Of a stretch of DNA of 41,433 nt, positions 1 to 41,433 are shown piece by piece. Origin of the DNA: Actinomycetota bacterium. Lineage in GTDB: Bacteria > Actinomycetota > Acidimicrobiia > Spongiisociales > UBA11373. The translations under genes and the position numbers were made by a program. The notes beneath the pieces are model-generated. The model was not told where the DNA came from, searched no databases, and worked only from the letters and a program-made list of their open reading frames with translations. The stretch covers positions 1 to 41,433 of the forward strand of contig JAHJML010000164.1 in assembly GCA_018821365.1 (NCBI GenBank). The letters run 5' to 3'. Within the stretch, counting starts at the first letter, position 1, and each line of letters starts with the position of its first letter.

Positions 1-127
1 ATGCCCCCGGAGGGGGCAGAGGGGGAGCGGAGACCCTCTAGTGGCGCGCAGTGCTCTCCCCCGCTTGCGGGGGAGATGCCCCCGGAGGGGGCAGAGGGGG
101 AGCGGAGACCCTCAGGTGGCGCGCAGT
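1..127. repeat. Tandem double-hairpin repeat, 75 bp period
   Basis: Bases 1-52 recur at 76-127 with only a few changes, giving a 75 bp period. Each unit carries TGCCCCC-GGA-GGGGGCA, a perfect 7 bp stem. Between the copies lies CTCCCCCGC-TT-GCGGGGGAG (59-78), a perfect 9 bp stem. The same two-hairpin layout recurs near 19917, 36500, 37260-37600 and 40395, so this is a copy of a dispersed intergenic repeat. The long open frame through it is a by-product of the repeat and shows no protein-like sequence. The window starts inside the repeat, so the array may extend further left. Confidence 0.8.
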
Positions 128-143
128 CCAGGGACTCGACTCC

Positions 144-584
144 TCAGACCCCGATGTCCTCGTGCCACAGTTCGGGGCGCTCGGAGATGAAGCGCTCCAT
201 CATCTCGATGCAGGCGGGGTCGTCCACCACCTCGATCTCGACCCGGCGGGAGCGGAGGTGGTCCTCGGGTCCCCGGAAGGTGCGGTGCTCGCCCACCACC
301 ACCCGGGGGATCCCGTAGAGCAGCACCGCCCCGCTGCACATGTCGCAGGGGGAGAGGGTGGAGTAGAGGACCGACCGCCGGTAGTCGGCGCCCGTCATCC
401 TGCCGGCGTGCTCGAGGCAGTCCATCTCGGCGTGCTTGATCACCGAGCCCTGCTGGATCCGGCGGTTGTGCCCCCGGCCGACGATCTCACCGTCGATCAC
501 CAGCACCGATCCGATCGGGATGCCGCCTTCGGCGAGCCCGCGGCGGGCCTCCTCGACGGCGGCCGCCAGGAAGGGATCGGTCAT
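144..584 (-). CDS. Cytosine deaminase, yeast Fcy1 type
   Basis: A 146-residue zinc-dependent deaminase predicted to convert cytosine to uracil (pyrimidine salvage, cytoplasm). The zinc site is complete: HAEMD in the first half and SPCDMC in the second, giving one His and two Cys ligands plus the proton-shuttling Glu. What separates it from tRNA adenosine deaminase is its close resemblance to fungal cytosine deaminase: GGVPIG-like GGIPIG, RGHN, TLSPCDMCSGA, YGIPRVVVGE and a tail ending in ERPELWHEDIGV, matching the fungal WFEDIG end. Length also fits the fungal enzyme (about 158 residues). The ATG overlaps the stop of the upstream lipoprotein gene by 4 bp (ATGA), which sets the start and suggests translational coupling. 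A related guanine or nucleoside deaminase is the alternative; the C-terminal match makes cytosine the better guess. Confidence 0.85.
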   Translation of the reverse strand: MTDPFLAAAVEEARRGLAEGGIPIGSVLVIDGEIVGRGHNRRIQQGSVIKHAEMDCLEHAGRMTGADYRRSVLYSTLSPCDMCSGAVLLYGIPRVVVGEHRTFRGPEDHLRSRRVEIEVVDDPACIEMMERFISERPELWHEDIGV

Positions 585-1789
585 GTGCCCTCGTCCTCTT
601 GGGGGTCGGGTTCCGTGCACAGCGTGGCGCCGGACCGCAGCCAGACGATGGTGCCGTCGGCCTCGTCGAGTTCGCCGATGATGACGCCGTCGGCGATGGA
701 GACCGTGGTGCCGTCGATGGCGACCCGGTCGTCGTAGATCGCGGTGGCTTCGGCGGCCGAGTCGCCGACGTGGAGGCCGCTCGGCGTGGCGAGCGCCGGG
801 AGGGTCTGTTCCCCGTCCGCCGTCAGGTTGATCTGCCACGCTGCGAAGTGCTCCACCCCCGCCGCGTTGAAGGTCGGCGCCTCGAGGGCATCGGTGGCGG
901 AGTCGGTGAATTCGAGCCACAACTCGCTCTCGCCCCACTCGACCCTCCGCCAGCGGACACATCCGCCGCCGGCCTCGGTCCAATCGGTGTCGGCCGTGGG
1001 TTCGCCGAGGATGGCGCTGACGATGGCGATGGTCCGCGTTGGGCTGTCACCGAAGTCGGCCAGGTCCAGGCCGGTGCTCTGCAACAGGAGCGCCGAGAAG
1101 TGGGGGGGAAGGCTGATGGTCACCTGGTAGGTCATCGGTTCGGCGCTGTTGACCTTCACGGTGTGGCTGCCGGCGGTCGTGATGGCCACGGTGAAGCCCT
1201 CGGTGTCGGCCACCGCCATCATCTCGCTGCCGTCGGGGGCATAGAGGCCCATCTGCAGCGGAGGCTGTTGGGGGGTCAGGGTGACTCGCTGGCCGGGCTG
1301 TCCCGAGAAGGTCCAACTGTCGGGGAGATCGGCGGAGGCATAGCCCCCGGCGTCGAGGGAAAAGACCGTGTCGCTGAGGTAGAACGACCGGGTGTTCTCG
1401 CAGGTGGACGCGAGCCGTTCGTACAGCATTGCCGTGATGGTGGTGCCGTCCCGGGGGAGACCCAGATCGCGCTGGACCCGATCGACCACGGTGGCGGTGA
1501 TGGCGCCGTACTGCCCGTCGGGCACCAGGGTCTCGTCGAGGCCGTCGACGACGGTCTGCTCGTAGCCGTTGCACACCAGCAGGAACTGCGCTGCCCGCAC
1601 CACCGGGTTGTCGTCGCCCTGGGCCGCCACCACGAAGACCGCCTCCTCGGGAAGCGTGGTGGTTGTGGTGGTCTCGGGCGGGGTGGTGGTCGTGGTGGTG
1701 GTCTCGGCCGCCCCACCCCCGCAGGCCGCGACGGACAGGGCCAGACCTAGCGCTGCTGCGATGAGGTTCCGCGGTGGATGCGACCCCAT
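581..1789 (-). CDS. Lipoprotein with peptidoglycan-binding-like and PPC-like domains
   Basis: A 402-residue predicted lipoprotein. A signal peptide leads to the lipobox SVAAC (Cys23), followed by a Thr-rich linker with runs of T interrupted by PPE. Residues about 50-130 resemble a PG_binding_1 helical module (paired half-repeats around YGAITATVVDRVQRDLG). Residues about 135-230 look like a beta-sandwich of the pre-peptidase C-terminal type (GQRVTL, YAPDGSEM). The remaining 170 residues are an unrecognised domain containing ADFGDSPTRT and LGEPTADTDW. The protein at 6021-7271 has the same order and matching motifs, so the two are paralogues. It probably sits on the outer face of the membrane and touches the cell wall; substrate unknown. 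Its stop overlaps the start of the cytosine deaminase gene. Confidence 0.8.
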   Translation of the reverse strand: MGSHPPRNLIAAALGLALSVAACGGGAAETTTTTTTPPETTTTTTLPEEAVFVVAAQGDDNPVVRAAQFLLVCNGYEQTVVDGLDETLVPDGQYGAITATVVDRVQRDLGLPRDGTTITAMLYERLASTCENTRSFYLSDTVFSLDAGGYASADLPDSWTFSGQPGQRVTLTPQQPPLQMGLYAPDGSEMMAVADTEGFTVAITTAGSHTVKVNSAEPMTYQVTISLPPHFSALLLQSTGLDLADFGDSPTRTIAIVSAILGEPTADTDWTEAGGGCVRWRRVEWGESELWLEFTDSATDALEAPTFNAAGVEHFAAWQINLTADGEQTLPALATPSGLHVGDSAAEATAIYDDRVAIDGTTVSIADGVIIGELDEADGTIVWLRSGATLCTEPDPQEDEGT

Positions 1790-1879
1790 GCCTCCCTCGG
1801 TTGTCGACCTGCGCGCGAAACTAGTGCATTGGGGCGGGTTGTGGGCGGTGCCGGGCCGGGTGGATGACGCCGGGGCTGC

Positions 1880-3271
<1,392 letters not shown>

Positions 3272-3302
3272 GAAGCGCCCACGATAAACCCGCAGGGTCG
3301 GC

Positions 3303-3947
3303 TCAGGTTCGCCGGCGGGCCGAGATGCCCTCGCGCTCGAAGGCGATGATCAGCCAGTAGAAGAGCACGACGAACCCCAGGATGATGTACGTGTAGACCG
3401 CCGCGATGATCCCGAGCAGGGCGGCGATCGCCAGCAGGACCGTCACCGCCACCGCGGTGAGGTTCTCCCGGCGGATGAACTCCTCGGTCATGTTCTCATC
3501 CACCAGCCGCCTTCGGAACGAGGCATAGGCGAAGATCGCCGCCATCGAGGCGGCCGCCAGGAAGAGACTGGCGCCGTAGATGATGGCCGCCAGGCGCTCG
3601 TCGGAGTTCTTTGCGACCAGCGCCGAGGAGAACGGCATGATCGAGACCGCCAGCAGGTACATCATGTTGAGCAGCAGCAGGCGGCCGTCGGCGGCCTTGA
3701 TGTGGCGGAACACGTTGTGGTGGTACAGCCACAGCAGGCCCACGATGAAGAACGACACCACGTAGGCCAGGTACTCGCGCCACAGGTGCTTCACCTCGGG
3801 CCACAGGCCCGGACTGTCGGGGAGTTGCTTCACCACCGGGACGCTCAACTCGAGCACCAGGAGAGTGATGACGATGGCGATCACCCCGTCGGTGAGCGCC
3901 TTGAGGCGATCGGTCGAGAAGTAGGGGACCTCCCACCGTTCCGGCAT
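3303..3947 (-). CDS. TMEM175-family (DUF1211) membrane protein, putative potassium channel
   Basis: A 214-residue integral membrane protein with about six hydrophobic segments. The first carries the TMEM175 signature region: [20 protein letters not shown]. Bacterial TMEM175 proteins are potassium-permeable tetramers in which the first helix lines the pore. Here the usual F-S-D triad reads L-T-D, a conservative but visible departure. A long hydrophobic stretch with [18 protein letters not shown] resembles the conserved TM3 of the family. The start is supported by AGGGGAGG eight or so bases upstream. The tail [11 protein letters not shown] is basic and probably cytoplasmic. Family membership is fairly secure; ion selectivity cannot be read from the sequence. 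Confidence 0.8.
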
Positions 3948-4007
3948 GGCTACCTCCCCTGGTGCGGCCTGTGCGATGCTATCGAACCGGTGCTCGCCCG
4001 GTGCGGA

Positions 4008-4682
4008 TCACGAGCCGCCGCCCGGCAGGCCCGCCACCCCCGACGGGTTGAGGCGGACGGCGGTGTAGTAGACCCGGGCCGTCGTGTCGCACCCGATCCG
4101 CCAGACGGCGGACACCGCGGCACAGCGCACCCTCATGTCGTAGAGGAAGCCGGCGTCGACCCGGTCCTTGTTGCCGACGTGCCACACCGGACTGTCCCCG
4201 TTGTGGACGTGCTTGAGGTTGCGCCATCCGAAGTCGTGGCGTTCACAGGCGAGGGTGAAGTCGAACGGACCACTGCCGAGGACCGGTGCCGAGCATCCGT
4301 CGCTCTCCCACACCAGGTAGGGCGGCCGGGGCTCGCTGGGGTCCGACGGCGGCAACGGCTTTACGAAGGCGCCCTCGAAACCGGCCAATCCGCCCAACGG
4401 GAGATCGAGGTGCACGTCGATGCCGTGGCACACGGTGCGGAGGGCGACCCCCAGATCGGCCCGTTCCTCTCCCAGCACCGGGATCGGCACCTCGCGGCAC
4501 ACCTCGGCGCGCTCGGGGGCCGGGCCGACGTGGCTGCTGACCCAGAACACGACGGCGAACGCGATCGTCAGGCCGGAGAGCAGTCCGAGGCCGACGGCCC
4601 GCAGCACCCGCCGGTACCAGGGCCGGCGCTGCGTGCGGCGGGGCGGCGGCGCCGGGGCGGCTGGGGGAGGGGGAGCGGTCAT
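4008..4682 (-). CDS. Membrane-anchored prokaryotic phospholipase A2
   Basis: A 224-residue protein with a Pro-rich cytoplasmic N terminus (residues 1-24), one membrane segment (about 28-50) and an extracytoplasmic domain. Residues about 127-187 contain the bacterial secreted phospholipase A2 core: DGC (128-130), CERHDFGWRN (146-155, catalytic His149 and calcium-site Asp150) and NKDRVDAGFLYDM with Asp176 as the likely catalytic partner. Cysteines at 130, 146 and 187 could form disulfides. The family hydrolyses the sn-2 ester of phospholipids. Streptomyces members are secreted freely, whereas this one appears tethered. Its ATG shares one base with the stop of the upstream gene (TGATG), so the two are probably translated together. 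Confidence 0.8.
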   Translation of the reverse strand: MTAPPPPAAPAPPPRRTQRRPWYRRVLRAVGLGLLSGLTIAFAVVFWVSSHVGPAPERAEVCREVPIPVLGEERADLGVALRTVCHGIDVHLDLPLGGLAGFEGAFVKPLPPSDPSEPRPPYLVWESDGCSAPVLGSGPFDFTLACERHDFGWRNLKHVHNGDSPVWHVGNKDRVDAGFLYDMRVRCAAVSAVWRIGCDTTARVYYTAVRLNPSGVAGLPGGGS

Positions 4683-5902
4683 CAGTAGGTGAACTCCGTG
4701 GTGTAACTGCCGCCGTCGAGGGGGATCTGCTCGCTGATCAGGACCCGGCCACCGATCCGCACGACCAGGGTGAATGCGATGGGGAAGGGCGTGCTGCAGG
4801 CGGCGTACACATTCACTCGCACCGCATACGCTCCTCTGGGAGCCGCGCCCTGGGGCCAGAAGATGTTCTCGACCGGGTTCCCGCCGGCCGTGCCGCAACT
4901 GCGGTTGGCGTCGCGATCGAGTGTGCCCCCGTTGGGGGCACTCGGTGTCCCGTAGTTGATGGTGTTCCCATCCGGGTCGACGACCTGGAGGTCCAGATCG
5001 GCCGCCGAGGACCACAGCAGCGTCACCTGCACGTCGCCGGTGCCCAGGTCGGTGGGGATGTCCACCTCCTCGACCGGGACCTGTTCGGGGGGCATCAGGC
5101 TCTCCAGTTGCTCCTGATTGGCCGCCACGAAGGCGGGGGCCAGTTGTTCGGCGACCTCGGCGATCGCCGGTTCGAGGTACTGGTCGCGGCAGGCGAAGTC
5201 GGCCACCGCGATGAGCCGCTCCTCCTCGGCGAGCGCCAAGGCCTGTTCCGGAGTGGCCCGGGAGAGCCGGTCGGTCAGATCCGCGATCACCTCGTCCGGC
5301 GAAGCGGCCTGATAGCCCCGCTCCGCCATGCAGGCCGACCAGTCCCCGAGGCCGGCCACCATCGCCGGGTTTGCCATCGCATCTGCTTCCAATTGCTCGA
5401 TCGAGTAGGGGAGCGCCTCGATGGTGGCCATGGCGGCGTCGAGTTCGGCCGATCCCACGGCTGCGCACCCTCCCGTCGTCCCGCCTCCGCCGAGCGTGCT
5501 CCCGTACAGCGCCTGCTCGTAGGCGTCTCGTTCGAACCGAGATGCCCCCCCGTTGCCCAGGGTGACCGCACCGCCGGCGGGGCCGGTGGCGATGCCGTAC
5601 CCGTCGACGGCCGGGTCGAGGATGTCATCGAGACCCTCGACGGCGGCCGGGCCCCGGTAATCGAACCCCCGCGCCTGCATGCAGGCGGCGATGGCCCGGG
5701 TCACCCGGATCTCGACGGCGGTGCCGATCAGTCCCGGGTCCGAGAACAGGGCCTCGGGGTCTTCGAGCAGCGTCTCGGGGGCGGTGCGGCCGGCCAGTTC
5801 GGGGACCCGGATGAGCGAGCGGTAGCCGACCAGGGCGGCGATGGCGACCGCGGCGGTGGTCGCCAGCCAGATGAGCACGAGGCGGCGCGTCGAGGAGTCC
5901 AT
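4682..5902 (-). CDS. Membrane-anchored protein with C-terminal DUF2135-like domain
   Basis: A 406-residue protein with one N-terminal membrane segment (about 7-25) and no lipobox, so probably a signal-anchored extracytoplasmic protein. The middle holds two cysteine motifs, AACMQARGFDY and SACMAERGYQ, plus a later DFACRDQ, resembling the CMRExGYD motifs of the lipoproteins at 27595 and 28311. The last 115 residues resemble the DUF2135/YfaP beta-sandwich: VTLLWSSAADLDLQVVDPDG, then VENIFWPQGAAPRGAYAVRV and a final two-strand segment with a probable Cys pair. DUF2135 domains occur in secreted proteins of unknown role. It is coupled to the phospholipase gene by a one-base overlap, suggesting a shared envelope function. 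Confidence 0.72.
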   Translation of the reverse strand: MDSSTRRLVLIWLATTAAVAIAALVGYRSLIRVPELAGRTAPETLLEDPEALFSDPGLIGTAVEIRVTRAIAACMQARGFDYRGPAAVEGLDDILDPAVDGYGIATGPAGGAVTLGNGGASRFERDAYEQALYGSTLGGGGTTGGCAAVGSAELDAAMATIEALPYSIEQLEADAMANPAMVAGLGDWSACMAERGYQAASPDEVIADLTDRLSRATPEQALALAEEERLIAVADFACRDQYLEPAIAEVAEQLAPAFVAANQEQLESLMPPEQVPVEEVDIPTDLGTGDVQVTLLWSSAADLDLQVVDPDGNTINYGTPSAPNGGTLDRDANRSCGTAGGNPVENIFWPQGAAPRGAYAVRVNVYAACSTPFPIAFTLVVRIGGRVLISEQIPLDGGSYTTEFTY

Positions 5903-6020
5903 CTCCTCTGCAGACTATCGGCCCCAGGCCTGCTCGGCCCGAACCGGGTCCGCCGACTCGACAGTGATGGGACGAATGGCTTCCCGGTCCCGGCCCCTCA
6001 GAGTGCACCGTCCGCCGCGC

Positions 6021-7271
6021 TTACTGGTAGTCGGCGCAGCCGTCCTGACCTCCCGACAGGTACCAGACCCGTTCGACGAAATCCACCGGATCGTCCTCGG
6101 TGGCGAGGTCGATCCCGACGGTCATCCCGGCCATGAAATCGGCGAGTCCCAGGTCGAGGTTCAGGATCAGCGGCTCCCCGTAGAGGCCGACGAACTCGGT
6201 GAGGCTCGAGCCGAGGCTCAATCCCTCGGCGGTTGCCAACTCCCTTGCCCCGATGTCGACGTGGGCGGGGTCGAGCGTGATGTACTCGTACTGGGCGAAC
6301 GACGTGTCGTCGAAGCCCACGTCGCTGAAGTGGACCAGGAGCACCGCCCGGTGCTGGTCGCCGGACTCGGCGGGGTCGATGACCCAGCGGATGTGGCGGT
6401 TGAACCCGCTGCAGCCCTGGATCGATCCGCCTTCCCACCCGCTGTCGGTGGTCGGTTCGCCGAGCACCGCGGTGAGCAGGTCGAGGACCTCGGTCGGCTC
6501 ATCGCCGAAGTCGGCGATCCCCAGGCCATCGGGCGCCAATACCATCAGGCCGAAGGCGATCTCCACCCGGGGCGGGGGCGGGTAGTCGATCAGAAGCGAG
6601 TAGGAGGTCGTGGTGGCGCCGATCACCCGGATGCGGTACTCGCCGTCCTCGCTCAGCACTGCCGACCACCGGGGACCGTCCCGCTCCTCGTGGACCACGT
6701 TGCCGGCCTCGTTGCGGACCGAGAACTGGACGGCGCCCTCGGCGACCTCCACCGTCAGGGTGCGGCCGGCCTCGCCGGCCACGATCAGCAGTTCATCGTC
6801 TCCGGGTGCCACGTTGCCGCCGATCCTGCGGTCGATCTGATCGCCGGCGAACTCGATGTCCCGGGTCGCCCCGCACCGCCTGGCGAGGGAGGCGAAGGTC
6901 GCCTCGTCGGGAGACCCGGTGGGGATTCGCCGCATCTCCGCCTGCACGTATGCCACCATCGCCGAGGTGATCGGCCCGTAGACGCCGTCCACCGATACGG
7001 CAGGCCCGTCGGTGGTGATCCGCTCATGACCGGTGCAGACCAGGTAAGCCTGCAGCGCCTCGACGTACTCGCTGCGGTCGCCCTGGGTGAGAAACGCCGG
7101 CCCGTTGGGAGCGAGCTCTATGAACTCGCCCATGGTGGTCGTGGTGACGGGGGCCAGGGTGATGGCGACGGTGGTCGAGGTGGTGTCGGGGGTGAGCGCG
7201 CTATCGCCGCACGCCGTCGCGACGAGGGCGAGAGCCATTAGCAGGCCGGTGCGCATCCACCAGGTCCTCAT
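6021..7271 (-). CDS. Lipoprotein, paralogue of the one at 581-1789
   Basis: A 416-residue predicted lipoprotein with lipobox ATAC (Cys21), a short Thr-rich linker, a PG_binding_1-like module (YGPITSAMVAYVQAEM near residue 110), a beta-sandwich resembling a pre-peptidase C-terminal domain (EYRIRVIGATTTSYSLLIDY) and a C-terminal domain with IADFGDEPTEV and LGEPTTDSGWE. The last two match ADFGDSPTRT and LGEPTADTDW of the protein at 581-1789, so the architecture is shared over the full length. The ATG at 7256 is an equally good start and gives a tighter signal peptide. It is not in tight contact with neighbouring genes (118 and 78 bp gaps). Function unknown; a wall-associated binding role is inferred. 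Confidence 0.75.
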   Translation of the reverse strand: MRTWWMRTGLLMALALVATACGDSALTPDTTSTTVAITLAPVTTTTMGEFIELAPNGPAFLTQGDRSEYVEALQAYLVCTGHERITTDGPAVSVDGVYGPITSAMVAYVQAEMRRIPTGSPDEATFASLARRCGATRDIEFAGDQIDRRIGGNVAPGDDELLIVAGEAGRTLTVEVAEGAVQFSVRNEAGNVVHEERDGPRWSAVLSEDGEYRIRVIGATTTSYSLLIDYPPPPRVEIAFGLMVLAPDGLGIADFGDEPTEVLDLLTAVLGEPTTDSGWEGGSIQGCSGFNRHIRWVIDPAESGDQHRAVLLVHFSDVGFDDTSFAQYEYITLDPAHVDIGARELATAEGLSLGSSLTEFVGLYGEPLILNLDLGLADFMAGMTVGIDLATEDDPVDFVERVWYLSGGQDGCADYQ

Positions 7272-7349
7272 CCCCCCAGGCTACGCGTCGCCGGGCCGCG
7301 ATACGAGTCGAACCGGTGGTCGCGGGCCGCGGTGGGCCGGGTTCACGTG

Positions 7350-8180
7350 CTAGTGCTCCACGCACAGGGCATCGATGACGGGCAGATCGATGGACCGGTC
7401 GTAGAACCTGAGTTCGTCGAGAGCGCCGTCGAAGGCCGTGCTCTCCGGTGCGCCGCTCTGGTTGCCGGCGAGGAGTGGGTGCGGTCCGTTGGGGAGGCCG
7501 ATCGGGGCCTCCCCAACGAGGATCTCCTGGCAGTCGAGGAAGATCGTGAGGATTCCGTCGAACGCAACGAGCGCCAGGTGATGCCACTCGTCATCATCCA
7601 GAGAGACCAGCGATCCGTATCCGAAGTGGCTGCCGCATTCAGTCGTTTGGTCGTAGACGCTGAAGAAGACTCCTGCCTCGGCGGTGTAACGGAGGATCCA
7701 CGACTCAGTGACGGGTTGGCACTCGCCTGCCGCGTGGTCGGAGAGGAGCACCCATTGGTGATCGGAGTATGGGTTCCCCTTCACCCACATCGTGATCGAG
7801 AAGTCCCCATCGATGGCGAAGCCGGCGTCGTCGAGCGTGACCAGATCGTCGATTCCGTCGAAGAGAAGGGCTCCGCTAGGTCGGCCGTCCCGATCGGCGA
7901 TCGGGACCGCTCCGGCGACCTCGCCGTGACGGGCGCTCGGTCCGGCATCGACGGCATCGCCGTTCAATGGGTAGTGCGCGAGGAGACCCGAATCGAGATC
8001 GATGTCCGGCGTCTCGGTCGTAGCGACCGAGGTGGGTTCCAAGACAGTCGGTTGGGGCCCGGTTGTGGCGACGGTCTCGGTTGGAGGTGTGGTTGCCGTG
8101 CTGGCTGTGACGGTGTCCGTCCCGCAACCCGCCACCAGCATCAGAACAGCGAGAATGCCAATCCAGCTGCGAAATCCCAC
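7350..8180 (-). CDS. LamG/concanavalin-like lipoprotein
   Basis: A 276-residue lipoprotein. The GTG start at 8180 is chosen because GGGGGTGGAG lies just upstream and because it gives a good signal peptide with lipobox LVAGC (Cys19). Open sequence continues upstream of this start but looks non-coding. After a Thr/Pro-rich linker, residues about 75-276 form one LamG domain: LLAHYPLNGDAVDAGPS, GALLFDGIDDLVTL, FSITMWVKG, DEWHHLALVAFDG and a final FDGALDELRFYDRS. LamG sandwiches typically bind carbohydrates or proteins at the cell surface. There is no catalytic domain. Confidence 0.8.
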   Translation of the reverse strand: MGFRSWIGILAVLMLVAGCGTDTVTASTATTPPTETVATTGPQPTVLEPTSVATTETPDIDLDSGLLAHYPLNGDAVDAGPSARHGEVAGAVPIADRDGRPSGALLFDGIDDLVTLDDAGFAIDGDFSITMWVKGNPYSDHQWVLLSDHAAGECQPVTESWILRYTAEAGVFFSVYDQTTECGSHFGYGSLVSLDDDEWHHLALVAFDGILTIFLDCQEILVGEAPIGLPNGPHPLLAGNQSGAPESTAFDGALDELRFYDRSIDLPVIDALCVEH

Positions 8181-8317
8181 GTCTCCACCCCCGTTCCACT
8201 GCAGCGGGATGCTCCCCGATGCTACATGGTGGCAGCGTCGGTGGCCCGCTGAGCTGTGGCCAGTCCACCGCGAGGCAGTGACCCTGCGAGGGCCGTGTTC
8301 CCGGCGGGTCACCATTT

Positions 8318-8953
8318 CTACTCGCCGGCGCGCTCGCCCAGGTAGAAGTACCAGATGAGGAACGAAGCGGCGGTGCGGCGCGGGGCCCATCCGGCGGCGA
8401 GCCGTCGGAGTTGGCCCTCCGTGGGGGGATCGTCGGCGTCGGTGAGCCGCTGCCACCCCACTCGCAGTGCCAGGTCCCCTGCCGGGAAGAGGTCGCGCCG
8501 CCCCAGCGCCCACATCAGGTAGTTCTCGGCGGTCCAGACACCGATGCCGCGTAACGAGGTCAGCGCCTCGAGCGCGTCGGCGTCGCCCATGGCAGAGAGG
8601 GCGTCGATGTCGAAGGTGCCGTCGGTTATGGCGGCGGCGATCCCCCTGGCGTAGCCGGCCTTCATGCGGGTGAATCCGCAGGCTCGCATGGCGTCGTCGT
8701 CCAGTCCGAGCAGTCCGCCGGGCGTCACCTCGCCCCCCAGGGTGGAGTTGAGCCGGTCGAACATCGCCCTGGCGGCGGCGATCGACACTTGCTGGCCGAG
8801 GACCAACCAGGTCAGCGTCGCATAGCCGGGTGGCCGGAGCAGGACCGGGAAGTCGCCGGCCACCCGGGCCGCCCGCCCCAGCCGCCGGTCGGTGCGGGCG
8901 AGATGAGCGGCATCGGCCTTGATGGCCGTGGCCTGGTCGGGGAAGGTCCTCAC
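8318..8953 (-). CDS. DNA-3-methyladenine glycosylase II-like HhH-GPD protein
   Basis: A 211-residue base-excision repair glycosylase of the AlkA type, predicted to remove alkylated bases from DNA. The helix-hairpin-helix is visible as LTSLRGIGVWTAENYLMW, followed by PAGDLALRVG, whose Asp is the probable catalytic residue. Earlier, TLTWLVLGQQVSIAAARAMF matches the family core. No iron-sulfur cysteines follow, consistent with AlkA rather than EndoIII. The frame stays open to an ATG at 9100, but those extra 49 residues are low-complexity and not family-like; GTG at 8953, beginning VRTFPDQA, gives the usual start of the domain. The start is therefore uncertain. Confidence 0.8.
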   Translation of the reverse strand: MRTFPDQATAIKADAAHLARTDRRLGRAARVAGDFPVLLRPPGYATLTWLVLGQQVSIAAARAMFDRLNSTLGGEVTPGGLLGLDDDAMRACGFTRMKAGYARGIAAAITDGTFDIDALSAMGDADALEALTSLRGIGVWTAENYLMWALGRRDLFPAGDLALRVGWQRLTDADDPPTEGQLRRLAAGWAPRRTAASFLIWYFYLGERAGE

Positions 8954-9165
8954 CAGGCGGCAGCGTACCGGGAACCCGGGATTCCCCTCTCCCGGCTCAC
9001 CGGTGGCAGAGCAGTCCTTCACGTTCTCGTTCACTCCGATCGTGAACGCCTCGTTGGGGGGCGGGTTATCGAAGGGTGTCGGTCCACCGGGACCCGCCAC
9101 AGGTTCGGTTCTCGAAGACGATACGGCCTTGATTTCCTGCGACCCGCCTAGAGTCGATCAGCGAG

Positions 9166-11280
9166 ATGGCTACCCCACCCCACCCACTCCAGACCTTCTT
9201 CAACCCCGAGACCGTGGCCGTCGTCGGGGTCTCCGAGAAGCCCGACAACCTGGGGCGGGTCATCAGCGGAAACCTCCACTCCTTCGGGTTCAACGGCATC
9301 GTGTACGAGGTCGGCCCCGACGGCGGCACCATCTACGGACGCCGAATCTACCGGGCGGTGTCCGACATCCCCGACCGGGTGGACCTCGCCGTGCTGCTGG
9401 TGCCCGCCCGGGTGGTCCCTGAGGTGCTGACCGAGTGCGGGCGCAAGGGCATCCGCCACGTCATCATCGAGACGGCCGGCTTCAGCGAGAGTGGACCCGA
9501 CGGCGCCCTTCGGGAGCAGGAAGTGGCGGCCATTGCCGCCGAGAACGACATCCGCTTCGTCGGCCCCAACTGCATCGGCCTGGTCAACCGGCACGCCGGC
9601 CTCTCGACGGCCTTTGTGACCCTCGACCCCCTGCTCAAGGAGGGCGGCACCTCGGTGATCACCCAGAGCGGTGGCGTCGGCATCAGCATCCTCAACATGC
9701 TGGCGTCCGAGGGGGGCGGTCTCGCCAAGATGATCTCGGTCGGCAACAAGGTGGACATCGACGAGAACGACGCCCTCGAGTACCTGATCGACGATCCGGA
9801 GACCGAGATCATCACCATGTACCTGGAGGGCATCCAGGACGGCAGGCGCCTGATGAGCCTTGCCCGCAGCACCGACAAGCCGATCCTCATCCACAAATCC
9901 AACATCGGGGAGGCCGCCCGGGGGATCGCCTCCTCGCACACGGCCGCTCTGTCGGCCGACGATGCCGTGGTGGATGCGGCGCTCCGCCAGGCCGGGATCG
10001 CCCGCTTCCGTGACAGCGAGACGCTGGTCCACTACCTGAAGGCGCTGACGCTGCCGCCGATGCGGGGGAACCGGGTAGCGGTGCTCTCCCGGTCGGGCGG
10101 CCATGCCGTGATCGCCGCAGATGCCTGCGAACTCCAGGGCCTCCAACTGGCGGAACTGCCCAGGGAATTCCTCGACGAGGCCCAGACCCATCTGCGGGCC
10201 AACGTCATCAGCCTCACCAACCCCATGGACCTCGGCGACCTCTTCGACCTCGACGTCTACGAGCGGTTGGCGGAGGGAACCCTGAAGATGGATGGGGTCG
10301 ATGGCATGGTGTTCATGCACACCTACATGGTCGGCCCCGACGGCGATCGGTCGCAGCGGTTGTTCGAGCGCCTCCACGAGTTGTCGGTGGAGACCGGCAA
10401 GCCGGTGGCGGTCCACGCCGATACCGTGGCGTCGGAGGTGAGCCGCCTCAAGCAGGTGCTCCCCGGTCCGGTGTTCCAGGAGCCGTCCGACGCCGTCAGG
10501 GCCCTCTCGCTGCTGCGGGACTACTGGAAGGTCGAGGTGCCCGCTCCGGTGCGCCCCGACGGCCCTGCCGACGCCGCGGCGGTCCGGGCGATCCTCGACA
10601 CCTGCCGCCGTGAGGGCCGCAACCCGTTGCTGCAGGAGTCGATGGCCATCGCCTCCGCCTACGGGGTGCCGGTGATCGCCTCCAGACTGGCGGCCACCGA
10701 GGACGAGGCGGTGGCCGCCGCCCTCGAACTCGGCCTCCCGGCGGTGCTCAAGGTGATCAGCCCCGAGATCTCCCACAAGAGCGACCTCGGCGGGGTCCAG
10801 TTGAGCATCCGCAGCGAAGAGGGGGTCCGGACGGCCTACGGCGAGATCATGGAGGCGGTGGCCGCCGGGGCGCCCGGGTCGCACGTCGCCGGGGTGCTGG
10901 TGCAGCCGATGCTGCGGGGCGGCCGCGATCTGATCGTGGGCGCCAGGCTCGATCCCAACTTCGGGCATGCGGTCGTTGCCGGGATGGGCGGCGTGTTCGT
11001 GGAGGTGTTCCGGGACGTCGCCATTCGGATCGCCCCCTTCCCGAAGTCGGCCGCCGCCGCCATGCTCCGCGAACTGAAGGTGTGGCCGGTGCTGGAGGGG
11101 GTGCGGGGCCAGGAGGCGAGTGATGTCGACGCCCTGATCGATGCGATCCTGGCGGTGGCCCGCCTGGTCACCGACTTCCCCGAGATCGTCGAGTTGGACC
11201 TGAATCCGATCAGGGTGATGGCCTCCGGAAAGGGATGCCTGGCTCTGGACGCTCGTATGAACCTGGCGCCGCTCTCGTGA
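9166..11280 (+). CDS. Acyl-CoA synthetase, NDP-forming (acetate-CoA ligase ADP-forming type)
   Basis: A 704-residue fused alpha-beta enzyme of the NDP-forming acyl-CoA synthetase superfamily, interconverting an acyl-CoA with the free acid plus ATP or GTP. Order: CoA-binding Rossmann domain (about 8-140, VAVVGVSEKPDNLG and FVGPNCIGLVN), two succinyl-CoA-ligase-like domains (about 150-440) and an ATP-grasp domain (about 475-700, AVLKVISPEISHKSDLGGVQ and LDLNPIRV). SSHTAALS places the likely phosphorylated His at residue 258. The substrate acid cannot be read from sequence; acetate, propionate or an aryl acid are possible. The four-base overlap with the dipeptidase gene suggests a two-gene operon, perhaps recycling peptide-derived acids. 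Confidence 0.9.
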   Translation: MATPPHPLQTFFNPETVAVVGVSEKPDNLGRVISGNLHSFGFNGIVYEVGPDGGTIYGRRIYRAVSDIPDRVDLAVLLVPARVVPEVLTECGRKGIRHVIIETAGFSESGPDGALREQEVAAIAAENDIRFVGPNCIGLVNRHAGLSTAFVTLDPLLKEGGTSVITQSGGVGISILNMLASEGGGLAKMISVGNKVDIDENDALEYLIDDPETEIITMYLEGIQDGRRLMSLARSTDKPILIHKSNIGEAARGIASSHTAALSADDAVVDAALRQAGIARFRDSETLVHYLKALTLPPMRGNRVAVLSRSGGHAVIAADACELQGLQLAELPREFLDEAQTHLRANVISLTNPMDLGDLFDLDVYERLAEGTLKMDGVDGMVFMHTYMVGPDGDRSQRLFERLHELSVETGKPVAVHADTVASEVSRLKQVLPGPVFQEPSDAVRALSLLRDYWKVEVPAPVRPDGPADAAAVRAILDTCRREGRNPLLQESMAIASAYGVPVIASRLAATEDEAVAAALELGLPAVLKVISPEISHKSDLGGVQLSIRSEEGVRTAYGEIMEAVAAGAPGSHVAGVLVQPMLRGGRDLIVGARLDPNFGHAVVAGMGGVFVEVFRDVAIRIAPFPKSAAAAMLRELKVWPVLEGVRGQEASDVDALIDAILAVARLVTDFPEIVELDLNPIRVMASGKGCLALDARMNLAPLS

Positions 11281-12413
11281 CCGGCCCCGCCGGCCACCTC
11301 GCCGCCGCCCGCCGCATCCATGCCGGCCTGCCCGTCGTCGACGGCCACAACGACCTCCCCTGGGAGTTGTGGGCCCGCGCCAAGGGCGACCTCGATGCCC
11401 ACGATCCGGCCCGCCATCTCGACGGGTACCACACCGACCTGCCCCGGTTGATCGAGGGCGGGGTGGGCCTGCAGTTCTGGTCGGTGTACGTGCCCGCCCA
11501 CAGCCGCAGCCCACTCCGGGAGACCCATCGCCAGATCGACATCGTCGAGGCGATGACCCGCCGCTCGCCCGACCTGACCGCCCTGGCCGCCACCGCCGAC
11601 CAGGCACAGGCGATCCGGGCTTCGGGGAGGATCGCCGGGATGATGGGAGCCGAGGGCGGCCACCAGATCGAGAACTCGCTCGACGCCATCACCGAGTTGC
11701 ACCAAAGGAACGTCCGCTACATCACCCTCACCCATGCCGACACCACCGACTGGGCCGACAGCGCCACCGACGCCCCCCGCCACGGCGGCCTCAGTCCCTT
11801 CGGCGAGGAGGTGGTCGGCGAGATGAACCGGGTGGGGATGCTGGTGGACATCAGCCATGTGGCCGCCGACACCATGCGGGACGCCATCAGGGTGAGCCGG
11901 GCGCCGGTGATCGCCAGTCATTCGTCGGCGTTCTCCCTTGCCCACCATCCCCGCAACCTCCCCGACGACGTGCTGCAGATGGTGGCCGAGACCGGGGGAG
12001 TGGTGATGGTGACCTTCGTGCCCGCGTTCATCGTGGAGTCCACCGCCCGGATGGCCCTCGACATGTTCGAGAAGGACCGGGCGTTGCGGGCCACCTTCGG
12101 GGCCGACGAGGAGGACGCCTACCAGGCGGCTCGCCGCGAGGCTGCCAAGGGCCTCGAGTTCGACCGGGGCACCCCCGCCGACGTGGCCGACCACATCGAC
12201 CACATCCGGGAGGTGGCCGGGGTGGATCACATCGGCCTCGGCGGCGACTACGACGGCGTGCAGCGCCTGCCGGCCGGCCTGGAGGACGTCTCCTGCTACC
12301 CGGCCCTCACCGCCGAGTTGCTGGCCCGCGGCTGGGTCGAAGCCGACATCCGCAAGGTCCTCGGCGAGAACGCCATGCGGGTGCTGCGGGCCGCCGAGGA
12401 AGCGGCCGGGTAG
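11277..12413 (+). CDS. Membrane dipeptidase-like peptidase, family M19
   Basis: A 378-residue zinc metallopeptidase of the renal dipeptidase family, cleaving dipeptides. Zinc-site motifs are in order: VVDGHNDLPW (His24, Asp26), GMMGAEGGHQIE (bridging Glu), LVDISHVA and VIASHSS (His ligands), and HIGLGGDYDGV (conserved Asp). The typical LTHNxxN reads LTHADTT here. The GTG at 11277 is chosen because it overlaps the preceding stop (GTGA) and gives the usual family N terminus; an ATG 42 bases upstream would extend into the synthetase gene. There is no signal peptide, so a cytoplasmic location is likely despite the family name. Confidence 0.88.
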   Translation: MTGPAGHLAAARRIHAGLPVVDGHNDLPWELWARAKGDLDAHDPARHLDGYHTDLPRLIEGGVGLQFWSVYVPAHSRSPLRETHRQIDIVEAMTRRSPDLTALAATADQAQAIRASGRIAGMMGAEGGHQIENSLDAITELHQRNVRYITLTHADTTDWADSATDAPRHGGLSPFGEEVVGEMNRVGMLVDISHVAADTMRDAIRVSRAPVIASHSSAFSLAHHPRNLPDDVLQMVAETGGVVMVTFVPAFIVESTARMALDMFEKDRALRATFGADEEDAYQAARREAAKGLEFDRGTPADVADHIDHIREVAGVDHIGLGGDYDGVQRLPAGLEDVSCYPALTAELLARGWVEADIRKVLGENAMRVLRAAEEAAG

Positions 12414-12453
12414 CGGCACCGTCCTCCGGATGCCGCCGTGCCCTGCACGCGGC

Positions 12454-12479
12454 AGAGGGACCGGTCGCCCGGTCCCTCT
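12454..12479. terminator. Hairpin terminator between convergent genes
   Basis: AGAGGGACCGG, a TCGC loop and CCGGTCCCTCT form an 11 bp perfect stem. It lies between the end of the dipeptidase gene and the end of the minus-strand gene at 12500, so it could serve both. There is no clear T-run, common in GC-rich genomes. Confidence 0.65.
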
Positions 12480-12499
12480 CTGCTCGCGGTGGGTGCCGA

Positions 12500-13132
12500 T
12501 CAGGCCCCGAACAACTCCGCCCAGTGGGCGGCCACGCCGGTGTCGTAGGTCACCGAGTAGCCGCACGCCCACACGAACCCGTCGCTGCCGGAGGCGAGGT
12601 ACCGCTCGCCCACGGTGAGGCCGGGGCCGGTGAGGGCGATCGAGGTGGGGCCGATCAGTCCTTCGGCGCCCAGCGTCACCTGAGCGGCATCGCCGCCCTT
12701 GAACCACTGGTGCACCTCGAAGACCACCTCGCTCCCATTCTCGGTTGCCGAGATCAGGGTGCCGTCGAAGGCGAACTGCTGATCGCGCAGCATCTCCTCG
12801 GTGTACTCGATGCACATCGTCATGGCACCGCTGCCGATCGGTTCCCCTCCGACGACGATCTCCTCGGCGTTGTCCCGCAGCAGGGCATAGGCCCCGCCGG
12901 CAACGGCCGCCACGACCACCGCCATCCCGGCCCCGAGTGCCACCCGGCGCATCCACGGCTGCCGGCGGGGCGCCTCGCTCGTTCTCGTCTCCGTGTCATT
13001 CATGCTGATTACCTCCTGGAAGAGGGCCCGTGCGTGGGCCCCTGTGGTGTCGGCCGGCACCGTCAGAGGGTCGATCGGATCGATGCGCCGCACCGCTTCG
13101 AGGGGGTCGCCTTCGAATCGCCGCTTGCTCAT
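12500..13132 (-). CDS. Single-pass membrane protein, probable partner of the ECF sigma factor
   Basis: A 210-residue protein: about 60 cytoplasmic residues (beginning MSKRRFEGDPLEAVRRIDP), one membrane segment (about 64-83, ALGAGMAVVVAAVAGGAYAL) and a 125-residue outer domain containing two cysteines (MTMCIEY and WACGYS) that could pair. The start is fixed by ATGA overlap with the sigma-factor stop. Position and topology suggest an anti-sigma or sensor role. However, no HxxxCxxC zinc anti-sigma motif is present in the short cytoplasmic part, so an unrecognised anti-sigma type or an effector is possible. Confidence 0.65.
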   Translation of the reverse strand: MSKRRFEGDPLEAVRRIDPIDPLTVPADTTGAHARALFQEVISMNDTETRTSEAPRRQPWMRRVALGAGMAVVVAAVAGGAYALLRDNAEEIVVGGEPIGSGAMTMCIEYTEEMLRDQQFAFDGTLISATENGSEVVFEVHQWFKGGDAAQVTLGAEGLIGPTSIALTGPGLTVGERYLASGSDGFVWACGYSVTYDTGVAAHWAELFGA

Positions 13133-13695
13133 GTCCGTCTCACCTCCTCCGGTGTGCCGTTCACCTCTCCAGGTGTCCGGATGATGTCCTTGGATTTCAC
13201 CTCGTTGGGGGATCTGACCCCGCGCCGCCCCAGTTCGGCTGCCATGCGCTTGCGGGCCCGGTGGAGGCGGACGGCGACCGTCCCGGGCGCCACCCCGAGG
13301 GCAGCAGCGATCTCGTCGTTGTCGAGATCGTCCCACGCCACCAGGGTGAGGATCTCCCGATCGTCGGGGCGAAGGGCGTCGAGGGCCTCTTGGACCGCAT
13401 CGGAGGAGTCGCCGCCCCCGGCGGGGACCTGGGCGAGGCGGTCGGCGAGGCGGTGGCGCCGGGTGTGGGAGCGGTAGTGGTTGGCCAGTGCTCTCCTGGC
13501 AACTCCGTACATCCACGGCATGCGAGCCTCCCCGGTAGGGATGTCGTCGAAGCGCCGCCACGCAGTGGTGAAGATCTCCGAGACGACGTCGTGGGTGTCG
13601 TCACCCACCCGGACCCGGCGCATCACATAGCCCATCATCCGCGGGTAAGCCTCGTCGTAGAGCGCCCGGAACCGTTCGACCCGATCGTCGTGCAC
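13129..13695 (-). CDS. ECF RNA polymerase sigma factor
   Basis: A 188-residue sigma-70 family ECF factor with region 2 (about 7-70, GDDTHDVVSEIFTTAWRRF and PWMYGVARRALANHYR) and region 4 (about 105-155, LRPDDREILTLVAWDDL and DNDEIAAALGVAPGTVAVRL with its helix-turn-helix). About 30 residues follow region 4, ending EVRRT. It would direct RNA polymerase to a small regulon. The gene is coupled to the membrane protein downstream (4 bp overlap), the usual layout of an ECF factor and its regulator. I could not identify an autoregulated promoter with confidence in the 233 bp upstream. Confidence 0.9.
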   Translation of the reverse strand: MHDDRVERFRALYDEAYPRMMGYVMRRVRVGDDTHDVVSEIFTTAWRRFDDIPTGEARMPWMYGVARRALANHYRSHTRRHRLADRLAQVPAGGGDSSDAVQEALDALRPDDREILTLVAWDDLDNDEIAAALGVAPGTVAVRLHRARKRMAAELGRRGVRSPNEVKSKDIIRTPGEVNGTPEEVRRT

Positions 13696-13892
13696 GCAAC
13701 CCCTCCTCGGCGGATTTGACGGTGGAGCGTGCCAACAGGTTCCCGGCGGCGGATTCCGGCCCGGCGCCCGGGTCGGCCGAGTGACCCCTCCGACGTCCCG
13801 AGGGCGTCGTTCGGCACGTTGCTCGCTAGAACTTTGACGGCTGTTACCGGGCTGCGGAGCAAGTAGGGCCTATCCTTTGTGGGTAATTCCCT

Positions 13893-13898
13893 TATAAT
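13893..13898 (+). promoter_or_regulatory. Consensus -10 box for the MNT/HEPN operon
   Basis: TATAAT stands in a locally AT-rich patch (13870-13915) in otherwise GC-rich sequence, about 30 bases before the start at 13929, with AGAAGGGA as ribosome-binding site. No convincing -35 hexamer lies 17 bp upstream. The rest of the 13696-13928 divergent gap shows nothing else I can assign. Confidence 0.55.
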
Positions 13899-13928
13899 GA
13901 AACAATCTTCCTGTTAGAAGGGACGAAC

Positions 13929-14540
13929 ATGAGAACCGCACCACCGCCACTTCTCCCGATTTTCCGCTCGGCGAATCAGATGCGGCTGTTGGCGGCCATG
14001 TGTCTGAATCCCGGCGCCTCCCATTCGGTATCCGAGTGGGCTGCCATCGTTGGGGTCGGCACCTCGCTCGCAGCCCGGGAGGTGTCGTTGGCGGAGAACG
14101 CCGGAATCCTCCGTGTGCACCGCGTCGGAACGTCCAAGATCGTCACCGTCGACCAGGATTCTCCTTTCTCTGAGGCGCTTCGGCAGTTGCTCATGGGGAC
14201 GTTCGGGGTCCCTCAGATCCTGGCAGAGACGCTCCGGTCGATCCCCGAGGTCGAGCAGGCTTACCTATTCGGGAGTTGGGCGGCAAGACTCCTGGGCGAG
14301 GACGGTCTCCCCCCCAATGACATCGACCTCATGATCATTGGATCGTCGGTGGATCGGGATCGTGTGTACGAAGCCGTCGATCGAGTCAGCCATCAGTTCC
14401 CGCACGCCATCCAGATCGTGTTCCGGACCCCCGAGCAGTGGGCCGATGTCGATGACTCGTTCATCGGCACCGTGCGATCCCGACCGATCATCCCGATCGT
14501 CCTGTCCGGGTCCGAAACCGAAGCGGTGAGTCGGCGATGA
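13929..14540 (+). CDS. HTH-nucleotidyltransferase (MNT-type antitoxin)
   Basis: A 203-residue protein with an N-terminal winged-helix domain (about 10-75, HSVSEWAAIVGVGTSLAARE and a wing near VHRVGTSKIVTV) and a minimal nucleotidyltransferase domain (about 105-195). The catalytic core is YLFGSWAARLLGEDG with GS at 115-116, then DIDLMIIG with Asp131 and Asp133. MNT proteins paired with HEPN toxins act as antitoxins, in known cases by adding AMP to the HEPN protein. The winged helix could allow autoregulation. Stop and HEPN start overlap by 4 bp. Confidence 0.8.
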   Translation: MRTAPPPLLPIFRSANQMRLLAAMCLNPGASHSVSEWAAIVGVGTSLAAREVSLAENAGILRVHRVGTSKIVTVDQDSPFSEALRQLLMGTFGVPQILAETLRSIPEVEQAYLFGSWAARLLGEDGLPPNDIDLMIIGSSVDRDRVYEAVDRVSHQFPHAIQIVFRTPEQWADVDDSFIGTVRSRPIIPIVLSGSETEAVSRR

Positions 14541-15004
14541 GTCCGTGGGAACGCGGTCGGGGGGAGATCGAGGGCTACCTCGGACAGGCAGAACTCGATG
14601 TCGTCGCCGCTTCCGACGACCTCGCGAGGCGGTTGCTCGACGACAGTGAAAGGGCCGCGGAGTCGGCGCGATCACTGCTGGACGCCGATCCCGGTAGTGC
14701 GCTGACTCTCGCCTACGACGCCGCCAGGAAGGCGGCCACCTCGCTGTTGGCTGCCCAGGGCCTGCGCCCAACTGCCAGAGGCGGCCATCGGGTAGTCCAG
14801 GATGCTGTGGGTGCCCAGTTCGATGGGCCCTTCGAGAGGTTCGGCCGAATGCGCCGCAAGCGTCATGCCCAGCAGTACCCGGACGCAGACGCCGCCCCGG
14901 CGACAAGGGAGGATGCCGAGGAGATGATCGCCTTCGCTGCGTCGTGTCTCGACGCGTCGCGGACTCTGCTGGAGTCCGGGCAGGTTGGTGCGTGGCGGGA
15001 GTGA
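14537..15004 (+). CDS. HEPN-domain protein (toxin of MNT/HEPN pair)
   Basis: A 155-residue, largely helical protein. GSALTLAYDAARKAATSLLA matches the first HEPN helix pair, and RMRRKRHAQQYP (from Arg104) contains the Rx4-6H motif (Arg104 to His110) of HEPN ribonucleases followed by the usual YP. The likely role is RNA cleavage when not neutralised by the upstream nucleotidyltransferase. Start is set by the ATGA overlap. A hairpin terminator follows at 15059. Less GC-biased codons than the flanking housekeeping genes are compatible with transfer. Confidence 0.8.
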   Translation: MSPWERGRGEIEGYLGQAELDVVAASDDLARRLLDDSERAAESARSLLDADPGSALTLAYDAARKAATSLLAAQGLRPTARGGHRVVQDAVGAQFDGPFERFGRMRRKRHAQQYPDADAAPATREDAEEMIAFAASCLDASRTLLESGQVGAWRE

Positions 15005-15058
15005 CCGGTGTGTCTTGGCTCCCAGGGGAGGGAGTCAACTCCCTTCGGCCGCCCAAAC

Positions 15059-15090
15059 GAACTGAAGGGCCCCGCAGGGCCCTTCAGTTC
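15059..15090. terminator. Strong bidirectional terminator
   Basis: GAACTGAAGGGCCC, loop CGCA and GGGCCCTTCAGTTC form a perfect 14 bp stem. On the plus strand it is followed by TCTTT. It lies between the convergent HEPN gene (end 15004) and nrdJ (end 15111). Confidence 0.9.
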
Positions 15091-15110
15091 TCTTTCGGTT
15101 CAGATGGCCC

Positions 15111-18100
15111 CTACGAGCAGCCCATCGAGTGGCCGCAGTTGAGGCACCGGTAGCAGGAGCCGTTGCGGACCGTGATGTGCCCGCAGGTGTCGCACAGCGG
15201 GGCGTCGCCCATCATCGAGCCCAGCGCCCGGTTGACCGATGAGGTCTGCGAGGCGGCCCGGCCGCTCGCCGGCGTTGCCACACTCCCGGACTTCCCGTTG
15301 CCGTTGCCGGAGCCGTTGGGGCGGACCCCCCTGTCGAGGGAGACCGAGGGATGCGAGATGGGGGCCGTCACCGGCATGACGGCGGTGACGGCGGTCCCGG
15401 TGGCGATCGACTCGATCTCCCGAATCGGCCCCTCGATCTCGTCGACGGGAGCGGTGGTGGAGGTCAGCACGTCCTCGGTCAGAGCCATCTGGATGCCGGC
15501 ATCGACCGCCAGGCCCTTGGGTGGCTCGGGCAGTTCCCGGTCCTTGGGCGGCACCTGCACCAGGTCGCGGCGGTCCAGGTACTCGAGGCCGAGCGCCCGG
15601 AACACGTAGTCCACGATCGAGTTGGCCATCTTGATGTTGGCGTGTCCTTCCACCAGGCCGCGCGGCTCGAAGGTGTGGAACGTGAAGGTGTCCACGAACT
15701 CCTCGAGGGGCACCCCGTACTGGAGGCCCTTGGAGACCGCGATGGCGAAGCAGGACAGGATCCCCCGCAGGGTGGCGCCCTCCTTGGCGAGGTCGATGAA
15801 CACCTCGCCGAGGGTGCCGTCGTCGTACTCGCCGGTGCGGAGGAACACCTTGTGGCCGCCGACCCGCGCCTCGTGGGTCCACCCCCGTCGGCGGGATGGC
15901 AGGAGGAAGCGGGGCCGGTTGACGCCCCGGTAGGCCTGGGAGGGGCTCATGTCGTGCTGGATGCCCGAGATGAGGCGGGCTGCCTGATCGATGGCATCGT
16001 TGAGTTCGGGCAACTCGCTCTCGTAGTTGTCGCCCTCGCCTGCGGTGGCCGACGACAACGGCTGGGATGCCTTCGACCCGTCCCGGTACAGGGCGATCGC
16101 CTTGAGGCCCAGTTCCCAGGACATCATGTAGGCCTGCTGGATGTCGTCGGCGGACACCTCGTTGGGCATGTTGATGGTCTTGGAGATCGCCCCGGAGATG
16201 AACGGCTGGGCGGCCGCCATCGCCTTGATGTGCCCGGTGTAGTGGATGAAGCGCCGGCCGTGCTTGCCGTTGCGGTTGGCGCAGTCGAACACGGCGAGGT
16301 GCTCGTCGGCCAGATGGGGGGCGCCTTCGATGGTCTGGTGGCCGCAGATGATGTCGTTGGCCTCCTCCACCTGGCGGGCGTTGAAGCCGAGCGCCCCCAG
16401 CAGGTCGAAGTCGGGGGAGTGGTACTCCTCGGGCTTGAACTCGAGGCGCTGCAGTGCTTCCTCGCCCACCACGTGGACGTTGAAGGCGTGGCCGAGTTCG
16501 AACACCCCGGTGAGGGTGGCCTCGATGGTGTCGATCTCGGGACCGGTGAGTCCCCGTTCCGCCAGGGTCTCCCGGTTGATGTGGGGCGCCCCGTCGAAGG
16601 TGTTGGTGCCGACGACGTAGCGGACGATCTCACGCCGCTGCGCCTGGTCGTAGCCGAGCACGGTCAGCGCCGGGTCGATCGACTGGTTGGCGATCTTGAA
16701 GTAGCCGCCGCCCGCCAGTTTCTTGAACTTGACCAAGGCGTAGTCGGGTTCGACGCCGGTGGTGTCGCAGTCCATCAGCAACCCGATGGTGCCCGTAGGG
16801 GCGAGAACCGTGGCCTGGGCGTTGCGGTACCCGTTCTGCTCGCCCAACTCGACGGCGGTGTCCCACGACTTGCGGGCGGCGTCGAGGAGGGCGGGCGGGC
16901 AGTGCTCGGGATCTATGCCCATGACCGCGGTGGAGACGCCCTCGTAGGCCGAAGGGTCGGCGTTGTAGGCGGCCCGGCGGTGGTTGCGCATCACCCGGCC
17001 CATCGCCTCCTTGTTCTCGTGGTACCGGGGGAAGGGGCCGAGCGCCCCGGCGATCTCGGCCGAGGCCGCATAGGCGTCGCCGGTGAGCACCGAGGTGAGC
17101 GCCCCGGTGATGGCGCGGCCCTCGTCGGAGTCGTAGGGGATGCCGCTGCGCATCAGCAGCGATCCGAGGTTGGCGTAGCCGAGGCCGAGGGTCCGGTAGT
17201 CGTAGGAGCCCTGGGCGATCTCCTCGGCCGGGAAGTGGGCCATCGTCACCGAGAGGTCGAGCACCATCGTCCACAACCGGATGGCGTGCTTGTAGGCCTC
17301 GATGTCGAAGTTGCCGGTGTCGTCGTCGTAGAACGCCGCCAGGTTGAGGCTGGCCAGGTTGCAGGCCGTGTTGTCCAGGAACATGTACTCCGAGCACGGG
17401 TTGGAGGCCCGGATCGATCCGCCCGCCGGACAGGTGTGCCAGTCGTTGATGGTGGTGTCGAACTGGATGCCGGGATCGGCGCACTCCCAGGCGGCCTCCG
17501 CCACCTGACGCCACAGGTCGCGGGCCTTGACCGTCTTCATGACCGCGCCGTTGGTGCGCCCGGTCAGTTCCCAATCACCGTCGTCGATGACCGCCTGGAC
17601 GAACTCGCTGGTCATCCGGACCGAGTTGTTGGAGTTCTGGCCGGAGACCGTCTGGTAGGCCTCGCCGTTGAAGTCGGCGGGGTACCCGGCGTCGATGAGG
17701 ATGCGGACCTTGCGCTCCTCTTCCTTCTTCCAGTTGATGAACTGCTCGATGTCGGGGTGGTCGATGTCGAGGATGACCATCTTGGCGGCTCGCCGGGTGG
17801 TACCTCCCGACTTGATGGCGCCGGCGGCGCGGTCGCCGATCTTGAGAAAGGACATGACGCCGGAGGAGCGGCCCCCTCCGGAGAGGGGTTCGTTCTCGGC
17901 GCGCAGGTGGGAGAAGTTGGTGCCGGTGCCCGCTCCGTACTTGAAGAGGCGGGCCTCCTTGACCCACAGGTCCATGATCCCGCCGTGGTTGACGAGGTCG
18001 TCCTCGATGGACTGGATGAAGCAGGCGTGCGGGGCCGGGCGGCTGTAGGAGTCGGTGGAGGCGGTGAGTTTGCCGGTATCGGGGTCCACGTACCAGAACC

Positions 18101-18587
18101 CCTGCGGGGGGCCGGTGATGCCGTAGGCGTGGTGGAGGCCGGTGTTGAACCACTGCGGGCTGTTGGGAGCGGCCATCTGGGTGACCAGCATGTGGGCGAG
18201 TTCGTCTTCAAAAGCGTCGGCGTCGGCTTCGGAGGCGAAGTAGCCGTAGCGCTCCGCCCACCAGCGCCAGGTGGATGCGAGGCGCCCGATGACCTGGCGG
18301 GCGGAGTGCTCGGGCCCGAGCACGGCCTTGCCGTCGGCGTCGAGGATCGGCTCGCCTTGCTCGTCGAACTGGGGGACGCCCGCCTTGCGGAAGTACTTGG
18401 AGACCATGATGTCGGCGGCGATCTGCGACCACCCGACCGGGATCTCGGCGTGCTTCATCTCGAAGACGATCGAGCCGTCCGGGTTGGTGATCCGGGAGTC
18501 CCGGGTGCCCCACTCCACGACGTCGAGGGGGTCCTCACCTGCCTTGGTGAATTGGCGCGTGATGCGCAGTCCGGTCGCCGAAACCAT
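15111..18587 (-). CDS. nrdJ: Vitamin B12-dependent (class II) ribonucleotide reductase
   Basis: An 1158-residue adenosylcobalamin-dependent reductase that makes deoxyribonucleotides from ribonucleotides, with or without oxygen. The N-terminal part carries [17 protein letters not shown] and the barrel includes [13 protein letters not shown] (first redox Cys region), [20 protein letters not shown] with the Asn-x-Cys-x-Glu active-site triad, and [20 protein letters not shown], typical of class II. The C terminus holds a zinc-ribbon-like CDTCGH and [13 protein letters not shown], characteristic of the long bacterial NrdJ. AAGGAAG sits 6 bases before the ATG. Regulation: two NrdR-like boxes lie about 90-135 bases upstream. 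The organism must make or import cobalamin. Confidence 0.97.
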   Translation of the reverse strand: [1158 protein letters not shown]

Positions 18588-18675
18588 CCGATACTTCCTT
18601 CCCGTCCGGTGGGCCAGTGCCCGATGTGCGTCTGCGTGAACCCGCCAACCCGACGAGCGGCCGAGTTGTCAACAC

Positions 18676-18722
18676 CCACAAGATGTTGTGGTCTGATGGG
18701 AAAGCGCCACAAAATCCTGGGA
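18676..18722 (-). promoter_or_regulatory. Tandem NrdR-like boxes upstream of nrdJ
   Basis: CCACAAGATGTTGTGG (18676-18691) is a 16 bp palindrome; read on the minus strand, CCACAACATCTTGTGG fits the NrdR consensus ACACWATATMKWGT at about 12 of 14 positions. A weaker copy, CCACAAAATCCTGGGA, begins 31 bp further on (18707-18722). Known NrdR sites come in pairs about three helical turns apart, as here. NrdR represses reductase genes according to ATP/dATP. In the rest of the 18588-18910 gap I see no riboswitch or gene. Confidence 0.72.
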
Positions 18723-18910
18723 CGCACCAGAGTAGTTACATTGGTGTAGTCCCGTCAAGGGTAGGCCGGACACCACCACCTGGACGTTCTTTGGTTGTGG
18801 TCCCGTTGTACCCGCGGTGCGGGTCTATGGTCAAACCAGGTGGCTCCGTGGATTTCGCGACCCGTTGGAAAGATGTCGCGAGGCGCGCTCTGGGTTCTCG
18901 CCCGGCGCCG

Positions 18911-19198
18911 TCAATCGCCTCGCAGACTCAGGCAGGGGGCGATGGCGGAATCAAGGGCGGCGGGGGAGTCGCCCTCGGTATCGGGGAAGGTCACCCCCAT
19001 CTCGAGGAACTCCTCTTCGGTGAAGGTCTTCTCGATCTCCGCCAGGGCGCACTCGCAGAACTCGGTGCCGGCGGCGGGTTCGCAGCCGCCCATGAAGTCG
19101 GTCCTCAGTTGCTCCGAGTAGCCGTCGTCACCCCCGCAGCCGGCGGCGAGGAGGCCGATCACCAGGATCAGGCCGATGGTTCGGATCGGGTTCGACAT
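18911..19198 (-). CDS. Small cysteine-rich lipoprotein
   Basis: A 95-residue predicted lipoprotein starting MSNPIRTIGL with lipobox LAAGC (Cys21). The mature part has FMGGCEPAAGTEFCECALAE and a final IAPCLSL, that is four further cysteines able to form two disulfides, with an acidic helix (EKTFTEEEFLEM). The C(x9)CxC pattern is widespread in short actinobacterial secreted proteins of unknown role. An upstream in-frame ATG at 19249 would add an Arg-rich stretch before the signal peptide and is less likely. The divergent 194 bp gap to the next gene holds no clear site. Confidence 0.65.
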   Translation of the reverse strand: MSNPIRTIGLILVIGLLAAGCGGDDGYSEQLRTDFMGGCEPAAGTEFCECALAEIEKTFTEEEFLEMGVTFPDTEGDSPAALDSAIAPCLSLRGD

Positions 19199-19392
19199 GG
19201 CTCGCCTCCTCGGGTCGCTTCGGAGGAGCGGTGATGATCTTGCCAACATGTCGCCACAAACGGTGGATTACCGGCATCGGGCGCCCCCGGCCCACGTCGT
19301 CCGACCGGCCCTCCGGGGTGGGACCAGTGAGGGGTCACTGCCGTCGCCGTACCTTGAGCCGGGCACCGGCCTCGGAGTACGCTGGTGCGGCA

Positions 19393-19848
19393 ATGGGTAC
19401 CGGACCAACTCCCGCGGGTTTGGTGGGGATTGGGCGTACTCCCGGCGGACTCATCGCCTGGTCCGGGGATGACGACGCGGTTGTCGGCGGCAACTACCGG
19501 ATACGCAATCTGGCGCCCCTCCGTTGGGAGCTCACCTTCCGGGGCGTCACCATCTCCGAGCACCAGCGCCTGTCCGCGGCACAAGTGGCCGCAGGACTGC
19601 ACCACCGTCGTGTCCTGCGCAGGGCCGACCTGATCCGCTGGGGGATTCTTGCGGTGGGGAGCGTTGCCGTCGCTCTCGTCCTCATGGGTCGTGGGGGCCC
19701 TTCGGGCATTCTCGGCAGCATCGGCGGGTTGTGGGTGTTCCTCGTCGCCGTCCCCCGGTTCGTAGCGGCCCTGACCGGGAATCTGCTTGACCCGTATCGA
19801 CGGCGGGATCCTTGGGAGTCACTCGACTGGTGGAACCGGAATCCCTGA
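19393..19848 (+). CDS. Hypothetical membrane protein
   Basis: A 151-residue protein of no family I recognise. Residues 1-75 are soluble, with a basic patch (HHRRVLRRADLIRW). Two membrane segments follow (about 80-98, ILAVGSVAVALVLMG, and about 105-125, LGSIGGLWVFLVAVPRFVAA), then a short tail ending ESLDWWNRNP. The ATG is chosen because codon quality falls off upstream; the ribosome-binding site is weak. It is a lone gene between a divergent lipoprotein gene and a convergent Fic gene. Confidence 0.5.
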   Translation: MGTGPTPAGLVGIGRTPGGLIAWSGDDDAVVGGNYRIRNLAPLRWELTFRGVTISEHQRLSAAQVAAGLHHRRVLRRADLIRWGILAVGSVAVALVLMGRGGPSGILGSIGGLWVFLVAVPRFVAALTGNLLDPYRRRDPWESLDWWNRNP

Positions 19849-19916
19849 CGTAGAGCAACTCCCCGCTGGGGCCGCTCGGGCCAGGAGGACAGCCACGGCT
19901 TGACTTGGGCGGGTTG

Positions 19917-19961
19917 CCTCTCCCGCCGAAGGCGGGGGAGGCGCGAGGGTCCGGAGGACCC
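19917..19961. repeat. Double-hairpin repeat, probable terminator
   Basis: CCTCTCCCGCC-GAA-GGCGGGGGAGG (19917-19941) pairs over 11 bp with one wobble, and GGGTCC-GGA-GGACCC (19947-19961) pairs over 6 bp. The layout matches the repeat at the window start, although the second stem differs in sequence and keeps pairing. It lies between convergent genes ending at 19848 and 20057. A smaller imperfect hairpin (GCCGAGTTCGGC) follows near 19998. Confidence 0.7.
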
Positions 19962-20056
19962 GAGCGGAGGGGGCAAAGGCGCCACCGAGGCAGAGCCGAG
20001 TTCGGCTCGATGGCGTGAGGTCAAATGCCCTGGGGTGATGCTTGCTAGGTACACCC

Positions 20057-21049
20057 TCAGGCACGGTGGTACCTCGTGGCAAGGTACTGATCCACCCAGC
20101 TCCGAGAGCTGCGCCACTGGCCGTCGGGGCCTTTGGTGGCCTGGAGGCGGCCTCGTATCGCGGCGACTCGCAGGGCGTTGTGGGTGATGCTCCCGGTGGC
20201 GAGCGCAGCCAGAGGGACCAGGCGGGCCGGGCCGGCGACGGCGGGAACGATGAACTTGTAGAGGTTGTCGAGAATGGCGCGGGCGAGGAGTTCGCCGAGG
20301 GCTCCGGGGTCTTCCTCATCGGCGCGGCGCAGCGCCCTGATGTACTTGAGACGCTGGCTCTTGTAGATGATCGCCGGCGGGTAGCCGAATCTCACCAAGA
20401 TCAGGTTGAGTATGAGGCGTCCGGTTCTGCCGTTCCCGTCGAGGAAGGGGTGGATCTGTTCGAACCGGCAGTGCAGGGCGGCAACTTCCTCCGGGAAGTC
20501 CGGCATACGCGGCTTGAGGCGGTTGACGGCCTGGAGCCAGGATTCGATCTGGGCTGCCACATCGACCCACGGCGGCGGTGTCAGGCCTCCCGGGAAGGGC
20601 TGGATGTCATGCTCGCGGAAGGACCCAGGGCCTTCTCTAGGGGTGGCGTCAGGATGCGGGGCTACCTCCCAGAGGAGCTTCATCGCAGAGCGGTGAATCT
20701 CCCTGAGTTCCGTGAGGTTGATGATGTTCCGATCACTGCGGGCCTGCGGCATGATCGCTTGCTGATAGACCCAGCGGGCTGCGTCGGCGTAGCCCCGGAC
20801 TTCCATGTACTCCCTCAGCTCCTTGTGACCGACGGCCCGACCCTCGGCCAGGAGTGCCTCCACCTGCTTGAGCACCAGCGTGTTGCCCTCGATGGCCGTG
20901 GAGTGATGGGCTTCCTCGTGCCAGATCCCGGTCCAGATTCCAGAGGCTTCGTCGGGGTTCGGGAGACCCCCCATCCTGGCCCACAGCTCGGCGATCTGCG
21001 TGTCCAGGCGCTCGTACACGGCGGCGCGGGGGGGACGACCTCTGGGCAT
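20057..21049 (-). CDS. Fic-domain protein (putative AMP transferase)
   Basis: A 330-residue Fic protein predicted to transfer AMP (or another nucleotide) to a target hydroxyl. The Fic loop HPFLDGNGRTGR (residues 200-211) is intact, including the catalytic His. An inhibitory helix motif of the S/T-x3-E-G/N type, STAIEG (50-55), precedes the domain, so this is a class II self-inhibited Fic. The N terminus begins MPRGRPPRAAVYERLD, and the C-terminal 70 residues (ALATGSITHNALRVAAI) look like a winged helix, a layout seen in Fic proteins that bind DNA. A palindromic operator just upstream (21093-21145) is compatible with self-regulation. No separate antitoxin gene is adjacent. Confidence 0.88.
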   Translation of the reverse strand: MPRGRPPRAAVYERLDTQIAELWARMGGLPNPDEASGIWTGIWHEEAHHSTAIEGNTLVLKQVEALLAEGRAVGHKELREYMEVRGYADAARWVYQQAIMPQARSDRNIINLTELREIHRSAMKLLWEVAPHPDATPREGPGSFREHDIQPFPGGLTPPPWVDVAAQIESWLQAVNRLKPRMPDFPEEVAALHCRFEQIHPFLDGNGRTGRLILNLILVRFGYPPAIIYKSQRLKYIRALRRADEEDPGALGELLARAILDNLYKFIVPAVAGPARLVPLAALATGSITHNALRVAAIRGRLQATKGPDGQWRSSRSWVDQYLATRYHRA

Positions 21050-21092
21050 GGTGCTTCACCTGGTTTGTTGGGTTTGACGAGATCGAATCGTA

Positions 21093-21145
21093 CCGTACAG
21101 ATACGACAATTGTACGGATCAGACCTACCCGATCTGAACCGTACA
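21093..21145 (-). promoter_or_regulatory. Palindromic operator with repeated TGTACGG motif
   Basis: TGTACGGATCAG (21111-21122) and CTGAACCGTACA (21134-21145) form an inverted repeat matching at 11 of 12 positions around an 11-base spacer. A third half-site, CCGTACA, lies at 21093-21099. All are 44-96 bases before the Fic start at 21049, in an AT-richer patch likely to hold the promoter. Confidence 0.65.
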
Positions 21146-21226
21146 CTCTCCAATAGGCGAGGCCGGGCCACCCTGGGGTAGTGGTTGGCAGTGTCACTCG
21201 TGGTCCGGTCGATCCTGTTCTCCCAT

Positions 21227-21353
21227 CTCCAGGGGGGAGTCCCGTAGGAGCCGAAAGCTCCGGAGGGGAGGGGGTGCGTCGATCACGGTTCCCCAAGCAC
21301 CCCCTCCGCCTCGTTGCTCCGCTCCTCGGCACCTCCCCTGGAGGGGGAGGAAC
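21227..21353. repeat. Palindromic intergenic region
   Basis: GGAGGGGGTGC (21267-21277) and GCACCCCCTCC (21297-21307) form a perfect 11 bp inverted repeat around a 19-base loop. It is flanked by CTCCAGGGGGGAG near 21227 and CTCCCCTGGAGGGGGAGG near 21334, which can also pair. No gene is evident between the Fic operator and 21467. It may be a degenerate relative of the other hairpin repeats; 21364-21467 shows nothing else. Confidence 0.5.
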
Positions 21354-21467
21354 AGGAGACTGACGCTTCCGGTGACATACGTCACCCTGGGCCAGGGTGC
21401 GGCAATGTCACTTGACGCTGCCGCCTGAGACGGGTGGGGCTGGCCGCACCCCTAGGGTGCCCACCTC

Positions 21468-22244
21468 TCACGCCTCGACAGTCGCCTCCTGCGGGGGCCC
21501 CAGGGCCTCGAGCACAGCCGAAAGGTACGCCTCGTACCCGGCTTGCTCCCGATGCGCCGCGTGACCCGCCCCGGACAGCATGCGGTACTCAACACCCGGC
21601 TGGGTACCCAGCCATTCACCGATCGTCACAGGGAAGGCAACTCCGGCTGCCGGATCCGAGCCCAGCAGTACCACCGGGCACGGGAGCGTGGCCGCTTCGG
21701 CCAGCACGTTCCACGGATCGTTGTCCTCAAAGGTATGCCGCACCATTTCGGGACTGCTGCGACGCAAAGCCTCAGCCTTGATTCGGCAGTCCTCCGGATG
21801 CCACCCCAGGTTGGCCTCGGCTACTGCTTCGGCCGTCGGGGGACGGTCGTACCACTCCATGGACCCGCGCATGAGCTCGGCGCGAAATGGATCGGGGAGG
21901 ATGAGCGCAGGGTCCTGAAGGACCACCCGGACAGCCCAGGCCGGGTTCCGCGTCGATGCCAGCACCGCCACCGCTCCCCCGAGCGAATGGCCCAACACGG
22001 CATCCCACCCATCGCCCAGAGCGAGCACATCAGTCGCATATGAGGGGAGCAAGTAATCCTCGCCGGCCGGGCTGCGGCCGTGCCCCCGCAGGTCGGGCGC
22101 CGTCACCGACCAGTCGCGATCGGCAAGGTCGACCGCGAGCCGCCACCACCCGTCGGCATTCGACTGGATCCCGTGGAGCAGCAGGATGCGGCGGGCACCG
22201 GACCCCCAGGTACGGATATGGAGTCCAAGCGGAGTCGTCACCAC
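21468..22244 (-). CDS. Alpha/beta hydrolase
   Basis: A 258-residue alpha/beta-fold hydrolase. ILLLHGIQSNADGWW holds the oxyanion-hole HG, VTAPDLRGHGRSP is the usual strand-helix turn, VLGHSLGGAVAVL is the nucleophile elbow (GHSLG), VVLLGSDPAAG is the acid-strand region, and GAGHAAHRE supplies the catalytic His. There is no signal peptide, so it is cytoplasmic. Substrate is unknown; esterase, haloperoxidase-like or lactonase activity are all possible. It stands alone. Confidence 0.85.
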   Translation of the reverse strand: MVTTPLGLHIRTWGSGARRILLLHGIQSNADGWWRLAVDLADRDWSVTAPDLRGHGRSPAGEDYLLPSYATDVLALGDGWDAVLGHSLGGAVAVLASTRNPAWAVRVVLQDPALILPDPFRAELMRGSMEWYDRPPTAEAVAEANLGWHPEDCRIKAEALRRSSPEMVRHTFEDNDPWNVLAEAATLPCPVVLLGSDPAAGVAFPVTIGEWLGTQPGVEYRMLSGAGHAAHREQAGYEAYLSAVLEALGPPQEATVEA

Positions 22245-22316
22245 GCGGACATCCTACAAACCGACTCACTGCGCAGCACACCCTCCCCTGGGGTGGCTCA
22301 CCTCACCCGCCCTCGG

Positions 22317-23843
22317 CTACCCGATCGCCACGGTGACCGCTACGGCCAGGAGGTCGTAGCCGATCTCTCTCGGGTGGATGTCGGGGGGTTGGTCGAGCAT
22401 GTGGGTGGTGGACGCCGCCGTGCCCTCCATCGGGGTGAACCCGTCGGCCACCAGGATCGAGTAGGACCCGGCGGCGGCGGCAGCGATGTCGTTGAAGCCG
22501 TCGAGGACCGCGCTGCTCTGGGCCTCGAAGCCGGCCCCGAACCCGAGGCTGAACGGGTTGTAGGCCCTCAGGAACACGATGGTGGCGGCGGGGGCCGCCC
22601 GGCGCAGCCGCCGGAAGATCTCGTCGATGTTGGCGGCATAGGCCTCGCTGCTGCTCTCGATCCGGTTCCGGCAGGCGGCGGCACCGAAGTCGACGCTGCA
22701 GTCGTCGGAGCCGAGGTGGCCGAGCAGGTCGTTGGCACCGATGTCGATGGTGACGTAGGCGACCTCGTGGCCCTCCATGAAGGCGATGGCCTGATCCAAC
22801 TGGCCGCTGCGGATCAGGGTGCCGCTGGTCTCGCCCGACACCCCGAAGTTGCGGAGGCCGTAGGTCTCGCCGTCGCGTTGCTGCAGCCAGTTGTGGACCA
22901 CGGACACGTAGCCGTCGCCGGCTCGGCTCACCCCCACGTTGGCGGCCAGCGAGTCGCCCAGCGCCACGTAGTAGGTGTCCCCCTCGGCGGAGGTCCCATC
23001 GACGACCCCCGGTTCGAGTTGCCGTCGGGGCGGCGGGGGGACGGAACCGGCGGAGGCCGCCTGCTCGGCCATGCCGGCCAGCAGCGTCTGAGAGGTGATG
23101 ATCGTGTCGGAGTTGTGGACCCCGGTGACCACGAGGCGGTCGTTGCCGATGACCACCGATTGCACGGTGGCGCCGGTGTCGGCCAGCAACTCGTTGACGT
23201 CGGTGATCCGTTCCAGCAGGCCGTCGATCGCCTCCTCCATGGCGTTCTTGCCGATCGAGGGGATGTTGAGGGCGCCGAACTCCAGGGAGGTGACGTCCAC
23301 CTGGACCGCCCCCGCCTCGATGGTGGTCTCGACGGAGCCGCGCACCGTCATGGTGCCGCTCTTGAACTCGCCGAGGAAGTCGATGCGGCCCACCCCGGCC
23401 GTCGCGGTGTCGACGATGTCGATCGTGATGTTGCGGAGCGGGGCATCCGACTCGGCGAGGCCGTCCTGGATCATCGCCGTGATCTCGGTCTCGTGGAGTT
23501 CCAGTCGGAATCCGGCCTCGCCCATCGCCCGGTCGATGCCCTGTTCGGCGCCGGCGAGCGCCGCCGTATCGGCGGGGTCGACCGGCCCGGCGGTGGTCGT
23601 CAGGGCGGTGACGATCTTGCGAGCCTGATCGGCGACGAACAGGCCGCCCGCCACCACCACCGCCAACTGGAGGAGGGCGATCACGGCCAGGGCGGGCTTC
23701 GGCAGCATGGCCACCGTGACGAAGAGCAGCAGCAACCAGACGGCCAGCACCGCGATCCCCGGCACCTCGCCGTAGGTGAACAAGACGATGACGCCGACGA
23801 CGAGCGCCGCCGGAAGGCCGAGGAGAACGGTGAGTGCTTTCAC
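22317..23843 (-). CDS. Membrane-anchored SGNH/GDSL hydrolase with DUF2993-like domain
   Basis: A 508-residue protein. The first 75 residues hold three membrane segments. Residues about 110-245 resemble the LmeA/DUF2993 lipid-binding fold (LHETEITAMIQDGLAESD, GEFKSGTMTVRGSVE, LEFGALNIPSIGKNAM). After a Pro-rich linker (PPPPRR), residues about 288-508 form an SGNH hydrolase: block I GDSLAAN (Ser298), block II FGVSGETSG, block III IGANDLLG, block V DIHPRE with the catalytic Asp and His. An ester or acyl group on a lipid or glycan near the membrane is a reasonable substrate guess. The start is GTG with a weak ribosome-binding site. It may close the operon that begins at 27480. Confidence 0.8.
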   Translation of the reverse strand: MKALTVLLGLPAALVVGVIVLFTYGEVPGIAVLAVWLLLLFVTVAMLPKPALAVIALLQLAVVVAGGLFVADQARKIVTALTTTAGPVDPADTAALAGAEQGIDRAMGEAGFRLELHETEITAMIQDGLAESDAPLRNITIDIVDTATAGVGRIDFLGEFKSGTMTVRGSVETTIEAGAVQVDVTSLEFGALNIPSIGKNAMEEAIDGLLERITDVNELLADTGATVQSVVIGNDRLVVTGVHNSDTIITSQTLLAGMAEQAASAGSVPPPPRRQLEPGVVDGTSAEGDTYYVALGDSLAANVGVSRAGDGYVSVVHNWLQQRDGETYGLRNFGVSGETSGTLIRSGQLDQAIAFMEGHEVAYVTIDIGANDLLGHLGSDDCSVDFGAAACRNRIESSSEAYAANIDEIFRRLRRAAPAATIVFLRAYNPFSLGFGAGFEAQSSAVLDGFNDIAAAAAGSYSILVADGFTPMEGTAASTTHMLDQPPDIHPREIGYDLLAVAVTVAIG

Positions 23844-23892
23844 CGGTCCCGGCCCGGCGGCCCCGTCGTCGATGTCATCGTGTGATCAGTCG

Positions 23893-24219
23893 CTATTCGT
23901 CTTCAGAGGGAAGATCGGACGCTGCTTCTTCGATGGTCGGGGACGGTGCCGCGGCAGCCTCGGGCCCGGGCGCCGCCGGGGCCGGCGCCGGGGCCGCTCC
24001 CTTCGGCTTGCGGGCCGGGGCCAGATAGGCCCACACCACTGCCAGCAGCATGGTGGCCACGATCACGATCACCGCCCGGGTGGCCACCCCGGTGACGCTG
24101 TCGAGGGCGAAGGAGGCGAACTGGAACTGTAGGAAGTACCAGATCGAGATCCCCAGCATCAGTCCGTAGAGGGCTGCCCGGATCGGCCGGCGCTTGATGG
24201 TTGTATCCGCCATGGTCAT
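23893..24219 (-). CDS. Small two-TM membrane protein
   Basis: A 108-residue protein with two membrane segments (about 14-33 and 45-66) and a Pro/Ala-rich, finally acidic cytoplasmic tail (PAPAAPGPEAAAAPS, ending DLPSEDE). Its ATG overlaps the stop of the secreted-protein gene upstream by 4 bp, so MTMADTT is the likely start although MADTT, 6 bases further on, is possible. No family recognised. Tight linkage suggests that it works with the secreted protein encoded just upstream. Confidence 0.6.
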   Translation of the reverse strand: MTMADTTIKRRPIRAALYGLMLGISIWYFLQFQFASFALDSVTGVATRAVIVIVATMLLAVVWAYLAPARKPKGAAPAPAPAAPGPEAAAAPSPTIEEAASDLPSEDE

Positions 24220-25181
24220 GCCCTCCACGACTGGGCCGGCCGCACGTTGAACAGGATTCCTGCGAACCCTGCCGCCGCCAGCAGTGCCGCCACCGCCGTC
24301 GGTGCGATACCCGGTCCGCTCCCGTTGAACTTGATCCAACCCTCGCCGAAGCAGAACTCGGCGCTGCCGGCCTCGGCCTGGATGATCTCGAGGTCGAAAT
24401 CGTCGGGCAGGCGCTTGCCGGGGTCGGCGCTGGCGTAGAGATCGATGATCGCTCCCTTGGCCTTCACCGTCGTGTTCAACTCGGTCAGGTCGTAGATGGC
24501 GGTGGGCACCGGGACGTCCTCGAGGATGTCCCCCAGGTCCACCAGGCCGGCGTTGCGGTTCTTGTCACGCTGGTTGGGATCGCCGCCCCGATCGGCGGAG
24601 ACGCCCATGATCGAGACCGTCCACGCATGGTCGTGGAATGCCGGGTTGGGCTCCCCATAGTCGGTGCCGCCGACGGCTCCCGCCAACGAGAACGTCGGCA
24701 GGTCCTTGGTGAAGCCCCAGTAGACCACTACCCCGCCGGGGTCGATCACGAACGGGTTACCCGACGTCATCGCCTGCCCGCCGGTGTAGGCATCCACTGC
24801 CGGTTCGGCATCGCCCAGATCGACCATCGCATCGAGTGACATCCCCTGGTCGTCGTAGGAGATCGCCAGACCCCCACACGCTCCCACCAGCATCGACCCT
24901 TCGTCTTCGACGTCGAAGTTGGGGACCTGATCGACCACGAGGGCCTGGAAGTCCTCCGGGGTCCGCTCGGCCACCTGTTCGTCCCAGATGCCCGCAAAGC
25001 CCTCTGTCAACTCTCCGAGGTCGGGGATGCCGTCGCCGTTCAGATCGACGAATCCCTCCCCACTGGTTATGAACTCGGACACATCGATGACGGCGGCACC
25101 GTTCCCCTGCGCCAGGGCGGGACCTCCCGTCATCACCATGACCACACCGAGCGCCAGTAGCGCTCTCATCATTCGACTCAT
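24216..25181 (-). CDS. Secreted protein with calcium-binding-like loop and C-terminal anchor
   Basis: A 321-residue protein with a signal peptide ending near ALAQG. Residues about 45-57 (DLNGDGIPDLGEL) look like an EF-hand or dockerin-type calcium loop. A large unrecognised domain follows with FHDHAWTVSIMGVSADRGG and a cysteine pair (GACGG, FCFGEG). The end, GIAPTAVAALLAAAGFAGIL followed by a short basic tail, is a membrane anchor. GGGAGGGG precedes the ATG. It is probably displayed outside the cell. It lies 69 bp downstream of the zinc-ribbon gene in a possible operon with the two-component system. Confidence 0.6.
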   Translation of the reverse strand: MSRMMRALLALGVVMVMTGGPALAQGNGAAVIDVSEFITSGEGFVDLNGDGIPDLGELTEGFAGIWDEQVAERTPEDFQALVVDQVPNFDVEDEGSMLVGACGGLAISYDDQGMSLDAMVDLGDAEPAVDAYTGGQAMTSGNPFVIDPGGVVVYWGFTKDLPTFSLAGAVGGTDYGEPNPAFHDHAWTVSIMGVSADRGGDPNQRDKNRNAGLVDLGDILEDVPVPTAIYDLTELNTTVKAKGAIIDLYASADPGKRLPDDFDLEIIQAEAGSAEFCFGEGWIKFNGSGPGIAPTAVAALLAAAGFAGILFNVRPAQSWRA

Positions 25182-25250
25182 GCCCCTCCCTTTGGTTGAG
25201 TGGCGTAGAGCGTATCGGGACGGCCCGGACTCTGCTCGGCGGCGCCCGGT

Positions 25251-25433
25251 TCAGTGATCGTCCTCGGGAGCACCCTCCCAGACCAGGTCCATCCGGTGGT
25301 GGCAATCCTCGCAGGCGAAGGCGATGACATCACCCGGTTGGAAACCCTCATCGGGTGGGGCATAGGACATGCGGTGGGCGGTGCCTCCGCATTCGACGCA
25401 GGTGATCGTGTCGGGGACCTCGGACGGGTTCAT
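25251..25433 (-). CDS. Small zinc-ribbon protein
   Basis: A 60-residue protein with two CxxC knuckles, CVECGG and CEDCHH, about 30 residues apart, which should bind one zinc. The ATG overlaps the histidine-kinase stop (ATGA), so expression is tied to the two-component system. Small zinc ribbons may bind nucleic acid or protein partners; nothing shows which here. Confidence 0.7.
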   Translation of the reverse strand: MNPSEVPDTITCVECGGTAHRMSYAPPDEGFQPGDVIAFACEDCHHRMDLVWEGAPEDDH

Positions 25434-26791
25434 GGCGACACCTCCACGAGTGGCACCTCGAAGCCTACGGACGTGCCGCCTCCCTCGCGGGGCATTGCCC
25501 AGACACTGCCCCCGTGTTCTAGGGCGATCTGCTCGACGATGGCCAACCCGAGGCCGGACCCCGGCATGGTCCTGGCGGCATCGGCCCGGTAGAAGCGGTC
25601 GAAGACCCGGGCCAGGTCGGCCGACGGGATGCCGGGGCCGCGGTCGCGGACCTCGATGCGGCCCGCCTCGAGCACCACGTCGATCGGCTCGTCCGGGGGA
25701 CTCCACTTGGTGGCGTTGTCGAGCAAGTTGGCGACGGCTCTGGCGATCCGGGCGGGCCGTACCTCGGCCGTCCCGCCGGTCCCGCTCACCTCGATGGTGC
25801 GTCCGGTGCGGCGGGCGGCCCTGGCGGCGGCCGCCCGCACGATCTCGCCGAGATCGGATGCGATGGGCGGTTGACCGGCGGCCTCGCTACCGCCCGCCAG
25901 TTCGACCACCTCGGACACCAGATTCGACAACTGCTCGATCTCGTAGGAGACGTCGGCCATCAGTTCGGCTCGCACCCCGGCCTCCATGTCCGGGTTGCGG
26001 GCCAGCACATCGAGGTTGGTGCGCAGACTGGTCAGCGGGGTCCGCAACTCGTGGCCGGCGTCGTCGACGAGGCTGCGCTGCTGGCGGCGGGAGATCGCCA
26101 GGGCCGCCAGCATCCCGTTGAAGGCACCGGCGAGGCGCCCGACTTCGTCGTTGCCGGCCTCGGGAATGGGGGCGTCCAGGTGGCCGGTCTGGGCGACATG
26201 CTCGGCCGCATCGGTGAGGCGGCCGACCGGGGCCAGCGCCCGCCCCGCCACAAACCAGGCGCCCACCGCGGCCAGCATCACGCCCCCGGCGCCCATCAGC
26301 AAGAGGCGCAGCCGCAGCGATGCCAGCAGGCGGTCGGTCTCGGTCAGGTCCCTGGCGGTCTGCACCACCATCCCTGCGGGGCCGGGGGTGGTGATCATCC
26401 GGTAGTGGGTTCCCTCCACGGTCACGTCCTGGACCGTTGCGTCGCCTGCCAGGGCGGAGGCGATCGTCTCCGCTTCGACCGGCAGCGCCGCTTCCCCGAA
26501 GAGCGGGATCACCGTCCCGTCGGCCGCCACCACATGCACGATCGTGTCGTAGCGGGCAAACCCGCCGAACGGCCCCTGTTCGCCGGGTTCGGTGGGGATC
26601 TCGCTCGGGTCGAAGGGAACGCCGTCCCGATCCCCGATGCGGTCGGCGAAGCGGGCGCGCTCCTGGAGGAAGGCGTCGATGTATGCCCTCGCCTCGCCGG
26701 CGGTGGATGCGTAGGAGAACCACGAGACCGCCGCCACCGCCACGGCCACCACGAGGGCGATGAACACGGTCAGCCGCAACCGGAGGGTCAC
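25430..26791 (-). CDS. Sensor histidine kinase, MprB-like
   Basis: A 453-residue kinase: membrane segment 1 (about 8-28), an extracytoplasmic sensor of about 135 residues, membrane segment 2 (about 160-183), HAMP linker (about 184-235), HisKA with [17 protein letters not shown] (phospho-His247) and an HATPase domain with N box [11 protein letters not shown]1 box RDRGPGIP and G2 box [11 protein letters not shown]. The [13 protein letters not shown] stretch is close to MprB, the actinobacterial envelope-stress sensor. The GTG start overlaps the regulator stop by 4 bp. The sensor domain has no recognisable ligand fold. Confidence 0.9.
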
Positions 26792-27480
26792 GAGGCGCGC
26801 ACCACGTAGCCGACACCGCGGACGGTGTGGATCAGTCGGGGCTCGCCTCCGGCTTCGGTCTTGCGGCGGAGGTACCCGATGTAGACGTCGAGGGGATTCG
26901 AAGTGGTCTCGAAGTCGTACCCCCAGATTCGCTCGTAGAGGACCTCCCTCGCCAGCACGATGCCGGCGTTGAGCATCAGCAGTTCGAGGAGATCGAACTC
27001 CGTCTTGGTCAGGTCGACGGTTCGGGTGCCTCGCCTCACGATGCGAGCCGCCGGGTCGAGGGAGAGGTCGGCGACCGAGAGCACCCCGGCGGCCTCCGAC
27101 GGCCCGCCGCGGCGCAGCAGCGCCCGCAGCCTCGCCAGCAGTTCCTCGAGGGCGAACGGCTTGACCAGGTAGTCGTCGGCCCCGGCATCGAGGCCGGCCA
27201 CCCGGTCGGCCAGTTCGTGGCGGGCCGTCAGCATCAGGATCGGAGTGCGGTCCCCGGAAGCCCGCAGGCGCCGGCAGACGGTCAGGCCGTCGGTGCCGGG
27301 CATCATCAGGTCGAGGACGATGGCATCGGGGGGGTCGGTGGTTGCCGAGGTCAGGGCGGTGATCCCGTCCTCGGCGAGGGTCACGTCGAAGCCCTCGAGG
27401 CGGAGGGCGCGTTCGACGGAGCGACGGACCTGCTCGTCGTCCTCGGCGACCAGGACCCTGGGCGTGGGTTCGGGGGGCAT
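26788..27480 (-). CDS. OmpR-family response regulator, MprA-like
   Basis: A 230-residue regulator with a receiver domain ([14 protein letters not shown] acidic pocket, phospho-acceptor Asp57 in [12 protein letters not shown], Thr in MLTARHE and YLVKPF with the conserved Lys) and a winged-helix DNA-binding domain (about 130-230, [39 protein letters not shown]). The start is the ATG at 27480. In the 114 bp divergent gap upstream lie four 11 bp-phased TGAGA repeats, so autoregulation is likely. Confidence 0.93.
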
Positions 27481-27504
27481 CCCGGCGAGCGTACCGGCGG
27501 GGGA

Positions 27505-27547
27505 TGAGAGAGGTGTGAGAGGCCGATGAGAAGGCGGTGAGACGGAT
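27505..27547. promoter_or_regulatory. Four 11 bp-phased TGAGA/TCTCA repeats, predicted regulator site
   Basis: TGAGA occurs at 27505, 27516, 27527 and 27538, exactly one helical turn apart, with a shared unit close to RTGAGANGGCG. Read on the minus strand each is TCTCA. OmpR-family regulators bind such head-to-tail repeats. The last repeat overlaps the -35 position of a likely promoter whose -10, CATACT (27564-27569), drives the lipoprotein gene at 27595. The site is also immediately upstream of the regulator gene itself. Confidence 0.75.
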
Positions 27548-27594
27548 TGGGCCCGGACTGCTGCATACTGGTCGCAGAAAGGGATGGTGGAGAG

Positions 27595-28215
27595 ATGAGG
27601 CGATCGGCGGCCGCCGTGATGGCTCTGATGGCACTGGCCGGCACCGGGTGCGGATCGGGATCTGATGGCGACGGCCTGGCGACGCTCGAGAACACTCCTT
27701 CGACATCCGCCCCCTCCGGAGCCGATGTAGAACTCGCCGCCGAGGAGGCGGTCCTGGCGCTCACAGAATGCCTGCGGGAGAACGGGGTGGATCTCCCAGA
27801 TCCTGAGTTCGACGACCAGGGCAACCTCCGACTCCGCTCGCTGATGGACCTGGGGGAGTCCGCCGACCGGATCGATCCCGCCGATCTGGAGGCCGGTTTC
27901 GAGGCTTGCTCGCATCACCTCGACGGGGTGGCGCAGATCGTCGCCGGCATCGATCGAACCGCCATCGAGGACCGCCTCTACGACTTCGCCGCCTGCATGC
28001 GCGAGCAGGGGTACGACATGCCCGACCCCGATTTCGGCGCCATGTCGCCGGGCATGGGTCCCGGCGGGGGCGAGGCGGCGTCCATGGGACCGTTCGGGGA
28101 GATCGACGCCGAGGACCCGGCGTTCCTGGCGGCCAGCGAGGCCTGCATGTGGGTCTTCGGTGAGACCATCGGGCCCGGAGGGTTCGGACCCGCTACCGAA
28201 ACTGGCGGCGGTTGA
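27595..28215 (+). CDS. Lipoprotein with paired Cys-Gly-PDP motifs (first copy)
   Basis: A 206-residue lipoprotein (lipobox AGTGC, Cys19). The mature part has two similar halves: [17 protein letters not shown] followed by a Cys at FEACSHH, and [17 protein letters not shown] followed by SEACMWVF. Each half thus has a Cys-x-R-x2-G-x-D-x-PDP signature and a later Cys, probably forming a disulfide. A Gly/Met-rich stretch ([13 protein letters not shown]) separates the last pair. It is paralogous to the next gene. I know no function; the position beside a MacAB-like exporter suggests an accessory or sensing role. ATG chosen for GGATGGTGGAG upstream. Confidence 0.72.
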
Positions 28216-28222
28216 GCGCCGG

Positions 28223-28282
28223 CGGGTTCTCAGGGGTTTCTCATGGCGAGTTCACGGGACCTTCATGGGGCAGGCAGATACT
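28223..28282 (+). promoter_or_regulatory. Second 11 bp-phased TCTCA repeat set and -10 box
   Basis: TCTCA at 28228 and 28239, then weaker GTTCA at 28250 and CTTCA at 28261, continue an exact 11 bp period. GATACT (28277-28282) is a plausible -10; the promoter at 27564 shares the ATACTG core. The set lies within the 95 bp between the two lipoprotein genes, so the second gene and the exporter operon have their own promoter, apparently under the same regulator. Confidence 0.72.
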
Positions 28283-28310
28283 GACGCCGTCATTCGAAAG
28301 GACATGTACG

Positions 28311-28979
28311 ATGTACAAGCGCTTCGGCAGCCTGGTGGTGCTGTTGGCGATGACCGCAGCGGCCTGCGGGTCGGAGGCCTCAGATGTCGGTCTGGCCTCC
28401 CTCGATGGCTCGACTGGTTCCGACGTGGGGGCGGCCTCTCTCGACGGCTCCGACGGGAACGCCGCCACCGACGACACGGTCGCCGCGATGGACAGCGAAG
28501 AGGCGATGCTGGCCTTTACCCAGTGCCTCCGCGACCAGGGCCTCGATGTCGCCGACCCCGAATTGGGTGAGGACGGCCAGATGAGGCTCGGCGGACTCTT
28601 CCGGCCCTCCGACGAGAACTCCTTCGATCGCGAGGCGATCGAAGCAGCCATGGATGCCTGCTCCGAGTACCGCGACCTGATCACCACCGGCTTCGGCGAG
28701 GTCGATCGGACGGCGATGGAGGATCAGATCTACGAGTACGCCGCCTGCATGCGGGAGAACGGCTACGAGATGGCCGATCCCGACTTCAGCGACACCGGTG
28801 CCGGAGGCGAGGGGGAGGGAGGGCAACGGATGGGGCCCTTCGGGGACATCGACCGTTCCGACCCTGCCTTCCAGGCCGCCAACGAGGTCTGCCAGGACCT
28901 GTTCGGGGGATTCGGTCCCGGAGGAGGTCTTCCGGGCGGTGGGCTCGGCGGAGGCATCCCTCCCGGCGACGGCGCATAG
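28311..28979 (+). CDS. Lipoprotein with paired Cys-Gly-PDP motifs (second copy)
   Basis: A 222-residue lipoprotein (lipobox TAAAC, Cys19) with a linker containing a repeated VGxASLDGS unit. Two halves match those of the neighbour at 27595: FTQCLRDQGLDVADPEL with MDACSEY, and YAACMRENGYEMADPDF with NEVCQDLF; here the PDP reads ADP. The shared MGPFGDIDRSDPAF block is nearly the same as in its paralogue. The C terminus is Gly/Pro-rich (FGPGGGLPGGG). GAAAGGA lies about 10 bases before the ATG. It is followed 15 bp later by the adaptor gene, so it is the first gene of the exporter operon. Confidence 0.72.
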   Translation: MYKRFGSLVVLLAMTAAACGSEASDVGLASLDGSTGSDVGAASLDGSDGNAATDDTVAAMDSEEAMLAFTQCLRDQGLDVADPELGEDGQMRLGGLFRPSDENSFDREAIEAAMDACSEYRDLITTGFGEVDRTAMEDQIYEYAACMRENGYEMADPDFSDTGAGGEGEGGQRMGPFGDIDRSDPAFQAANEVCQDLFGGFGPGGGLPGGGLGGGIPPGDGA

Positions 28980-28994
28980 GAGATCGACGAAGAG

Positions 28995-30548
28995 ATGGAA
29001 GACATGACCCGTACCGGCAAGAACGAGAACGACGCCACAGCGACGGCCACCCGGCACCCGATCCGCCGTCATCTGAAGTGGATCATCCCGGTGGTGGTGG
29101 CCGGCGCCCTCGGGGCGGCCTGGGCACTGCTGCCGTCCAACGGTGGCGACGACGAGGCGGCCGCCACGGCCGCGTCCCTCGACCTCGAGGAGGTGGTCAT
29201 CACCGACCTGGCCGAGGTGACCACCTTCAGCGGCACCCTTGGATTCGCCGAAGGCGACCCGATCACCTCCGGAGTGGCCGGGACGCTGACGGCGGCAGCC
29301 TCCGAGGGAGCGGTGATCTCCGAGGGCGACATCCTGTTCACGATCGACGACGAACCGGTGCCCCTGCTGCTGGGGGACACCACGGTCTGGCGCGACATGG
29401 GGTACCTCCCCGAGTTGGAGGCGTTGGCGCCTCGCATCTCGGGCACGGTCACCTGGATAGCAGAGGAGGGCGCGACGCTGCAGCAGGGCGACATCCTGAT
29501 GAAGGTCGACGACCAACCCGTCGTCGTGCTCTATGGGGACATCCCCGCCTACCGGTCGCTGCAACGCGGCGGCGAGGGCATCGATGTCCGGCAACTCCAG
29601 GACGCCCTCCACGCCCTGGGGTACGACCCCGATGGTGACATGGAAGCCGATGGGGAGTTCACCTGGATCACCCAGGCCTACGTCGAGGACTGGCAGGCGG
29701 ACGTCGGCGCCTCCGACGACGGCCGGGTCGGCCTGGGCGAGATCGTCTTCGTCGCCGGGCCCTTCACCATCGAGAGCCTCGACGTGGAGGTCGGCTCCCA
29801 GGTCGGCGGTTCCGCGGTCGCCGACATCTCCTTCGCCTCCGAGGCCACCGAGGGCGGCGACGTCCTCGCCCTCGAGCAGGCGCTGGTGCGCCTCGGCTTC
29901 GACGACGACGGCGCCATGACCGTCGACGGGGTGTTCGACGAGCAGACCAGGGCGGCTGTGATCGCCTGGCAGGCGTCGATCGGCGCCGACGACGATGGCG
30001 TGGTCTCGCCCGGCGAGGTGGTGTTCCTGCCGCAGTCGGTGAGGATCTCGGATCGGCTCGCCGACCCGGGGGCGACGGTCAACCCCGGCACCTCGATCCT
30101 GGCGACGTCCTCCTACGAGAGCGTGGTGACGGTGGACCTCCCCGCCTCGGACCAGGCGGCCCTCGAAGAGGGCGACCGGGTGGTCATCGTGCTGCCCGAC
30201 AACACCGAGGTGAGCGGGATGGTGTCGTACAAGGCGGAGACCGCCACGCTCAGCAGCCAGGGAGGAGCCACCTTCGACGTGATCGTCGTGCTCGACGACC
30301 TGGCGGCCGCCGAGGGACTCGATCAGGCGCCCGTCGATGTCGACGTGGTCACCGACCGCGCCGACGGCGTCATGGCGGTGCCGGTGACGGCACTGGTGGC
30401 GCTGGCCGAGGGTGGCTACGCCGTCGAGGTGGAGCAGGCCGATGGGTCGACCCGCCTGGTCGCCGTCGACCCCGGCATGTACGCCGACGGCCTCGTCGAG
30501 GTCACCTCCGACGGCCTGCAGGCGGGCGATCGGGTGGTGGCGCCGTGA
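28995..30548 (+). CDS. HlyD/MacA-like adaptor with two peptidoglycan-binding modules
   Basis: A 517-residue protein with one N-terminal membrane segment (about 28-46). Lipoyl/barrel-sandwich halves (SGVAGTLTAAASEGAVISEG, APRISGTVTWIAEEGATLQQ) are interrupted by peptidoglycan-binding modules: one near 195-245 (GIDVRQLQDALHALGYDPDG) and one near 285-345 (DVLALEQALVRLGFDDDG, TRAAVIAWQ). A beta-barrel and membrane-proximal part completes the adaptor fold (MAVPVTALVALAEGGYAVEV). In a cell with one membrane, such adaptors may link the ABC exporter to the wall. The stop overlaps the ATPase start (GTGA). A second ATG 9 bases on is an alternative start. Confidence 0.85.
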   Translation: MEDMTRTGKNENDATATATRHPIRRHLKWIIPVVVAGALGAAWALLPSNGGDDEAAATAASLDLEEVVITDLAEVTTFSGTLGFAEGDPITSGVAGTLTAAASEGAVISEGDILFTIDDEPVPLLLGDTTVWRDMGYLPELEALAPRISGTVTWIAEEGATLQQGDILMKVDDQPVVVLYGDIPAYRSLQRGGEGIDVRQLQDALHALGYDPDGDMEADGEFTWITQAYVEDWQADVGASDDGRVGLGEIVFVAGPFTIESLDVEVGSQVGGSAVADISFASEATEGGDVLALEQALVRLGFDDDGAMTVDGVFDEQTRAAVIAWQASIGADDDGVVSPGEVVFLPQSVRISDRLADPGATVNPGTSILATSSYESVVTVDLPASDQAALEEGDRVVIVLPDNTEVSGMVSYKAETATLSSQGGATFDVIVVLDDLAAAEGLDQAPVDVDVVTDRADGVMAVPVTALVALAEGGYAVEVEQADGSTRLVAVDPGMYADGLVEVTSDGLQAGDRVVAP

Positions 30549-31243
30549 CCGGCGACGTCGTCCTCGACCTGAGAGGCGTAGTCAAGGAGTACCCCGGCAC
30601 GCCCCCGGTCCGGGCCCTCGCCGGAGTCGACCTCCGGATCCGCTCCGGGGAACTGGTCGGCGTGGTCGGGCCATCGGGGTCGGGCAAGAGCACCCTTCTG
30701 CACGTGATGGGGACCCTCGACCGGCCCACCGCCGGATCGGTCCACGTGGCCGGCTACGACATCGGCGAGTTGTCGGATCGGGACCTCTCGGCGGTGCGGG
30801 CCCGCAACATCGGGTTCGTCTTCCAGCAGTTCCATCTCCTCGACGGCTACACGGCCCTCGACAACGTCGCCGACGGCCTGCTCTACACCGGCATGTCGGC
30901 GGTGGAGCGCCGTCAACTGGCAGGTGAGACCCTGGTGCGGGTCGGTCTCGGCCACCGGATCACCCAGGAGACCAACAAACTGTCGGGCGGCGAACGGCAG
31001 AGGGTGGCGGTGGCCAGGGCGGTGCTGGGGCGCCCGGCCATCGTGCTGGCAGACGAACCGACCGGCAACCTGGACAGCGCCTCGAGCGATGCCATCGTGG
31101 AGTTGCTCGAGGAACTCAACGGCGAGGGGATCACCCTGGTGGTGATCACCCACAACCGCGAGATCGCCGACCGCTTCCCCCGTCAGGTGTCCCTGCGGGA
31201 CGGCTCGATCGAGACCGACTCGGCCCTGGCCGGGGTGGCGTGA
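30545..31243 (+). CDS. ABC transporter ATP-binding protein, MacB/LolD type
   Basis: A 232-residue ATPase: Walker A GPSGSGKST (42-50), Q-loop FVFQQFHLLDGYTALDN, signature LSGGERQRVAVARA, Walker B IVLADEPTGNLDS and switch His in VVITHNREIA. The GNLDS and LLDGYTALDN features are typical of the MacB/LolD/FtsE group, which uses ATP to drive mechanical work on the outer face rather than moving substrate through the membrane. The GTG start overlaps the adaptor stop, and its own stop overlaps the permease start. Confidence 0.93.
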   Translation: MTGDVVLDLRGVVKEYPGTPPVRALAGVDLRIRSGELVGVVGPSGSGKSTLLHVMGTLDRPTAGSVHVAGYDIGELSDRDLSAVRARNIGFVFQQFHLLDGYTALDNVADGLLYTGMSAVERRQLAGETLVRVGLGHRITQETNKLSGGERQRVAVARAVLGRPAIVLADEPTGNLDSASSDAIVELLEELNGEGITLVVITHNREIADRFPRQVSLRDGSIETDSALAGVA

Positions 31244-32448
31244 TGGCCAAGAGGAACGGCATCGAACCGAGCCGCCTCCACGCCGGGGACGTCTTGCGCA
31301 CCGCCACGGTCGGGTTGCGGACCCGCAAGATGCGGGCGGCCCTCTCGGCGCTCGGCATCACCATCGGCATCGCCTCGCTGGTGGCGGTGCTCGGCCTGTC
31401 GGATTCCAGCCGATCCGAGTTGCTGTCCCAGTTGGACCGGCTCGGGACCAACCTGCTGGTGGTGCAGGCCGGCACCGGCATCGGCCTCGGCAACGCCGAG
31501 TTGCCCGACACCGCCGCCGTCATGGTGGAGCGGATCGGTCCGGTGGAGGAGGTCTCGGCAGTCGGGTCGGTCGACGCCAACGTGTATCGGAGTGATCTGG
31601 TCCCCTCCACCCGCAGCGGGGGCATCTCGGTGAGCGCGGTGGATGTCAACCTGCTGAACACCCTGGAGGGCACCATCGCCTCGGGCCGCTTCCTCGACGA
31701 GGCGTCGGCCGCCTTCCCAACCGTGGTGCTGGGGTCGATCGCCGCCGCGCGACTCGGCATCGCCGATGTCGATAGCCGGCAACTGGTGTGGCTCGGCGAC
31801 CGTTGGTTCGCCGTGATCGGGGTCCTCGACCCCCTGGAACTGGCCGGCTCGCTCGACCGCAGCGCCATCGTCGGGACGGTGGCGGCCGAGGAGTACCTGG
31901 ATTACGACGGGGTGGCCTCCAGCCTCTACGTGCGTACCGACCCCGAATGGGTCGACGGCGTGATGAACGTGCTGCCGGCGACCGTCAACCCGGAGAACCC
32001 CGACCAGGTGGAGGTGAGCCGCCCCACCGACGCCCTCGAGGCGCGGGCGGCCGCCGAGAGCGCCTTCACCGCTCTGTTCCTGGGCCTGGGCGTGGTCGCC
32101 CTGGTGGTGGGCGGGGTCGGCATCGCCAACGTGATGGTGATCTCGGTGCTGGAACGGCGGTCCGAGATCGGCCTCCGCCGGGCGCTGGGGGCCACCCGGC
32201 GCCACGTCGCCATGCAGTTCCTCCTCGAAGCGCTGATGCTGGCGCTGGCGGGAGGCATCGGCGGGGTGCTGCTCGGCGCCGGGGTGACCGCCATCTACTC
32301 CCGGCTCAGGGGGTGGGATGTGCTGATCCCCACCATCGCGGTCACCGGCGGGGTGGTGGCCGCCCTGGTGATCGGCGCCGTCGCCGGCCTCTACCCGGCG
32401 ATGCGGGCCAGCAGGCTGTCACCCACCGAGGCGCTGCACACCACCTGA
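31243..32448 (+). CDS. ABC transporter permease, MacB/FtsX type
   Basis: A 401-residue permease: one membrane segment near 30-50 (SALGITIGIASLVAVLGL), a large extracytoplasmic domain of about 210 residues, then three segments (LFLGLGVVALVVGGVGIANV, MLALAGGIGGVLLGAG and VVAALVIGAVAGLYPAMRAS), the standard four-TM type VII layout. RRSEIGLRRALGATRRHV is the conserved coupling region and the end, ASRLSPTEALHTT, is typical. ATG at 31243 gives a TGATG overlap with the ATPase; a GTG three bases earlier is possible. Exported molecule unknown; peptides, macrolides or lipoproteins are handled by relatives. Confidence 0.9.
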   Translation: MAKRNGIEPSRLHAGDVLRTATVGLRTRKMRAALSALGITIGIASLVAVLGLSDSSRSELLSQLDRLGTNLLVVQAGTGIGLGNAELPDTAAVMVERIGPVEEVSAVGSVDANVYRSDLVPSTRSGGISVSAVDVNLLNTLEGTIASGRFLDEASAAFPTVVLGSIAAARLGIADVDSRQLVWLGDRWFAVIGVLDPLELAGSLDRSAIVGTVAAEEYLDYDGVASSLYVRTDPEWVDGVMNVLPATVNPENPDQVEVSRPTDALEARAAAESAFTALFLGLGVVALVVGGVGIANVMVISVLERRSEIGLRRALGATRRHVAMQFLLEALMLALAGGIGGVLLGAGVTAIYSRLRGWDVLIPTIAVTGGVVAALVIGAVAGLYPAMRASRLSPTEALHTT

Positions 32449-32478
32449 GCGGTGGGGCCGGACCGGCGGGGCGGGCGG

Positions 32479-33741
32479 CTATCCGGCGACCCTCCGGTCG
32501 TAGAGGTCGGTACCGCGGGTCGTATAGTCGCGCCAGTCCTCCCAGACCACCAGGTACTCGTCGGCGGTCGTATTGGCGGCGACCGCCGGGAAGCCCCGGT
32601 AGTCGACAACGTTGCGGGGACTGATCAGGAAGTCCCGTTCGGTGAAGGCCCCGGTGACCGGCACCCGGCGTCCGTAGATGTCGTCGCGGCCGGTGGAGGT
32701 GAACGTCCGGTTGTCGTTCCAGACCACCAGGAACCGGCCGGCGGTCTGGTCCCAGGCCACCGCCGCCCCATATGCGTCATGGGCCGCCGCCGGACGCCGG
32801 ATGTTCAGGTCCTTGACCGCGTGAGCGAGATCCGATCGAACTCGCTGTCCGAAGATGTCGTAGTCGTCGGAACCTGAGGCGCTGCCGTGCCACACGACGA
32901 GGCACTTGTTGACGGAACGGGCACAATCCACATCCGGCGACAAGGCCTCTTCCGCCGAGGGTGAACTGATCTGGACCTGCCCACCCGCCAGTGCCCCACT
33001 GGCTTTCACCTGCTGGCCGAGGATGGCCCTGTAGTTCCAGAGAGCCCATACGACGATGAACTTGTTCGTTGTTGCGGCATAGGCGACGGCCGGTGCCTCC
33101 TCGCTCCGGGTATCGCTGCTGATCTGGAAATCGGTTCCGAGGAGCATGCCGTCGGATCGCACCCGGTGGCCGTAGATGTCATCCCCGCTGTCCGCCCAGT
33201 TCCGAGAGTCCGACCACACGACCAGGTACTGGGTCGAAGCGGTGTTGTAGGCGACATCGGCCGCCTCGGTGTGGGAGCCGGGGGTGCTGATCCGGAACGG
33301 CTTACCGAGGAGCGCCCCATCCGCGGCGATCCGCCTTCCCCAGGTGTCGTAGAAGTAGGTGTACACACCCTGGACCTTGTACTCCCACCACACCACCAGG
33401 TACTCGTTGGCCGATGCGTTCCACGCCACGGCAGGGTCGCCCTCGCTAAGGGTGTCGGCAGGGCCGCTGATGCGGAATTCGCGCCCGATCGGCTTGCCGT
33501 CGGCCCCCACCCGCCGGCCATAGATGTCGTAGCCCCGGGTGCCCAGGTTGCGATTGTCCTGCCACACCACCAGGTACTGGTTGGCGGTTCCGTTCCACGC
33601 CACCGCCGGGGCGTACTCCCAGTCGGTGGCCGATGGACTGCTGACGCGGGATCCGCCCAGCGTCGTGGCGGCTCCCGCCATCGTCGCGGTGGCCACCAGG
33701 GCGACCACCACCCCGAGACCGACCAACACCCTGGGTCGCAT
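32479..33741 (-). CDS. Secreted seven-repeat, beta-propeller-like protein
   Basis: A 420-residue protein with a signal peptide ending near TMAGA and AGGAG eight bases before the ATG. The rest is seven repeats of about 55 residues with the pattern PAVAWN...YLVVWxDxR...DIYGRRV..DG...G..F.IS. Copies 1, 2, 3, 6 and 7 are clear and 4 and 5 more diverged. Seven four-strand units suggest a closed seven-bladed propeller. There is no catalytic motif or anchor, so it is probably released or wall-bound and binds a ligand. It converges on the exporter operon with a 30 bp gap and no clear terminator. Confidence 0.72.
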   Translation of the reverse strand: MRPRVLVGLGVVVALVATATMAGAATTLGGSRVSSPSATDWEYAPAVAWNGTANQYLVVWQDNRNLGTRGYDIYGRRVGADGKPIGREFRISGPADTLSEGDPAVAWNASANEYLVVWWEYKVQGVYTYFYDTWGRRIAADGALLGKPFRISTPGSHTEAADVAYNTASTQYLVVWSDSRNWADSGDDIYGHRVRSDGMLLGTDFQISSDTRSEEAPAVAYAATTNKFIVVWALWNYRAILGQQVKASGALAGGQVQISSPSAEEALSPDVDCARSVNKCLVVWHGSASGSDDYDIFGQRVRSDLAHAVKDLNIRRPAAAHDAYGAAVAWDQTAGRFLVVWNDNRTFTSTGRDDIYGRRVPVTGAFTERDFLISPRNVVDYRGFPAVAANTTADEYLVVWEDWRDYTTRGTDLYDRRVAG

Positions 33742-33854
33742 CGCAGACTCCTGGTTGAGGGTATGGGCGTCGCTGGACTCTTCGCCCTACCTTGCAGGCT
33801 ACCCCTTCGCCGACGCCGCGTCGGGACCGCCCCTGGGAGGGCCGATACCATCAC

Positions 33855-34250
33855 GTCCGTGCAACCCGGGTTGTCGACACTGGAGTGGATGGGGCGCCGG
33901 GTCGGCGTCGTGTCGACCGGCTGCTCGGCCGGGCCCACCCCGACGATCCGGCCTTCATCTTTGGGCTGGACCACGGCCGGGTCCCGGGAACCATCGCTCC
34001 GCCGGCGAACCGATCGACGTCTACCTGATCGACGCCGCCGGACCGGTGGAGGCCGTCTCCGCCGAGGTGATCGTCATGGTGTGGCGCATCGCCGACTTCT
34101 TCGGCATCGCCTACGACCCCGATCCACAGCAGGGTGACCCCATCAGCATCCCCCGCTCCGAGTTCGACGAGGCATGCGATGAACTGGCCGCGGTCGGCAT
34201 GCCGCTCAGGGCAGATCGCGACCAGGCCTGGCGGGACTTCGATCCGGCGA
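33855..34250 (+). pseudogene. Frameshifted remnant of an unidentified gene
   Basis: Protein-like sequence is split over two frames. One frame reads VDRLLGRAHPDDPAFIFGLD and then GRVPGTIAPPA (to about 34005). The next frame continues EPIDVYLIDAAGPVEAVSAE, VMVWRIADFFGIAYDPDP and CDELAAVGMPLRADRDQAWR (to about 34245). Adding one base near 34007 would join them as APPA-GEPIDV. After RDF the sequence becomes unlike protein, so the 3' end also looks lost. I cannot name the family. The rest of 33742-34370 shows nothing I can assign. A sequencing error could explain the frameshift but not the tail. Confidence 0.45.
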
Positions 34251-34370
34251 AGATGCCCAACCTGGAGCGGTCGCCCAGAGTCGGGTCGGCGAAGGCGAGG
34301 CCGGCCACCGCCCCGGCTAACCGTGGAGGTCAGGGTAGGGTATCGTCGATAGGCAGCCGGGGAGTTCCGT

Positions 34371-35492
34371 TTGGTGTGGCGACTGCCCGTAGGCGTTCTT
34401 GCCGATTCTTCGCTTAGGGTCGTGCATGTCGTCGACTCATTTGAGATCGGTGGGGCGCAGAAACATGTGATCGGCCTGGCTGCGGCGGCACAACAGATGG
34501 GTGTCCGCTGCCATTTGGCTGTCGCCACCGGTGGCCCTTTCCAGGAAGTAGCGGTTCGGGCGGGTCTATCGCATCGGGTTTTCGGCCTGCCTAGCGTGAG
34601 GCGCCGCTACTCAACTCGCTACGTCGAAGCGATCCGCAAGTATCTCGAGCATGTCGGAGCGGATGTCGTTCATGGTCACATCTTTGCGAGTGCCGTGGCC
34701 GCTGCCGAGGCGGCCCAAGCTGTCGGCGTCCCCTTTGTCGTGACACAGCACAGCTTGGCTCGCTGGAGGACCGAGAGGGACCTTGTCCGCATCGCGCAGA
34801 CATATCGGCGCGCGGCCCTCATCGTCGCCGTGTCGGACGAGATCGCTGAGGCCGTGCGCGCGATCGAGCCAACCGCGTCACAGCGAGTGATCGTGATGCC
34901 CAACGTGTTCTTGCCAACACCCGACCCCCTTTCGGACTCCGGTTTCCGCTTACCACCGGGACCTCGTGTCCTCTGCGCGGCGAGGCTGGTCGCAGAGAAG
35001 GACGTAGGCACACTCTTGGCCGCGCTCGCAAGACTTGCAGGTGCCGGTCGGGGAGTCAGGTGCGTCGTGGTCGGGGATGGTCCGCAGCGGGCTGAACTTG
35101 AGAAGGAGGTAATCGCCCTTGGCGTCGCTCGCATGGTCGACTTCGTCGGCCCGATCATCCTTACTCAGAGGCACATCCGCGCTTTTGATGTGGTTGTTGT
35201 ACCGTCAGTCAGCGAAGGTTCACCCCTGATCGTGCTCGAAGCTCGGGCGGCTGGTGTGCCGATCGTCGCCACGGCCGTCGGCGGCATACCCTTCCTGATT
35301 CGTAACCGGGTCGAGGCGCTCTTGGTACCACCTCAAGATCCGGATGCGCTGGCGACTGCGATAGCGGATGTCTTGTCATTCCCGGACCAGGCCGCGCGGA
35401 GAGCTGCCCGCGCGAGGGGGCACGCCGCTCAAACCAGCCCCGCCGCGTATGTTGCCAAGCTGACAGGCCACTACACCCAACTACCCGCCTAA
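34371..35492 (+). CDS. Glycosyltransferase, GT4 family
   Basis: A 373-residue GT-B glycosyltransferase. The N-terminal acceptor domain has the Gly-rich loop VVDSFEIGGAQKHVIGLA; DVVHGHIFAS and VVTQHSLARW follow. The donor half has ARLVAEKDVGTLLAALA, VVGDGPQRAELE, and VVPSVSEGSPLIVLEARAAG with the E-x7-E sugar-nucleotide motif, then VATAVGGIPFLI. It would move a sugar from a nucleotide donor to an unknown glycan or lipid. TTG at 34371 or GTG at 34374 follow GGGGAG at 34359. Codon use is visibly less GC-rich than in neighbouring genes, hinting at transfer. No other polysaccharide genes are adjacent. Confidence 0.85.
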   Translation: MVWRLPVGVLADSSLRVVHVVDSFEIGGAQKHVIGLAAAAQQMGVRCHLAVATGGPFQEVAVRAGLSHRVFGLPSVRRRYSTRYVEAIRKYLEHVGADVVHGHIFASAVAAAEAAQAVGVPFVVTQHSLARWRTERDLVRIAQTYRRAALIVAVSDEIAEAVRAIEPTASQRVIVMPNVFLPTPDPLSDSGFRLPPGPRVLCAARLVAEKDVGTLLAALARLAGAGRGVRCVVVGDGPQRAELEKEVIALGVARMVDFVGPIILTQRHIRAFDVVVVPSVSEGSPLIVLEARAAGVPIVATAVGGIPFLIRNRVEALLVPPQDPDALATAIADVLSFPDQAARRAARARGHAAQTSPAAYVAKLTGHYTQLPA

Positions 35493-35507
35493 GGCACAAG
35501 CGATAGT

Positions 35508-35548
35508 CCCCGTGATGGTGAGGAACATGAGGCACCATGTCACCGGGG
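35508..35548 (+). terminator. Hairpin after the glycosyltransferase gene
   Basis: CCCCGTGATGGTG (35508-35520) and CACCATGTCACCGGGG (35533-35548) pair over 13 positions with two small bulges, 15 bases after the stop. There is no T-run. The rest of 35549-35723 is GC-rich, can fold in several ways and shows no gene. Confidence 0.45.
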
Positions 35549-35723
35549 AAGCAACACTGTGACGAGCCGACGACACTTGACATCACAGCACCCGCAAACC
35601 TCATCGTAGGGGCAGGCAGCCAACGGGGACGGCTACTGGAACCGAGGCAGCCGGGACGAGAAGGCGAATCCGGTGAAGTCCCGACAGGGGTGCTGAGGGG
35701 CTCGATCTCATCCGACCCCCCGG

Positions 35724-35782
35724 CGATAGGGGGTTGCTGCCGGACCCTATCGGGAGTACCTTACTTACGAACAGGAGTAAGG
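35724..35782 (+). promoter_or_regulatory. Inverted repeats at the VapBC promoter
   Basis: CGATAGGG (35724-35731) pairs with CCCTATCG (35745-35752), and CCTTACT (35759-35765) pairs with AGTAAGG (35776-35782). The second right arm runs into the ribosome-binding sequence AAGGAGG (35779-35785) of the antitoxin gene. Such sites are typical targets of a VapB-VapC complex repressing its own operon. Confidence 0.6.
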
Positions 35783-35796
35783 AGGAGTAGGTCTCC

Positions 35797-36039
35797 ATGG
35801 ATGTGGCCGCACGAGTGACGTCGAAGGGTCAGATCACGATCCCGAAGGCGGTGCGGGATGCTCTCGGCATCGCCGAAGGGGACGAGATCGTGTTTCGGGT
35901 CGAGCAGCACCGCGCCGTGCTCGCTCGGACCCCCAACCTGCTCGATCTCGCCGGTGCCGTCGACGTGCCTGCAACCCGTCGCGGCGCTGCCTGGGATGAG
36001 GTCCGCGCCAGCACTTACCGGGTTCGGGCGGCCCGGTGA
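35797..36039 (+). CDS. vapB: AbrB/SpoVT-type antitoxin (VapB)
   Basis: An 80-residue DNA-binding antitoxin. The N-terminal swapped-hairpin domain reads ARVTSKGQITIPKAVRDALG, then GDEIVFRVEQ, the standard AbrB/MazE-type sequence. The C-terminal 35 residues (DVPATRRGAAWDEVRA) would wrap the toxin. AAGGAGG lies 11 bases before the ATG. Its stop overlaps the VapC start. Confidence 0.88.
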   Translation: MDVAARVTSKGQITIPKAVRDALGIAEGDEIVFRVEQHRAVLARTPNLLDLAGAVDVPATRRGAAWDEVRASTYRVRAAR

Positions 36040-36428
36040 CGGCGTTCGTCGATACCAACATCATCATCAGGCACCTGACCGGTGATCCTCCCGACCTGGC
36101 CGCCCGGGCCACGGCGTTCCTCGCAGCGTCCGATGAACTGCTGCTGGCGGATCTCATCGTCGCCGAGACCGTCTATGTGCTCGAGTCGTTCTACGAGGTC
36201 GATCGCACCGAAGTAGCGGACCTGATCCGCGCCGTCATCGGCTTCCCGGCGACGCGTACCCTCGATCCCGCGCTCCTGCTCCGATCGGTCGAGATCTATG
36301 AGACACATGGTGTCGACTTCGCCGAGGCTTACCTCGCGGCATCTGCGGAAGTGGCCGGCGTGGCACAGGTCGCCTCGTTCGATCGCTCGCTCGACCGGGT
36401 GCCCTCGATCACGCGGGTCGAGCCATGA
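36036..36428 (+). CDS. vapC: PIN-domain ribonuclease toxin (VapC)
   Basis: A 130-residue PIN-domain toxin, expected to cut RNA when freed from VapB. The acidic site is complete: FVDTNIIIRHL (Asp6), VAETVYVLE (Glu44), GVDFAEAYLA (Asp94) and SFDRSLDRV (Asp116). Length matches the family. The start is GTG in a GTGA overlap with the antitoxin stop. Nearby repeats and the glycosyltransferase gene suggest a variable region. Confidence 0.9.
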   Translation: MTAFVDTNIIIRHLTGDPPDLAARATAFLAASDELLLADLIVAETVYVLESFYEVDRTEVADLIRAVIGFPATRTLDPALLLRSVEIYETHGVDFAEAYLAASAEVAGVAQVASFDRSLDRVPSITRVEP

Positions 36429-36456
36429 TCACCAACTCCACTCCAAATGGCGGCCT

Positions 36457-36545
36457 GGGAAGGGAGAGAGGCAGGCCGCCCGACTCGCTCCGGAACGGGC
36501 TTCCCTTCTCCCCCGCTGCGCGGGAGAGAGGAAGAGCCGCCCACC
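36457..36545. repeat. Dispersed hairpin repeat, copy with GACTCGCTC arm
   Basis: GACTCGCTCCGGAACGGG followed by TTCCCTTCTC leads into CCCCGCTGCGCGGG (a compact hairpin) and AGAGAGGAAG. The same modules recur at 37289-37360 and 40395-40473, with partial differences in order. It lies between vapC and the convergent UDG-like gene. Confidence 0.65.
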
Positions 36546-36557
36546 GAGTCGTCGGGG

Positions 36558-37178
36558 TCAGCGCGGGTGGAGCCCGATCACGCCGAGCGCGGTTCGAAGG
36601 TCGGCGGCGATCATCTCTCGTTTGCTCTTCTCGATCAGGAAGCTCTTCCCTGTCTGCAGGTAGGAGGGGAATACTCTGATTCCATCGAGGAAGTACTCGG
36701 GGCCGCGGAGCTTGTAGGTCGATCCGGCCGGAATGGTTCGTCGTCCGGTCTGTCTCCGACCGATCTCGTTGATCGCCGCGATGGCCACATCGCCCATCGC
36801 AAGGATCACGGTCAGGTTCGGGAACAGGCTGAGTTCGGCTTCGAGAAGTGCCGAGCAGGCCTTGACCGCGGCGGTTGGAACCGCGTATCCGACCTTGCCG
36901 CACTTGACCGCTGTCGTGACGTACACCCCCAACTCCAGGACGTCGCCCATCGAGGAGATCGGGAAACCGGCGTCAGCGAAGGCCTGGGCGGTCGTCTTCA
37001 GGAAGAACGGTTCGCCGGGTGCATGGAAGTCATCATTCGGGTCGGGCGCTGGTGACTCGGAGACCATGACGCATCTGATCGATTGGGCGTCGATCTCCAA
37101 CGGGGGGATGGTGAATCGAGCGTGGACCACGTCCTGGCACGGGAAGCCTTGGCAGGCGATGTGGTCGGCAATCAGCAT
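36558..37178 (-). CDS. Uracil-DNA glycosylase superfamily protein
   Basis: A 206-residue protein. CVMVSESPAPDPNDDFHAPG near residues 36-55 occupies the place of UDG motif I, VILAMGDVAIAAIN matches the central core strand, and VFPSYLQTGKSFLIEKSKR is the motif II region. The His of the usual HPS motif is absent (FPSYLQTG), as I recall for one divergent UDG-like subgroup. Cys9, Cys14 and other cysteines are present, but a metal site is not evident. ATG at 37178 gives the natural domain start; the frame continues upstream only through repeats. DNA repair is the likely role; activity on uracil is unproven. Confidence 0.68.
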   Translation of the reverse strand: MLIADHIACQGFPCQDVVHARFTIPPLEIDAQSIRCVMVSESPAPDPNDDFHAPGEPFFLKTTAQAFADAGFPISSMGDVLELGVYVTTAVKCGKVGYAVPTAAVKACSALLEAELSLFPNLTVILAMGDVAIAAINEIGRRQTGRRTIPAGSTYKLRGPEYFLDGIRVFPSYLQTGKSFLIEKSKREMIAADLRTALGVIGLHPR

Positions 37179-37254
37179 TCGGCTGCCTCTCCGAGGTAAC
37201 TGTACCGGTGGCGACACTCGGTCGGCGAGGCTCGCGCGGCTCCTCTCGAAAGAG

Positions 37255-37690
37255 CATGCCCCCGGCCTGTTGGGCCGGGGCCATCTCCCCCGCTGCGCGG
37301 GAAGAGGCAGACCCCGCGGCACGCTTCCGAACGGGTCTCCCTTCTCTCCCGCCCTGGGGCGGGGGAGATGCCCCGAAGGGGCAGAGGGGGTGGGGGTAAA
37401 ACACACCGCCCTGCGGTGGCTCCCGCCTCCCGCCCTGGGGCGGGGGAGATGCCCCCGAAGGGGCAGAGGGGGTGGGGATGAAACGCACCGCCCTGTGGTG
37501 GCTCCCGCCTCCCGCCCTGGGGCGGGGGAGATGCCCCGAAGGGGCGAGGCTGCCCCCTCTGGCCCCGGCTGCCCCCTCTGCCCTGCGGGCATCTCCCCCG
37601 CCCCGCGGGAGAGAGGAAGAGCGCCCGACTCTCTCATCGACCTGTTCGCCTTCCTTTCCGTGGCGCGCGGGAGAGAGGAAGAGCGCCCGA
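37255..37690. repeat. Tandem 81-82 bp repeats within a hairpin-repeat cluster
   Basis: Units start at 37346, 37427 and 37509 with CTCCCGCCCTGGGGCGGGG, each followed by GAGATGCCCC(C)GAAGGGGC, AGAGGGGGTGGGG and, in the first two, AAACACACCGCCCTG or its variant. The third unit is cut short at about 37545. Before the array lies a copy of the dispersed repeat (37285-37345); after it come inverted fragments (GCCCCCTCTGCCCTGCGGGC) and two GGGAGAGAGGAAGAGCGCCCGA copies near 37607 and 37669. This fills the gap between the UDG-like gene and the lipoprotein; no gene was seen. Confidence 0.8.
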
Positions 37691-37719
37691 TCCCCCGAAC
37701 CCGGGGTACGCTGCTCCCC

Positions 37720-38901
37720 GTGACCCGCCGCCTCCTCTTCGCCCTCGTCGCCCTCGCACTGGTGTTCTCCGCCTGCGCCTACGAGTCGGCGGGGACCACC
37801 ACGACCTCCATCATCGATCCCGCCGATGTGGCGCCCCCCACCGGGCCGGCCGACATCGTCTTCAGGGACCAGATGACCGACGGGGCCGGGGTCGTCGTGG
37901 ACTCGGTCACCCTGCCCTCCCCCGGGTTCGTGGTCCTCTACGGGGACGAGGGAGGGTCGCCCGGAGCGGTGATCGGCGCCACCCAGATCATCTCGGCGGG
38001 TGTGATCGCCAACGTGCCCGTCTCGTTCTTCGTGCCCATCGAGGCGAATACGGTCGTCCACGCCCAGGTCCACGTCGACATCGACCGCGACGAGGCGTTC
38101 ACCTACGAGCCACCCGATGCGTTCATCGATCTGCCCGGGACACTGGCCAACGGCGAAGTAGCCGCCGCCGAGGCGACCGTCACCCTGCTGGCGCCGATCT
38201 CGCCCGCCGCGGTGACGTTTGCCGAGCAGCGCACCCTCGGCCAGGTGGTCGAGGTGCTGGCGGTGGAATTGCCGTCGCCGGGATTCGTGGTGATCCGGGA
38301 GGACGACTTCGGGGAGGCGGGGCGCATCCTCGGTACCTCCGACCTGCTGCCGGCCGGCACCAGCAGCGACGTCCCGGTGACCCTCAACCGGGCCCTCACC
38401 ATCTCGGCCGTGCTGTATGCCAGCCTCTACATCGATCGCGACGGCGATGGGTCGCTGGCGTTGGGACCGGACGAGGTCGATCAGATCGCCCAGGGTCCCG
38501 ACGGCATGGTCGCAACCGTCGGGGTGCCGATCACGGTGGTGCCCCTGGCTCCGACCGAGTTGGCGGCCGTTGATCAGGAGAGCGAAGGCGCCGAGGTGGT
38601 GGCCATCGCCACCGTGCCTGCTCCCGGCTTCCTGGTGCTGCGGGCCGATGACGGTGGCGCCCCCGGCGCGGTGCTGGCGGTCAGCAGCCTGCTGGCACTC
38701 GGGAGCACGGATGTCACCTTGACCCTCGATCCCGCCATCGAGGCGGATACGACCTTCTGGCTGACGATCTTCATCGACTTCAACGGCGACGGCGAGTTCG
38801 ACGACTCCGATCCGGTCGGGATCACCGGAGGGGGCGAGAGTGCCGAGACCTCGATCCTGGTGACCCTCCCCGTGCCCGAGGAGCCGGCTGACGGGTCGTA
38901 G
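37720..38901 (+). CDS. Lipoprotein with three DUF7282-like repeats
   Basis: A 393-residue lipoprotein (lipobox FSAC, Cys19). Three repeats of about 110-120 residues each run: DQxTDGxxVVVDSVTLPSPG, FVVLYxDxGGSPGxVIG, an ISAGxxxNVPVSF segment and a final IDRDExF acidic, possibly calcium-binding stretch (IDRDEAFTYE, IDRDGDGSLAL, IDFNGDGEFDD). This resembles DUF7282 beta-sandwich domains known from archaeal and some bacterial surface proteins. The GTG at 37720 is chosen because it gives a proper signal peptide; the open frame upstream only runs through repeats. Function unknown. Confidence 0.75.
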   Translation: MTRRLLFALVALALVFSACAYESAGTTTTSIIDPADVAPPTGPADIVFRDQMTDGAGVVVDSVTLPSPGFVVLYGDEGGSPGAVIGATQIISAGVIANVPVSFFVPIEANTVVHAQVHVDIDRDEAFTYEPPDAFIDLPGTLANGEVAAAEATVTLLAPISPAAVTFAEQRTLGQVVEVLAVELPSPGFVVIREDDFGEAGRILGTSDLLPAGTSSDVPVTLNRALTISAVLYASLYIDRDGDGSLALGPDEVDQIAQGPDGMVATVGVPITVVPLAPTELAAVDQESEGAEVVAIATVPAPGFLVLRADDGGAPGAVLAVSSLLALGSTDVTLTLDPAIEADTTFWLTIFIDFNGDGEFDDSDPVGITGGGESAETSILVTLPVPEEPADGS

Positions 38902-39003
38902 GGCGCGCCGGCGGGCCGTCCGCAGCACGGCCGGTCGTGCTCATGTGCGTTGCCGGGTGGCTCCCGGCAGTAGCCTGTACCAGATCGATCCCGGAGCACG
39001 CCG

Positions 39004-39360
39004 ATGCCGCTCAACTTCTCCCTGCGGGGGAAGGCCTACCCACCCGTTCGGGTCACCGTCGATCCGGTGGCCGTTGCCCGCGATGCGGCGGCGACCGGTG
39101 ACGACCATCCCCGCTACGCGGTCGGGCCGCAGCAGATCGCCCCACCGCTGTTCCCGGTGGTGTTCGGGTTCCCGCAGATGATGGTGATGGGAGCAGACCC
39201 CGAGTTGGGCGTGGGCAACCGGTTCACCGGCATGGTCTTCCCGGGTGACGATCTCGAAACCGTGGCCCGCCGGGCGGACGAGGGCGGCTACCGGTTCGAG
39301 ACCACCCGGCCCGGCGGGTCGGTGGTCATGGCGGGCACCATCCGGCGGAGGGGACTCTGA
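39004..39360 (+). CDS. Short MaoC/FAS1-like dehydratase protein, probably internally deleted
   Basis: A 118-residue protein. Residues 1-62 (SLRGKAYPPVRVTVDP, TGDDHPRY, APPLFPVVFGFPQMM) match the start of the FAS1-like dehydratase hotdog domain. Residues about 68-118 (NRFTGMVFPGDDLETVA, YRFETTRPGGSVVMAG) instead match the end of a MaoC hotdog domain. Full-length relatives have two hotdogs and about 280 residues, so the middle appears missing. The reading frame is intact and coupled to the next gene (TGATG), so it may be expressed. The catalytic residues of a hydratase are not evident. Confidence 0.55.
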   Translation: MPLNFSLRGKAYPPVRVTVDPVAVARDAAATGDDHPRYAVGPQQIAPPLFPVVFGFPQMMVMGADPELGVGNRFTGMVFPGDDLETVARRADEGGYRFETTRPGGSVVMAGTIRRRGL

Positions 39361-40343
39361 TGGCCAGGTTGCGGCTGTTTGCCAATCTTCGAGAAGCGGC
39401 CGGGGTCGCCGACGTGCAGATGCCGGGCGCCACCGTCGAGGAGGTGCTCGCCAACGCCTCCGGGGAGTTCGGGGACCGATTCACCGCCGGCCTGGCCTCG
39501 GCCCAGGTGTGGGTCAATGGGAACCAGGCGGCCCCCGGGACGGCGGTGGTCGATGGGGACGAGGTCGCCCTGATCCCGCCCGTGTCGGGAGGGACGACGA
39601 TCGTTCGCTCCCCGCTGCTGATGGAGATCGGCCTCTTCCTGATCCTGGCGCTGGGCCTGGTCGGAGCCTCGTCGGCCTCCATCCAGTGGTTTGCGGTCGG
39701 ACTGGTATTGGCAGGGGGACTCTGGATCTACGACCTGGTGGACTACGCCGCCCGGCGGGGCCAGGTCGTCGCCGTCCAACCGGCCATGCTCGGCTTGCTC
39801 GGCGGGGTGCTGGCCTCCTACCGATGGGGAATCCCCGGCATGGCATCAGCGACCATCGGGGCCGTGCTGGTGGCACTGGTCTGGTCGGTGCTCGCCCCCC
39901 GCTTCCGGCCGATCGAGGTGGTGGCCACTTCGATGCTGGTGGCCCTGATCGCCACCTTCGGGGTCTCCGCGATGCTCTTGCTGCGGTTGCGCAGCGAGAA
40001 CGATGCTCTTGCCTTCCTGGTGGTCACCGTCACCGCGGTGGCCGCCGCTTGGGTGGCAGGGCAGCGGGACATCAGCGGGTTCGACCCGGTGGTGGTGACC
40101 CTGTTGATCGGCATCGTGATGGGCGTCGTGGCCGCCTCGGTGTGGGCCGAGGACGACCTGCTGCCGATGATCGTGGCGGCCCTGGCCGCCTCGGTGGCCC
40201 TGGTGGCCGGACGCAACGTCGGCTCGCTGCTGCGGGCCGGGGGTTTCTTCACCGTCGGGACGGTTCCGGGCGCTCTGCACGGGTTCGACGCCATCGTGCT
40301 GGCGGCCGGGCCCTTCTGGCTGATCCTCACCATCTTCGGCTGA
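39360..40343 (+). CDS. MoaD/ThiS-like domain fused to a polytopic membrane protein
   Basis: A 327-residue protein. Residues 1-78 form a ubiquitin-like MoaD domain: ARLRLFANLREAAGVADVQM, VWVNGNQAAPG, VVDGDEVALIPPVSGG, with the Gly-Gly (77-78) that ends free MoaD proteins. The chain then continues into about eight membrane segments (LGLVGASSASIQWFAVGLVL, ATIGAVLVALVWSVLA and others). Its end, VPGALHGFDAIVLAAGPFWL, resembles the close of phosphatidate cytidylyltransferase (CdsA), but the CdsA signature is not seen. A Gly-Gly buried before a membrane domain cannot act as a carboxyl carrier unless cleaved. Coupled to the short hotdog gene upstream. Confidence 0.75.
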   Translation: MARLRLFANLREAAGVADVQMPGATVEEVLANASGEFGDRFTAGLASAQVWVNGNQAAPGTAVVDGDEVALIPPVSGGTTIVRSPLLMEIGLFLILALGLVGASSASIQWFAVGLVLAGGLWIYDLVDYAARRGQVVAVQPAMLGLLGGVLASYRWGIPGMASATIGAVLVALVWSVLAPRFRPIEVVATSMLVALIATFGVSAMLLLRLRSENDALAFLVVTVTAVAAAWVAGQRDISGFDPVVVTLLIGIVMGVVAASVWAEDDLLPMIVAALAASVALVAGRNVGSLLRAGGFFTVGTVPGALHGFDAIVLAAGPFWLILTIFG

Positions 40344-40346
40344 GCC

Positions 40347-40473
40347 GCCCCCCTCTGGTTGCCCCCTCTGGCCCCGGCCTGCTCGGCCGGGCCCATCTCC
40401 CCCGCTTTGCGGGAGAGAGGAAGATCGCGCGACTCGCTCCCGAACGGGTTTCCCTTCTCTCCCGCCCTGGGGC
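40347..40473. repeat. Dispersed hairpin repeat interrupted by an insertion sequence
   Basis: GCCCCCTCTGGCCCCGGCCT leads into ATCTCCCCCGCTTTGCGGG, AGAGAGGAAG, GACTCGCTCCCGAACGGG, TTTCCCTTCTCTCCCGC and CCTGGGGC. The same order is seen at 37289-37360, where it continues GGGGGAGATGCCCC. Here the match stops at 40473, where the insertion sequence begins. Confidence 0.7.
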
Positions 40474-41433
40474 TGTCAAGACCGGGTTGATGGTGGGCAG
40501 GTGTTCGGGGACATGGTGGACAGGTCAGGGGGTGGTGATGGTGCGGATGTGGTGGTGGCGGTAGTAGACGTGGTAGGTGCCTTCTTGGGGGGTTGATCTG
40601 ATCCCGACGGTGCGTCCTCGGAAGGCTCTGCCGACCCGGTGGGTGTGGCCTCGCCAACTGATGGTGCCGTTGATGGTGTCGACGCGGCGGTGGTGGGTGC
40701 CGTCGGGGTAGGCGGGTTCTTCGATCCGGGTGGGTAGGTCCCGGGGTGAGGGCCGGTAACGGTCGGCGGGGACGACGGTTTCCCCCAGCGAGTCATGGGG
40801 CCGGTGGTGGTTGTAGAGGGGCCGCCAATCGTCGTAGGCGTCTTGGACCTGCTGGTAGGTGTCCCAGTCGGGCCGCTGGCTGATGACTTCGAGATCCAAT
40901 GTGAGGTGGAAGCGTTCTTCTTTGCCGGCGGTTTGGGGATGGAACGGCCGGGAATGGACGATGGTGATACCCAGATCGACCAGCCACACCGTCAAGGGAG
41001 TCCAGGGTTGCCCCGCATCGTTGCCCCATGGTGACCCGTTGTCCATCAGCATCCGATACGGCAGCCCGTAGTTCCCGAAGGCGCCGGTGAGGAGACCTTT
41101 GACGGTTTCGGTGCGTTCATTCGAGCAGGCAGCCAGACACAGGTTGTATCGGGAATGGTCATCGAGGACCCCCAGCGTGTGGACCTGATGACGTCGGTCC
41201 CGTAACCAGAACCAGCCTTTGAAATCCATCTGCCACAAATCGTTGGGGGCAGGATGCTCAAAGGATATGAACGGTCCCTGCCGGGTCTTTTGAGACAGCA
41301 ACCCCCGGCTGCGGAGGATCCGGGTGATCGTCGACGCCGCCGGCACTCCCAGGTGTCCCTGACGCAACAGAAACCCCCGAATCTTGCGGCCACCCCACAC
41401 CGGATGAGCCTCACGCACCGACACCACCAGCTC
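40474..41433 (-). mobile_element. IS481-like insertion sequence, left part only
   Basis: The proposed tip TGTCAAGACCGGGTTGATGG starts at 40474, with a spaced pair GTGGGCAGGT and GTGGACAGGT just inside. IS481-family ends begin TGT and often hold such internal repeats. The tip coincides with the break in a dispersed repeat. The transposase gene runs off the window, so the far end and target duplication are unseen. Confidence 0.75.
40525..41433 (-). CDS. IS481-like transposase, N terminus beyond window
   Basis: At least 302 residues, continuing past the window edge as ...ELVVSVREAHPVWGGRKIRG. The integrase core shows the catalytic Asp in DLWQMDFKGWF, then LDDHSRYNLCLAA, the second Asp in LMDNGSPWGND and the Glu in TAGKEERFHLTLDLEV, followed by YNHHRPHDSLG typical of IS481/IS3. 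A C-terminal domain (GRAFRGRTVGIRS) follows. About 60-90 residues with the helix-turn-helix are probably missing beyond 41433. The frame is open, so the copy may be active. Confidence 0.9.
   Translation of the reverse strand, partial: ELVVSVREAHPVWGGRKIRGFLLRQGHLGVPAASTITRILRSRGLLSQKTRQGPFISFEHPAPNDLWQMDFKGWFWLRDRRHQVHTLGVLDDHSRYNLCLAACSNERTETVKGLLTGAFGNYGLPYRMLMDNGSPWGNDAGQPWTPLTVWLVDLGITIVHSRPFHPQTAGKEERFHLTLDLEVISQRPDWDTYQQVQDAYDDWRPLYNHHRPHDSLGETVVPADRYRPSPRDLPTRIEEPAYPDGTHHRRVDTINGTISWRGHTHRVGRAFRGRTVGIRSTPQEGTYHVYYRHHHIRTITTP

Follow-up and report, generated by a model that had tools for sequence, protein, structure and literature searches.

Phased TTCTCA arrays as predicted operators of an MprA-type regulator at an actinobacterial lipoprotein-exporter locus

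We found two arrays of four TTCTCA-like units, spaced at 11 bp, at a divergent locus in the genome of an uncultured actinobacterium. Comparison across relatives indicates that they are very probably operators of the adjacent MprA-type response regulator, which would thereby activate its own operon and control the operon of lipoprotein 2 and a MacB-like exporter. The arrays, their phasing and orientation, the -10 offset, the lack of a -35 element, conservation and regulator orthology were all read from sequence; from these we predict binding and infer phosphorylation dependence, activation and the stress signal.

The divergent locus and its two arrays

The window, meaning the whole 41,433-nucleotide stretch analysed here, belongs to a 2.9 Mb genome in 318 contigs. 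The kinase and regulator genes lie on the minus strand, divergent from lipoprotein 1, lipoprotein 2, adaptor, ATPase and permease genes on the plus strand.

25430-26791, minus strand: sensor histidine kinase (HAMP, HisKA and HATPase in Pfam)
26788-27480, minus strand: OmpR/PhoB-family response regulator, assigned as MprA-type (Response_reg and Trans_reg_C; reciprocal best hit)
27488-27493, minus strand: predicted -10 TACGCT for the regulator gene, beginning 17 nt downstream of where the last array 1 unit starts
27503-27543, minus strand: array 1, four 11-bp-phased units GTCTCAC/TTCTCAT/CTCTCAC/CTCTCAT, pointing to the regulator gene
27564-27569, plus strand: CATACT, possible -10 of lipoprotein 1, with no upstream array in matching orientation
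27595-28215, plus strand: lipoprotein 1, no family match
28227-28266, plus strand: array 2, TTCTCAG/TTCTCAT/AGTTCAC/CCTTCAT, pointing to the lipoprotein 2 and exporter operon
28277-28282, plus strand: predicted -10 GATACT for lipoprotein 2 and the exporter operon, beginning 17 nt downstream of where the last array 2 unit starts
28311-28979, plus strand: lipoprotein 2, paralogue of lipoprotein 1
28995-30548, plus strand: HlyD-type membrane-fusion adaptor with PG_binding_1 (peptidoglycan-binding) domains (Pfam)
30545-31243, plus strand: LolD/MacB-like ABC ATPase
31240-32448, plus strand: FtsX/MacB_PCD permease

The GTG start of the kinase gene overlaps the regulator stop codon. The regulator carries the PF00072 receiver and the PF00486 winged-helix (Trans_reg_C) domain, both above cut-off, and scores below the curated PhoB cut-off. 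Neither lipoprotein matched a family in Pfam or NCBIfam, and a PDB fold search with the predicted, partly helical structure of lipoprotein 2 (pLDDT 68) gave no usable match. The tandem pair of paralogous lipoproteins is conserved order-wide, with repeated C[LM]R..G....DP motifs and invariant cysteines. The peptidoglycan-binding domains of the adaptor may anchor the exporter to the cell wall. Convergent with the exporter operon, at 32482-33741 on the minus strand, lies a gene for a protein with repeated 'WN..ANQYLVVW.D.RN' segments and no Pfam match.

On re-reading the sequence, the repeats reported by an earlier sequence-only reading were exact, with TGAGA at 27505, 27516, 27527 and 27538, and TCTCA, TCTCA, GTTCA and CTTCA at 28228, 28239, 28250 and 28261. 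That reading had placed an ATACTG -10 core after both arrays; the cores are present on the plus strand at 27565 and 28278, but the -10 belonging to array 1 is TACGCT on the minus strand. Its pairing of array 1 with the ATACTG core ahead of lipoprotein 1 was rejected, as the array reads TCTCA on the minus strand, toward the regulator gene. The final 7-bp core, ending 10 bp short of the -10, occupies the position expected for a -35 element. In most genomes no more than 6-10 nt separate the regulator start codon from its -10 (27480-27493 in the window, and the orthologous promoters elsewhere), so the regulator transcript probably has no leader, or almost none, with its 5' end at or beside the ATG.

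Within the window, four-fold YTCA repeats occurred twice at a step of 11 (arrays 1 and 2) and at none of the other steps from 7 to 21, and none arose in 200 dinucleotide shuffles of the window. A genome-wide scan for four units plus NANNNT returned arrays 1 and 2 as the only sites with zero mismatches; the next-best unrelated sites had three mismatches, the level of reversed-pattern controls. The same pattern search in this genome brought up no further regulon members above control beyond the two arrays, and no array at its two HtrA-type genes.

Conservation in related genomes

We drew orthologous loci from 59 relatives and scored them with a unit matrix built from the window's eight units alone, calling an array at a score of at least 20. 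In the other genomes of families f1, f4 and f5, 36 of 38 promoters of regulator, lipoprotein or exporter genes had an array. Of 20,000 background windows, 52 passed the threshold, and some of them are probably real sites too. With step 11 the median best score was 27.2, whereas steps 8-10 and 12-14 gave 5.8 at most. The 11 bp phasing that the earlier reading suggested looking for in orthologous loci is borne out in these three families. The repeats are real and, because their layout is conserved in distant relatives, very likely functional.

The spacing to the -10 is similarly constrained. NANNNT stood at offset 17 in 35 of the 40 scored promoters, window included, and at any other offset from 8 to 31 in at most 3 of 40; these counts ignore the kinship of the genomes. 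Matches to TTGACA at the usual -35 spacing were no better in the scored promoters than in shuffled sequence. Offset 17 recurred at 17 of 20 distal sites of the same genomes, located by an order-wide array pattern (relatedness again ignored in the count), and the order-wide scan gave about 110 array hits against 8 hits for the reversed-pattern control.

G003, G004, G012 and the f4 genomes have the regulator and exporter genes at separate loci, each with an array at its promoter. The recognition helix of the regulator is conserved order-wide. The array signal is weaker in families f2, f6 and f8, and the f8 regulators lack an array; in family f7 the regulator is present and its own promoter has none. 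In the distant family f42, the regulator carries an array with a TACCGT -10. Co-presence of regulator and exporter across the 59 genomes is weakly associated (Fisher p = 0.09, phylogeny ignored).

These comparisons lend weight to several predictions of the sequence-only reading. The conserved 11-bp repeats back OmpR/PhoB-type sites one helical turn apart, the arrays at the regulator promoters of relatives support self-control by the kinase and regulator, and array 2 together with its conserved counterparts supports control of the lipoprotein 2-exporter operon.

Regulator identity, predicted mechanism and rival readings

The regulator appears to be MprA-type because it is the reciprocal best hit (61%) of the response regulator (RR) that a mycobacterium-like genome encodes in an RR-HK-HtrA operon; the second-best matches in this test were 43% in its own genome and 56% in the mycobacterium-like genome. 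We take the RR of that operon to be MprA on the basis of gene order. The kinase shares 49% identity over 262 aa with the kinase of the same operon, and its sensor region is not alignable. Five RR promoters of the mycobacterium-like family carry two TCTCAG units at a step of 11 bp, with NANNNT at offset 17 in all five. An operator of TCTCA-type direct repeats at the own promoter is a feature of the MprAB system, and an MprA box is published for M. tuberculosis; the literature searched here yielded neither a TCTCA motif nor that box. MprA of C. glutamicum binds its own promoter in positive autoregulation, and its published motif is TKTTAAGAAM (PMC12113857), which differs from TCTCA and counts against the MprA-type reading. 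MprA homologues autoactivate their own operon (PMC12113857, PMC8561658).

The system resembles MprAB (MprA-MprB-PepD), the envelope-stress two-component system of mycobacteria and corynebacteria with control over sigE, in its regulator, in its TCTCA-type units at 11 bp with offset 17, in its predicted autoregulation, and in having HtrA-type proteases among the predicted targets in relatives of the window genome. It differs in having four units rather than two, in its sensor region, and in its target here, a lipoprotein-adaptor-ABC exporter operon. We also found no HtrA match, and hence no pepD/HtrA gene beside the kinase, among the annotated neighbours scanned; the genome's two HtrA-type genes, at which the pattern search gave no array, sit on other contigs.

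In the proposed mechanism, the kinase would sense envelope stress and phosphorylate the regulator, whose molecules would align head-to-tail on the TTCTCA(C/T/G) units, one per helical turn. Since the last unit sits where a -35 would be, the bound regulator would recruit RNA polymerase to a promoter without one. Array 1 would in this way drive the regulator-kinase operon, giving positive autoregulation from a near-leaderless mRNA, and array 2 would drive lipoprotein 2 with the peptidoglycan-binding adaptor and MacB-like ABC exporter. The layout is like the class II Pho box, in which direct repeats of a 7-bp core and a 4-bp spacer take the place of the -35, with 10 bp between core and -10; there is no -35 in PhoB promoters, where PhoB recruits sigma domain 4 (PMC4496699), and the E. 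coli pho box substitutes for the -35 (PMC4971064). Unlike the Pho box, the core here is TTCTCA(C/T) and not CTGTCAT, there are four units, and the regulator falls under the curated PhoB cut-off. The 11-bp register is shared with M. tuberculosis PhoP operators (TCACAGC-N4-TCACAGC), whose core differs from TTCTCA. PhoP forms tandem oligomers on 7-bp motifs separated by 4-bp spacers and binds more tightly where three or four motifs are present (PMC4832192).

Two sets of related genomes bear on which protein reads the arrays. In the sister genome G001, a single deletion with collinear flanks (L033:4500-4750 versus window 25471-27560) has taken out array 1, the regulator gene and the greater part of the kinase gene, while the lipoproteins and exporter are retained. 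Array 2 there keeps three clear units, with the fourth degraded and the -10 changed from GATACT to GAGGCT. In this single case array 1 was lost together with the regulator and array 2 partly eroded, which is compatible with relaxed constraint; the three units kept without the regulator suggest either recent decay or another regulator reading array 2. In two genomes of family f3 (G015 and G029; loci L041 and L044), the exporter locus has a different upstream regulator (43-44%), with the helix VVDTYISYLRRK or VVETYISYLRKK. Repeats at the regulator and lipoprotein promoters alike are there of the TTCACAG/TCCCAG type, at step 11, and TTCACAG includes most of the M. tuberculosis PhoP core TCACAGC. 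The two genomes thus show an apparent swap to a PhoP-like regulator and its operators, and the change of motif along with the regulator supports the pairing of regulator and site.

Against this background we weighed four other readings. That the arrays are chance repeats, or simple repeats made by slippage, has practically no probability: nothing but the short unit speaks for it, and it is ruled out by the shuffles, by the absence of any other period, and by conservation, the arrays being kept in sequence-diverged genomes with a fixed -10 spacing. Somewhat less remote, though still very unlikely, is that the arrays are repression operators, where the bound regulator would stop RNA polymerase at an otherwise constitutive promoter. 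An array overlapping the -35 region is a possible repressor position, but the region has no -35 likeness above shuffled sequence, the exact 17-nt distance from array to -10 follows a known PhoB activator layout, and autoactivation by MprA homologues (PMC12113857, PMC8561658) also argues the other way. Activation is likelier than repression because the geometry matches PhoB-type promoters, down to the 10 bp between last core and -10. The arrays might instead be bound by another OmpR-family paralogue (PhoP-, RegX3- or MtrA-like), the neighbouring regulator being just a target. Six other response-regulator hits in the genome, the partial survival of array 2 in G001, and the two f3 genomes that run the exporter locus with a different regulator and repeats would all fit. 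We nevertheless consider this reading unlikely, since almost every f1, f4 and f5 genome has a TCTCA array at the promoter of the regulator gene itself, whatever the gene's location, TCTCA boxes also mark the reciprocal-best-hit regulator in mycobacterium-like genomes, and the motif changes when the regulator is swapped in f3.

A better-placed alternative, possible though on balance doubtful, holds that array 1 acts as a common operator in both directions, serving lipoprotein 1 as well. The array sits some 33-73 bp ahead of the expected start of lipoprotein 1, in a stretch with no evident -35, and could influence the gene from behind. However, the array is in the wrong orientation; a search for a forward four-unit array before lipoprotein 1 found none, with a best forward score of -9.4; and relatives that share the divergent arrangement (L034, L035 and L039) have two intergenic arrays, one per direction, the second, forward one being kept for the lipoprotein. 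On the strength of orientation and this two-array layout we rejected array 1 as the partner of the lipoprotein 1 -10. The earlier claim of control over lipoprotein 1 is not supported as it was put, since the gene has no array of its own in this genome; judged from sequence, the forward array has either been lost in the window or was never there.

Wider regulon and significance

Reading the arrays as operators of the MprA-type regulator, we find candidate targets beyond the locus in related genomes. Genes behind other arrays encode HtrA proteases, secreted proteins (DUF2680-like or similar), lipoproteins, the exporter and others. Arrays precede trypsin/HtrA-like proteases in G037 and in G044, in the latter downstream of the kinase. 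At L162:6423, L179:1133, L183:1141, L300, L302, L311 and L314, the gene behind the array codes for a small secreted protein bearing an ITQ.QAD-like motif; one such protein matches DUF2680, and these genes often lie immediately downstream of the kinase gene. The ITQ.QAD-type secreted proteins are likely core members of the regulon. The closed circuit proposed by the sequence-only reading is supported for the regulator and kinase and for the lipoprotein 2-exporter operon; it is not unique to this locus, being the local form of a wider MprA-type regulon.

A more general proposal, tentative but with nearly as much for it as against it, is a phylum-wide MprA-type promoter code of two to four TTCTCA units at 11 bp, with a -10 at 17 nt after the last unit start and no -35. 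In this order, a core envelope-stress target of the code would be the export module made up of lipoprotein, peptidoglycan-binding adaptor and MacB-like exporter, and in f3 the regulator would have been replaced by a PhoP-like one and the operators rewritten. The export module is undescribed so far; the regulatory layout itself is of a known kind. The unit, step and exact -10 distance amount to a searchable rule by which MprA-type regulons may be read from the genomes of uncultured actinobacteria, and they connect the lipoprotein-exporter operon, itself uncharacterised, with what is probably an envelope-stress regulator. The apparent exchange of regulator and operators in f3 would offer a natural case for the evolution of response-regulator specificity.
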